A stretch of DNA of 64,000 nt from Margaritispora aquatica (lineage: Eukaryota > Ascomycota > Leotiomycetes > Helotiales > Discinellaceae): positions 558,001 through 622,000 of the forward strand of contig VJWN01000019.1 of assembly GCA_007644065.1 (NCBI GenBank), in the 5' to 3' direction. The notes below the pieces were generated by a model that saw nothing but the letters and a program-made list of their open reading frames with translations, was not told where the DNA came from and ran no database searches. Positions within the stretch are counted from its first letter, which is position 1, and the number at the start of each line of letters is the position of its first letter. A program made the translations under genes and the position numbers. Positions 1 through 64,000 of the stretch are shown here, in pieces.

Positions 1-1514
1 GAACTACTGGACCATATTTTCGGTGGAGTTCTAAGATCTTGAACGGGAGTTGTCCTCGTATGTTGCTCATCACATATGGGAGACGATACGCAGCCCAGAG
101 CTTAGGTCCAGGGTAGCAACTCAGAGGATGAAAGAAGGCATGGTAGACTCCCCAAGAGAGTATCACCAAGGTAGACTTGAAACTATAGTTAACAATTTAA
201 CTGCAATAGCGGTGAACATACTTTGACGTACACCGATTGATAGATATGACAAGGTACTCCAAAGAGTCAGTTCAGACACTTTCAATATTTCGGTCATAAC
301 GAAGTAAATGTCGGTGATGTATAAGCCAAGATTGTTATAATGGACAAGAAATTCAAAAGTCCATCATGGCAAATAAATAATAGATAAGAGTTGGCCACGG
401 TAAGCGCTCACTTCCGTTTCTGTGAAGCTTTCCTCTACTTGTACTGGCTGTAATCTGGTTATCCACTCCCTGTGCATGCGAGATGCATTAGAGCCTGCAT
501 ATATTGTGAGTGGTAAGGTTCCTTTAGCCGAGAAAGACAAGCATTAAAGTAACGCGGAATATTTCTCGACTATGGTAAATACTTCGTATGGAAGTACTGG
601 TACTTAGCCAGCATTAACATCTTATTTAAGATCGTAGATCTCACTAAGGCGTTTGATGCTCGAAAAGACATTCCATAGTAGACTAGGAACTCGGCTAGCG
701 TGAATATCTACTGACGGGTCGGCTCGGCGTGAGTGTTCTATAGTGGGCTGATTTACCCGATCAATGCGGAGGATCTGCAGAAGCTCGACCCCGCCGGGGA
801 TGTTTCAGTATCCACTATAAACCACTTAAATCCTCGGACATAGTCGTTTCCAAACCACGCAAAACAACGAGAGTCATGATTGAAAGGTCACTGGCGTGGC
901 GTATATTTCTCAGACTTGAAAGGCATGAGCTGTCAAGAAAGCTGTCACTGTAAAACCTTGATATCTTTGTCGAGTGAAAGGGAATGGCAAAAACTTCGGA
1001 CTTCAAAAGCTCAAGAAGAATTATGGAATGAAGGTGGAATTTATCAAAAGAGACTGATATCTATGATGCGAATTCACCATTGGATATATTGACTTAGGTT
1101 TGAGGTGAAAATATTTCCCATTTTTCGCAACATTCGCATGAGCTATTTTCGTGATGAACCTTCAGCTTAACTTCGTCAGCGAAACTTCTCCATTGCTTGG
1201 GAGCATCCTGTCAGGTTTCGAAATCACCAATAGACTTTTCGGACCATGGATAAGATCAGACTGACTTCTCTAAGTAGCTTGTAAGTTGTCATTTTGAGAC
1301 AGAGACTGCTCACTTGAAGCTGCGGAGGTTTCTATGCTTGGCATCTGAAAGTCATGTTGTCAAGCGAACCTTGCTTTGCTCTTACAGCAGAATATATATC
1401 AGATTTGTCTTCATTTTCCTGCCTATGTTCTTTACCATCAGAAATAATTCCCTTGTCTCATCTTGTATTCATCTTAATATACCTCGGCTGGACCGCTCTG
1501 TTCTATTCACCAAA
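1..1514. other. Intergenic, no supported gene
   Basis: I see no convincing coding sequence here. The open frames are short, begin at non-ATG codons or lack splice-linked partners, and none resembles a known family. The last 200 bases are the promoter and leader of the secreted repeat protein that starts at 1515. Confidence 0.5.
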
Positions 1515-2381
1515 ATGCAATATCACGTTCTTTTCCTCTCCCTTCTCCTCGCTTCATCAGTAGCAGCAAAAGGAAATGATGACAAGTCTATGAAAGCCAT
1601 GTCCGAGAAGGCAATGTGCAAGATGATGAATAAAGAGAAGCAGCTCATTGCACTAGCCGGGAACAGCACACGGCTCAACATCGTCACCAAAGGCAACACC
1701 ACCAAAGCCGAAGCAATTAAAGCCAAAGCCGCCACAGCGCAAACCCAACTCTCAGAGATGGAGACAAATACCACCCTCGTAGCCAGCTGCGCGGTCATCA
1801 ATGCTGCAGCCATGGAGAAGAAGCAATGCATCGAGACCTTCGAGCTTCAGGAATTCGTTACCTTCGCCGCAAACGCAAGCGCCGTCGCAACAGTGACCCA
1901 AAACAACGCAACCAAAGCCGCTAAAATTCAAGCCAAAGCCTCACAAGCGAGCATCAAGCTTGCTGGCCTAAACGCCAACACCACACTGCAAGCGGCCTGC
2001 CCGGCCGTCAAGCAGCAACAAGAGTGCAAGCTCATGACCAAACTGGAGAAGTTCGTGGCACTCACCAAGAACCAGACGATGTTGGATAAGGCCACGAAGG
2101 GGAACACGACAAAGCAGGAGACGTTGAAGAAAGAGGCACAGTTGGCGCAGACACAGCTGGATACTATGATGAGCAATTCGACTATGATGGCTGCGTGTGA
2201 TGCGTTGAAGAAGCAGAGTGGTAGTGGATCAGCTCAGAGTTCCAGTAAGCCGGCTAAGTCTGAGACTAACAACACTATCTCTTCCCAAGACTCGGCTGCT
2301 GTTCTGGAGAGGCTTCCAAGTGTTTGGATGGCGGCACTATCGACGATGGTTGCGTTGGCTGTTGGGATGGCTATGTTATGA
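1515..2381 (+). CDS. Secreted, probably GPI-anchored three-repeat protein
   Basis: Intronless gene, 288 residues. I chose the ATG at 1515 because it opens a clear signal peptide (MQYHVLFLSLLLASSVAA); the frame is open further upstream but without an ATG that would keep the signal at the N-terminus. The mature part holds three tandem units of about 66-70 residues, each starting near a Cys and rich in Ala, Lys, Thr and Gln. Cysteines are at 35/92, 105/162 and 171/228, so every pair is exactly 57 residues apart. Each unit has Asn-x-Thr/Ser sequons (NTT, NAT, NST). A Ser-rich linker follows, then a hydrophobic C-terminus (about 267-288), as expected for GPI attachment or a membrane anchor. Helical, cysteine-clamped repeats at the cell surface are my inference. 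I do not recognise the family and give no function. Confidence 0.8.
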   Translation: MQYHVLFLSLLLASSVAAKGNDDKSMKAMSEKAMCKMMNKEKQLIALAGNSTRLNIVTKGNTTKAEAIKAKAATAQTQLSEMETNTTLVASCAVINAAAMEKKQCIETFELQEFVTFAANASAVATVTQNNATKAAKIQAKASQASIKLAGLNANTTLQAACPAVKQQQECKLMTKLEKFVALTKNQTMLDKATKGNTTKQETLKKEAQLAQTQLDTMMSNSTMMAACDALKKQSGSGSAQSSSKPAKSETNNTISSQDSAAVLERLPSVWMAALSTMVALAVGMAML

Positions 2382-3181
2382 GTAGGAGGTGAAGCAAGAG
2401 GGGAAATAAGAATCCGAATTTATCTCAAGTGATTTTATTCTCAGAGTTTGATGGTGTATCTTCCGTTGAAAGGATTGCGTCTTATCTATGGGTATGTTGT
2501 TTCGCTCGCTACAACCAGAGTTCGCTTAAATAGCCTGATGCCCTGAGGTTACAACCATACACTTCTCCGAAACATAGGCGTCATATTGCTAACAGACTTA
2601 CTGCAAATTTGTAGATCATAATAGTTGGCTCTTGGAGCTCACTGTAGAGTTATAACTTGTGTGTACTTGAAATATTGCATAGGGTCTAAGCAATCAGGGA
2701 TGATTTACGCACTGTCGCAACCACACTCTAGTTCTACCTTATAATCTTTACAATTGAGAGATTCAAGGCTTTCTCGTTGCATTTGGTGACAGGTAGTCAT
2801 GCGAGCCTCGTATGGGCGTTTTCTTACCCAACGGGACAATCTAGCACATGGTATCATGTGCGCCATACACAACGAAACCCAGACTTGGGAATCTTGCTCG
2901 TGCAACTAAGTGTCGCTCAAACCAACCAACCACCTCCCGTAGATAGAACACCGATCCCAAGATTGACTAATGGGCCTGCAAAGTGTGATGCTGTGATGTT
3001 GTGTATCTCAGATCTGCATGTGCAGTGTATGTGTGACCCGACGATGCCGAGTTGCGGGGTGGTCCAGCAAAGAAATCATATAATCGATCGAAAGCGTCCT
3101 CTCGCCATTGAAATACTCAGGAGGGAATTTGATTCAATCCACAACCGAAGCAATCATCACCATTCAATATAATCTCCAAAG
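2382..3181. other. Intergenic, promoter of the small secreted protein
   Basis: No supported gene. An open frame at 2777-3172 has no family resemblance and runs up to the promoter of the next gene. The sequence just before 3182 is A/C-rich, as in fungal leaders. Confidence 0.5.
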
Positions 3182-3718
3182 ATGCAAGTCATCATCACTC
3201 TTAGCATGGTTGTAGCTTTGCTCCCTGCGGCATTTGGAGCAGCACTTCCCAACACAAACATCAATATCATGATCAAGCTCTCTGTAGGTCTTTCAATTAG
3301 GATTTCGATGCATCGAATTTATACTGAACAAAATAGGATGATAACCTAGGCCATGACTCCGCTCAAGGGTTTCCACCAAAGCACCAGCTTACCACTTTAC
3401 CGCAAGCCGTTATCAAGCCACCTCGTATGCTACCCTAGGTTCAAATTCACCACGTTCTAAAGAATACGTTTCGAAGAATACACTGACACATAAATTTTGG
3501 GGACAGATTGCACAAATAGAAATCAGTGCGCTTGGTGGGAGATCTGCGAAGATGGAGAATGTGTGGATAGGGTTGATACTCTTCACCGTGAGGGTTTGAA
3601 ATTTCGTACGTCTTGAGATGGTCCTTAGAGATTGTCTTCATAGTGGCTATGAGCATGTGGGAGACATGACAACTGTGGTGCTGATGGGCATTGCTCCCAC
3701 AACGAGTGTATTTTCTAA
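3182..3718 (+). CDS. Small secreted cysteine-rich protein with duplicated four-Cys motif
   Basis: Four exons assembled by hand: 3182-3283, 3337-3424, 3507-3605 and 3654-3718. They total 354 nt, 117 residues. The first three junctions are canonical GT-AG; the last acceptor is GAG, a weaker form. Residues 1-20 form a signal peptide (MQVIITLSMVVALLPAAFGA). After a cysteine-free spacer come two motifs with identical spacing, C-x5-C-x5-C-x4-C: cysteines 65, 71, 77, 82 and 98, 104, 110, 115. The protein ends two residues after the last Cys. Size, secretion signal and cysteine content fit fungal small secreted proteins, including candidate effectors, but no function can be assigned. That reading phase and cysteine spacing both hold across three introns supports the model. 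Confidence 0.65.
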
Positions 3719-3894
3719 TACAATGGATGGGATTTTGAGTAGTTGCTCGCAGAAGAAGTACTTATGCGGTGCACATGATTTCCCATGTAGAAAAAGAAAA
3801 AAACCCAGAAAGGCGTAGATACACCCATAAGTTATCTGACGAAGTAATACATGTTTACTTGTAACTGACAAAGAACCCTGTTTCCACACCCACT

Positions 3895-5742
3895 CTACTT
3901 ATCCTTGAAAGTCAACCCACCACCAAAGCTGAACTCACTATTCTTGCCTCCCTGCGTGACTTTGCCCTCGGTAACGCCGGTCTGGAAAGCACAAGATCCC
4001 ATGTCTAACTTCTTGGCTGGGCCGGTAGGCGAGATATCGAAATCAAAGATGTCCATTGGCAGACCTAAGGTTGTGCATGCACTTGTGATTGTTAGCTTGA
4101 CTTCTAGCGTAGAGAACTTTGAATTGATGGAGCTAGAAACAGAGAATAGTGTGGGGAAGGGAGGTAATTACTTTGGGATATCGACGATGCCTGCGACGTG
4201 GCCTTGGACAGGAGCGCATGAGAGAAGCAGATAGACTTGGTAGTCAGAATAGCCGAAGCGTCGGAGGTACTCAATGCAGCCTACAACCAGAGGTCAGTAA
4301 CAGGAAAGAGATTGTGGAGTAAGACATACGCAAAATTGTCTGCCTATAAGCAACAGTGACGTCCATGTAATGCTACAATATGTCAACTCAACATGATCTA
4401 CCTCCTCTGTCCTCTACTCAAACTCACCTGCTTTCCATGCTCATCAACTGAGAATCCCTCGAAAGTTAAGTAGCGTCCTGGTCCGTAATGTGGCTCTACC
4501 GGACCTGGTAGATAAATTGGACTCTTCATCCCCAAATCCGCAATACCATTTTTCATAACCTTGAAATTAATGGTAATCACACCAGCCATCTCAATAGCTC
4601 CACAGAAGGAGATCTCGCCGTCACCCTGGGAGAAATGGAGATCTCCGACTGAGAATTTGGCGCCGGTAACATGCACGGGGAGGAAGACTTTTGAGCCACG
4701 GGACAGGTTCTTGATATCGCAGTTACCACCGTGCTCAGGACGTCCTAGTGATGTCAGTATTGTTCGAAACTGACAGTGAATAAGAGAGGAAAATACCAGG
4801 AATAGTGCGAGCGCCTTCGCGACCGACTTTAGCCTTGATGTCTTCCGATGCAGAGCCAGCGTGGACATTTGTGGCATTTGGAGGTTGAGCAACAATGCGG
4901 TCAAGCTTATTGGCGGCAATTAGCTCGCCTTCGCGGTGATTCCATGTTGCTAGAACCTACAATACATTAGTGATCAAAATCGTCTACTTCGTGGAGAAAT
5001 TTACTTCTGGAGATGGGGCACAACCGAGGATGCCAGGGTGGATGAGACCTGGAAACTTGACGTGGGGGATGTGACGAGAAGTGCAGTAAATGCCCTCAAA
5101 ATCCCAAATGGCTTTGGCACTTTAAGGGATGTTAATTGAGAAGTTTTGCTCAAGCTCCGAATAGAGTGCTTACGCAGTAGGGTAAATTTCATCCAAAAAA
5201 CCTCCTCCATTCTCCTTACCGAAAACACCTATAAGATTTCGTCAATACTGCTTCCAATTTCCAGCACCAAGAAATATTACTAACCAGTACTGTTCAAGTC
5301 AGTAAGGAGTCTCATTGGAAATGTAGAATAACTCACAATCCCCATTCCTCTCCAGGCAATGGCTGAACATCCATAATCTCAACCAGCAAGACATCACCTG
5401 GCTCAGCATTCTCAATTTCAAAAGGACCAGACAGATAATGGATCTTTGTAAGATCAACGTTCTGCACGTCATCTGCGCTGTCATTATTTCCTGAATAGCG
5501 ATTAGTATCCACGTTTGGTAAATCCATCCAGGTCATGCGAATCTCGATACCAAGTGATCACAAAGGAACATACCTATTTGGCCACCAGTCCAGTCAACAC
5601 ATTCAATCTTGACAGTTTCACCATCCTTAATTGTGCCAGCAAATGGAATATCAGGATGCCAGCGATTGTGAAGTTTAGGTTGTTGCTCAGCTGGTGTCTC
5701 GAGCGAGACCTCACACACAGTGCGAATGGTTCCTTTGCCCAT
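3895..5742 (-). CDS. fmdS: Formamidase (FmdA/AmdA acetamidase-formamidase family)
   Basis: Cytosolic amidohydrolase releasing ammonia and formate from formamide, used in nitrogen scavenging. Ten exons: 5742-5574, 5490-5337, 5289-5285, 5228-5174, 5119-5005, 4956-4797, 4744-4428, 4372-4330, 4280-4172, 4081-3895. They total 1314 nt, 437 residues, close to the fungal family's length. Family landmarks are DWTGGQIGNNDSADDV near residue 55, PGDVLLVEI, GKENGGGF, HPGILGCAPS, EHGGNCDIKNLSRGS, the metal-site stretch SQGDGEISFCGAIEMAG, and PVQGHVAGIVDIPN near the C-terminus. Exon 3 is only five bases (TACTG). It is needed to keep phase and gives the expected WGF-TG-VFGKENGGG join. The start at 5742 (MGKGTIRTVCEV) matches family N-termini; a longer upstream frame has no conserved residues. 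No obvious defect. Confidence 0.93.
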
Positions 5743-6212
5743 TTTGGGAGAAGTGGGGGGAATGAAACTTTGATCTTTGGAGAATTGAGGGAGGATATGA
5801 GAATCAAAGTTGAACAATGGGATAAGAGAACTTGAGATGAAAGAGAGAATGGGACGAAACAATCGAGATATGTTTTTCAAGAGGAGAAATGTAAGTTACC
5901 AGTACATCAAACTACGTGTAAGAGGAGAGGAGCTGGTCTTGTGCACTAACGATAAGAGCTTCGTTATCGGCTGTAACCCCGCACTGGGAAAACAGTAGTG
6001 GCATCTTGACCAACGCCATTATGACTAAGAAGAAGAGCAATTCAGTCTTGGAGTCTTGTTTATGATTGCGGTTTGCTGGAAATATCTCGGCATTTAGTCA
6101 TACATCAATATCATATACATTACCCCCTTTTCATATCTTCGTTTATCATAGTGACGTAAGCGAGCCTCCAAGCCCAACACCACTTCTCTGTCGCGGAAGT
6201 ATTTATTACCCA
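5743..6212. other. Intergenic, formamidase promoter and UsgS 3' flank
   Basis: Between two minus-strand genes. It should hold the formamidase promoter and leader and the 3' untranslated region of the UsgS gene. GATA cores are present, as expected for a nitrogen-controlled gene, but they are too frequent to count as evidence. No gene seen. Confidence 0.5.
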
Positions 6213-7667
6213 TTATCGTGACCTCATTTCTGAATACGCTGGTGGTGGTCCTGATGGAATAGCTGATGAACTAGCTTGAGAAGTTTGTGATGCCCCTGCA
6301 GCTTCTCGTTGAGCCTGGCCATGACGAACGTGAGCATCAAGTTCGGCAAGATTCAAGTTCAAGAATTCGTGCTTGTTGGTCCATTCCTGCTGACTTGCTG
6401 CAAAACCTTCGCTTTGAGCAGGTGGTGGAGGAGGATCCGTGATCTTTGTGATCAGATAGGCTGTTGATGCTTCTGCAATGCCATATATCAAAACGCCCAA
6501 TAGAGGAATGCGAAGGAAGATATAAAAGCCAACACCGAAGCCGAATAATAGACCCTCACGGTCATGGAACCAGCGTCTCTTCTGCTCTTTAGTAAACTTG
6601 ATTCGAGAGAAGTATGGCTCAAGCTGAAGGAAGTTAGCACTAGACACTCAGACCTTGCTGGAAGCTTACCAATTCTCTCATTAAACTTCTCGAGGCAAAA
6701 TAGCTTTGTAGGAACATGACGAGATATCTTTTCGGGAGGAAAATTCCAGTTCCAAATATTATGCCAGCTGGACCCAAACCTACCACTTTAGAAAATGTAT
6801 AAAAACTGGCAGCAGGCAAAACCAGACGTCCAACATAAGGTATGTATGAAAGACCAAAGATGGCCAAAGACAGTGCAGCTTTCTTGCCAAATCGCATCAA
6901 AAACATAGTGATCGCCTCGGCTTTGCTTTTGGAATGTGTACTTCCATCTCTAGTTGCGTACTTTCGAAGGTTGGAATGGTAGGTGTCTCGTAGAGTTGAT
7001 GGGTCCTCTCCTTCATGTTTTTTATAGTATGTCTCATCCACCCAAGCCAATCTGCAAAAAGAAATAAGTTGGGTTATCAATGCAAATAGAGGCTACTTAC
7101 GAATCCATGAACCTACAGATGTTAGCAAAGCAAAAGTATGTACGTTAGAAGACTTACATGTTGTCAAGTGTAGGAGTAACATAGCGCATCAAGGTCATTA
7201 GGAAGAATGGAACTTGAAGGACATAATTCTGGATGAAGTCCAATCCACCCACAATATTGTCGTCCCATGTGGCATGCTCAAAATTGACTATGAAGGATAG
7301 AATCCAAAGTAGAACCTTGATTCCTACAATCTGCCAACAATTAGCACATGTACTGGACCTGGTGCTTGTTCCGAGACTTCATACTGGAATGGCTATTATT
7401 AGTCGAATTGCAATACCAGAAGCAACAGCTATAGCCGCTTGTTTGTAATGTTCCGAAGTAAACAAGTTCCGGTTCTGCAAAGCTCTTAAGGCTGTATTGT
7501 TATTAGTTGTGTATATTGGAACTATCTAATCAAGACATACCTCCAACCACCGTCAACTGTGCGCCACGTAGAATTGCATTTGGGTCAAAGTTCGTGGCCT
7601 TGAATTGCTTTTTGATAGACTCTGGGGAAAACAACGGCTTTTGCGTTTTATCTCTGGATTGAGACAT
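6213..7667 (-). CDS. Transmembrane protein UsgS-like
   Basis: Six exons: 7667-7541, 7491-7385, 7330-7158, 7112-7101, 7051-6670, 6623-6213, total 1212 nt, 403 residues. I recognise the fungal UsgS family by RGAQLTVVGALRALQN near residue 35, a run of hydrophobic segments (AAIAVASGIAIRLIIAIP, GIKVLLWILSFIVNF, FFLMTLMRYVTPTLDNM), then LAWVDETYYKKH and paired hydrophobic hairpins in the second half. The C-terminal 80 residues are hydrophilic and Pro/Ser-rich, ending PPPAYSEMRSR; the PPxY-like motif could bind WW-domain ligases (inference). Exon 4 is a 12-nt micro-exon (FMD) between two ordinary introns. The gene is divergent from INP1 across a 435-base promoter region. The family's biochemical role is not established to my knowledge. 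Confidence 0.82.
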
Positions 7668-8102
7668 GATTGTGTATCTCGAGATGACACTTCTAGCTAG
7701 GGCTGGTTTGAGATGTTTGTTCTCTCCATGCCGGTTCCTTGGTTTGGTGGGGCGTACGTCGTCGGCGTCACGGCGCGTGCGCAAGAGAGGCTGGAAGCTC
7801 TTCCTTGGAGAGATCGCGTCTGGAAGCCTTGTCGTCCTCAACATCCGAAAACTTTCAATCCAACCTTCTCTTGAGCCATTTCAGTATCGATCGGATCTCC
7901 AAATCGACCAGTGTTTGTTCCGGTTATACATGTTCTTCTGCGACGATTGATTTACATCACACACGAGATCCACAATACATCCCAAGTCCTGCGGCTATTG
8001 CATCAAATCAACAAATCCTTTGAAACATCCTCCTCACTCGTCTGTCGCAGATGGCCATAATCATTTGGTAGTCGTGGCTGCATAGATCGAATTGCTTTTC
8101 CG
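7668..8102. promoter_or_regulatory. Bidirectional intergenic region, UsgS/INP1
   Basis: 435 bases between the divergent start codons of the UsgS-like gene and INP1. Both promoters must lie here. Short open frames in it show no conservation that I recognise. Confidence 0.55.
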
Positions 8103-10057
8103 ATGGATTCCGCTCCCACTACGCCGACCATTCGTCGGTCATTCAGTCTACCCGTCTCTCGACAGCCCTCAAGCCCGGATCCTCAGATAGAAGTCTTGTT
8201 CAATCTTTCATCAGCACGGATTATTGCTTTTAGTACACCTCAAACTACCATAAATCCAGACTCGAGACCAGGGTCAAGAAGCGGCAGTCCTGCTCCAGAT
8301 GCGGAGATAGGGACGTTATCATGGGTGTCTCGATTTGAGCGAACCATTGCGGTTGGTATGTTTGCATTTCAATCGCTAGCCATTGTATACTTGCTAATCA
8401 GACGCATATAGGCGCCCTACGAATATACCGAGCCCCCGGAAGTGTGGCATTTCTTAATTGCGCAAACGCTCTCAAACCGATTCTGCCCAAGTCGCAAGCA
8501 TGGTGTGTGGACGGAGATAGTAAATTCGTCTTGCAGATTCGGCCTCCACAATACTGGCGGATAGAAGTGCCTAATAATACTGTGGAGGAGGTTTTGAAGG
8601 TTGAGGAGCTTAAGAGGGTGCTTGAAGAGGTGTTGCGATTCGAAAAGACTCCTTGTCCATTTCAGAGAAACTTCACTGTCGAATTACCAAAACCTCCAGA
8701 GACGCCCGTGAAAAAGAAGCCCTGGAAACCTGTCGATAGACCTAAGACTGACACAAAATCCAACCCCGTTGAAGGAGCGAGGACACTTGGCCGAAGCTTG
8801 TCATGTTCCCCAACCTGGGGACCTACTACATCCAAATCCAGATCACCTAGCCCGTTAGGCGCACTAGAGGAGGATACGGCTTCCATTGTATCAGGAACTG
8901 AATCGATGGCGCTGGACCGAGATGTAGATCTTTTGAACATCGAAACCGCATCAAAGGCAGAACCCACCCCTAGCAAACGCCGGTCTCAGATTATCGAAAT
9001 AGCCATTCTTGAGCCATCTCTCATCGAATCAGCCGTACCAGAACTAGCTTTTGGCCAATTCAGCTCTGTTGGCGATGATAGCGATCAATTTAGCGAGGTT
9101 ACTGAAGATACAGAGGCTACTCCCAAAAGTCATGTGCACACTACACAGTCTGAATCTGGTGACTCTGAGAAGGACATCAGACCCCAAGCTTTGCAAAACT
9201 ATAGCAGATCAATCACTGCTCCTCCAGTTTTATCACTAGTCACAAGTCCACCTTCTAGGCATAGATCTGTATCGTCTTTGAGGTCTTCAAACAGCCTTGG
9301 GCTTGACTCGGCATTCTCTTCGAGCGTGGAGTCATTTCACAGTACACAATCTTGGCATTCTCCTCTCGAACCACCATCTCCTTACGCATCCAGGCCAACT
9401 TCTCCATCTCTGACTTACCCATATCCTCACGAAGAGATCGTGTTAGCGAAACGACCAGAACAGCCTCGTGAGGTCTCGGAAGTGACCATCACACCCGAGA
9501 CCCCACGTGCTTGGGCAAAGATTGAGACAATCTCAGAGGTTGAATCAGGTCCCAGGGCTATTTCGCCTCCGCCGAAGACTCCAACACTATCACATGATGG
9601 AAGTGAGAAGTCAGATGAGGAACAATACGAAGTCCAGACACCACCTACAGCACGACCTTTGGTACGGCACAGAGCCACGACCAGTAGTAACTCTCGTCGA
9701 CGAGCACTTTCGCCACTCCCAGCAGCTGTCAACATATTTTCACCCCCAAGAAGAAAGTTAAGGAGAGTCAAGACAATGAGGCATCTACCAACGGCAATTA
9801 TTCAGAAAACCTGTGAGATTTTGCTTAGCCCGCCAAGTCACTTGTTCCATCTTATGATCAGTATTGCTTCGAAAATCGCCGCTGGGGAATGGCGAGGGTT
9901 CCTCTCGGGACACGGAGAAGCTGTGCACTGGGACTTTGAAGATGAATATGGCGCCGATGGGCTCTTTGAGGACGATTATGGTATCAGTCTACCAAATCCG
10001 CACGCGCCTAGGTCCACCAATAATAATACAACGGGAGGAAGCTGGGAGGTTGATTAA
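8103..10057 (+). CDS. INP1: Inheritance of peroxisomes protein 1 (Inp1)
   Basis: Two exons, 8103-8355 and 8412-10057, joined by a 56-nt GT-AG intron; 632 residues. The conserved Inp1 domain spans the junction, roughly residues 82-140, with GALRIYRAPGSVAFLNC, LPKSQAWCVDGDSKFVLQI and RPPQYWRIEVP. In yeast Inp1 tethers peroxisomes to the cell cortex so that some stay in the mother cell; filamentous fungal members are much longer. The middle (about 150-520) is Ser/Pro/Glu-rich, probably disordered and phosphorylated. A more ordered stretch near 545-580 (MRHLPTAIIQKTCEIL, HLFHLMISIASKI) may be a membrane- or partner-binding helix. The tail is acidic. No defect seen. Confidence 0.88.
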
Positions 10058-11366
10058 ACGGCTATCTTAATTACTATAATGTTTGCGTTCTGGATGAGTT
10101 GTACGATTTGTATGATAACAACATTTGAAGGATTTGGGAGTAGGTCAGGGTTTGGCTTTGGAGTTTTTGCACGTCATAGTAGGTAAACTCGGCTGAGGAT
10201 TGTATAATATGGCGCATCTGGATTGGCAGATCTGGATTATGGGTCGGAGAAGGATCAATTAGGCTCAGGGATCTGAAGCACTTGTATCAAGCGAATGGAT
10301 GTTTGAGTTATGATTGCAACATTGTCTACTTGCTACGTCACAACATCGTCTGCATGTCAAGCCATTTGTTGGTTTTGACTGTTATTCATTCTAGCTCGTA
10401 CTTTTGCCCAGTGGCAATGAAGTACCATACTGTGCCGTATTCCATTAACGATTTATCTTGCATTGACTTGTTGGAATTATCGCAACGCCTTATTTCTTGG
10501 GCAGACGAGTTCCACAGTACTCTCAGGTATGTTGTTATTTTGTGGCGAAGTACAGTAACAATGGGACACACTCACAGACCCCACAGCAACGGAAGTTGAG
10601 ATTGTTTTGATTTTATGCTTGATTTTATCCTCATCATTCTCGTAAGCACTGCCCACTCACATGCCTCCTCGCACATCTAACCCCTGGATGTCTCAAGCTC
10701 GGTCTCTACCATCGGCCGAATAAAGACATGCTGTCCCAGCTCTCCTTTATCTTACCAATCAAGCCTCTCTATTCCCTCGCCAAAGGAACAATTCGTACAG
10801 TCCCCTGCATTACTCGGACAGAGACATGAGAGGTACAGAAAATTGGCGACGGAGCGTTGACATTTTGGGTGTTCACCAAGACACCAACAAACCAAGCCTC
10901 CTCTTCACTCCACTACACTCTTGGCAACGGGCCCCCTTGGCCACTTCTCACGAATCGATGTGGGAAGAAAATACCAGGGTCCAGCTCATCTTACCTCGGA
11001 GGATAAATGTCATCTAATTTATCCAACAGGGCTGTGTGTGAGGACAACCAACGAGCATGGAGGGAGGGTGTGGTATTTTGAGAGGATGGACTTGGCTGGA
11101 TCTTACTATGGGGCATAGGATGGATGGTGATCTGAGTGACAGACCGGTTTTCATTACTCTCTGTGGCCCATGCCATAGCCTCCTAGCGATTCAGGTTTCA
11201 AAATGAGTTCCTCCGAAGTGAATGGGTCCATAAATGCTGACGGGATGGCCCGTCTTCTTTTTGCTTTGTGTTCTTGAGGTTCTTTTGCTCTCATCGATAC
11301 CAAGTCCGTCTGTTTTGTTCTGTCCTGTCCTACACTGCTTCCACGCAGACCACAGGAGTCGCCAAC
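10058..11366. other. Intergenic, no supported gene
   Basis: About 1.3 kb holding the 3' end of INP1 and the promoter of the cysteine-rich membrane protein. Several open frames of 60-105 codons exist on both strands, but none has a plausible start, splice partner or recognisable motif. A pyrimidine-rich stretch precedes the start at 11367. Confidence 0.5.
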
Positions 11367-12437
11367 ATGCGGTCATCACTGCTGCCCACCTCCCTCCTCC
11401 TCCCGCTCTTCATCAGCCAAGTGAGCGCAACCTGCTACGACATCTACGGGGCCTCGCTGGCTACCTCGCGCCCAGACATCGCGCCATGTAATAACATCGC
11501 CGGCACCGTCTCTATGTGCTGCAAGACGAACGTCACCTCGCCCATCCAGCCGGACGTGTGTATGCAGAATGGTCTTTGCCGTCAAGCTGGCACGTCGCCG
11601 CCGGTGTATTGGCGCAATGATTGCTCGAGCGAATCGTGGCCGAGTGGGGGTTGTGTGAAAGTCTGTACGGGGAATGCTACTGTGAGTTTTTGACCTTTGG
11701 ATTGTTTTTTCCTTTTTTGCGCGTGTTTCTTTGCATTGAGTCGTTGGGTTGGATTGTTGGTGGATGCAGGTTATGTCTCAAAAGAACCCAGCTAATCATC
11801 TTCCTCAACCTAGATTCTCGATGGATCTGGCAACGTCAAGATGACGCCCTGTGACGGGACACCCACTTCCTCAACCTGGTGCTGCGGCAGCGACACATCC
11901 TGCTGCGGCAGTAGTAGCGCAATCGTCCTCGCTGCCGTGTTAGGCTCCTCCTCGACCTCCTCGCTCCTCTCCTCAACCACCAGCTCAACGTCACCCACTA
12001 CATCGCCCACTACAAGCACCACACCCACATCCACACCCACACCCACACCGACCAGCCAGCCAAATAACACCAGCAGCTCCTCAGGCCTCAGCACAGGCGC
12101 CAAAGCCGGAATTGGTGTTGGAGCCGCGGTGCTGGTCTTTGGTATCTCAGTCCTCGTGGCATGTGGACCGCGCCCGAAATGGAGGCGGAAGTTGATGGTT
12201 GGGGAGCTAGAAAGCGATAGACAGGCATTACCAGCGTATTCGGATAATCATGTTGAGAATGGCGGTGCGAAGAGTTGGTCGATATGGCCTGGTGGAAGGG
12301 GTGCAGAAGGGGGGTATGGTAAGCCTGGTGATGAACACGGTGGAAATGGGACTGTAATGGGGGAGTTGCCAGCGACTGAGGTGCGGACCCAGGAATTGGA
12401 TGGTCATGGGACGGTGAGAAGGGGAGAACTGGCTTGA
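11367..12437 (+). CDS. Single-pass membrane protein with Cys-rich ectodomain
   Basis: Two exons, 11367-11681 and 11814-12437, 312 residues. Residues 1-21 are a signal peptide ending LFISQVSA. The ectodomain has many cysteines (TCYDIYG, PCNNIAG, MCCK, VCMQNGLC, NDCSS, GGCVKVC, then PCDG, WCCG, SCCG). It is followed by a long Ser/Thr/Pro stalk that is probably O-glycosylated, one membrane span near 215-240 (GAKAGIGVGAAVLVFGISVL) and a cytoplasmic tail of about 70 residues. This is the plan of fungal cell-wall sensors (Wsc/Mid2-like), though the cysteine pattern is not that of a WSC domain. The intron (132 nt) is longer than most here; an acceptor nearer its 5' side would lead to an early stop, so I used the one at 11813. 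Confidence 0.8.
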
Positions 12438-12741
12438 TTCCGTGAGGGCGGCGTTGCGTGCGTTGGGGTTGTGAAGTCGTGAAGAGGAGAGCGTTGTAAA
12501 TAGTAGGTACTCGCTTGTGAATACACTAATGATAGACGTAATGACAGCAATACCCCAAGAGCAAGATATCAAGGATGCATCTCAACTGGGAACAGAACAT
12601 CTCACTTGAGAATAGGAATAAATAAAGGCATACAAAAAATAAACACTAATTCACATAACCGTCTTACCCACTTCCACTAACTTTCTCCTACCATCCACCT
12701 CAAACACTCCACCATTCCCTCCTGCTGGTTTCCTCCCAAAA
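12438..12741. other. Convergent 3' intergenic spacer
   Basis: 304 bases between the stop codons of two convergent genes. It holds both 3' untranslated regions, with AATAAA-like A-rich stretches near 12620. No gene seen. Confidence 0.5.
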
Positions 12742-13589
12742 TCACCTCTTCTTCCACCTCACGCCGCCAACCCACTTCGCAAACGCCTGTACATCCTCCC
12801 TCTCTACCAACCTCTCGACACTAAACCACTCCCTCGCCAACTCCTCATTCGGTGAACAACTATGGACGAAACTATGACAAGCGCGACACAACCACGCAAC
12901 ATTATTCAACTGATCCTCGGTATGCCATCCTCGCTTCAGCACTTTCGCGTGCACGCTCCGCGGTATCAGGTGGTGGTACGTCAGCGGTATATGCTCGCGC
13001 TGGCAGATCTCACAGGACGTCGCGAGGTCCTTGGTACTCGCTGGTGGTGGGGGTGCGGTGGTCAAGGTGGTTACGTAGGTTTGGAGGAGAGGTATCAGGA
13101 ATTCCGATAGCGTTTGGTGGGGTTTCAGGATAGAGTAGGTCGTAAGGGTGTCGGTTATTGAAGGGGGGAGGGGCGCAAGGATGCTTTGTAGTGTTGTCTT
13201 AGAGAGGGGAGAGTCGTAGGTTGTGCGGATGGAGGAGGTGTTGATGTATGCGGTATACGAAAGAGTTCGAAGGGAGAGCGGAAACGAGGTGAAGATCTCG
13301 TGGGCGATGTACTGTGGCTTATTAGATAGTTCTCTATATATGACGATTTGCAGGGCAATACGTCTATGAATTCTCCTAATTCGGCGGCATCATCTTGGCT
13401 CTCTATCGCTGTGCTTGAGCTTCCGTTTCCAGTCACGGATTTCGAAGCAATGGGTTTAAAATCTTTAGTGCTTGTCTTCTTTCCGCGCGCCTTTTTCACC
13501 TTCGTTGGTGAGGGTGTGGATTTGGCGATGAGGGGTGTGGAGAGAATGTCTCGAAAGAGGTCGAAATTGGCTTCTTCTGGTGCGTTCAT
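12742..13589 (-). CDS. HNH endonuclease domain protein
   Basis: Two exons, 13589-13362 and 13311-12742, with a 50-nt GT-AG intron; 265 residues. The N-terminal 75 residues are Lys/Ser/Thr-rich with a KKARGKK patch and may hold a nuclear signal. The C-terminal third is an HNH-type zinc nuclease fold: CEICQREHIPLTYHHLIPRS, then HTEDQLNNVAWLCRACHSFVH. The CxxC, the paired His, the downstream Asn and the second CxxC-H group give the beta-beta-alpha metal motif. Stand-alone proteins of this type are common in ascomycetes, and their target is unknown to me. No neighbour suggests a mobile-element or toxin context. Confidence 0.8.
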
Positions 13590-14250
13590 CTTGATAAATT
13601 TCGTGATCGCGATGTATATTGTGAATAATTGAGTCCAAATCAAAAGACCAGTGCCTCCTCTGCTCTAGAATGCTTGTGATGATGTATAGATGCTGGGAGT
13701 TTCATATATATAGTAATTTCTGATATGTCAACGTTCTCACGAGAACACATCTCGGTTCTAGATAATGCTACGATACCGCAGCAGAAGATGCCAGAATCTC
13801 AACGGCCTGTGTCATTGATGCGTGGTCAAATTAGTTGTTGTCAAGACTACTAGGTATCTTTTGTCGAGTTCGGCGAGCTCAAAACGGCATTAGGGCTGAG
13901 TTATGATCTCCGAAGCTCTACATATTCGCCGGCGTGAGTGTTAATGCATTGTACAGAGCATGCTACGTTTCTTGAGACAGTAATGCGACGAATTATCCCA
14001 ATCCGAGACTAAGAAGTAAGTCGAAGTGTTGCTGGTATCCTCAAGAAACTTGACAAGACGTTGGATTGTGCCGAGGATGTATATTTGCTTCTCCTTCGGA
14101 TCCGAACTCCGGATGAACCCCACCATGCATCATCATGATCTTCACCCCACATTCTTAAACTTGTCCCCGGATGTTCATGCATTTCATCTATTTAAGTTCT
14201 TAATTGTGTGACTTATTACATATATTTCGCCCCTCGTTAAAGTTGCTAAG
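13590..14250. other. Intergenic, divergent promoters of HNH and HAD genes
   Basis: 661 bases between divergent start codons. A 61-codon minus-strand frame (13941-14126) has no family resemblance and is not annotated. Otherwise AT-rich and unremarkable. Confidence 0.5.
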
Positions 14251-15101
14251 ATGACTTCAAACAAAACGGTTATAGCTTTCGATCTCTATGGCACGCTATT
14301 GTCGACAGAGAGTATAGCGAAGGAGCTCGCTACTCATTTTAGTGATGAGAAAGCACAAAGTATTGCTGCATTATGGAGGAGGTAGGTTCCAAAAGATCTA
14401 GAATTCAAATTACTAAATCCTTATAATAACAAACACAGGTATCAGCTAGAATACACTTGGCGTTTGAACAGCATGTGTATGTACACCTCTAAGATCTTAC
14501 TTACCCACAACTCACAAAAACCACGGCAATATACAAGCCATTCTCCTCAATCACTCTTGCTTCACTCAAGCACGCTCTAGCCGAGTCCTCGGAATCGCTA
14601 TCAGACAAAGATATCGACTCCCTCATGACCGCCTACGACTCTCTCGGAATCTTCCCTGATGTCCCAGCAGGTCTCAAAGCTCTCTCGGCAAACTCAAACC
14701 TAGAACCATATGTCTTCTCCAATGGAACAGACGCCATGGTCTCGTCATCTGTCAATAAGTCACCAAGTCTAGCGGAGTTCAAAGCTGTCTTCAAAGGTCT
14801 CATTACCGTGCAGGAGGTTGAGCTGTTTAAGCCTGACCCGAAGGTGTATCGTTATTTGGTGAAGAGTGTTGGGAAGTCAGAGGGAGATGCGATAAAGGAT
14901 GTTTGGTTGGTGAGTGGGAACCCGTTCGATGTTGTGGGTGCGAGGGCCGTGGGAATGCAAGCTGCCTGGGTTGATCGAGCTGGTAAGGGGTGGGTTGATA
15001 GGCTGGGGGATTTAGTTGGTGATAGCTGTGGGCCGACTATTGTGGTTGATGGTGTTGAAGGAGCTGTGAAGGGGATTGCGAAGTGGGTGAGGGAGCATTG
15101 A
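14251..15101 (+). CDS. HAD-superfamily 2-haloacid dehalogenase-like protein
   Basis: Type II haloacid dehalogenase fold, hydrolase in the cytosol. Motif I is FDLYGTLLS (nucleophile Asp near residue 10); the cap begins WRRYQLEYTWRLNSM; motif II is VFSNGTDAM; the motif III Lys is in ELFKPDPKVY; the last motif is SGNPFDVVGARAVGMQAAWVDR, ending near the GIAKWVREH terminus. Exon 1 is 14251-14381 and exon 2 runs from 14439 to about 14476. The body reads in one frame from about 14536 (YKPFSSITLASLKHALA). No canonical GT-AG pair joins exon 2 to that conserved YKPF segment in frame. The nearest usable acceptor, at 14580, would delete 15 or more conserved cap residues. The gene may use an unusual splice site, or it may carry a small lesion. 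Catalytic motifs are intact. Confidence 0.7.
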
Positions 15102-16704
15102 TTGGGCTGTGAAATGAGATAATTTTGGCCATGGATGCTTACGAGAATATTTGTCGCGGTGATAGGGTCTCTAACCTTTCATCTATTGATGAAGGATACG
15201 TATCAAAGTGCCTGCGAAAGGCTCAACACTCCATGCTATACTTTTGGGACACCAGTTGAAATCTACTCTTGAATCTGCTGTCAGTTCTCGACTCGACCTC
15301 TGCTATCGATTCGTCCGCGAAATATAACTTTACTATCGATCACTGCTCTTCAAGCCCCACAATTCATCATAATCATGCTACGTGTAAGTAAGATTAGATT
15401 CCCAATTTCCAAGTCAACCTTCCATTACGAATCGTTTTTATCTCGAGCTTAGACGAAGGCAATTTTGATAATGCGAAGGTTTAGGTTATTCACGAGGAGA
15501 AGGGAAGTATCTTGCCCACCAATCGTAGTTTTAAATTAAGACCATGCGAATACAGTAACTCGGCGCTCAAGTTCTTCTATCTCGACCATGTCCGATCTGT
15601 AGTAGTGGACTGAGCCGTGCCAAGTCAAAGCAAGGCGAAAGGTAAAAATGCATACATTGAAACCGACCTCTTGGAATTGGTGGCGTGGTGAATTGAATCT
15701 GGCATGGAGATAGTTCGTATCAGTCAATGAAGGACGATATATTAGTAGTAAATAAAACAGAGTCAGAGTTAGAGAAAGAGAAGACTTCTGATCCAGCACT
15801 CAAAGCATGACGAGCATCACTCAATACTCGACACTAGGAGCGGCATTGGGTGGAGTGATTGAGCTCTCCTAATGTGGCCCATGAATAGTGGTCGACTGCT
15901 TCGCACGACGTAAAGCTGAGAACGAGAATATAGACCATGAGCCCGGAGCCTAGAGAATAGATGAGAATGAGAGCGAGGATGAAGGTAGGAATGAAAACGA
16001 GTATGACAGCGAGAATAGAAACGAGTCTGAGAAGAAAATTTGAACGCAGAAACTTGACAGAGATATACCGCCACGTCAGAAAATCGGCCGATATAAGACA
16101 CATCTTTCAATAGCTACAAGGTAACGCAATTTCATTTCATGACCCAAGCCCAATATGAACAGACGAAACAATCATAGAACATCTCGAGATGATGGCTCTG
16201 ATGACTTTAAATGCAAAACTGAGGGAGTGCTTTCAGCTCCCGTGTCCCTCATAGTTAAGATACTAGTCTTACGGTGCTTCTAGGTTGGCTTGACTTGGTT
16301 TCAGCCTGCATGTATGTTGTAGTGATGAGGATTGGAAGCGAGTTGGAGAATTATTAGTGTTGTGCGTTGTGAAAAGATATGTATTTAACCTTCAATTTAC
16401 ATCAGCACTTTGGTCGGTCATTTTTTTCATGGCCTGGAATTTAAGAAAAAGTTGAAGCTTTCTTAAGTAGAACTCAGCAGAAAGGTAAATTTATAATCTT
16501 TGTATCAATTTTGCTCCTATACTATACTATGCATGTTCATCCCCAATTGGGCGACTGGATCGAGCTATATGCGAATCCACCAGATACTGGCTATATACAG
16601 AATCGGCCATAAAGACGCCTTACGCCAAGCTTATGATATCCCCAAAACACGAATCGTCTATCTACACGACACACACCAACATCCTCATCTCATCTCACCT
16701 CACC
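15102..16704. other. Intergenic, mostly without supported genes
   Basis: About 1.6 kb. Apart from the doubtful small membrane-protein frame at 15834-16103 I see no gene. An imperfect purine-rich repeat with GAGAATGAGAGCGAGGATGA-like units lies at about 15950-16035. Confidence 0.45.
15834..16103 (-). CDS. Possible small membrane protein, hypothetical
   Basis: An 89-codon frame starting at an ATG (MCLISADFLTWRYISVKFLR) contains about 45 consecutive hydrophobic residues, consistent with two membrane spans (LVSILAVILVFIPTFILALI, GLMVYILVLSF). It ends EAVDHYSWATLGELNHSTQC. A further frame at 15536-15799 could hold a second exon, but I could not place convincing splice sites. The hydrophobicity may simply come from the purine-rich repeat on the other strand, whose complement is T-rich. 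No family recognised; this could be chance. Confidence 0.22.
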   Translation of the reverse strand: MCLISADFLTWRYISVKFLRSNFLLRLVSILAVILVFIPTFILALILIYSLGSGLMVYILVLSFTSCEAVDHYSWATLGELNHSTQCRS

Positions 16705-18169
16705 TCATCCAACAACCATAAACGCCACTCCAGCCAAACACCCCGCCAACACGACAGCCGTCAAAATCCCCGCCCCAACCCTTCCTTTCGTCGTAGCAGG
16801 CGTGATGGCCGTCGCCGAACTCCCAGAACTACTCGACGCCCCGGCCGACGAATCGCCCACACTCGTGCCACCCGTCGAGTTCGTCAGCAGCTCCGTAGCA
16901 TCATCAATCAGCATGGCCTGGATGATGCTCAGCGCGCTCATCTGCTGGCCCAGCCCGTAGTTGCCATCGTACGTGCTGTTGTCGGTCCAGTGCTCGCCAC
17001 ACGTGGTGCCGTCTGTGCCGCCATCGCACTGCGCGGCTGCTGCTTGCGCGGAGGTTTGGAGTAAAGGCATGATGGTGGCGCGTGTGAAGGGTGCGATTTT
17101 GGTCGTTGCGGCCATCCACCGCGAGAGGTAGGCTTTGAAGGATTGTTGATCCGTATCGCATGTTCCGACTGTGTTGACGCTCTCGCAAGCTTGCTCGTAC
17201 ATGATGTCGTTTTTGAAGTAGATCTCTGATTGATCGAGGAGACCTTGGACACGAGTTTGCCAGGTCGTGGAGCCGTTCGTCTAAGAGAATTAGTTACAGT
17301 TTTTCGAGAGACAATGGTTGACTTACGTAGTTGTACATCATGGCTGCTCCGAAGAGATATATGCCCTGATTATACGAGAATTGCAAATGGTCGATAGAGG
17401 AACAGTTGTCTGTATCGCTTGTACCATCGTAGACTTTGTAGTCCGCACTCATAAGTCCAACTGACTCCATCCAATCCCATGTCTTGTCCGCCCAGTCTGC
17501 ATAAGTATTATTATCTGTATACCTCGCCAATCGAGCTCCAAGATTGAAGAAACATCCATTGGCAATCGAATTCTTGTATGTGTATCCGGTATTGAACGTG
17601 AAAATCTGCCACCTGAGTCCTCCACCGCATGAACTCGTGTCCCATCGCGCTGCCATATCGTTGAACACACCCTGCGCCAAGGCCAACCACTGTGGCTCGT
17701 CTGATGCAGGGTTGACGAAACCAGTTTCTGCAGCAGTCATGGCTGCCATTCCCCAAAAGCCCTGATCATCATTTCCCTCTGTTTTCGTTTGGTTTTCTGG
17801 CATAAAATCGTTGTCGGTTCCAGTTTGTGAAAGAAGTGCGGCTTGTACTGTTGGGTTGTATGACGTGTCGCCTGTATAGTACCAGTATTCTACCATTGTC
17901 CCGAACATAGCTCCCGCCTCCCACCAGTAATAAGGATCTGGTAAATTTCCTGGATTATCACCTGTGTGGTTTCCCGTATAATAGCTCATCATTCCATATG
18001 CAACTGTGGCTGCTGCATTTTTGACCGAAGCTATTGCTGGTTAGGACAGCAGGCAAAGGAAAATGCAATACTGACTTGTATCTGAAATATCCAAACTAAC
18101 TGCACCAACCGTTTGAGTCCATGATGCACAAGCAGCAATCCCACACGCCAGAGCTCTCTGTACCCTCAT
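16705..18169 (-). CDS. GH76 mannan endo-1,6-alpha-mannosidase (Dfg5/Dcw1 type)
   Basis: Cell-wall enzyme thought to cut the mannan of GPI anchors and transfer glycoproteins to wall glucan. Three exons, 18169-18076, 18030-17327 and 17280-16705, 1374 nt, 457 residues, as usual for the family. There is a signal peptide at 1-23 and the mature start is [10 protein letters not shown]76 landmarks are [39 protein letters not shown], the catalytic Asp pair in [35 protein letters not shown] and [18 protein letters not shown]. After a Ser/Thr-rich spacer the last 25 residues are hydrophobic ([19 protein letters not shown]), the expected GPI-attachment signal. Fully intact. Confidence 0.93.
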
Positions 18170-19386
18170 CTTCTATCTCCTGAAATAGAAAAACCAATGA
18201 ATGTATGAAGATATACTTGAAGTAGTGAAATAATAACACGGAATATAACGACAGCCAAGTGAAAGAAGCCTTTCCAAGAGAAATATCGAGAGACACAAGG
18301 AGAGAAAGAAGATTGAAAGACCTGGAGAAAGTAGATGCAAACCTAGTCACCGGTATTCACGGCCGACCGAATTGCCCACTACCATCATTAAACAACGGGA
18401 CTAATCTGAAACCGACACAGGAATAGAAGCACAAACACAGAGCACATCATCTCATTCGATGGCGCAGTTGGGATTGTCCAGCGTCGGTGGGGATGATCTG
18501 AACGGGACCCATTACGCGTATGAAATAAATATGGAGACGTTATGTGAAAAGCTTACGCATCCCTTGATCTTGAAGCAGTACGTCACCATTTGGACAGTAA
18601 TCACTGTGTCTGAAAACTTCAGATGAATGTTGGTGAGTTTTGGAGATGGTTTGGATGAGAATAGGAAGAGTTTTGGAAGTGAGGTTGAACTGATATCTTG
18701 GCAGACGGCGTGGCATTGCTTGTTGTTGTCTTGGAAGATGCTTGTGTCGTTGAGATTGGATGGGGCTGTTGGGGCTCCACTCACATTGCTGAAACTGCAC
18801 GTGATGTACATCCGGATAGAGCCCGAAAAGACCAAATTTGGTGATTAGTATGGCAGTGTTACTATTCAAAAGGTATATGACACCTTTGGTGAAACATTAT
18901 ATGAATAGCAAAGTGATATTCATTCTCAAGGTGAGCAACGGCAAGGAAATTCACGTTGGAGTACTATTTTCAGGGGTTTGACACAGCCTACTGCAAATCT
19001 CGCTTAGTGCACCATCTCGAGACGATCTATCATTGCCACACATGCTCAGTCGTCACTTTAATTCAGTACACTCAAACCTCATCCTATAGAAAACCTCTTG
19101 CAGTGATATGTATTTCATTAAGGGTATTGATAATGTCTAAATAGCGCCGTATCCTTTCTATCCCAAGTCTAAGTCTAGTCTAATCCATCACTGCTCTCTC
19201 TCCATCAATTATCGAGCCAGTATCTCTCCCTCTAGGAATTATAATCCTAACCTCATACTCTCTCGTCGAGGTCTTGACGGTCGAAATTCAATCGCGAGAA
19301 GCGAATCTTTCCTGGCTCCTCTGTGGCCCTCAACCTTTCTCCTAGAACACCATTGACAGCATGATCACATTGATCTTATGATATGC
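18170..19386. other. Intergenic, no supported gene
   Basis: About 1.2 kb covering the promoter of the GH76 gene and the 3' flank of the MFS transporter gene. Minus-strand frames at 18512-18869 overlap one another and show no recognisable motif. Confidence 0.5.
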
Positions 19387-21197
19387 TCAAGGCGTACTAG
19401 CATAGCTCATCGACCGCTCCAATTCACTATCATTGGCTGGTGTCCCACCCGTCTTCAAAGTCTCCTCATCATCGCCAGAGTAAGCGAAGCGGGACCTCTT
19501 TCTAATTTGCGCACCATAGAAATAGAACATGAACGGGATCGCACAGCAAGCCAGCGCGAGGAAAGCAAGCAAGCTACTCGCCCACTGATATCCAAGACGA
19601 TGATACATTTGTGTCGTGAAGAGAACTGTAGCTGCACCCCAGAAAGAACGAATGCACGTTTTTGCTGCAAGTGCTGATGCTGCTTGATGCTGGTATGAGT
19701 CAACGAGATAGTTGTTGGCGGAGTTGTACAAGAAGATGAATCCAAAACCGACTGGGAAGCCTCCAAATGCGGGGCCAACCCACGAGAGACGAGGATATGA
19801 TGACCAGGCGAAGATAAAGAGACCGATGGGGATGAGCCAGCATGAACACATCATAGGGATGAGTCGTGCTTCTGCGGGTGGTGAGCCGTTGTGCTTTGCT
19901 GCGATGGAGAGGTAGTGTTTGTTGACCATCGGGGCACAGGCTGCGGAGCAGAGGACTCCAATGGCGAGGGGAATGAACATGAGACCTGTGATACCAGCAG
20001 TGTAGCCTTTGCCTTCTTGGTAGACAATTGGGAAAGCCACGAAGAACATGTACAGAAGACCGTAAAGAACCGACATGTACAGTGAGATGAGGAGTACAAT
20101 CGGCTCGCCGAAGAGAAGCTGGAAGGGTCGGATGAGGAAGATAGCCAATCTCTCACCAAGTGGTCGTAGATCGAGATCCTGCTCTGTGACGTGATCGTCG
20201 GAGCCGGTTGATGCACGAAGCTTCTTGGCGCGAGCAGCGAGAATGGTTGGCGCATAGGTTTCTGGGACAGTGAAGGTGATCAAGATCCAGACGACAAAGG
20301 CAAGGATGAGTTGAATCCAGTACAACCACCGCCATCCATAAGCATCAGATAAAAACCCGCCAATAAGAGGACCGATCGCAGGACCTATGAATGGTGCAGC
20401 ACTGAATGCTGCCATAGGAACTCCTCGCTCTTCTGTCTTCCACATATCGGCCAAAGTTCCACCAACCAGAGTCATGGGTGCTGAAAAGGCGATACCATCG
20501 ATAGCACGACAGACGAGAAGAGTCTCAATGTTCTTCGCGACAGCACAAGGAATGATGAAGACGACTGCAAGAAGTAATGTGGAGCCGTAGATCATGCGCC
20601 GACCAACGATTTCGCTGAGAGGTGCAAATGCCATAGGACCTACAGGTGTCAGTGAAATTGGCACGAACAGTGTGGCTCAGACCTACCAATTCCAAAACCA
20701 ACAACAAACACTGTTACACTGAGAAGGGCCACTTCCTCAGAGACATTAAATTCCTCGACAACACCAGCAATGTCTGCTGTGATGACCGAGGATGCGAGTG
20801 CCACTACAAAACAAGTCGCCGCCACCACCATGGTGACATACCATTTGTAGGCCTTGCTCCAGTTCTTGGGATTCGCAGGATCGTTGGGTATGAAAGTAAC
20901 GAGCTTGTATCGGCCTCCATCTGGTGCACGACCACCATCGATTTCTCCTTCTGCCTTTTCGGTCGTGTACTCCTCGAGGTTTGCATTCGCTGTGAAAGTA
21001 CGATATGGGAGTTCGACATCTAGCTCAGGATCTCGACGAGTTTCTTTGCGCGATAAATGGGAGTTCGATCTGCTCAGACTCTTTCGTATCTGGGAGGAGT
21101 TTGTTCCGGTTCGAGTGAGCTTGGGAGAGATGGTGTTGCGCTCTTTGATCGATTCGTAGACCCTCGGTGGTTCCGAGGGTTCTGTTTGTTCCACCAT
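19387..21197 (-). CDS. MFS drug:H+ antiporter (DHA1 family)
   Basis: Plasma-membrane proton antiporter of the DHA1 group, which includes polyamine and azole exporters such as Tpo1 and Flu1. Two exons, 21197-20687 and 20639-19387, 587 residues. The N-terminal 120 residues are hydrophilic. Twelve membrane segments follow, with family motifs [18 protein letters not shown] before TM1, [13 protein letters not shown] between TM2 and TM3 (motif A), and [20 protein letters not shown] (motif C, antiporter signature), then [10 protein letters not shown] long central loop ([20 protein letters not shown]) precedes TM7. The C-terminus is short and acidic. Substrate cannot be told from sequence. It stands alone, not in a biosynthetic cluster. 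Confidence 0.9.
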
Positions 21198-22459
21198 ACT
21201 GTTATGTTAGGGTGTGTATTGAGGATGGTAGAAATATGTAGAATATTCTGATGTATGAGATGAGTGCTGAAGAAGTTGAGAATGATACGAGGTACAACAA
21301 AAATACAATAAACACCGTGGGACCTGGATGTCTTATACAAACACCCGGCACTGTTGCCGCCCCCTGCACTACAAGATTCCAGAAATAAAAAGATATCAAA
21401 AGCCTCATGGGACCTTTTGAAGAACCTTGCAATTGCTCATATCTACGACGAGGAGCCATTGGGAAGGAGGATTGTCTTGGCATAAACGGCGATATCTCGC
21501 TGTTTGCACTAAGCGAGAGAAAATACCCAGATCTCAGGTCTGAGAACGTAAGACCTTGAGCCCCCGAGCACCTCTCACAGGAGGAATTTGATTGCCACGG
21601 CTATGCGGCTGCTTCTGGGTATCCAATGGAAATGATGTTGGAGATGTGCGGTTACTTTGATGAAGGGATGAGGCAATTCTGTATGACTCGTTTGCTGTAC
21701 AGGTGTACATGCAAACGGGAAAACTCCTGTTGCCAGGTGCATATATTCAGATAAGGTACGAGAAGTTACGAGAAACCTGCGAAGAAGAGTCGGAGTGAAA
21801 AATAGGATAGCTCGTATATCTCATCCAACATAACATTTAATAGTGAGCTGACAACTACGTCATTGAGCTTAGAACTATCTGCATTGTAAATCAAAAATTC
21901 TTTCTCAGAAGTAAACAAAACAGCGGGAAGCGCAAGGATACAGCGGAAGTTTCAACAAACTTAAATTAAGGGAAAGCATAGCTGTGGATACATCCAAGTT
22001 GAGCCATGTAAAGATGAAAGATTTTAAGCTACCTCGGTTGTAGAATAAGGAGGCGATTGTGAAGGAAGCGATCTCGGCAGATCACGTGGGATCTCGGTAC
22101 TTGAGTGCCGGTACGGATGTTTTTAGCCTGAGGTGTCAGCATTCAAACCTACGTCACTTTTATCGTCAGATCACCATGTACAAAACTACTCCTTTCACAA
22201 CATTGCTGAAGCAGAGTTGCTGCAGATACTCTCCCTCATGTGCCTTAGAGAGAGACGATTGCCAATCATGTTGTATTTGCAGCTTTGCAGCTTTGCATTT
22301 CTGCCGCTTCAATTGCTCCTCGTCAAGCCATGTAACTGAAAGGGCGTGAGCTTCAAGATGATGGCACAAGAGGTAGTGTATTGGCTTTCAATTTCTTCAT
22401 CCCCATTTCCATCAGATACCACTTACATCAATCTTAACATTAGCTATAGCATCTTCAAA
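21198..22459. promoter_or_regulatory. Divergent promoter region, MFS transporter and GFA protein
   Basis: About 1.26 kb between divergent start codons. No gene seen. Open frames here are short and overlap on both strands. Confidence 0.45.
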
Positions 22460-23542
22460 ATGGCAGCATCAACCACAGTCAATGCAGCTTGTGCTTGCAA
22501 CTCGTTCAACCTCGAAATCACCATCCCAGATTCCGAACTCCCATTCAGACGTACTCTCTGCATGTGCGATACCTGCAGACGAGTCACTGGATCCTGTGGC
22601 ATATCATCTATCGGCGTACCAGAGAGCCAGATTATCGATCCTACAATGCTACATGTAACTGCATACAGCACATCGAAGGCATATAATCGTTACTTCTGTT
22701 CGACCTGCGGCGCGCGTGTGCTGCTACACTGCCTCAAGGACAACGGTTGGCATGTCCCGTCAGGTCTTCTGGATAGGACTGAGGGAATCATCAAGTGGAT
22801 GGGAAGCGAATGGGTTGAGGATACTCTTGATGGAGGCATAGGCATCTGGTTGGGAGAAGCACCAGACTCCAACGGACAAAGCACAAAGCCCAGGAGATGG
22901 CGACAAGATATCTTCTTGGAAGACTTCGTGCCAGAAATGGAATTTAGATCTCTCACTCAGTCGGCGAAGACTCCAGACATACTGAAGGCACAATGCCACT
23001 GTGGAGGGGTGAAATTTCACATCACTCGACCCAAAGCAGTCTCGCAAGAAGATTTTGACAAAGTCGCCTCACCATTCCCAGATCCGATGGTCCCCTCCAA
23101 CTCCAATGTCTCAGCAGCAAACCCCAATAACGAGCACTGGTGGCTCCGCGCCAACGAAACCAAGTACTTCACCAGCCTATGTACCTGTACATCATGTCGG
23201 CTTAATTCAGGCTTCGAGATCCAACCATGGGCATTCGTGCCCAAATGCAACATCTTGCAGGAAGACGGGACGCCCATGGATTTCAAGATGGGCACTTTGA
23301 AATGCTATCCAAGTTCGGAAGGCGTCTGGCGCGAATGGTGTGCCGTGTGTGGCGCCACGGTGTTCTGGCATTGCGCCGAGTATCCTCTGCTGATTGATGT
23401 CAGTGTAGGGGTGTTCGACCCAACCGAGGGCGCTAGGGCGGAGAATTGGCTGGAGTGGCATAAGGCGCGTGTGGGCTTCCGCGAGCTGGGCGTGAGTGAA
23501 AGCCTCATCGCTAGTTTGGAGGCGGGACTGGCACAGGCTTAG
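22460..23542 (+). CDS. Tandem GFA (CENP-V/GFA, DUF636) domain protein
   Basis: Intronless, 360 residues. I start at the ATG at 22460 (MAASTTVNAACACNSF), next to the first zinc ligand; the frame is open upstream but that stretch is not family-like. Two glutathione-dependent formaldehyde-activating (GFA) folds lie in tandem. The first (about 8-110) has CACNSFNLEI, LCMCDTCRRVTGSCG and FCSTCGARVLLHC. The second (about 178-330) has AQCHCGGVKFHI, LCTCTSCRLNSGFEIQPWAF and WCAVCGATVFWHC. Each repeats the CxC...CxxC...CxxC zinc pattern. Members are named for formaldehyde detoxification, but most fungal copies are uncharacterised, so the reaction is unproven. Confidence 0.87.
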   Translation: MAASTTVNAACACNSFNLEITIPDSELPFRRTLCMCDTCRRVTGSCGISSIGVPESQIIDPTMLHVTAYSTSKAYNRYFCSTCGARVLLHCLKDNGWHVPSGLLDRTEGIIKWMGSEWVEDTLDGGIGIWLGEAPDSNGQSTKPRRWRQDIFLEDFVPEMEFRSLTQSAKTPDILKAQCHCGGVKFHITRPKAVSQEDFDKVASPFPDPMVPSNSNVSAANPNNEHWWLRANETKYFTSLCTCTSCRLNSGFEIQPWAFVPKCNILQEDGTPMDFKMGTLKCYPSSEGVWREWCAVCGATVFWHCAEYPLLIDVSVGVFDPTEGARAENWLEWHKARVGFRELGVSESLIASLEAGLAQA

Positions 23543-24376
23543 GTATTCTGGGGGACAAGGTAGGTGAGTCGAAATGCGAGTTTTATTTCTTCGTTTCCAA
23601 GTATGCTTTCTTTTGTGGTTCTCGGTGGCGAAATTTCGAGCACACTTGTCGGTATCTGAATAAAGAATCTCAAAGTAAACTTGTCGTTTTATTCATGCAT
23701 GTGTTCGAAGATCCAGGTGATGAGATGAATTGTGATATGGTATTCTAAACTAGTGTCTGCAGGCTTCTAAAGAACCCTTCCCTTTAGGTATCGTACACGC
23801 AGTCTAGGCTGGATTTAAAATCATATATATTTTGAACCTCTGCAGACAAATCGTCTGCAAGTATCACAACCACAACCACATCCCCTATTCATTATCTAGG
23901 AGCCATAGCTCATCCCACTCTTTTTCTCACTTATACACACAGAGATATCACATTCCTAATGCACAACAAATATAATCAAAAGCCATTCGGCCATTCATTC
24001 AATCATTCAATCATCCACCTAGCTACTACCTCAACTATCTAGCCGGCCATTCATCCATCCATACCCCACATCCCCCCCCAATATTCCCACAATCGCCAGT
24101 GCCTCGCTAAGAAATCAGAAGCCCTCCCTTTCGCCCCCAGTGCCCTTTTGACATACCATAATCGCTCTCTACCCTAATTTAGAACCATTTTATCATCGCC
24201 AACGCTCCCGAAAAATGAGGATCTTGAGATTGCCACCCATCCTTGCCCGTCTGCCCGCCCGCCTGCCTGTTTGCCTATCGTAAAACAAGGAAAAATGGTA
24301 GCCGTCAAGTCAGAATACATTAAAACAGATACCTCCCCTCCATTCCACGCGAGCCAGTGGCACATAGTTGAAACAC
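23543..24376. other. Convergent intergenic spacer
   Basis: About 830 bases between the stop of the GFA gene and the stop of wc-1, holding both 3' untranslated regions. It includes a pyrimidine-rich stretch around 23990-24140 with repeated CATTCATTCAATCATTCAATC-like units. No gene seen. Confidence 0.5.
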
Positions 24377-27300
24377 TCAAAGAGACTCATCACCCTCGGT
24401 GATATTCGTGATGCCTCGCTCCCCACCGTCTCGGAAGCCTTGACTAGGGACATGCATCGGCATAGACGCCATCATGGCCCTGCTTCTCAGATTCCCACTC
24501 CCCGATGCAGTGACATCATTGCCCTGGTTATCTTTTCCTAGGCTGAGACTCGGCGTATTGGAGGTCGGTTGTGCTGGGGGCGATTCCTGCTGAAGGTGAA
24601 CTGGAGATGAGGAGTGCTGAGACGCCTTTGAACCTCCGTCGCCGCCACCACGGTTTGTGCGGGGAGATACCTTGCCGGTCTATCGTCACAATGATCAGTC
24701 ATATTGCCAAGCCGTGGTGAGGTGAGAAAATAGAAAAATAAAGTGTGTAATATTCGGGCAGGATCAAATCAAACAAAGAGCGTTCATACATGGCCTTCAC
24801 AATTAACAGATGGCAAGGTATGTGCATAGACGCTGGTTGTAGAATATGAATAAGGAGGCAAGTTGATGTGATGCATTCGCCATGGACCCCGAAGCTATAC
24901 GGCATCTTGATTCGTAGTTCAATCTCTCAATGGCAATCTGTGGACCAGAAAAATCGAAACAACGCAATAGCAGGGAGGAACCAGATTGGCGGTGAGTGAG
25001 GGAGATTTTCATCATCGATCAACTTCGAGATGTAGAAGAATCAGACTGCGATAAACCTCCGGCTCCTCTTCGAACGTTGCCACTATTTTCAGAACCATTA
25101 CGACTCACCTGCTTAGCGTATCTCAACCCACAGCTGTTGCATAGATCTCTGTTTCCGCTCGGTCCGCGACGCCATTCCGGGGTGTCTCGGGTATGGCAAT
25201 TAGCACAATCGCGCGAAAGATGCCCAGCTCCTTTGCGCCTCTTACGCTTCTTCTTACTAGAGATTAGAGACGCCAATTCATCAGCCAGTATTCGATTACT
25301 CTTTTCCATCTGGCGGAGTTCATATTGCCAACTCGTGCAACGTGTTGTCTTCAGCTCATCGAATATATTGTCTTCTGAAGCGAGTGCAATGTCCTGTGAC
25401 CCAATAACCAAGCCAGTGCCTCCTGCTTGGCTGACTGTTCCTAATTGGCCTGATGATCCAGAAACGACCAATTGTGTCGACGATTCTTGAGGTGATCGCG
25501 ATGAGTGACCGGAAGGGTGAGACAATGATGTAGGATCTTCAGAGATAGCTTCGATCCTGCCTTTAGATCCCATTGAAGCACCACTATTTCGAGACACCAA
25601 CGCCGGCGCGGTAGAACGACTTGACTTCAGAAGTCGTGTTTGGGCTACTAAAAATGTCGGCTTTTGCCCCTCGGAAGCATCTCCTGGATATAGCGTCGTC
25701 TGAGCTTGTAAAACCAAACCTCTCTTGTTTAGTATCTCGTGCTTGTGGGTGACACGCTGTCCAGTTCGTGCCTTCTCCAGAGATCTCCCAAACTCGACTC
25801 TAGATTCAGGACGCATGAGAACTTGAATACTAGTCCCAATAAGCGCTTCTGGAGATTGATCCAGGAGGGTTCTGACGTTGGATGACACAAACAAAAACAT
25901 GCCAGAAGTTGACAGCTTTGTCCACATTTCGCTCTCTCCAAGTCCACCAACAGCTTCGATATCATGGCGATGGATAGCATAGACCGGACGTTCTCTTCCG
26001 ACCAGGATGATACATTTGCGTCCCTTTCCTTGTTCTACACACAGTGAGCCATGACTTTCGAACCAAGTATATCCGCTTTTCTTGCGCCTGATTCGGAAGA
26101 CAATATTGACCGTAGAGCTGATTGATGTATCTTTAAGTTCTCGAGTTACTGGCACAATATCACTGGGATGGCAAACCGAAGATAGCGCCATACCAACAAG
26201 CTCAGAAGGATCATATTCCAAAACCTTGAGACTGGAGGGTGAGAGATATAGAAAGAGGCCTTTCAGGGAAAGCACATGAACGACATCGTCTGTATTCTCA
26301 AGAAGCACTTTATCCCACATTCGTCTCGTCAGGTCGGATTCAGTAGTCGTGTTGATGGAACTTAAAAACGTTGATACATCATCTCGACTTATTGACTGAC
26401 CGCCGTCCAATGGTGTTCGAACCCCTTCAGGAGGTTGCCATACGTATCGTGGTAGTGTGCCTTGAGAATAGTCGACAGTGTACAACCCACTCGCGTGGTT
26501 AGCCTCTACCGCGCCAGGCTTCTCAACCAGATCCACTTGAAACCCGACAATATACCTGATGGTCTCATTGTCCTCGCCAGTGATCGGTATCATAGTCAGC
26601 AGATTCATGAATGGTTGACCTCCCTTTCGATAATTGATCAAACTGCGCTGAGCTTCCTTTTTATCCCCAATCCTGTTCTTGAGGTAGAAAACAGAGTCAT
26701 TGTCCACAAATTCTCTTTTTGCTCCAGCTTGAACTTTGCCGTCTGGCGACTGAAGAAATCGGCAATTTTGGCCCTTGACCTCATGCTTGTTGTATCCGGT
26801 AAGACGTTCAAAAATGTCCGAGACATAAATGATAGGACAATCGAACAAAGTGATGTCACACACCACGAACGCACAGGACATATCAACCTTTCCAATATCG
26901 ATTTCTGCATCTTTACGAGTTGCGACTTTCATCAGGGCGCCAAGCATATCAAAACCACTTGAGGAGTAAATGCCTGAATACTTCGGTCTCGCTTCGGATT
27001 TGATGGCAACCTGCATGTCTGCAGCGGAAGTTGATGGTGTTGGGGTCGGTACGTTATATGAGGACTCCCGGGTCATAAGAGAAGCAGGCCTTGCTTGTGC
27101 TGGAGTATTGAAAGCTACCATAGATTGACTCATGTTCGAGTTCTGTGGCGAGTTTGCAACGGGCGATTCTGAAAGATTGAGTCCAGGCATAGTGGGCATC
27201 ACTTCGATGCTATTGTCTTCATACATCTGTAACCTATCATCCTGTCTTGGCAGGCCATCGGCGGAAAATACATTATGCATCATATCCAAGTTTCCTGTGC

Positions 27301-27919
27301 CATAGGCACTGGAGTAATTTGTAGGCGAGAACATGCCCATGTTCAATGGAGATTCATCCTCGTGCATATTCATTGGCGCAAAGCCCATCATATTCTGCAT
27401 CATATCTCCTTGCATTCCATTGTACTGTTGATTTGTATTGATCGCCAATGGGTTTTGAGGTTGCATTGTCGAGAAACTCATCTGCTGAGGAGTCATATTG
27501 ATTCCCTGGCCCATGTTCGAGTATGCGCCCAAGTCCTGTTCACCAGCAGATTGACGTCTCATTCTCGGGTCCTGAACTGATGGTGCGGGGTTGTTGAATT
27601 GAAACCTACTCAGGTCACTCATATTTGATCCAAATTCTAGCATCGAAGATCTTCGGTCGATATCCTCGATCTGGTATCCTTGGGGTATGGTTTGTTGGCG
27701 TTGTAAGTCCGCATCATTTTGCATTATTATATCATCCAAGGTTTCCCCACCTACCATACCGTGCATATTGGCCATGGCATCTTCGTTGAGTTGTCCATCA
27801 TGCCCCAGAGGCACCATCGACAGGCTTTGAGCTCGTGTCGGTACATTCCTTCCTCTTCGCTGTGCCCGTAAAAGTTGCAGATCTTCCTGGGAGTACTGCG
27901 TCCCAAAAAAAGAATTCAT
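24377..27919 (-). CDS. wc-1: White collar 1 blue-light photoreceptor and GATA factor
   Basis: Nuclear flavin photoreceptor that pairs with WC-2 to activate light-induced and clock genes. Exon 1 is 27919-25109 and exon 2 is 24679-24377, 1037 residues. The N-terminal 330 residues are Met/Gln/Asn-rich. The LOV domain (about 345-465) carries GQNCRFLQ, whose Cys (about 384) forms the flavin adduct. PAS-B and PAS-C follow (about 540-650 and 660-770). A basic KKKRKRRKG signal near 888 precedes the GATA finger (about 903-927), C-x2-C-x18-C-x2-C with [19 protein letters not shown]. The intron falls right after LRYAKQ and rejoins at TGKVSPRTN, as in homologues. It is 429 nt, far longer than its neighbours' introns. 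If retained, translation stops at 25019, giving a 966-residue form that keeps every domain but has a different tail. Confidence 0.95.
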
Positions 27920-29746
27920 AGTTCCAACATTTGTCCAATCGTCAGCTTTATCGGCAGATCAAACAAAGCTACCGGCTCCTTGTATTGCTATCCTAGATGG
28001 TTGATACAGTATCTTGAGTTTCGCGTTTGGTTTGTAATGTCGGTTGCACTGCCCCGCCTTTGATAGATCTTGACTCTGTTCGAATTGATAAAGCCGAGTG
28101 ACTTCTAGAAGCACGAAAGTGTTGTGGAGGATGAAGTTGTATGAATAGATTATAGAATCTAACGCCACCATCAGATATTGTACAGCCAACGCGGGAAGAA
28201 TTTTGTGCGAGAGACCGCTTTACCTTGAAAGATTTCCTAACAAACCGTACACCAAAGGATCATGTAGCGCTCGAACGCTTTTATGGAATCCAGAGGGTGG
28301 CGCAGATGAACAGAAGACGAAATATCGTCAAACTTTATGGGTTGCTCAACCGCACAACTCGAAAAGGGCTGTCGACGAGCTCTGCTAGTGTCTAGTGGGC
28401 CTCCAAGGTGCCGCGCTCTTTCGTAGATTGATAACGCAATCTATCCTTGTTGCTTGTACTCTTTCCGGCAGCACAATGAATCTTCTAACGTCTCCTGGAG
28501 AGTGATGTGAGAAACGATGTCGTCCCTTGACATAAATGGCCAAATCCTTATGACCCAGGCAGACTAGTGGACAGGTGGACAAGTGGAAATCGTGTATGTG
28601 AGGTATAGTGAAGTAAAGTTGAAGTAGAAGTGGAAGTGAGGTACGGAGTTGAGTCGAACATAGATGGATGGGTAAGGTGCTCGGATCTCATCAACAGGAT
28701 GCAAGTCGTCCAGATAGGTAAATACCTTAGGTACGGGTCGGCCCAAAGCCAAACAGCTAATAGTATCGGTGATCACTCTACCTTACCTTACCACCTTACC
28801 TACTAGTACTTACCTAGGCTTCTAGACTCGCTAGGTACCAGTACCTTAATAAATGAACATTTGAAACCCTGGGAAAATGTCCACAAATCAAGCACCGGCC
28901 AAACATTCTAGACATTTCATTTGTCGCCTCCAACTAAAAAGCGATTTCCCAGATTCCCATCTCCATTTAAGCCTCATTGGCACATAAACGTCTAAATCTC
29001 GGTACCGCCATCCCCCATACCCTTCCCCACACTGCCCGCCTCTTCCGTTTGATACCTATTGAACTATATACGGAGCTATCTCCTTATGGTTGTTCTCTGC
29101 TTCCTAGAAATCATCTCTTTGAGCCTTCCATTCCCCCTTGGATCACCAAGTACGACATTTTGGGGCACCTTTCTCGAATTTCTCCTCACAACCACGGACC
29201 CATATATTTTGTCACATTTTGAAAATTCTACTGCTTCTTCGCTGTCACATTGCACGAAGCCGACTTCAACAAGTGTGCCCTAAACCTGACCATTCGGAAA
29301 CCTAGGCATCAATTCCGCTGCATCCCACTGGCTAAGACTTGCTTCTTCTGGGGGCGTGCGATATCAAATATCACCTTTATTTGGACAGTCAGGAAGTTAA
29401 ATAGGGGATTTGTGGGAATCCGTGGGATGTCTAAGTCAACATGTCGTGGAGGCCATCGTCTCACTTCACAATATATTCGAGTCTCCATCCTGATTTTAGA
29501 TGAATTTGCAAATTGATCGAGATTGTTACCATCAAGTTACACAGACTTCCACCCCAACAATGATGACCATGCCTCGCCATCAAAGGCCGCGCTATGCTAA
29601 ATGGTGCAAACTTGCAACCCCCTGTAGACAAAAGAAACCCGAGAATGGCGTGCGAGAATGGTATCAATCGTTCTATCGTCAAGCGTGTTCCGAACCAGGC
29701 GTCCTGCCTTTCCATTCCCAAAGCTATTTAAAAGAGAAATTTGCGA
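27920..29746. other. Long wc-1 upstream region and Kap121 3' flank
   Basis: About 1.8 kb. The part next to 27920 is the wc-1 promoter and leader. Between 28760 and 28850 lies a cluster of TACCTTACC/CCTACTAG-type short repeats. I see no coding sequence or RNA gene; frames at 28977-29516 have no family resemblance. Confidence 0.45.
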
Positions 29747-32700
29747 TCAACCAAAATGATTCCGTACTGTAAGTTGCGTCTCAGGGGCGAGTTGAAGCAT
29801 GAGTTGCGTTGGATCCAGGTTAGTCACCTGTAGCAAGAATTTTGCAGCTGCAAGAATTCGAGCCTTAGTTTCACCTTGTAATGCATCTGCTTCCAGAGCT
29901 CTGGCAATGTAGATGAATACATTATCTGGCTGAGAGGTGACGGCGGGGTTTTGTCTGTTACAGTTAGCTACAGATTGGGGTAGGAATAATGAGGTTACTT
30001 ACGCATCAATGAGCTGAGCGAGGTAGGCATACGCATAGGGAGCTGCTTCTTCGTCGTTCACCACTGGCAGCGTGTCTATCCATTGTGTGATAACTTGTTG
30101 CTGATTTGGGAGACTGCTGGGATTGTACCTCAAGATTTTGGCGATAGCTGCACAAGCATTTTCGGTAGCATAAACATCATCTTCACCACGAGCATTTGGG
30201 AATCGCGTCACTTGGAATAAGAGGTCAACGGCAGGGCCGAGGAATGCCGACCATTGCGGGCCACCCTTGTGAGCTGCAACACCAATGCCGTATGCTGCAG
30301 CTTGACGGTTTGCCGGTGCGGCATCCCTGCAGCCAGCGATCAGGGGCTCCATGATATAAGGTTGGTACGTGAAGCTTTGCTCGCCACAGAATTCGAGAAC
30401 ATCGTCCATGATACAGAGTCCCCACTGTCGCTGTGTTGGATCAGCACTTTTGAGGAACTGGTCATATGTGGCATGAAGGCGGCCCCAAGCTGGTAGGAAT
30501 GTGGGCCCATGGTTCTTGAAAATGCAGTGGTATGCTTTGTTCATGTCCGAAAGGAGCGTCTGGTCGTCCTCAATGGCAAAGAGCATATCGTCAGACTCCT
30601 CATCGCCTTCCTCTTGGTTGCCTTCTTCTCTCTCCTCTTCCCGAGCTTGAACTCGATCCTTATAATCTTCCAGGGCTGAATGTGCCGAGTCGATGAAAGT
30701 TTCCATGTGAGTGGCAGTCAAACAATTCTTACCCATAACCTCGACCGATTCGTAGAAGCATTGATACATCTCTGCTAAAGTATCGACCGCTGGCTCGGCA
30801 CTAAGAACCTCCAACAGCTTCTCGATAGTGCCGTTCCACAGTTGTTGCAGCTCATTTGAGGGGTTACCATATGCCTTCTTGTACGAGTTGAGAAGCTGTG
30901 GTACACACTTGGCAGAGATAACACGAACAGGATCGTGGAAGAAGAAGGCTAGGCCTGGCAGAGCAATCTTCTCCATGACTTCCAGTACGTAAGGAGCGAA
31001 GGATCCCTCAAGAACCTGGGCATAAACAACAATTAACTCAATTGCCATGTGCTTGTCATCTAGAGTGCTAGTCTTAATGCCAATGACCTTGCCCTTAAGC
31101 GGAACAAGCTCCCAACCTTCTTCGTTGCCCATCTGGTCAACTTGCTCGTCGTCCTCCAGAAGTTGAATGTCAGCCTTTGCACTCGCAAGCTCCATCAATG
31201 GAGGCATCACACTTGGCAAAAATGGTAAGAAGTCGGATGAGAGGACTCTGCACATTCTACCCCAGCAGTGCATGAGGTATTGCGCCTGTGGATCATCTGC
31301 ATCGGTGATGCCTTGTTGGATAGTAGCTAGAAGCTGGACGAGATTCATAGCATCGTTACCAAGTCTCTCCTTGCCGACGGCGAGAGCAATTAGCGTGGCA
31401 CATTCCATTGCCTTTGCTCTGAGCAGGCGGAGTTCTTTGGTGTTCTCCTGCTGCAGGACCTGGAATAGGAGTGGCATGAGAGTGTCGTAATACTTTGAGA
31501 ATGCGGCTTCAGCAGAATCTGCGATCGTCGCAATTGTGGACAACGCCTGTTCTTGAACATATCTCTTTGGACTTTGCAACAGTTGGAACAGATGAGTCAA
31601 AAGATCGTCAAGGTATGGCTCCAAGATTGTCTTCTCTGCTTCCTCACAGAAATTGACCAGCGCAGCAGCAGCATGGGCTTGAACTCGTGGTTCAGGTGAA
31701 CTAAGCACTGGAATTATGGCTGGAACCACAATCGAATGGTACTTTTCTTGCATAGTTCCTGCAAAATCTGTGCTCATCTGACCAAGAGCATTGCAGCCTG
31801 CCCATCGAACACGAGGGTGAGGATCCCGAAGAGCAGGAACCACAAGCTCCAAGACTTGATTCAATTCGCCAACCATCAAATCTCTACAGCCTTCAGAAAT
31901 TGCAGAGATGGCCATCAAAGCGGCATGCCTGTCTCTCCAAGCATCAGAGTTCATCATTCGAGGTAGCCAGCTGAATGTTGGCGCAAGAATGACTGCACCA
32001 CCAAGCTTGTTTGCCAAGCGATCCATACACTGCTCGCCTGCAACATGGTTAAGATCGCTTTCTTCTGGATCCATCTAAATCAATCAGCTTGGTCACTAAA
32101 ACAAGTTTCAAATATACATACGTCATCAGAGGCATTCCATTCTGCAGCATCATCATCATCAATCCCAATATCTGTCATCAAACTCAAGCATTGCGTGATC
32201 ATATCAGTCGTGAAAGTTTCGTCTTTCTTGACCATACTTGGAGCATAATCAGCAAATGTAGCCATGAGCTCCAAAGCATTTTGTCGAGCTTGATCGGTCA
32301 AGTCTTTATCCTGAATCACGGATACACCGAAAGCCACCAAGTTGTGAAAGAGAGGCTTGAACATCTTTGGTGCGGCCTCCGCGAGCTCGATCAGAGACAT
32401 CAGAGCACGAGTAAGCTCGTCTGACTCCTGTGCCTCCTTAATTGGTGGTAGAATATTAAGAACTTCCGGAATAAGTGCATAATATTTTAGCTGGGACTTC
32501 TTGTTTATGCTTTTGAAGAAAGATGCGAATGCCTCCATGGCTGAAAGCCGAACCTAGTTTTGAGTGAGTATGTATCTATCAGTTGGATTGCTCTGGAGCC
32601 TACCGTAGTGTCATCATCCTTAAAGCCCTTGGTGAAAGCCGACAGCACAGTATCCTCGTGCTGCTTCTCGATGATTCCTGGGGTCGTAGAGAAAATTCTG

Positions 32701-33293
32701 TATGCAATCTCACGTTGTCCTACTTCTTTGGAAATACTGAGATTGAAAAGGACTCCCAGAATTTCAGGCCATTGTGACTCTATGTTGTGTTAGCTAGTGA
32801 TTTTTCTTTGTGGGTCCCCAATATGCATACTGCTGTCTGAATATTCTCTCGCAATTTCAGCAACGGCATCACCAATCTTGTTCCGTACAGGATTTGTTGT
32901 TTCTGTGCTGAGTGCCTCTAGAAGTTTTTGGCGGATTGCGTAGCCTTGCTCTTGTGGTAAAGAAAGGAAAAGCTCCACAGATGTGTCATCGGGAAGCTTG
33001 CGAGATTTTGAAGCCAGCCTACGGAAAATGACTGCTGCAAAGGATCGGGTCTGCATTGAACAAAGTCAGTAAGCGAGCGCAATATGGGACGAAAGGTACA
33101 GCAAACACACCGTAGCATCATTTGAGCCTTGTATCTGTTCGACAAGGCCCATCAAAAGGACTTCAGGTTTCCCAATAGCCCAGTTACTCTGAAGATGCTC
33201 CTCTGCTTGAGATCGTACGCCATTATCGGAAGACTGCAGCGCATCTAGCAGCTGTGCAAGCTCGTTGTGCATCTCAACTGGGAGGACCGACAT
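29747..33293 (-). CDS. PSE1: Importin subunit beta-3 (Kap121/Pse1/IPO5)
   Basis: Karyopherin that carries ribosomal proteins and other cargo through the nuclear pore under RanGTP control. Six exons: 33293-33111, 33050-32831, 32779-32604, 32553-32122, 32074-30003, 29954-29747, total 3291 nt, 1096 residues, the normal length. It is built of HEAT repeats. The N-terminus (ELAQLLDALQSSDNGVRSQA, TRSFAAVIFRRLASK) binds Ran. The signature of the beta-3 class is the acidic linker then AGEQCMDRLANKLGGAVILA, DPHPRVRWAGCNALGQMSTD and EPRVQAHAAAALVNFCE. A second acidic loop (EEEREEGNQEEGDEESDD) lies about residue 830. The start is the ATG at 33293 (MSVLPVEMHNELAQ); the short in-frame extension upstream has no ATG. 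Confidence 0.95.
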
Positions 33294-34459
33294 CTTGCCG
33301 GACACTAAGTCGGGGAGAGTTAATCAAAAACTCGAAGAATATATGAATGCGGGGTGTTCGCGCAAGCGACAAGGGATGGTGGAAGATGTTCAAAGAAGTT
33401 CGAAGTGGTTGTAGGTTGTTGTAGACACAGTAATTAGCCGAGAGATGGTATTTCGGTTGTGAAAGTCGAAGCAGAACCAAAAGAATGGTTGTAGATGCTG
33501 AGTGTAAAGTTCGAGGAGCTCTGGAATTTGTCGTTCTTTATTTGGTCGTGGGAACAGGCGCGGTATGAAGTGGGACAAAGGCCAACAAATATGCAAGGCT
33601 CACAATATCTTCATGGCAGAAGTGATTCACTGGGCCCTCGCGTATTTGGGAGGAGACAAGAGTCAAGGACAAGATCGGATTCGAGATCGATTTCGAGGTT
33701 GGCCTTGTTGCGAATGAATTGTTGTTCTCCAGATTGGTCGCGTAGTGGGGTGTGTTTCTGGTTGTTGGCAAAACTTTTTGGTGGCATTGCCTGGGAGATC
33801 CTACCCACTTCGGAGAGCCAATCATTTCTTGGAACCTTTTCGTCACTGGATTCTGCAGGTCACCGTGAATTTTGTATGTAAGATTGTAAGATTTCCAGCT
33901 GGTGCTTTATCGGAAGTGTCAGATGGAATTTAGCATACTGTACTGTATAATAAATACAGAATAAAATATATGTGCAATATATTTAAATTAAGAAGCTGCG
34001 AATTTCATGACGGAAACATATATGATTACGTGGATTTCCCAATCTCTTCTTTAGCACATAGATTCATTGTAAGAGTGACAAATTCAAAAAAAACCTAATA
34101 AATAAAATACAATAAGATCTTACAATACCTTACAATACAATACAATACAATACAATACCCAAAGGTCGGTCCCCTTATCAAAATAAGGTTTGGAAGTGGG
34201 ATGCTGAGGCAACTATCCTCCCTCTCACTCAGGTGCTTCACCCCGCAATCTCGAGGTCCATGCATACCATACCGTACCATACCATCCCTCATACCTGTAA
34301 CGATATTGGCCTCCATAATCTCCTGTTCTTCGCTATACCTTCATTCGCAACCCTTCGACCGAACCACCATCACCAACTTGATCCTCTTCCAAAACCAAAA
34401 GGATAGCAAACCTCAACTGTATGTACTTGAACTGAACACAAATCTCGCACATAGCCACA
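33294..34459. promoter_or_regulatory. Divergent promoter region, Kap121 and SDS23
   Basis: About 1.17 kb between divergent start codons. Frames at 33495-33881 on both strands look like chance. An ACAAT tandem tract sits at 34122-34158 and a short CCATA tract near 34262-34290. Confidence 0.45.
34122..34158. repeat. ACAAT pentanucleotide microsatellite
   Basis: About six perfect copies of TACAA/ACAAT, with degenerate copies just upstream, in the SDS23 promoter side. Simple repeat, probably length-variable. Confidence 0.8.
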
Positions 34460-36024
34460 ATGGCAGACCAAACCGATCGCAAAAACGCTGCTAGTCCTAG
34501 TCCTAGTCCTAGCTTTCCAAATAACGGCGGATCAATGAGCCATCGCTCGAGCTTCGCAGAGAACATGAGGCAGTCTCCGAGATCACAAAGACATCCTTCG
34601 TTCACCCAAGCTGGTATCCAAGAGCTTCTCATAGCAACCCCAACGACCGGTGATCCAAGGTTCGCCGGTAGAGATTGGAGACAAATACAGGTTGGAGAGT
34701 TGGTTGAGAAGGATGAGGTTAGATGGGCAGAGCTCGATACAGGAGTCGAGGAAGCTACCAAGGTAAGAATTCTTTCTTTTCGTAGCCTGTGCAGCAATTG
34801 ACCTTTGGCAGCTGTTAATTGAAGCTGGACCGCCGAATGTAATTCTACTTCGCGAAAGCAAAGATAGTCAAAGTGCCTGTGGAACTTTCGATTATTCCGA
34901 TCTCAATGCATACCTATTAGTTGTTGTAGGTCTGGCAAGTCCGGAGCAAAATCAGCGAGTCGATTATGACTCCCTTGCGAAGAAAGCGCAAAAGGGAATT
35001 CCAATTCCACTGGCCGAGATCCAAGACTTAGCACAGAAAAGTCCTCTGGTCACATTGTCGGAGGATGACGATCTCTCTAAAGCCATTGAGCATTTTGGCA
35101 GTGGTATACACCGGATTTTGATATGCAAGGATGGCACAACTGATGTGGTTGGAGTACTCAGTCAATTGAAGTTGGTACGATTCTTGTGGGATAATGGAAC
35201 CAGTTTCCCATCGATTGATAGCCTGTACCCTCAAGCATTAAAAGACCTGGCTATCGGCACCCCTCAGACAATTGCAATAAAGTAGGTTTTTTCGAAAGAC
35301 TAGCTTGGAAAATACTAACGATTCTTCAGTGGTGATCGGCCGTTGACTGATGCACTTCAACTCATGAGTACTGAAGGCCTTACAAGCGTAGCTGTCGTTG
35401 ACAACGCTTTGAACGTCGTCGGAAACATATCGACCGCAGACGTGAAGCTTCTTACCAAAAGCTCCAGCTTGCCACTGCTTCAATCCAGTTGTATCCATTT
35501 TATCTCAGTGATACTTACAGAGCGCGGTATTGGTGATGGAAAGGACTCATTTCCTGGTAGGTGATACATCAACTCAGTATGTATATTGACTAATACAAAC
35601 AGTCTTCCATGTCAACCCTCTTTCAACGCTCGCGCATACTGTTGCCAAACTTGTTGCCACTAGATCACACCGAATGTGGGTGGTTGAGGCATCACCAACT
35701 ACTTCCTTATCAACCACACCACTATCCACCCCATCAGTTTCCCATGCAGTCCTCTCTTCGCCTCCTACATCTGTCCCTGCTTCGCCATCTCTATCTAGCT
35801 CGTTTCCTGCTGTTTCGGCTGCTGCTCTTCCTGGCGCCCGAATATCTGGAAAGCTGACGGGAGTCATTTCGCTGACTGATGTTCTTAATTTATTCGCACG
35901 ACAGTCTGGACTCAATCCTCTTAGTCCCAGCAATCAGAGAGATCGTCGGCGACGTAGCTCTAGCTCGTCATTGAGACCCAGCATGGACTCAGTACGAAAC
36001 TCAAGCATTGACATTCGGAGATGA
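34460..36024 (+). CDS. SDS23: CBS-domain protein SDS23
   Basis: Regulator of cell-cycle and stress signalling; the fission yeast homologue inhibits a PP2A-type phosphatase. Four exons: 34460-34762, 34812-35281, 35330-35556, 35603-36024, total 1422 nt, 473 residues. The Ser/Pro-rich N-terminus (about 1-45) is typical. CBS repeats follow: [20 protein letters not shown] with [20 protein letters not shown], then [20 protein letters not shown] and [20 protein letters not shown], then [20 protein letters not shown] and [20 protein letters not shown]. The last CBS half is split by a Ser/Pro-rich insert before [20 protein letters not shown]. The tail is Arg/Ser-rich ([15 protein letters not shown]). 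Exon phases all close. No defect seen. Confidence 0.92.
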
Positions 36025-36436
36025 AATGAACACATCTGACCTGCGATCAATAAGATATTACAAGAGATACATTTACGAGAGTCGAAACAACCAATTCATC
36101 TCCTATGGTATTTGAATATTCTAGATCAGAATATGATCTATGTCTCTCACACAACAAAGAGTCCAATACCTCCAATGACGGAGACAAGATAATGATCAAT
36201 GACGCGAAGAATGAAGCACAATTAGAGGTTATGCATGGGTTTAGCCAGAAGTTCAGAATGGAAATCATTCAAAAGATAAATGCAATTCTCACGATTTCGT
36301 GACTTAGCGATCAACACAACTCGGTATTCCACCTTTCCTCCTAAAGTCAAAGATCAAGGTAGCCCCAGTCACAATGACGTGATACTATCCATCTACCCAA
36401 TCTCCGATCCAAACTCGTTCACAACGCTCCCTAAAT
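36025..36436. other. Convergent intergenic spacer
   Basis: About 410 bases between SDS23 and the CFEM gene, both ending here. AT-rich 3' sequence with no gene. Confidence 0.5.
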
Positions 36437-36948
36437 TTAGTGCTTGCGGCCAAAGACCGATCGCTTGATAGGCACACCAACCGCAGCGCATTGTTCGGTT
36501 GCATAAGTAAGAGTGGCTATTTTCTCGTTAGCTTCCTTTCCCTTATCATTTCCACTAATTCCCTTTCTATTTCCTTATCCCTTGCTCCTGAGGAGGTTTT
36601 GAGGAAGAAATGAAAAGTAGGTAAACTTACTGGTGATATCATCCTCGCTACAAGTGGTCAAGACGCAAATCTCGACATCGTAGAAGAAGACGCTGTCGCC
36701 GCAGAGACAGGCGATGTCGGTGGATGCGCAGGCGGTGTTGACGTAGTTGTCTGAGAAGCAGGTTGTCTGTTTTGAGGAAGGGGAGTTGTTAGTATGGTCT
36801 CTCGTTTGGATTTGGGTGTGGAGAGTTGTTAAAGTAGGGTGGGAAAGAGGAGAGGAGAGGAGAGGAGACTAACAGGACAAGCTGGGAGTTGAGCCAACAC
36901 CGTGGAGGCGAGACCGAGGAGCGAGAGAGTGAGTGTTGACAACTGCAT
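36437..36948 (-). CDS. Small secreted CFEM-domain protein
   Basis: Three exons found by splice-site reading: 36948-36874, 36766-36631, 36531-36437, total 306 nt, 101 residues. A signal peptide (MQLSTLTLSLLGLASTVLAQ) is followed at once by the CFEM domain: LPACPTTCFSDNYVNTACA, DIACLCGDSVFFYDVEICVL, TTCSEDDIT and the last Cys in ATEQCAAVG. All eight cysteines and the Asp that ligates haem iron in characterised CFEM proteins (ACASTD-IACLCG region) are present. The chain ends 15 residues after the last Cys, with no Ser/Thr stalk or GPI signal, so it should be freely secreted. CFEM proteins act in haem/iron capture, adhesion or as effectors; which applies here is unknown. Intron 2 is 99 nt and its acceptor is AAG. 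Confidence 0.8.
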
Positions 36949-38856
36949 TTTGGAGAATTACTTTGGTTGATTTGTCTTGGGATGCGAATTTGGATGGATG
37001 TGTAGGCAAGATGATGAAGTGCTTGTGAGTACTGTAGGACAGAGATATCAAGCATCAAGGTGATCTGGAGCATATTATATACTTCTCAAATGCGGGGAAG
37101 TCTTGCACATGGTCTTAGTATCTGTTATATATGTCCGAGTATATCACTCTTCGGGCGTCATGCTGAGAGGAGGAGGATGAGGAGGAGGAGGAAGAGGAGG
37201 AGGAGAGAGAGAGGGGTGAGACTGATCTGGTCTTTGGGTTACTTTCTGGGGAAGAGCTCGGGTTTGGATACTGTTTCGTTCAAGTCCGTTGATAGATGGT
37301 CACGAGAGGAGCGGCTCCTGTCTTCCTTGAGAACGAGATTGGGATGAGGAAGTGCCGAGTGTGGGCATGTCAAGATAATCTTACAACTAGCTTTCGATGA
37401 ACGAGCTAACACAATGAGTTGCAGAGCTCAGAACCCGCAACCCAACAAACCCCAACCACGCAATCTAATATTTTGCTTGAATCTCTAGTCTTCACATCTC
37501 ATCAAAGTTGCTATCAGTTCTACAGAGAGAAAGAGGAATGAAGCGTCCGCTCGCCCTCAATACCTTCTTGAATTTCACCAAGTGCATAGCTACAACTCCA
37601 TACCTGCAACATTCACTCAATCGAAACAAGAATTTCATGTGATTCCCATGCCGAGCAAGCGTCTTGCAATTCTGCCCTACCTATGCTTCAGCGTCGTATC
37701 CACGCCCAGGAATCGATCGTGCTCCGTTCGTTTGCACACTGCATACATAACCTTCGGGAGCGGAGAGGAGGGTGGAGAAGTGTGGAGAACCTGGTCTTAT
37801 TTCCCCGGAGAGGGTGATATTGCTGACGCTCGTGGTCGGCAGTCAGCAATCATAAGGTAGGGACCTGGGTAAACATGAGTCGATGTGGTTGACTCAGCCA
37901 GAGATAGGTGAGTGTGCGAATTTGAATTTCGGCGAGACTAAATGTTCAATATAGGTTACTTCCTAAGTTCATTTCATTATAACTAGCATAAACTGCATTC
38001 AAGTATGGAAATTGAGGATTCCCTCGTACGGAGAGAGAGTAAAACGACTTATTGCTGAGACGATCAAGCTATACACCCCTTACAACACCCCACTATACTC
38101 CAGGATTCGCTTCCCCTGTCTCGGTCTCGGCTGCTTTCCCCTTTCCTTTCCCCAGTTCTCGTCCCGGCGATGCGCCTCATCGAGCCTCAACACCGGCCGA
38201 CCCCGCATCTCGACCTTGAGATGTCTGAGATGTTTGCTGTTATAAAGTTGGATTTATGAAGATGTGTACGTAGCTCAGATGAGGTGGTTCATGTGAAATC
38301 ACAAGCACGGAACTTGGAAACATGTGGCCGAGGCTTGGAGGGTGAGGAGAGGGGAGTTTGAGGAGAGGCCTCTTTGAGTTTTGATTGATGGATGCTTGGA
38401 GCTTGAGGAGAGAGTTCGGTAAGTTTGATGTATATCTCACTCTTAGGAAGTTATGGAACAGAAATTCATTGCTGTGCTCGATATTCAGGTCAAAATGGCA
38501 TGGGAATGTCTTCACGGTCACATGATTTCACCTCACCTTTCTATCCTTAGGTAGGTAGGTGGGTTATCTGTGAGGTAGAACACAGATATTCGCAATGAAA
38601 GAAACCAAGACGGCCACAGTTAGAGTATCTATGTTGACTTGTTGAGCAGCAAAGCTACGATAAATGGCTCGGGAATGTTGGTTGGTTGGTTGGTTTCAAG
38701 TGTCCTTCACTATGCTACCCGTGCAGGTCGAGGTGACTGCCTAAAATTCAGAGGTCGCCAATCTGAGTTATCAGTTCTCAATTCACTGGATTCTCTTTTG
38801 AGCATCAGTATTGAACACGGTAAGGAGCTTTGAGAAGAGTCTGTCCTTGAAGTCAA
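36949..38856. other. Intergenic, purine-rich tracts, no supported gene
   Basis: About 1.9 kb. A GGA/GAGG purine tract occurs near 37160-37210. Frames at 37582-37860 and 38012-38245 show no family resemblance. Short TAGGTAGG motifs lie near 38550. Confidence 0.45.
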
Positions 38857-39846
38857 ATGCCGGAACCAAGCCGACCAGAATTTGTCGACAATGACCTTGC
38901 CCTCGCGACAATCTTCGACCATATCCATAGCTATCTGCTCAATCAAAAGTACACTCCCTCAGAGACCGCAGGCGATGTGATATCCATCTTGAAACCTCTC
39001 ATGAACTCTCGGCAAAACCTAGACTACGTCTTCTACCTCTGGGGCAGCATCTTCCACCTCGCCAAGTCCTCACCACCCAAGTCCACTCACCAAGACCGCC
39101 TCCTCGATCTCATCACAGCCATCAGGTCCGCTCCTCCACTCTCTGCATCAAGCGAGATGATCGTCTGGCGACGCCATGTCTCGATCCAAACGCCGTGGAA
39201 GGGAATGCTCGGCTGGCAAGAAGTGTGGGAGACATTCGAAGCCGACGCGCCTCTCGATCCGCGCATGGAAGAGTTAGAGCACTACCAGAGCCCAGAGGAT
39301 GCTTCACGAGACTCTTGGGCGCCGGTGGATAAGCGCTTGCAAGTGTGGAGATCGCATCAGAAAACCGCGATGTCTGGTGAGGAATGGCGGAATTTGAATT
39401 CGTTGCTTGCGAGGGTTCACGCGATTCCACTTCTTGGTCATGAGGCTCCTGTTATGGATGTCGACTATTGCGGCTTAGCGGCGCTGAGGGAGGCGTTGGA
39501 AGAAGAGCTTTCGCTGAAAGGTTTCAATGATCTCTTGCCTGCCGCTTCAGAGTGGATTTTGCAGGCTGGGAAGGAAATATTGCTGAATAATAATGAGAGT
39601 CTATTTAAGTCCGTTGGGCCAGATATCGGTCTTGCGAAACGAACTCCTTGGAGTAGAGGTGTGCTTTTTGATGGGCCTATGGCGTTCTCGAGGGAGAGGT
39701 GGGAGTTTTGGAAGGGGAGATTTGCAGTTTTGAGTGAGAGGGAGGACCTCGATGAAGATACCAGGACTTGTGCTGTGAAAGCACGAGATGAGATGATCAG
39801 GACAGAGGAGCACTCCAAGGGAGTTGATACAAATGTCATCAATTAA
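38857..39846 (+). CDS. DUF3632 family protein
   Basis: Intronless, 329 residues, starting at the ATG at 38857 (MPEPSRPEFVDNDL). The layout matches the fungal DUF3632 family as I know it: an N-terminal helical part with YVFYLWGSIFHLAKSSP and DRLLDLITAIRS, a GWQEVWETFEADAPLD motif, EEWRNLNSLLARVHA in the middle, and a C-terminal ALREALEEE ... PAASEWILQAGKEI ... FSRERWEFWKGRFAVLSERE block. These proteins are soluble, alpha-helical and of unknown function; they are numerous in ascomycetes and variable between strains. Complete and undamaged. Confidence 0.75.
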   Translation: MPEPSRPEFVDNDLALATIFDHIHSYLLNQKYTPSETAGDVISILKPLMNSRQNLDYVFYLWGSIFHLAKSSPPKSTHQDRLLDLITAIRSAPPLSASSEMIVWRRHVSIQTPWKGMLGWQEVWETFEADAPLDPRMEELEHYQSPEDASRDSWAPVDKRLQVWRSHQKTAMSGEEWRNLNSLLARVHAIPLLGHEAPVMDVDYCGLAALREALEEELSLKGFNDLLPAASEWILQAGKEILLNNNESLFKSVGPDIGLAKRTPWSRGVLFDGPMAFSRERWEFWKGRFAVLSEREDLDEDTRTCAVKARDEMIRTEEHSKGVDTNVIN

Positions 39847-39919
39847 GGTAGCTTCACAGAGCAAGCCGGCTTCAATCATAAAATTCTACATAAACAATTT
39901 CTAAGATGTCCATACTCTT

Positions 39920-40276
39920 TCATGATTCCTGCTCGCAATCCTCAGCATAACAAAATGGACTAGTGAACCAAGGGTGGCATAATAACCCTGTCGCTGTCCA
40001 CTTTTCATACATGTTGTACTTGAATGCTTTTTGAAGCAGGTCCAAGAACATAACGGCCTCCTGTTCCGAGATCATGTATCGACATCGGGGGAAATCCTGT
40101 GCATGATGTCGTAGCCATCTGCAAACACATTCACCCCAAGGATCTGATCCTATCAAGTGACCCTCGTGAAATTTGTCGCTCCCGCTTGCGATCCTATTGA
40201 CACGATCTTCAAGATCACCTGCTTTCACCGTAGGAGATTTGCTGATAGGTATAGGAATTGTGGAGCATAATTGCGA
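39920..40276 (-). pseudogene. 3' fragment of an SRPK-like kinase
   Basis: Only the C-terminal end of a kinase catalytic domain is present. It reads from about 40276 (REYSQLCSTIPIPISKSPT) through DPWGECVCRWL and FLDLLQKAFKYNMYEKWTAT to GLLCHPWFTS and a stop at 39920. The end of the C-lobe (LLQK-FKY-M-EKW-A--LL-HPWF) matches the end of the damaged kinase at 41316-42813 (FFRKMWKYDMEKRWSASRLL-CHPWF), so the two are related copies. No start, ATP site or catalytic loop lies upstream within the next kilobase. A TTTCAG-AG acceptor near 40278 may mark an old intron edge. I read it as a truncated relic. Confidence 0.6.
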
Positions 40277-41315
40277 GTACTCTCTGAAACTGGTATGATT
40301 TCTTCACATACTAGTTCCCACTTACGGCGGGACATTAAACAGTTGGTCTCAAACTTGCACTCTTGCCTCGCAGGATCAAATACAGTGCCGCAATGAGAGA
40401 AAAGGGAAACAAACCTTTGATTGCTGCTTCCATCTCTTATCGTGCATCGACAAGTCTGTCATTGCAGGGTAGCATTGACGGGTGCCATATCGATCATCAG
40501 ACTATCATTCATTGTGTTGATGATAATATGAGGTGAAGAGAGATCAACTTGATGACGCGAAGCTTATAATCCCGAACTAACCCCTCCTGAAAATCAAGAT
40601 TGCATTCGTAGCACCAATCAACCTAAAGATCAGAAATTCCAACGACCCTTCCCAAATTGAAATTCGCTCGGCTATTCTACCCCACCCCCTTTTTTGTTCA
40701 CCTTCCGAGATGCATCACATGTTTGGGATGATGACTTCAGCACCTTGACTTCAAATAAAGTACTAAAACTAATAAATATGAGAAAATGGTATCAAGGGTA
40801 ACTACCGTTTAAAATGATAGGCTTGGCTAAAGTCGTAGTCTCAAGATCGGATGCTTGACAGAGTAAGTATTTTGCCACCTGGATGCACTTCCCAAGGCTT
40901 ATGTCGCTTAGATAGGTGCTAGAGAGTTCCATGTTTCATTGGCAACTGATGGTAGTCGAGTTCGATCAAGAGAAAAATCGTCCATGGAAGTTTACACTAT
41001 CAGCTAGCCTTTGCCAAACTATATCAACATACCTTAGAGAGACATAGAATTTCCGGCATCTCTACCATGCAAGCCTTGACTGACAACACCTACAGCGCAA
41101 TAGGAACACCTATCCCCTCGACGAATTGAAATGACATGAAATCAGTCAATGATCAAAAGGAAAAATTGGAACTTGAATTTTGAGCAGGTATTAATGAATC
41201 TATAATAGCAGCATCAGAATGTCCTTACAGTGCAAGTTTCCACCCTCGCTCCCACAATCAGGTTCTGTAAATCATACCCTACTTAACCTCAAGAACACAT
41301 CTCAACAGAGAGAAT
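40277..41315. other. Intergenic between kinase relics
   Basis: About 1 kb, AT-rich, without recognisable kinase or other coding sequence on either strand. Confidence 0.5.
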
Positions 41316-42813
41316 TTATCTCTTGAACTTCTTCAAAACTCCATCATACAGTCTCTGCGCCCATGTACTTGTCTCAAAGTCCTCAGAAAACCAAGGGTGA
41401 CACAACAAGCGGGACGCAGACCACCGCTTTTCCATATCGTACTTCCACATCTTACGAAAGAAATAACCAACATTTCTGCCTCATACACTGAGATGGTAGT
41501 CTCAAATGAAACGAGTCTTTTGACCCAATTTCCAAGCGTAAGCAAAATCCACACAGTATTGTTCTCGCACTGTTCTGAGCCCCATGGCCTGAGTTCATTC
41601 CTCCCATCTCTGAATGCACGAACAGTGTCTTCCAGTGTTGCTGCCTCGCGATCGATCAATGGAATATCTTCTGTATCTTGTTGTAAATTTTCGTTTGTAC
41701 TACTAGAGACAGAAAGGACCCAACAACTTCTCAATCTGCCAGTCGATCTCTTGAGGAGCACCAACCATTCCTCTGAAGACTTGATCACCAGATCTCAGCT
41801 GCCAGATTAAAGTTCCTACAGCCCACATATCAGCCTTCTTGCCATCGAATTGTTCCTCGTTGGGGAATTCAGGTGGACATGAGGAATATGCAGTGTATAA
41901 AGTTTCTGGCTGCCGATTTGCAAGGTATGCTGTTCCGAAGTCGATCAATCTGATATTTCCATTACGGTATGGTAGCAAGCGTAACATGTTAACACCGAGA
42001 TAAATGAATTCTGAACCATGCCGAGATTCTTGTTGGTGAAGGAGGCTTCGACTTTGCCCTTTACAGGCTTTCCCAAGATTTTCATAATCTCGTTCTGAGA
42101 CAGGGCGTCCAAGTACTGGCATTCTAGGTCGCACAGTACATTGGCACTGGTCAGATCTCCATGAACAACTTGAATTTCTAGATTCACAATGCGTTAATAA
42201 CATCTTGTTAGACAGTGAATTCGCCAGAACACTTGCCTTCGGAATGCAAGAAGCTCACAGTCTGCCGAACCTGCATCGCAACTCGCTTCGCAGCCTCGAG
42301 AGTCAAAGGTGCATGACCAAACTTATGAAGGTATCCTCTTCCAAGTTGCGCAATACTTGGACCTCCAACTCGCGAAACGATACAGAGATGTCGCCCATTG
42401 ACTCCAGTAATCCAGAAATGTTGGAGAGGCAGATCGATAAATTCTCCGCCTCCGAATCCGTTCCGCCTCTCCTTGATATGCTCTCTGATCGTGATGTCTG
42501 TAGCCAATGCCCTCTCGGAAGCATCTGCCTTCACAACCTTAATAGCTACATATTTCTGACGTGAGTCTGATGTATCAACTGCCAGCCAGACGGTGGACAG
42601 TCCCCCAGCACCAAGTTTGTGAAGCCCAGTGAAGTGTTCACCAAGTTGGTCTCCAAGGTTAACTGGATGAAACCCACCCAACTTGTATCCTTCTACATCC
42701 TCAGCTGTGTCAAATTTGTAACCCAGGAAGAGGTAATTGCGCTCACTTCCCATGTAGCCTTCCATAATTTGAGGTTTATCTGTCGTTACGATCTCCCGAT
42801 ACCTGATTGACAT
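41316..42813 (-). pseudogene. SRPK-like protein kinase with frame breaks
   Basis: Reads as an SR-protein kinase-like gene from MSIRYREIV at 42813. It has EGYKLGGFHPVNLGDQL and the glycine loop LGAGGLSTVWLAVD, the VAIKV lysine, LTLEAAKRVAMQ, the catalytic loop VVHGDLTSANVL (HGD in place of HRD/HTD), IRLIDFGTAYLA (DFG), the APE region as CPPEFP, DMWAVGTLIWQL, and the end KMWKYDMEKRWSASRLLCHP, with stop near 41316. A GC-AG intron (AG-GCAAGT donor near 42232) can join the first two blocks. Further down, frame changes near 42030, 41710 and 41470 have no convincing introns. At 41470 one missing base would explain the shift inside a conserved helix. An intron-rich functional gene is possible but less likely. 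Confidence 0.55.
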
Positions 42814-45800
42814 TTTAGATGATTCGTCAGCTGCCAAACTCTGTTATGTTGTTGCTTCGGTTGAACTCTATCAATGAAAGTTTTGCGCTTGACTTACCTT
42901 AAATAAGCATCAAGAAAGAAAGAAATTCACCAGCAAATTTAGCGAGTAGGTCGAAATCTGAAACCACGCATTCGCCTTTGAGTCAACAATAACTCTTTTG
43001 TCTCAAGAAAATTTGGTTTCATAGGGCGAAAAGATATTTCCCGGCCTTTCAGAAGCTCTTTGGCAACATATCTGCCAACATTGCATCTTAGCAACGAACC
43101 CTAAACACTTTTCATTTCATCTTTCATCTCGCGCAGCTTCACCACTACAAACCTGCAGATGAGATCGCGATCTGCAGTCCCTCTTCTTGCTCAAGTAAGC
43201 AGAGCACAGACACGTTAATCAATACGCCCTTGATGAATTTTCCAACATGTCAGAAGTCAATGCTTCCGGCTTAGCATGGAGACGTTTTGCCAAACCCCTA
43301 TCGACTCCGCCTTCAGATCCCCCGTTGACTCCATGGTCGAATTCCATGCCAAATCCTCGTCCAAATGTCATGGCAACGCCACGGTCATCCGCAAACTCGT
43401 TCTCACCCACCTCCATCTTCATTTCTCTCAATGGATGGCTTGTTCAGATTGTGTGGACCATTGCATGGCCTACAGATCAGAAAGTACACGACTTCTAGGA
43501 AGAAAGTGCTGTTGTGGTTTAGGCTCTATTGCAAGATGGCACGAGAGGTTGAATCGTTCACTCAGTTATCACTTGACGCATGAATTATGTTTGAAAGCAA
43601 AACTTCTGACTAGTTTTCCCCACCAAAATTGGATAAGAAGCTATTTTATCATAACAATTAAACCATTGCCAGCCAGCTTCGCTGAAGTGAAACTCATGAT
43701 TTGGTGCTTAATTAGTTTACCTCTCTGTTTCTAATGTCATCACACGATACACATTTGGTGATTGTGCCCTAAGTATCTGAAAACAATATTTGATACGGAT
43801 CCTTAGCCACTGCAATTGAAATATGTGATCATAAATACATACAGTTATTCTACAAGGTCACGAGAGAGTAGGCAAGATCAAACCAAATCCTTCGCAGCTT
43901 GCTTGCTAACATTCCATTTCTATTAAAGCTACAGTCATTTTACTTGAAGGAATTCTTTGGGTCAAGCCGTGCTTCAATCTCTACAGTATTATATGATATC
44001 TTGTAAAATTATATTATTTCCCCCTGAATAATTAATTTTCAGCTTCTCAAGTGTTTACCGTTCATTCATCGCATAGGATGAATGTATACAAGTATGCTTC
44101 CTACACAAAATTACTGTATCTTGCGTTACAAGACTTCTCTCTATCAGTCTGATAAGTACCAAGCTACCACTATCGATCAGACCAATCCCTTCAACCTTAT
44201 CTTGACCAACATCGACAGCTTCCCCTTCCTGTGGAACACAACATAAAGCGTGTACTTTATTACAAACGACTTAGATTCGTACCAATTCCTGCTCATCCCC
44301 AAGCCCATAAAGACAGAAAACATGGCGATCTCTCAGAACTAGAAGAGGTCACTTCTTCATGAAAGTATTCGCACTGGTGGTGCGCAAAGCAGAGTATACG
44401 TTCGCGATGACCCGCACTTCACGATAGACTCTGGCCATGTGTCCGAGAGCGGACATGTATATGCTGGCCCTTTTCCATTTAACAAACCAATGAAAACCGA
44501 GAATATGGCCACATCGCGACCTTGGAAGCGACCTAGTGTCGTTTTCTTTAGACACACCGGCAAGGAAGACTACTACCGGAACTCGAATCAACGTAGCTAA
44601 AATTGTCGATTCAAGGCACGCACCTTATCTCATAAACATTCATCACCAATTCAAGTATCACTGCTCGTCTCGGACCCGTTTACTGGTGTGTGACTGCAGA
44701 TGTGTACTGTACCTCTCTGGTGAATCAAGGTTTATATTACAAACAAGGTGGACATATCCATGTAGACTGGTACAACGGAACTACCACCACCACCTTGGAA
44801 CGACGGGTTCTAGAGCATTGGACAGGATAGGCCTCCCGTGATGAAATCTAGCAGATAGTAAGACACGCACTCGCCTTCGGCATGCTGATAACGTGTCTTG
44901 CAACCTTCGCTTAGATCGCCCTCCTACGTACCTGCAACTGAGGCACTTGTGGAAGACTGAACTATTTGGTAGCAAGGCCTCGTTGATCATCATCCAGTAT
45001 GGGAAGATACACCTTGCTAGCTGACGAGTAGGCAAAGTTTGGAGGACAAGTGCATGTCGTAGGGATATTAGCATGATGCCACATTGAAATTGGGAATGGA
45101 TATTGGGAGCGTGACGATTCTGGGCCGTTTGGGGGGTTGGATGAGCGTGGAGAGTTTTTGGCTTTGACATGCCATAGAATGCTGAGGCAAATGAGAATAA
45201 AGATTCAAACTGCATCTTAAAATCTCAATCAACAGACTTACCACCTCTTTCCTTCGAATCGATGAACCCATCCAAGCCCCCTCTCTAACTGCCCAAGTAC
45301 TCACCTCCCCCGCCTTAGGGTCCGCCAAGCAGTCTATCAACTACCCAGGCAGCTAGAGAAAGAGAAATCTCTAGAGCCATCACCATTGTGACCTCGGCTT
45401 TCAATGTCTTTGTTGATTTCAAACGTGATACTCAAGGTGGAGGGACACACAACACATCGCTAGTCTAGCGTAAGCGAAGAGCTCCGTGGGTACTGCAAGC
45501 AGCATTGATAACGACAATATTAGTAGCAGCCATACGAGGTGTACAACACACAAGCGAGAAGCATGAAAGTCAAATTTAAGATTTCAGAATAGAGACAGAA
45601 ATGACATAACATAGAATGCGCAGTAACAACACGTTCTCTTCCCTTAAAAAAATCTATTTCTACCTAACTAACCTATCTCTCTCTTTCCCTCCCTCTATCC
45701 ACAGCAAGCGATCCTTCTACCTTTTCCCATTGTGAATTGCCTGCATGCATGCATACTCACTCGACTCTACCCACGTATACAAGAAGACAAAAACATTATT

Positions 45801-46330
45801 TTCTCCGCCATCACCATCACCATCACCATCATTAACTTTAATGCCGACCAACAGAAAAGGACAGCAACATGATGAAGTGAAGCGAACAAGAACAAGAACA
45901 AGAACAAGAACAAGAACAAGAAGAAGAAGAAGAAGAAGAAGAAGAAGAAGAAGAAGAAGAAGAAGAAGAAGAAGAAGAAGAAGAAGAAGAAGAAGAAGAA
46001 GAAGAAGAAGAAGAAGAAGAAGAAGAAGAAAAATAACGTAACATGATCATCATAAAAGACAACAAACAGCTTTAAAGCCAAAAAAACGGCACAATAGAAT
46101 ATCCGCGCCCTGCGCAAAGCCAATATATTCTTCATCTCCCTAACATACTCCTCCTCCGCCTCCTACTCTCCGCCACCACAAAGCCTCCACGCCATCAAAG
46201 CATCCACCAAGAAACCTCCCGCCCAATTCAACCCAATAAATGCAACAACGCTGATCGCTATCACTGCATCTAATGTACAGAAGTGAATAACAACAATAGA
46301 AGCAGGCAGGCACTGCGGACACGGCATCGT
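42814..46330. other. Long gene-poor region
   Basis: About 3.5 kb without a supported gene. Frames at 43219-43734 and 44349-45340 have no recognisable motif, signal peptide with splice partner, or family resemblance. The region contains a strong (AAGAAC)n-(AAG)n microsatellite at 45884-46030, and its right edge holds the noxB 3' untranslated region. Confidence 0.45.
45884..46030. repeat. Compound (AAGAAC)n-(AAG)n microsatellite
   Basis: Begins with several AAGAAC hexamers, then about 35 to 40 uninterrupted AAG/GAA triplets ending AAGAAAAATAACG. It reads as poly-Arg, poly-Glu or poly-Lys in one direction and poly-Ser, poly-Phe or poly-Leu in the other, so open frames across it are artefacts. 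It lies about 300 bases beyond the noxB stop codon. Confidence 0.95.
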
Positions 46331-48103
46331 TTAAAAGTTTTCTTTGCCCCAATTGAACGCGAAGCCTGTATCAATATTAGCAAACCAAATCATCAATCCA
46401 CACAAGTAAATGAAACTTACCAGGCTCCGTGTACATATTACACTTGATATGCAGCTGACTACCCAACACCTTGGGCCCACAGAAGAACACACCCGCCTCC
46501 GCAGGACTGTGAATCTTTCGGATACTCTTGAACACCATATCCCAATTCGGTCGTCCGAAGTTGGTTGGTGCTCGGAGACCAGTGATGGCATCGCGGTCCG
46601 CATTCGCGTCGTTGATCATGATGTTTGTCGCATCATCGACCTTGATCTTGGCTGTGAGATATGTGTGGATTTCAATGTGATTGTCCATATCCTGGGCCTC
46701 AATAGCGAGCAGTAAAGATCTGAACCATTCGAAGGAACCGAAATCACGGCAAATCCAGAAGAAATAGACCTTGCGGAGACGAGTCTTCTTTTGTGGGTAG
46801 TTCATCCTGTACCAGATAGATTTCAAAATAGAGGCGAATGGAGTAACACCGATACCGGCACCGCAAAGGAGGGCGATCTCAAACTTGAAGACATCTTCTG
46901 AAGCGGAACCGAATGGACCATCGATATAAACACGGGGTAAGATTCTTCGAATTGCTGGATCAACCCCATCGGCTCCTGCGGCATTCTTGTTGACACTGAC
47001 GACCTGAGACGCATCCTTCTTCTCGCCTCTTGGCTTATCCAATTCGCATCCAAGAGCTTTTCCAACAGCTTTCGTGAAATCTCCGACCATTCTCATGTGG
47101 ATTGAGATGTAATCCTCCTCAGGGGCGGAAGTGAGAGTGAAAGGATGATATTGCCACACAGAAACCTCAGGACAGCAAAAGAAGATGTACTGGCCAGCTC
47201 TCGTCTTGGTGTTCTCCTTCTTGATCTGGATCTCGCAAACGTTACTGGGATGTTGAACAACCTTGGAAATATATGTCTTGTGCTTTCCACGGATCTCTCG
47301 GGCAATTCTCTCCATGAGATAAATATATCCACCATACATCCAGTACTGCCAGAAGACTCCAATGGCGCTTGATCCAACGCTGACGCAAAATGGAGCAAAA
47401 TCGGGTTGAATCATACAGAAAGCACCGTGGATGGACCAGAAGAAGAAGAATACCACAAACATGTGATGGGTGTACCAGAAGCGCTCGAAATTGGCTCGTC
47501 TCGCCTTTTCGACAGAAGTGGCCACCATACACATCAATGCCACCAACATGATGTATCCAGTCCATCCTGGTCCACTGACAAAGTTGGCCAACAGCCATCC
47601 ACCAATTCCTAGGTTGTTCTTAGCTGAAATCTGGGCGAAGTTGTTCCAATGGGCGATCGTGTGAACCCAGGAGAAAAAGACAATGGACCATGCTGTGGTC
47701 TTGTGGAAAGTAATATTCTTGTCGAATTGAATGATGCCATTAAGAGGTGTTTGACGCCCTAGAGAAATAAGGGTCCTGCAAACAGGGAATAAAATCATAG
47801 CCACATCGAAATGTAATGTCAACGCCGCTGCTCTTGCTGTCGGATATGTAAGACCAAAAGTACTCCTCGCAAGCGTAAGATTGTCCTTGATCTGGTAGTT
47901 CATGAAACCGAAGGAAAACACCATAAGATGAATGCCAGCGAAGACGAAGACAAAGCTGCATAGAATTAGCCATGTATTCTCTACGAGACTTACAACAAAA
48001 CCCACAATCTCCTGTAACCTTCGTTCACCATCCACCTGTCGAATCGTTCACGCATATTGAGTTCCTTAGGCCTCTCACCACTCATCTCTCCCGACATCAA
48101 CAT
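46331..48103 (-). CDS. noxB: NADPH oxidase B (NoxB/Nox2)
   Basis: Membrane flavocytochrome that makes superoxide for differentiation, septal pores and, in plant pathogens, penetration. Exons 48103-47994, 47955-46421, 46365-46331, 1680 nt, 559 residues. Assigned to the B class by RFDRWMVNEGYRRLWVL and LHFDVAMILFPVCRTLISLG with RQTPLNGIIQFDKNITFHK. Haem His residues are in WVHTIAHWNNF and WYTHHMFVVFFF, with SIHGAFCM. The FAD motif is HPFTLTSAPEEDYISIHMR; the NADPH motifs are CGAGIGVTPFASILK and VFFCGPKVLG. It ends NWGKENF. Intron 1 is only 38 nt, but splicing it restores the conserved RRLWVLF-FVFVFAG join. The start is uncertain: 48103 (MLMSGEMSGERP) or another Met near it. An alternative ATG at 48122 would need a further small intron. 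Confidence 0.93.
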
Positions 48104-51100
48104 TCTCGTCAATGGTGGCCATCTTGCTCTCTCCGATGCCTTTATCGACCCCGTACTCGATCTATCATATGGTTTGTTGTTCATCCTTCTAAATGTGCGA
48201 CCTCAAGCCGACTTGGTATATTTCCTTTGATGGTCGAGAAGTCCTCCCTGTTGATTTTCCCCCTAAATTATCTGCGCCAAATCTGATGGTGTATTAAAAT
48301 ATGCGACTATATCATTCAGAGCCTGCTGAAAATGACAGAAGGTCCCAAACGAAAGGTGGATAACGTTGGTTGAAGAAGAAGAGAAACTGGTACTGGAGCG
48401 AAGGAGCGTGTAGGATGAGAGCCTAAGTCGAGAGCACACCGGATCGTCAGCAAAGAATCGAAACGGTCGGAGGAGAGAGCTTGACGGGGTAAAGACGGGT
48501 TCAAGTAGGACGCAGGGCTGTCAATGATCGACGACCACCTTGTCGGGGGGTGAAGCACGACGAAATTAGCAGCCCATAAGAGGAGCGCCATGCAAAGAAG
48601 ACAAGGACGACGACGACAATAACAACATACCTATTCACAATGCCTGCACCGGTATGGCTTGCCGCTTCCCAGACCGTACAGAAAGTACAGTACCAGCTAA
48701 TTATTAGAAAAGATTTAATTTTTGACCTGCAGGATGCAGAAAGGAGCGAAAAAAGAGGAGAAGGAGAAAGTCAGAAGAAAGAGAAGCAACATGCGGGAGG
48801 AAGGAGACAGTCCAGAGAATCGGAGAACGGTACACAAAGTATAGCCAAGCCCTGCTTGAAGATATGCATGGGGGGAGGGTAGGTAGTTGAACTAGTACTC
48901 TGACTAGGAGTACAAAGCCGTGGCAAAGATCACGTTTGTACGGACCTATGTGCCAGAAAGGGACAAAGAGGAGGGGGGGAAGAGTCGTCAACCCTCGAGG
49001 TCTGCGACGGAGAATAGGGAACAAGTCAGGATGGTCAGGCCATCCTGAGCATCCTAACAGGGCAAGCAATTGCAAGTGCCATTACCTACCGTTCCAACTG
49101 CCTGAGCCGATCGAGCAAACACGACCAGTCTCATGGGTGAAGCGCCTCATCCGTCGACGTGTGTGGTCAGATAGCTCGAAACAGGACACCTGGGCATGGA
49201 CAGACCTAGCAACTCAATGGCATCGCTGATGGGGTGTGCAGGCGTGATTTGAGAACAAAATGTTTGAACTCTAGCAAGGCCAAGGCAAGCTTGCCTCGAG
49301 AGTCCTGAGATGATGTCTATTTGGAAGCTGATGTGGATTCGTTCCTGATGCTGGAGAAAAGGAGGAGGATGCGTTGTGGTTGGTACGTCAGGAGTATCAA
49401 AAATGATCAAACGCGAGGAGCGTGACAGGATTTCTTGAACTTTTTCTTGAAGAGGCTTGTTTTCCGGGCGTCTCCATAATTATAGAGAGAATTGTTATTC
49501 GATTGGATATCCTTTGCTGGTGGATAGTGATGAGGTTGAATTTGACTCATTTCATTGGAGCTGTCAGCTCTTGTCTTTGCCCTGTAGCCGCTCAGACGCT
49601 CGCTTGAGTTTCAGTTTGTCAGTGCCTTTCACCAAGAGTTTCATCCTGACACGTCTAGCCCTCGAAATGAGAAGGGATCTTGGATCTTGGAAGTGTCATG
49701 TCTGCATATGGTACAGCGCATACTCGTTCAACTTAGATTACTGAAATGCACGGGAAAAAAAAATGCTTCTCCATCAAGGCATTTAGATTAATCTGGAGAA
49801 ATACTCCCTTATCGAGCTAAAGCCAAGCTTTGGACTAACCATCAACCTTAACTTCACTCCTCTCCTGCATATTAAATTATATGGAAACTCCTCTGATCCT
49901 CAATCCCCCTCGGTTCCGATATCCATATCACAGTTCCTCTACCATGAATAATTCGGATATTCCTCCGTACTCAAGTACGATGTATCCACATATCTCAAGA
50001 CGGGCCCAGAGTCAAGCATCTCGAAGCGTGATTGATCATCGTTCATACCAAACACTGAGGACGACGATATCACGCCACTTCTTATCTTTTGATCGTGATC
50101 ATCATCCCGTTCTCGATCTCTGGGTCTAGAACATAGAGGGGTTGGTTGTCGTGTCGCTTTGAGTTCTGACATACAGTAGGCACCATAGAAGTGTTGTTTG
50201 TCCATCCTCCTCCACTTACATTTACTCGCTTGCACACAACAAGATGGAGACTCGACCCATGAGACTTCAAGATCAGTGAGTAAAACTTGAGCTTGCGCTT
50301 GAGTAAATGTCTCATTACTTACCGCTCGTTGTATCCACTAATTCATCATTCGATTTCTTCCTCTGACTACATTCGAACCCTAAGTGCGGTCGGTACCTTA
50401 CATATCCTTAAACGCTCCAACCAACCAAGTTTCCCAAATGCTGCGACCCTTCGTGCGTAACACTAACCACCGAGAAAATAAACCCTCTACTTCGATTACA
50501 GAGAGCCTCAGCCACAACTCAAATACCCATAAGCACCAATGGCACCATGAATAGTCAAAGAGTAAAGAGAAAAAAAGACTAAAACACACACCCAAGCGCT
50601 CGATAAACACATCAGACAGTTTCCTGTCACGATCAATATCGACATTTACCAAATAATGATGAATGATGATATCGTACCAACCAACCTACTGTATGACGAG
50701 CAATGATCAGAGATGAAGAACGAGACGAGACGATTAGAAAAATTACCTTACCTTGGCTAACACTAGCTCTTACTACTTCGCACTGATACTTTGTACACTT
50801 TGGCAGTTTGAAATATATAGGTACTGTATGTAACGACGGCTACATAAGAAGTTCCAAACAGATCTCCCTCGCCCCACTTCACTTCACCACATTCCACATT
50901 CACATCACTTCTCGACTGACCTCACCCCATCTCACCCCACCTCACACCCACCCACTCCTAAAAGCGCCGATATCTTGCAACGACAAACAACAGAGTACCT
51001 TCAAACACAAACACAAACACAGGAAACAGACACAGACACAAAGAGACGAGAGAAACACAAAAAAACGTGCACAACCCTCAGAACCTCGGAAAGGAAACAT

Positions 51101-51629
51101 CGCCCCGAAGTCCGCGACATCTGACCCTTCAAAAGGCTTAAATTGTAAACTCGACATTTCGACAGGGACTCCCCATCTACCATTCGAAGCAATCCAAACT
51201 TCCTCTTCCACTCCAAGCAAACTGACACCGGCAAATCGATACATCTTGCTTCCATGTTGACTTCAACGCTGCATTCGCCGGTGCTTGATACCGCCGTCTG
51301 CCAAGAAACATTGTACACATACATCAGACTATCTCACGTCAGATCTCACTCAAAACAGCCATAATCCACTTCGGAAAAGAAGAATAGAGAAGAATGCCAT
51401 AACGCTCGAAAACTCAGGCACTGTTTCTGAATGCAAATGATCTATTCCTCCCGATGCAATCCTCTCTGTGCACACGTCATTTGTCTTGCCCAATTTGCAA
51501 TATTCCGTCCGCTTGCCATCGTCTGCCATGTGTGAGAAAGCCCAAACCAAAGAGTTCAAAGTGACGCCAGCTAATCCTTAACGCACAAGAGAGAGAGAGA
51601 GAGAAGAGGAAATCCGTCATCGCCCTCCC
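48104..51629. other. Long intergenic region between noxB and ubc4
   Basis: About 3.5 kb. It contains the noxB promoter and leader near its left edge and the ubc4 3' flank near its right. Frames at 48640-48882, 49881-50129 and 50808-51260 show no family resemblance and overlap low-complexity CA-rich sequence (50930-51060). A GA tract lies at 51590-51606. No RNA gene recognised. Confidence 0.45.
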
Positions 51630-52531
<902 letters not shown>

Positions 52532-53713
52532 GACGACGGTTGTATGTGTTGATGAGAAGGTTCGAAGGGAGTTGTGGTCGAGTCTTTAGAGTCTCGAGGG
52601 CGCAGCAAACAAAATGAAGTTCTGGGTTCAGGCGATGTTAGCGACCAGTCCCAAGCGGCTACGCCGAAACGAGAAGATGACGCAGGACTAGAATAGGAGG
52701 GAATGGTTGGATGTGAAGGTGCGACGTACTTTGAAGATCTGCGTCTATTTCTTCGTGCACGATGTTGTTGTAAGGTTTGGTAGAAGAGGATGGGAAGTTG
52801 AATACTTGTTAGGAATTGGGAAAGGAATGATTTTAAAGGTCGAGGATTTGAAGGAGCGATTGAGAACTGAATCGTTCAAGGCCCATGGAAGGCAGTGGCC
52901 GAGTTTTAGCGAGAGCCTTCCAGCCAGCCAGCCAGCCAGCCAGCAGTTTGTGATTCGATTCGAACAATGAATGATTTGGTTGATGATTGATGATTGATGA
53001 TTGATCAGCCGGAGATGACCTTTCGATACCTTATGACTCTTTGCTTGAAGACTTTGCTTGTGGTGTTAAATGGGAATTATTCTTCAATATCATCCTTTAA
53101 CCCAATCTTGCATCACAATCACCCCACTAAACTCCCACCCATTTTCTATCACTTCTAAGTAAATAAGTAAATAGCCACCCCCCGAATGCGGATCCTCATG
53201 TCTAGACATGTACATAATTTCCCGCTTCGAGCCTCGTACATTTGCCATCCCGAATGTGCCATATGGCTTTCATCCAAAGCTGAATACCGAGGGTATAAAC
53301 TTTGCCGGCATGTAGCCAGCCCAACGCCTCCCACTTTTGCCAATACTATGCCACCATACATTACTTCAAGCTATTCATATTTTTTTTACCTCGTACAAGG
53401 CTGATTTGATTGGGCCGCATCGTCGAAGTCTCAATGTTGTTTCTGGAAAAAAATATCTCATCCTTGACGATCTCGCCGTCAAAGACAAAAGACAAAGAAC
53501 TCGCAAAACAAACAGGAAGATGATGAAAGACATATTCCGAATTCGTGAAACAGTTGTCTTTGCAAGATTTGGTATGCTACATACACTTTCATAATTACGT
53601 TCAACTTTCAATCCAAGTTTAGCCATTTACCCCTGCTATTTAAGAACAGCTATGCGTCCGTCGCCAAATGCAGAGAAACACATTTACAGGAAAACTTTTG
53701 GAATCACAAAAGA
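52532..53713. other. Intergenic: ubc4 promoter and old dehydrogenase 3' flank
   Basis: The left part is the ubc4 promoter, with a CAGC tetranucleotide tract at 52919-52946 and TGATGAT-type repeats at 52978-53005. The right part, just before 53714, should be the original 3' untranslated region of the split glutaryl-CoA dehydrogenase gene. No other gene seen. Confidence 0.5.
52919..53005. repeat. CAGC and GATTGAT simple repeats
   Basis: Two short microsatellites: about six CAGC units (52919-52946) and four ATTGATG-like units (52978-53005) upstream of ubc4. Confidence 0.75.
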
Positions 53714-53774
53714 TTATACAAAAGCCTGCAGGCCAGTGATGGCTCTCCCAAGAATAAGAGCGTGAATATCAGAC
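53714..53774 (-). pseudogene. Orphan last exon of glutaryl-CoA dehydrogenase
   Basis: A 61-nt stretch reads, after one phase base, SDIHALILGRAITGLQAFV and stop. This is the C-terminus expected of glutaryl-CoA dehydrogenase, down to the QAF that human and fungal members share. It is preceded in the gene's direction by a branch-point-like GCTGAC and a 3' splice site ATGATAG, so it is a terminal exon whose upstream part is missing locally. An intron-like stretch of about 106 bases extends back to a GTACGT donor at 53880. The body of the gene lies 3.8 kb away at 57630-58963, where a second version of the tail is already attached. I infer this is the host's original last exon, cut off by the mobile element. 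Confidence 0.8.
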
Positions 53775-53928
53775 CTATCATTTGTCAGCACTATGAGGGA
53801 CAAATTTCTTAGTGCGACTACTTAGACTTATGAAGGACAAAACTCCATTTTCATCTTCTCTTCTTTGCCCCACAACGTACCCTTTTTACCCTTACTTCGA
53901 GCGCAGCGCGAGGGCAAGGGGTTTGGAG

Positions 53929-53944
53929 CCCCCCCCCCCCCCCC
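53929..53944. repeat. C16 homopolymer beside GC-rich left end of element
   Basis: A run of 16 C residues follows the GC-rich block TTCGAGCGCAGCGCGAGGGC and AAGGGGTTTGGAG (about 53896-53928). It stands out against the AT-rich surroundings, lies about 50 bases inside the inferred left end of the element, and could form G-rich secondary structure on the other strand. Confidence 0.85.
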
Positions 53945-54053
53945 AATCAACCAAAGAACGAAGGGAAGAGACGATCTATAGACGCTTATAATCTTCTACT
54001 GATAGTATATATATATCTTATTTAATTCCGTTCTTTCTAAAAGGCTAGAGGGT

Positions 54054-54065
54054 AAAAGTACTTTT
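54054..54065. repeat. AAAAGTACTTTT palindrome, copy 1
   Basis: Perfect 12-base palindrome about 170 bases inside the left end of the element and 440 bases before the recombinase start codon. Same core as copies 2-4. Confidence 0.75.
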
Positions 54066-54107
54066 GGATTAGAGAAACATTACGAATACATTATCAAGCG
54101 TTCCTTT

Positions 54108-54139
54108 TCTTCTTCTTCTTCTTCTTCTTCTTCTTCTTT
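54108..54139. repeat. CTT trinucleotide microsatellite
   Basis: About ten CTT units upstream of the recombinase gene, in its probable promoter. Confidence 0.85.
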
Positions 54140-54506
54140 GGCATGACCTACAGCTAGAGTCTAGAAGAACCTGCATTCAGATGAGAGGAGTGTTAGTTGG
54201 ATATTATGTGCTTTGATCTAGAGCTCTCTACTACTGTACAGGCTCTTTAGACTCTTCATTCCTATCTATTTCACCTACTGCTTCCTTACGTGATTCACCC
54301 CTATATTATTCCCCAAGGTGGTTCTATATACATAGGTAGAGCGTCGAAGACTCCCTCATAGTCGTTCCTTCCTTCTCGACCTTAGCCATGTCCCTCGACC
54401 GCCTGCCTTGGCCACCCACCTCCTCTTTCACCTGTCACCTTTCACCTTTTCTCAAGATACATCAAGTCAATGAACTCTTTCGCTACCACCCATCCCGTCA
54501 TTCCAG

Positions 54507-56508
54507 ATGGCTGATAATGACGACTTTAACTCCTCGGACATCGAGGTACCGGAACCCGCGCAGAACCCACGCTTCAAACTTCGAGGTGAAGAGAGTATCC
54601 GCGAGATCATCGAACACGCTCACGAGGACCGCGTGGCGAGCAAGGTCTTTGAGAAGTCACTCACGTTTAGACGAGGCGCCCCGCTGACGCAGACCACCCA
54701 AGCATTATGGTCCAACAGATTCGACGCTGTCCGACTGCATACGTTCAAACAAAGGTGAGGGAGATAAGAGATATATCCTCTCGACGAAAAAGTACTTTTG
54801 GGCTTCCTTGCTAACCTTGCATGCGTAGTCTGGACAAAGCTCCGACTGGTGAGACCCTGCGACGATTCGTCTTCGCTATGGCTGGACGCATCAAGAGCAA
54901 TATGCCGGGGAAGCCTGCACCTAACCTGAGGTGGCTGACAGATGGCTACCACCATGTCGTAGCCTATCTGCGTTTCAAGTATTCCGACTTTCGCTTAACC
55001 GCCCACGATGCAGAGCGAACAGCTTCCGCCTTCGATCAGCTCGTGAAAGAAGGAAGGCTTCTCAAAGGCCGCTGGAATAAACGTGCTTGGATTGGCTATA
55101 ATCTGACACTTAGATTAGTGTCATGGTATGATGCCTTTGACCCTACTGCGTGTCCGGCTTACTAAGGAAAGATTTCACAGCTTCTACGCTGATGCTATCA
55201 ACCATGGCTGTATTAATTTCGACACCATAGTCTCACGGGCCCTTTCGATGACGCTGATGGCAGCAGCTGGCAATCGATGCGGTGACATTGCTCAAGTTCT
55301 CGGCGGATTCGAAAAGTGCTTTGTGAGCTATAGTGATGTTACGTTGATGGTGTGGGAACCTGATCAAGACAATTCTCTCACGCCATCTGAACGGTCCTTC
55401 GAGCAAGTATATGCCAACCTGATTGCAAAGGTTGTGATCCGCTTTGCCAAAGGCCACAAGTGAGTCTACCGTTCAAAATTCTGGACACCGTCCAAGATTC
55501 TGGACAGCGTGCTGATATCATGACAGGGATACAGAAGGAGATGATTTCACCTTCGAATTAGCACCGCTGAACAATACCGAGGATAATCTGGCATGTCCAA
55601 TTGCAAACTTACTGGTCCTGGCCCTCAGATCTGGTCAAACCCACGGTACCACTATCGAGCAAATGTTGCAAAGTACTTTGGCCCGCCCTGACAAGACTGT
55701 GCAGTGGCGGGACCCCAAGTTGCCCCTCATACCTGCTATATCAAAGTCTCGCCGAGAACTTGAGTTCAGCACTCCCGCCACAACTGGACAGCTCTTACAA
55801 ACTGTCAAGCGAGCAGGGTTGTTAGGTGGTGTTACCGTTGGCCTCAAGTCCCATGGCTTTCGTCGTGGCCACTTCCAGGAGGTCGCACACCTGGGGAATG
55901 ATCTCGGCGGTGCTGCTTCTTACGCAGTGGCTCAAGCTGGCGGCCATAATCACAAGTCCATGACCCTTGGTATCACAGCAGAATACACCGGTGGAATAGA
56001 CCGACACCTCTATAACGACAGAGCTAAGTCGTCATATGCATCGCCTTTCGCGCCCAAAGTCGTAGCCGAATCATACATTGCAGCGAAACTGACCTCCAAG
56101 GAAATAGACGCCTACATCAAGGAAAATTCCTACGAGCCTAAGAGCAAGGCAGATCGAAACAAGTTTGCACGAGAGTTACGCTTGAAACGTCAAAAGGAAT
56201 GGATGGAGCGGCAGAGTGATAATGCTGGTAAGTCAGAACCTCAAAAAACCAATTGTCGACTTGCCCTTGTCATATGCTTATACCGATTAGCACCACTCAA
56301 GAACAAACTTGGCCCCGAAGGGAAGCCAGCAGAGGCGCTGGTTGACATGATTCTGCGTCGTCGTACGCAAAGCGAGTTGAATGTCAACAAGGCTCGATCA
56401 ACCTCGGAATATTTGAAACCAGCGTCTCCCATCACTCCGAATGGTGGGTCCTCATACATACCTATCGATCCACGTCTGTTACGCGATGGTGATGATGGCG
56501 ATGATGGC

Positions 56509-56545
<37 letters not shown>

Positions 56546-57502
56546 GCGATGCTGCAGAGCTCCTATCGCTAATGCTAGGCGTCTCTGCCAATAAACCCAA
56601 CAGTGGTGATGAAGGATTGGACACTGTCCTAACTCCAGAGGAAGAACGTCTCTCGTTGCAAAACGCCCCGCCGAGCGAGTCCATCGAGATGCTGCAATCC
56701 GACTCGCTCATTCTAATAAACAATCTCGCAGCCTTCAACATCGTCAAAGTCCAGAAGTTTGCAAGGGCTTGGCCCAAAGACACAGCTGCTATGGCTCTCT
56801 ACTCGACGTCTGGAAATTCACGGGACAACCCCTCGCCGTTCCTTTACCACTGTCAAAAGAGGGAAGGTTGTGGCTTCAAGTACCGCATTCGCGATACTGT
56901 AGCTAAACATGAGCTTTCTTGCACCCCCAAAGCTGTAGCAGACGCGGAAAAGCGACTGAGTGAGACGTGAGTCTATCGAGCCCCAAAGTACTTTTAGATC
57001 AGACCTGCTGACACCCATCTTTGCCTATAGTCTTGACGAGGAAACCTTCGTCTGCTGCGATATCACTATTGTTGGCAGACGGGCGCTCAAGCAGCACCGG
57101 AAAAGTCACGGCTGGACACCCGTTTCTTGTCCCCATGGATGCAGAAATGGCAAGCCATATGAAGCACGGGACAGTTACGATCGTCATATGTTGTCCTCCC
57201 ATGGAGACGGTACGTGGGTTGAGCGCCCTTGTCCGCTTTTCGATGCAAATATCGAGACCCAGGGCTGCGGAGAAGACGTATTGTTCGATGCTCCCGGAAA
57301 GTTGTCGTACCATCTTCAGCGGCGCCACAACCTTAGCTCTGATGCCATACAGCAATACGTCAACACGAGAAAGAGGCCAGCGAAGTCGGCAGAGTTTGTC
57401 AACTCTGAGGATGAGGAGGAAGATGTGGATGTACAGGCCCCCACAAAGAAGCGCTATATGTCCAGGAAGCTGGCAAGTTTGAATGAAAAAGGAGGACTTT
57501 AA
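54507..57502 (+). CDS. Tyrosine recombinase with C-terminal zinc fingers
   Basis: Six exons: 54507-54754, 54829-55125, 55181-55459, 55527-56227, 56291-56966, 57031-57502, total 2673 nt, 890 residues, no stops or frame breaks. An N-terminal helical core-binding domain (about 80-185) precedes the catalytic domain. Box I Arg is in AAGNRCGDIAQVL (about 213). A Lys candidate lies in RFAKGHKD. Box II is SHGFRRGHF (H-x-x-R, about 383), with AGGHNHKSM (His about 414) and nucleophile Tyr in ITAEYTGG (about 427). A basic linker, an Asp run coded by GAT repeats (about 595-615), then four Cys/His groups: CQKREGCGFKYRIRDT, CCDITIVGRRALKQHRKSHG, CPHGCRNGKPYEARDSYDRH and CPLF...HLQRRHN. The last acts as DNA-binding fingers by inference. 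Intron 4 (63 nt) is a multiple of three and could be retained. Related to Crypton and Starship-captain recombinases, exact family unclear. Convergent with the dehydrogenase. Confidence 0.85.
54788..54799. repeat. AAAAGTACTTTT palindrome, copy 2
   Basis: Perfect copy in the middle of intron 1 of the recombinase gene (54755-54828), not needed for splicing. Confidence 0.75.
56985..56995. repeat. AAAGTACTTTT palindrome, copy 3
   Basis: Eleven of twelve bases of the same palindrome, inside intron 5 of the recombinase gene (56967-57030). Confidence 0.7.
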
Positions 57503-57600
57503 AGGTTCGGACAGCGTCCATGCTCGCACGAGCCAAGAATCTTTGTAAACACACCTTGCTCATACATCCTATCGAGTACAATATTGAGTTCGCGGCTTCA

Positions 57601-57614
57601 AAAAGTACTTTTTA
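57601..57614. repeat. AAAAAGTACTTTTT palindrome, copy 4
   Basis: Extended 14-base perfect palindrome in the 127-base gap between the stop codons of the recombinase and the dehydrogenase, about 15 bases from the substitute tail at the right end of the element. With copy 1 it brackets the recombinase gene. Confidence 0.75.
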
Positions 57615-57629
57615 GCAATATAACTATAG

Positions 57630-58963
57630 CTAGTAGAACCCCTGGATCCCAGTGATTGCACGACCTAAGATCAACGCGTGAATGTCTGACTGGCCTTCGT
57701 ACACACACGTCACAAACAAATTCGCCACATGCCTTCCAATGCCATATTCATCACTTACAGCATTACCTCCAAAAACCTCCTGCAAAATCCGAGCGTTGAC
57801 TAGAGCACGATCACAGTTTTGCCTCTTAATCATACTGATCATCTCTGGTGCCGCTTCTCCCTTGTCCTTGAGTCTTCCAACCTGTACAGCAGCCAATGTA
57901 CCAAAAGCAGCATCAGTCGTTGCATCCGCTAGCTTTTTCTGCACAAGCTGGTACTTGGCTATTGGATTTCCCTTGAACTGCTTTCTCTCTAGTGTGTATG
58001 TCCTCGCTCGGTTAATGCAATCTTCCAAAGCACCCATGGTTCCCCAAGCGATACCATACCTAGCACTGTTGAGACATGTAAAAGGACCCCTGAGACCTTC
58101 AACATCCGGGAACATGTTGGCCATTGGCACAGGACACTCGTCTAGCTGGATCATACCAGTAAGTGATGCTCTGAGACCGTTCTTATTTTTGATGGGTGGT
58201 GTCTCCAAGGTTCCTGGTGGACACTCTGATCTCTCAATCAAGAAACCCCTAATTTTGCCAGTCTCCTGGAGCTTCGCCCAGACCATCAATACATCTGCTA
58301 TAGGAGAGTTCGTAATCCATGTTTTGGCTCCAGAAATAGAATAGTATCCTTTCTTCGTAGGATGTGGTTTGGCCGTAGTTTCCATAGATCCAGGATCACT
58401 TCCATGATTTGGCTCTGTCAACCCAAAGGCTCCCAACAACTTGCCCTTCGCCAGCTTAGGTAGAAACTTGTCCTTCTGCTCTTGTGTTCCAAACTCATCA
58501 ATGCCACCCATCACCAAGGAGGATTGTACAGACATGCCAGACCTGTAACCACTATCCACTCTTTCCACAGCCTTCGTGATCAGCCCCGAGGCAACATTCG
58601 ATACGCCAGCACAGTCGTATCCCTGGATTGTAGCGCCAAGTAGGCCCAACTCGCCCATCTCTTCTAGGATCTTTCTGTCATAATTCTCAATTCGATATGC
58701 CTCTAATTGAACAGTAATTAGTAAGAGCATTCAACCGGCACATTCGACTAACCCAGCACTCGAGGCAGCATTCGCTCTTGACAATATGCCTCTGCCGTCT
58801 CTGAAATAGCGAGTTCCTCCTCCGTAAACAGACTTTTGGCATTTAGAGGGTCCTGCCAGTCAAATGGTTGCGGGGTCGCGTGAGCTGCGAAGCCTCTAAC
58901 AGCTACTGGGCGAGCAGCAGAGGTCAATTGGGTTGCAGTACTTCGAATGGCAGATCTATACAT
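57630..58963 (-). CDS. Glutaryl-CoA dehydrogenase, mitochondrial
   Basis: FAD enzyme oxidising and decarboxylating glutaryl-CoA to crotonyl-CoA in lysine and tryptophan breakdown, in the mitochondrial matrix. Exons 58963-58753 and 58702-57630, 1284 nt, 427 residues. The start MYRSAIRSTATQLTSAARPV gives a basic targeting peptide; the mature part begins FDWQDPLNAKSLFTEEEL. Family marks: GYDCAGVSNVASGLI, FGLTEPNHGSDPGSMET, SGAKTWITNSPIADVLMVWA, RYGIAWGTMGALEDC, KQFKGNPIAKYQLVQKKLAD, ILQEVFGGNAVSDEYGIGRH, and the catalytic Glu in CVYEGQSDIHALILGRAITG. The last 61 nt, from the second base after GAAGGCCA to the stop, duplicate the orphan exon at 53714-53774 at protein level. They are inferred to belong to the inserted element. 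The end GIQGFY departs from the usual QAF terminus. Otherwise intact, so probably functional. Confidence 0.93.
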
Positions 58964-59425
58964 TTTGAACAAGGGCAGGAGAATTAATTTGGGATTCTAA
59001 AAGCTATGCTTAGCCATGGAGAAGTATTATATAAATACAGCTTCCAGTTCCTACCTTAGTTCCCCACTAATCGGTTATCCCCAGGTTTTGAAACCGTCGC
59101 CGAGGCTTGCCTGTTCCGGTATCCAAGTTCTTTTTTGTATGGACTCGTGACAAAATTTAATGTGTAAGCAAAGTATATTCATCATCTGACAATAAATCAT
59201 GATTTCGAATTTTAGAATACCTGTCGAAAATAGAAATGCGACATTGTATGGCTCCAATGATCCTCGTGCAGGCCCCCCTAGAACCACTCAACACGCCTTC
59301 GTGATCCAAGCGCGACTTCAGCGCGTCACCTCCAAGAACTTTCCCTGACACTAATCCAAACGTCACTCCCACCTCAATCACTGCACAATTCCTCCCCTAA
59401 CTTGAGACAAAAGACAACCGCGATC
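58964..59425. promoter_or_regulatory. Divergent promoter region, dehydrogenase and FEN1
   Basis: 462 bases between divergent start codons of the glutaryl-CoA dehydrogenase and FEN1 genes. No coding sequence of its own. Confidence 0.55.
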
Positions 59426-60781
59426 ATGGGTATCAAGCAATTATTCTCGATTATCAAGGAAGAATGTCCAGATGCATACAAGGAGGGAGAGATCAAGAAT
59501 CAGTTTGGACGAAAAGTAGCCATTGTAAGGTCAACTCTATACTCCATGCGCCATGCACCATAGCTAATAAATTTTTTTTTTTTCGCAGGATGCGTAAGAC
59601 TCTCTGGCTTTAAATCTTGTAGTCTAGACTGACACTCTTACCTTCCAGCTCCATGAGTATCTACAGTTTCCTCATCGCAGTCCGTTCTGGCGGCGAAATG
59701 CTCACCAACGAAGATGGCGAGACGACATCTCATTTGATGGGCATGTTCTACCGCACCCTACGAATTGTTGAGAACGGGATCAAACCTGTCTACGTCTTCG
59801 ATGGCGCCCCACCAAAGCTCAAGTCTGGCGAGTTGGCAAAGCGTTTCCAGCGCAAGGCAGAAGCGACGGAAGGGCTCGAAGAGGCTAAGGAGACGGGCAC
59901 AGCAGAGGAGGTAGAGAAGTTTTCAAGACGGACAGTTCGAGTCACGAGGGAACATAATGCTGAGTGTCAGAGGCTACTGAAGTTGATGGGCATTCCGTAC
60001 ATCATTGCACCAACCGAAGCAGAGGCACAGTGTGCAGCTTTGGCAAGGGCGGGAAAGGTGTATGCGGCTGCAAGTGAGGATATGGATACGTTATGCTTCG
60101 ATTCTCCAGTTCTACTCCGTCATCTCACATTCAGCGAACAACGTAAGGAGCCTATTCAGGAGATCTTCCTTGACAAAGTCCTTGCAGGCCTAGATATGGA
60201 TCGCAAACAGGTATACCCATCACCAACCCTCTTCAACCATTGACAAGCACTGACCTACCCAGTTCGTCGACCTTTGCATCCTCCTTGGCTGTGATTACCT
60301 TGACCCCATTCCAAAAGTCGGTCCCTCCACCGGACTTAAGCTGATTCGCGAATACGGCACTCTCGAGAATTTTGTAGCAGCCGTAGAATCTGGCAAGGCC
60401 AAGTTCGTCATCCCCGAGGACTGGCCCTACAAAGATGCGCGCGAGCTCTTCTTCAACCCAGACATCCGACCTGCCTCGCACCCAGACTGCGAGTTCAAAT
60501 GGGAGGCCCCTGATATCGACGGCCTAGTGCAGTTCCTCGTCACGGAGAAGGGCTTCTCGGAGGACAGGGTACGTGGAGGAGCGAACCGCCTGACAAAAAA
60601 CCTGAAGAGTAGCCAGCAGGCCAGACTCGAGGGGTTCTTCAAGCCGATTCCGAAGACGGAGGATGAGATCAAGAGCCTGAAGCGCAAGAATGAGGAGAAG
60701 AATGAGCAGAAGAAGAAGAAGGCTAAGGAGGAGAAGAAAGAAAAGGCCAAGGCGAAAGCTAAGCCAAGAGGAACCGCTTGA
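59426..60781 (+). CDS. RAD27: Flap endonuclease 1 (FEN1/Rad27)
   Basis: Nuclear 5'-flap nuclease for Okazaki-fragment maturation and long-patch base excision repair. Exons 59426-59524, 59589-59593, 59649-60210, 60263-60781, total 1185 nt, 394 residues, normal length. It begins [17 protein letters not shown]. Exon 2 is five bases (GATGC) and is essential: it supplies the metal-binding Asp of the N domain in [18 protein letters not shown]. Other marks are [19 protein letters not shown], the metal cluster in [16 protein letters not shown] and [19 protein letters not shown], and [20 protein letters not shown] (helix-hairpin-helix). The PCNA-binding box is [11 protein letters not shown], and the Lys-rich tail ([17 protein letters not shown]) serves as nuclear signal. 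No damage. Confidence 0.96.
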
Positions 60782-62454
60782 GCGCTTGCAGGTATGATGT
60801 GGTATGGCTTGATTTGCATTTTCAGGAGCTTGGTGCTTTTTGGCGTTACAACACCTTTCCTGCATGGAAAGAAGGAAGGTCAGGTAGGAAATGTTTGCCT
60901 TGTAATCTTATGCTTGCTTGATTTTACGTTGCTTCAAATTTTCTGCAGCTCGAGATGAGCTATGATAACGAGGGCATATCAAGAGCAGGGCATCAATGCT
61001 CAACATAGAAAGAAAGATAGTTATCATGATGCTAGCTATCTATTTGCTGTAGTCCTGTAGTATCTTGTTTCTAAGAAGCCTAACTAAGCATCTGCTCTAC
61101 TCCACTCCCCTTCACCCCATTCCTACCACGCCGCCTCCTTAAAGCTCAAACTGGGCAATGTTATCTTATTGCCCAGATTGAATTATCTCTCATCACAAGG
61201 GAGATCAGAGTAGAACAGAGCAAAGTAGTGTAAAGAAATTCATGGATGGAAGGCTACATCTACTGCCATGGTGCTGGTTTCCTAGGTACTTGCTTTGCTT
61301 TACCTCATGCTACCTCATTTCGGTAGGTACTTCAAGCAAGTGGGAGGCAGGCATGGCAATAGTAGATCAGAACATGATGGGTAGAGATACAAGGAGTATT
61401 ATCATGAAGATGCTGCTCGTTTATCTTCTTGTTTCCTTGCTTCTGACTGCTTTGCTTTCCGTCGCTTTGTTCTTCTTTCTTGATACTCTACGGGTGAAGG
61501 GAGGCATAGAACGACGATAGCAGTCAGTGCAAAAGTTGATTTGCATAGAACAGTTTGAGAGCTTTGGGGTATGATAGTTAAGAACGATCATGATACTCTC
61601 TGCTCTTGACTCTTTGATGGATTTACTTGCTTGCATGGTTGGAATTGCATCCTTGCCTACACATATACACACAACTCAAGATCCTACGATTTCAAGAGGT
61701 CTCATATATTCAATCACAGCCATTAATCACGTACGCTTGCTAAATTACTCCATGTAGAAGTCTGTATTCTCTTATGGAGGTTTTTCCTATTGTACATTTG
61801 AAAAAAAGAAAGTTGACGCCTGCTGTACTGCTAGAAGGTTATCTTGTCGAGGCGGATCACAGCAATGAAAGAAAACGCCATCCATCCATCCCCATATTTT
61901 CGCGCCCTTCCATCCATATTTTTGTGCTTTTTTGTTTTTTCTCTCAAAATGAAGAACTGCATATTGCACGTTTGCTTGTCATGTAAGCATGTGTACACTT
62001 CCATCCATAAAATATCAATCATCCATGCTTGAATGCAGTAGTATCCACTTTACTGCCGAATGTATCCACATCAATCAAGCATGCATGCCACCAATTCCAA
62101 GGCCCAATTAGAATTGTGTAAGCAAGGTGCAAGCAAGACGTCCGATGGAAAACCAAGGTAGTGTCGTAGACGCTGGCGCAAATTCGAAATCGAAGTCGAA
62201 GCCGAAGAAAAAGAAGAACGTTGAAATAGAAGTCGCCCTCCTTTCAAACGTCTATCCTCAAAGCAGGAGAAAGGGAAAATGATCCGAGTATGAAGACGGA
62301 AACGGCGGGCCAGGCCAAATCAATAAAGCCTCGAAAGTTGAGCAAGTTGAGCAAGTTGTTTAATCCCAAAAATAATCGTACACGAGTGGTTGTTTGTTGT
62401 TCGATGGCTGAACTTAGACTGCAGAAAGTTAGTAACTGCTACAAGGACTGAATG
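60782..62454. other. Convergent intergenic region, no supported gene
   Basis: About 1.7 kb between FEN1 and the disordered protein, both ending towards it. Frames at 61242-61520 and 61774-62032 have hydrophobic stretches but no family resemblance. Sequence is AT-rich with simple CATCCATCC and CAAGCAAG tracts. Confidence 0.45.
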
Positions 62455-63995
62455 CTATGCAGAGGGTAAGGCAGTCCTACCATTGTTAAATTCACCTTGG
62501 CTCAAATCATCACGCTTGAGGCAAGTGGCGACAAGCAATGCCTCCTCTGCTGGGCTGCAGTTTGGACCACCAAATCTCAAGTAATGCTGTAAGGAGAGGT
62601 GGTTAGCTATTTTCTTGACATTGTATAGGGTCATGAGAACAGAAAAATGAGAAAAAGAAGAAGAAGAAGAAGGGAAAAACATACATCATGATAAAGGTCC
62701 TCGAAGTTCTTGAGGTTTGCCTCCGCAACGTCGACGTTAATAATGGCTCCCTTGTGGTCAGCGAGCTGAGGACCAGCTGGAAGCTCCCCGGAGGTACGGG
62801 TGCGGTGCTTCTCCTTCAAGTGCGCCAGATCCTTCAGGCTCTGCTTAATCAGTTCGGACAGCTTTGTGAAAGCAAACTTTGGTGGGGATGGAGCAGGTTC
62901 TTGTTGAACTGTAGCTAAGGTTTCATTGCCATCATAATTATCGGCGAAACTGCTGCCAGCTTGGCCCGCAATTTCAGATGCAGCATCCGCAGCTTGGCCT
63001 TGGACTGGAGAACCACCACCACTGTGACTGCTGTTTGCGTTGGCCTGTGGAGTATAATGACGTTGGCTTGGACTACCACGATCACCGCTGGGTATGATGG
63101 GCTGCGAGGCAGGAGGAAAAGTGCGAAGTGGGGCAGGGTATGGAGATCCGATGGTACCGCTACCACTGCGCAGCATATCTTTGTGGTGCTTTCTGTGCCA
63201 TTCTTCGGTATCAATAGCACATGGGATGCTGCTCTCGTCGTCTTCGTACACTGTAGCTGGGTATGAGGATTGATGTTGCAAGTCGGAGGGTCCAGCAGTA
63301 CCGCTACCACTACCAGCATTGATGTTGCTAGGGCCATCTTGAGTCCTGGGATGGACGGTTGAAGCGCCAGACTGGGCAGGAGGATGGTCTTGCATACAAC
63401 CGTTACCACCGCTCATCATAGCAGGCTCGGCGATACCATGTGCAGGCATAGAATGGGGAGGCTCGGAAGAGTGAATAACCACGCCTTGCAAATAGCTAGG
63501 TAGGGTACTAGCGGAGACATTTTCAGAATTATTGTGGCAATGGATGGCATCAGCTGTTGATCCATAAGAATAAGCACTAAAGCTGTCACTCTTCTTGCTC
63601 TTCAAACTCTTTCTGCTTCGTTCGGCCTTGGCCTTAGCCTCAGCCTCGCGTGCAAGAATTGCAGCCTTTGATCGTGGATTGATAGGAGCAATGGAGGACA
63701 CGACAGATGGGCGGATGCTTGCCTCGGAGACACGTCGACGCATGCATGGGACCTTGAGCCTGGAAGAAACCTCAAGACCAGTATCGCGGCTGAAGACTGA
63801 CTCGGAAGTCTTGTCATTGCGGAAGCCTGGTTTGCTCATGCCATTGTTTGAGTTGAAGCCTGTTTGGTGAGCGTTCTTGTCGAGGTTGGCCGAATTGGTT
63901 GATTGAATCTCGGTGAACGATGGACCAACGTTGATTGCGGAACTAAAGGGGCCCTGGGGGTTGTAGGATGCGGAGGTGCCTTGAGTGCTTTCCAT
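62455..63995 (-). CDS. Unrecognised low-complexity protein, 5' end possibly incomplete
   Basis: Exon A is 63995-62685 (437 codons) and exon B starts at 62586 after a GT-AG intron; if B runs to its stop at 62455 the protein has 480 residues. The first ATG in view (MESTQGTSASYNPQGPF) is five bases from the window edge, so an upstream exon cannot be excluded. Most of the chain is Ser/Gly/Pro/Gln-rich and probably disordered, with a basic Ala/Lys helix (AAILAREAEAKAKAERSRKS) near residue 115. The only ordered-looking part is C-terminal: FTKLSELIKQSLKDLAHLKE, GAIINVDVAEANLKNFEDLY, then HYLRFGGPNCSPAEEALLVA. A possible donor (AAG-GTGAAT) in exon B means a further exon may exist. Family not recognised. 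Confidence 0.55.
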
Positions 63996-64000
63996 CGCAG

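Follow-up and report, generated by a model that had tools for sequence, protein, structure and literature searches.

At the glutaryl-CoA dehydrogenase (GCDH) gene of Margaritispora aquatica, the sequence holds a chimeric GCDH, a displaced native gene end and, between the two, an intact gene for a tyrosine recombinase (YR). The window analysed is a stretch of 64,000 nt from contig VJWN01000019.1 (558,001 to 622,000), and the coordinates below are window positions. We give modest preference to an explanation in which a WHO-like homing element, in a variant that encodes a YR, entered the 3′ end of GCDH, replaced at least its last 25 codons and displaced the native last exon by 3.9 kb, with a WHO-like homing mechanism, which we infer.

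GCDH is a full-length gene of 427 aa on the reverse strand (57630-58963; exons 58963-58753 and 58702-57630, intron 58752-58703). Its body is identical to that of relative P0005 at 342 of 359 residues. Near its end the gene reads CVYEGQ, whereas QTYEGQ is found in 182 of 189 relatives. The foreign 3′ segment comprises at minimum CVYEGQ followed by SDIHALILGRAITGIQGFY and a stop (codons 403-427 plus the stop; 57630-57707, reverse strand), and its true upstream joint is placed at or before codon 403. The near tail, as named in the first-pass annotation (57630-57690, reverse strand), reads G followed by SDIHALILGRAITGIQGFY and a stop. The far tail (53714-53774, reverse strand) is of the LQAFV type, reads G followed by SDIHALILGRAITGLQAFV and a stop, and is the displaced native terminal exon of GCDH. 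The annotation had described the two tails as versions of one GCDH terminal exon, the near one in frame with the gene, and this description holds. The near copy closes the 427-aa gene, the tails agree at 16 of 19 residues (at 17 of 20 codons when the stop is counted), and for 11 of those 16 the codons differ. Only 5 of 20 codons and 39 of 61 nt are identical, and the identical runs common to both tails reach at most 8 nt (ATTCACGC and ATCACTGG). In a translated comparison of flank against flank the tail pair scored 87, the next best pair 41, and a genome search with the tail as query found two places only, the near and the far tail.

All 19 residues of the far tail are identical to the tails of P0006 and P0009. 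Upstream of it, in the correct phase, stands TGCTGAC followed by 7 nt and AG, a good match to the fungal branch point and acceptor consensus. The branch point and the ATAG acceptor noted in the first-pass annotation thus stand when judged against this generally known consensus, and they mark a probable native intron end of 33 nt (53775-53807, reverse strand), outside the 172-bp repeat described below. The gene for a ubiquitin-conjugating enzyme (UBC; two of its exons at 51633-52005, reverse strand) is retained as neighbour of the far tail, as it is of GCDH in other fungi. UBC is the gene after GCDH in Hyaloscypha, Scytalidium and Choiromyces, and the adjacency is also visible as fused protein records (P0059, P0094, P0133). 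Because an ordinary kin-type 3′ end, with UBC after it, lies beyond the YR gene, the native end of GCDH is judged to have been displaced and replaced by a substitute end. The upstream part of the far fragment, QTYEGQ and the donor, was not seen, i.e. one joint is missing, and this counts against the homing explanation.

The good far acceptor would also serve a giant intron, in which GGCCA is followed by a donor at GTCAGA, splicing bridges 3.9 kb up to the far exon, and the near tail amounts to a read-through end. Such an arrangement has some precedent in the same genome, where five GIY-YIG-like zinc-finger genes have coding sequence of conserved genes on either side, two of them in introns with canonical borders. 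We consider it very improbable here. None of the five YR gene donors resembles GTCAGA; the near tail, despite 11 silent codon changes, has retained an intact frame and its stop; and tails of the near type are found at the ends of the full-length GCDHs P0015 and P0018, the latter from Xylogone sp. PMI_703, and of the 342-aa record P0124.

To which lineage each tail belongs was read from the GCDH ends of relatives. The body kin of the window GCDH carry QT with LQAFV or IQAFV ends; the near tail, at the protein level, has CV..IQGFY. By this comparison the near-tail type is foreign to the closest kin of the host, and the far tail is of the kin type. Non-QT ends were found in 7 of the 189 relatives. 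The whole-protein search contributed 2 (among 120 relatives) and the tail search another 5 (among 69 further ones), so that five of the seven stem from a search that favoured similar tails. A terminal Y is present in 4 of 7 non-QT ends and in 4 of 176 QT ends (p 5.1e-5; 5 of 177 and p 8.9e-5 with P0127 counted), the relatives not being independent of one another. The non-QT ends need 7 changes on a tree of 74 rows built from GCDH bodies alone; the window GCDH was starred (96) with two QT rows, and P0018 was starred (100) with the QT row P0094. A test on independent pairs of this tree gave p 0.25, the 4 starred pairs being too few to reach 0.05. As placed by the tree, the odd ends recur in separate lineages, as a WHO-like homing predicts. 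The change from QT to CV may also have come about by convergence.

Foreign-type ends could in principle be acquired without any mobile replacement. The near tail would then be the diverged end of the host itself or the product of conversion by a paralogue, the far exon a leftover of local duplication, and the YR an unrelated arrival between them. Donors of such ends do exist, as in Cadophora sp. MPI-SDFR-AT-0126, which has a second GCDH with a CV..AFY end (P0126), and YR genes also occur at unrelated places in the M. aquatica genome. This reading is nevertheless unlikely, as it is the far tail, not the near one, that is of the kin type and retains UBC. A second GCDH was not found in the genome, where the match ranking next by E-value has 35% identity, and the YR gene is the sole complete gene recognised in the gap between the tails.

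The insert separating the near and far tails is about 3.9 kb. Next to the native intron end lies a 172-bp repeat (53808-53979), for which one other genome copy was found (C19; 140 of 172 alignment columns identical). It is followed by the 5′ flank of the YR gene (53980-54506), which includes part of a high-copy repeat at 54216-54301 (38/39 other genome places listed). Five AAAGTACTTT palindromes (starts 54055, 54789, 55670, 56985 and 57602) lie within 54055-57611, and the rest of the 64-kb window has none. The only matched sequence found near both ends is an inverted pair of 15 nt at AAAAGTACTTTT palindromes (54054-54068 and 57598-57612). In a repeat search over 53600-57800 with a minimum length of 14, no direct repeat joining both ends was listed, and an Rfam search of the insert gave no match.

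These edges bear on the integration joint of the first-pass annotation, GGCCA/GTACGT, with its donor at 53880 and a native intron of 106 nt. GTACGT is present at 53880, but its role as native donor is doubtful, as it lies inside the 172-bp repeat, whose C19 copy reads TTACGT at the matching position. The joint itself is not supported, since the odd residues start at least five codons earlier, at codon 403, and the repeat runs unbroken across the donor. Nor is the 106-nt intron supported, as the odd residues precede the joint and as the last intron of P0019, P0034 and P0094 lies after SDIH, not before. The position of that intron is our reading of read-through and mis-spliced protein ends. The expected empty-site pattern is absent from the genome, as has to be the case if the sole copy is filled. 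What remains of the proposal that the insert brings its own 3′ end, so that the enzyme survives, is a YR-encoding insert with an in-frame substitute end, without the exact joint.

In the site-specific integration proposed in that annotation, a circular element with a GCDH-like att site would be inserted by the YR, joining the left half of the host gene to the tail of the element and leaving the host tail at the other end. A complete YR gene between direct repeats of the target 3′ end fits such an event. Bacterial integrative elements enter the 3′ ends of tRNA genes, and they resemble the present case in site-specific integration at a gene 3′ end. Bacterial islands also enter the 3′ ends of protein genes, as is reported for PAISt at bacA (PMC4057263). 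In the bacterial elements, exchange takes place at a short identical core, whereas identity between the GCDH tails never extends beyond 8 nt and no direct repeat joining the ends was listed. The parallel with tRNA integrases drawn in the annotation is possible. The foreign residues also start upstream of the shared stretch, which leaves far-side host sequence unaccounted for, and the joint on which the proposal was built falls inside the 172-bp repeat. We regard this integration as somewhat improbable. The homing explanation is favoured over it because the odd residues set in before the region that both tails have in common, which gene conversion allows and a simple core exchange does not.

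The YR gene (54507-57502, forward strand, pointing toward the GCDH 3′ end) is complete, as the first-pass annotation had it, and encodes 890 aa in six exons predicted from splice signals and reading frame (54507-54754, 54829-55125, 55181-55459, 55527-56227, 56291-56966 and 57031-57502). The catalytic set R, K, HxxR, H and Y is present in an alignment with seven relatives (P0001-P0003 and L048-L051), in which L051 is without the R and K region and the P0001 record without HxxR. A protein search with the YR gave at least three matches among the best 8000 scored candidates, a listing which low-complexity words may have crowded; no YR relative was confirmed in IMG/VR. With Pfam at E up to 1, the whole 890-aa protein had no recombinase, zinc-finger, intein, LAGLIDADG or GCR1_C match, and that Pfam finds neither recombinase nor zinc finger in it counts against the homing explanation. 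Likeness to DUF3435 comes through relatives only, P0003 (25.3 bits, cut-off 25.8) and L049 (E 0.0019); L050 matched Phage_integrase, and all three are below curated cut-offs. A piece of the protein matched a Pfam zinc finger at E 0.14, and the Cys/His-rich tail is probably a zinc finger. A PDB profile search with the YR gave no match at E up to 1.

The window YR was found in one copy, and the other YR matches in the genome, at unrelated places, are 29-34% identical. A homing gene is favoured over a multicopy transposon for this reason. Homologues without a dehydrogenase tail, which the first-pass annotation had named as evidence against its reading, exist in the same genome, but only at this low identity. 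Four of them (L048-L051) had no duplicated tail in the translated flanks compared, a few kb on each side. This counts against the homing explanation, as does the location of L048 in an apparently broken transporter gene. The top scores of the flank comparisons at these YRs were 38-60, against 87 in the window, and the candidate tail duplications were set aside as noise or low complexity. L050 adjoins the 3′ end of a gene which we take, by eye, to be TMA22/DENR; the two are convergent as in the window, with no second tail.

The first-pass annotation knew of no fungal element that replaces a gene end in this manner. The WHO elements of the yeasts Torulaspora and Lachancea do so to FBA1, as the passages of Coughlan et al. 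2020 (PMC7282813) describe: the FBA1 3′ end is replaced and the old end left behind. According to the same passages, WHO elements lie next to a conserved gene of metabolism and may point either way, the histories of FBA1 5′ and 3′ parts conflict, WHO proteins are intein-like LAGLIDADG nucleases with a zinc-finger tail, the fragments are about 400 bp, and some Kazachstania FBA1 genes have an intron at the inferred cleavage site. As far as those passages go, the GCDH locus is alike in its chimeric host gene with a replaced 3′ end (at the protein level) and in a native 3′ fragment beyond the selfish gene, followed by UBC; likeness in the zinc-finger tail is weakly indicated. It differs in having a DUF3435-like YR instead of the nuclease, GCDH instead of FBA1 as target and a filamentous ascomycete as host, and the replaced part (at least 25 codons) may be shorter than the WHO fragments. 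Enzyme, target and host would be what is new here relative to the WHO elements as so described. No description of a YR replacing a fungal gene 3′ end was seen among the matches listed from titles and abstract starts of the open-licence literature, and nothing linking homing with GCDH was found in that literature.

The homing explanation is favoured because the anatomy (chimera, selfish gene, native fragment, UBC) has the order described for WHO and FBA1, because the far tail is of the nearest-kin type and the near tail is not, because the 7 changes of non-QT ends on the body-only tree match the conflict between FBA1 ends, and because non-QT is associated with terminal Y. By this model, a one-gene selfish element with a DUF3435-like YR and a Cys/His-rich tail would enter the GCDH 3′ end. 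On the pattern of the WHO proposal, an empty allele of GCDH would be broken by the YR within the conserved region that surrounds the catalytic-Glu codons, and repair would copy the element-bearing allele, transferring YR gene and diverged tail together. The transferred tail would be too diverged for recutting, the host enzyme would still be functional, and the old end would stay as a fragment. Tyrosine recombinases normally join strands without a free double-strand break, and a homing break by a YR is in doubt for this reason; the locus raises the question whether a tyrosine recombinase can drive homing.

Among other fungal systems, Starship captains are DUF3435 tyrosine recombinases of large cargo-carrying elements, according to the passages of PMC12134995. 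The GCDH element is like them in enzyme family, through P0003 and L049, and unlike these cargo carriers in its insert of about 3.9 kb with one recognised gene. Cryptons have a small one-gene layout. As fungal elements with a YR gene they resemble the GCDH element, while the passages of PMC3212892 mention no host 3′ end. Their GCR1_C domain was not found in the whole YR protein (Pfam, E up to 1).

If the homing explanation is true, the locus adds to the WHO elements another case, which seems independent of them and uses an enzyme of another class. Bringing along a substitute ending for the invaded gene would then be a general strategy of selfish DNA in conserved genes, gene drive with recoded rescue would have a natural counterpart, and discordant gene ends in fungal phylogenies would be explained. 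A wider idea, which we offer tentatively and lean against, is that the nuclear genomes of filamentous fungi harbour a whole guild of homing genes, many of them with a zinc-finger tail, that settle in conserved genes and leave these intact. The guild would include YRs that swap 3′ ends with a cut-proof diverged tail, as would have happened at GCDH several times within the Leotiomycetes, and intronic genes of the GIY-YIG-like kind; some would share the AAAAGTACTTTT palindrome, and no natural homing element before the one at GCDH would have been driven by a YR. The label of the five GIY-YIG-like genes follows a sequence motif and is presumptive; Pfam gave no GIY-YIG match on their proteins. Their hosts are DED1, ATP2, pyruvate carboxylase, clathrin heavy chain and a GCN1-like gene, and a profile of the five proteins matched PDB chains in the zinc-finger part only (60 of 236 sequences listed).

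The gene for glutaryl-CoA dehydrogenase (GCDH) lies at 58963-57630 on the minus strand (one intron, 427 aa), in a genome of 42.4 Mb and 49 contigs. A tyrosine recombinase (YR) gene at 54507-57502 (plus strand, six predicted exons, 890 aa) heads toward the GCDH 3′ end, and beyond it, on the GCDH strand, a second GCDH terminal exon is located at 53774-53714 (far tail). The observation in the first-pass annotation that two versions of the terminal exon flank the YR gene was borne out. The near tail (57690-57630, minus strand), which is fused in frame to GCDH, agrees with the far tail at 16 of 19 residues and 39 of 61 bases, and different codons are used at 11 of the 16 shared residues. When translated pieces of both flanks were compared, this pair scored 87 and the next best 41; the similarity of the tails is thus not due to chance. 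No third copy was found when the genome was searched with the tail as query. The core of the earlier reading is probably right, the insert being probably a mobile element that replaces the ending of its host gene.

To these tails, 189 GCDH relatives were compared: the best 120 of 7969 matches by whole-protein similarity, and another 69 that ranked within the best 120 of 820 in a tail-similarity search. Among the best 120 whole-protein matches, the nearest to the window GCDH are of Leotiomycete origin or kin, and its body is identical to P0005, P0004 and P0006 (Cadophora) at 342, 341 and 337 of 359 residues. The residues before SDIH read QTYEGQ in 182 of the 189 relatives, with QT replaced by CV in three, AV in one and AT in three; two of these seven non-QT rows came from the whole-protein search and five from the tail search. 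The window GCDH has CV, with an IQGFY end. The far tail, SDIHALILGRAITGLQAFV, is an exact match to P0006 and P0009, and a ubiquitin-conjugating enzyme gene (52005-51633, same strand) adjoins it. Protein records in which GCDH is fused to this enzyme (P0059, Hyaloscypha; P0094, Scytalidium; P0133, Choiromyces) indicate the same gene order in those fungi. Since the far tail is of the type seen in kin and has kept this neighbour, it is, judged from sequence, the GCDH end native to the host; the newcomer is the near tail.

The replaced stretch appears longer than first proposed. The joint had been placed at GGCCA/GT (codon 408), but the odd residues, C403 and V404, are already present upstream of that point. 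Among the relatives, which are mutually related and partly chosen by tail, a terminal Y accompanies the non-QT state (4/7 versus 4/176, Fisher p 5.1e-5; 4/7 versus 5/177, p 8.9e-5, with P0127, missed by the first pattern, included); a test on independent pairs yielded four starred pairs only (p 0.25). With reserve for row kinship and tail selection, the stretch most likely begins at or before codon 403. The proposed donor GTACGT at 53880 is likewise not supported: it falls within a 172-bp repeat (53808-53979) whose one other copy in the genome (C19:408000-408164; 140 of 172 columns identical, 81%) reads TTACGT there, and the alignment of the two copies has no break at 53880. By eye, no target-site duplication was seen. 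A probable remnant of the native intron is seen only in the 33 nt that adjoin the far exon and contain a good branch point. By our reading of the protein records, P0019, P0034 and P0094 would have the last intron after SDIH and not before it. PMC7282813 reports that in some Kazachstania carrying remnants of WHO elements, yeast homing elements that replace the 3′ end of FBA1, this gene has an intron where the cut is inferred to fall.

To follow the odd ends, a GCDH body tree with the tail removed was built from 74 of 186 long-enough rows, every non-QT row being kept. On this tree, made by a quick method with an arbitrary outgroup and with 27 of 70 inner branches lacking support, the states QT, CV-or-AV and AT change at least seven times. 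The window GCDH clusters with two QT rows (support 96) and P0018 (Xylogone) with the QT relative P0094 (support 100); the other CV/AV cases are P0015, P0124 and P0126, and the AT cases P0125 and P0130/P0132. As far as protein comparison goes, this is the pattern of a GCDH 3′ end replaced time after time, as PMC7282813 reports for FBA1 under WHO elements. A recombinase is predicted beside the other odd-ended GCDHs. P0126 (Cadophora sp. MPI-SDFR-AT-0126) is a second GCDH besides the ordinary P0006 and has a CV..AFY end; among the relatives listed, its body is nearest to a Chaenotheca sequence (301/357 residues), and a transfer is possible.

The WHO elements are a described parallel, contrary to the earlier remark that no described fungal element was known to do this to a spliced protein-coding gene. 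In the model proposed in PMC7282813, a sensitive FBA1 allele is cut by the nuclease and repaired from the WHO-bearing one; the 5′ part of the gene is retained, its 3′ part is exchanged for the resistant version of the element, and the old 3′ part is left on the far side of the WHO gene. In its visible anatomy the window insert is alike, but the far fragment lacks an upstream part and the enzyme class differs. Site-specific integration of a circular element appears less likely, given that the foreign segment seems to start upstream of the part common to both tails, that their longest identical run is 8 nt, and that the two ends of the insert were not linked by any direct repeat in a repeat search (minimum length 14). 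Such an upstream start would fit gene conversion better than short-core exchange. On these grounds WHO-like homing is somewhat favoured, with a YR-driven homing break as our proposal. The different codons at 11 of the 16 shared residues would then confer resistance to the element's own enzyme.

The window YR was aligned with P0001-P0003 and with its four paralogues in this genome (L048-L051). It carries the R-K-HxxR-H-Y set; in L051, a YR fragment, the R and K region is absent, as is HxxR from the P0001 record. In Pfam at E up to 1, the whole protein gave no match of note, whether to recombinases or to zinc fingers; zinc finger matches were obtained with its last exon alone (E 0.14) and with L048 (E 0.0002). 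P0003 falls just below the DUF3435 cut-off, and L049 and L050 match DUF3435 and Phage_integrase weakly. The four paralogues are only 29-34% identical to the window YR, which thus looks single-copy. They lie at other places in the genome, and no duplicated tail accompanies any of them in the flanks compared. This speaks against a general rule of a tail with each such YR, and less against the window YR having one. At L048 (2570-7711) the YR gene apparently lies inside a transporter gene that it has split: an MFS domain is present on one side only, the other half being our reading. A motif search did not locate the first exon of this YR gene, and the N-terminal half of the transporter ends in a short unrelated tail. 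The L049 YR adjoins a U6 snRNA gene 0.5 kb away (3452-3640; Rfam match 3452-3557), which, from sequence further upstream viewed by eye, may hold an intron. The L050 YR adjoins the 3′ end of another gene.

A family of zinc-finger genes, presumably GIY-YIG-like from a motif visible in the sequences and without a profile match, has five members in the genome: L052 3963-5435 (C23), L055 4725-6014 (C2), L057 1204-2322 and L058 1240-2334 (C45), and L059 1156-2385 (C1). Each is flanked by coding parts of a conserved gene, L052 within a helicase that we label DED1-like (DEAD and Helicase_C domains), L055 within ATP synthase beta (ATP2), and the others in pyruvate carboxylase, clathrin heavy chain (Clathrin repeats) and a GCN1-like HEAT protein. 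Intron borders are canonical around the genes in ATP2 and pyruvate carboxylase; for the DED1-like insert, a search up to 6 nt from the expected joint gave no GT..AG pair. Its far border (L052 ~3790-3810, minus strand) reads TTATCGGGACTTGAC, without an AG acceptor within 6 nt of the joint. By motif, the five look like candidate homing genes of the nucleus, housed in spliceosomal introns. For Ustilago maydis, one nuclear insertion of a GIY-YIG gene is described (PMC7593156).

The palindrome AAAGTACTTT occurs at five sites in the 64-kb window (54055, 54789, 55670, 56985, 57602), all within the insert and two near its ends. AAAAGTACTTTT was found at 20 places in the genome, versus 8 for the reversed control pattern; these include sites by the YR at C23 (L049) and by the GIY-YIG-like genes in DED1 (L052) and ATP2 (L055). 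Since AAAGTACTTT is absent at the loci of three of the five GIY-YIG-like genes and three of the four other YRs, a common system linking the two gene families is a lead only. AAAGTACTTT is grouped in selfish-gene loci (window, L049, L052, L053, L055), and at L053 (C46), which has three palindrome sites, no YR or GIY-like gene was matched. A second recurrent palindrome, GGACNNNGTCC, is present at 55483, 56619 and 57509 in the window and at 3429, 4107 and 5529 in L048; these sites lie within YR genes or next to them, one being directly past the window YR stop codon.
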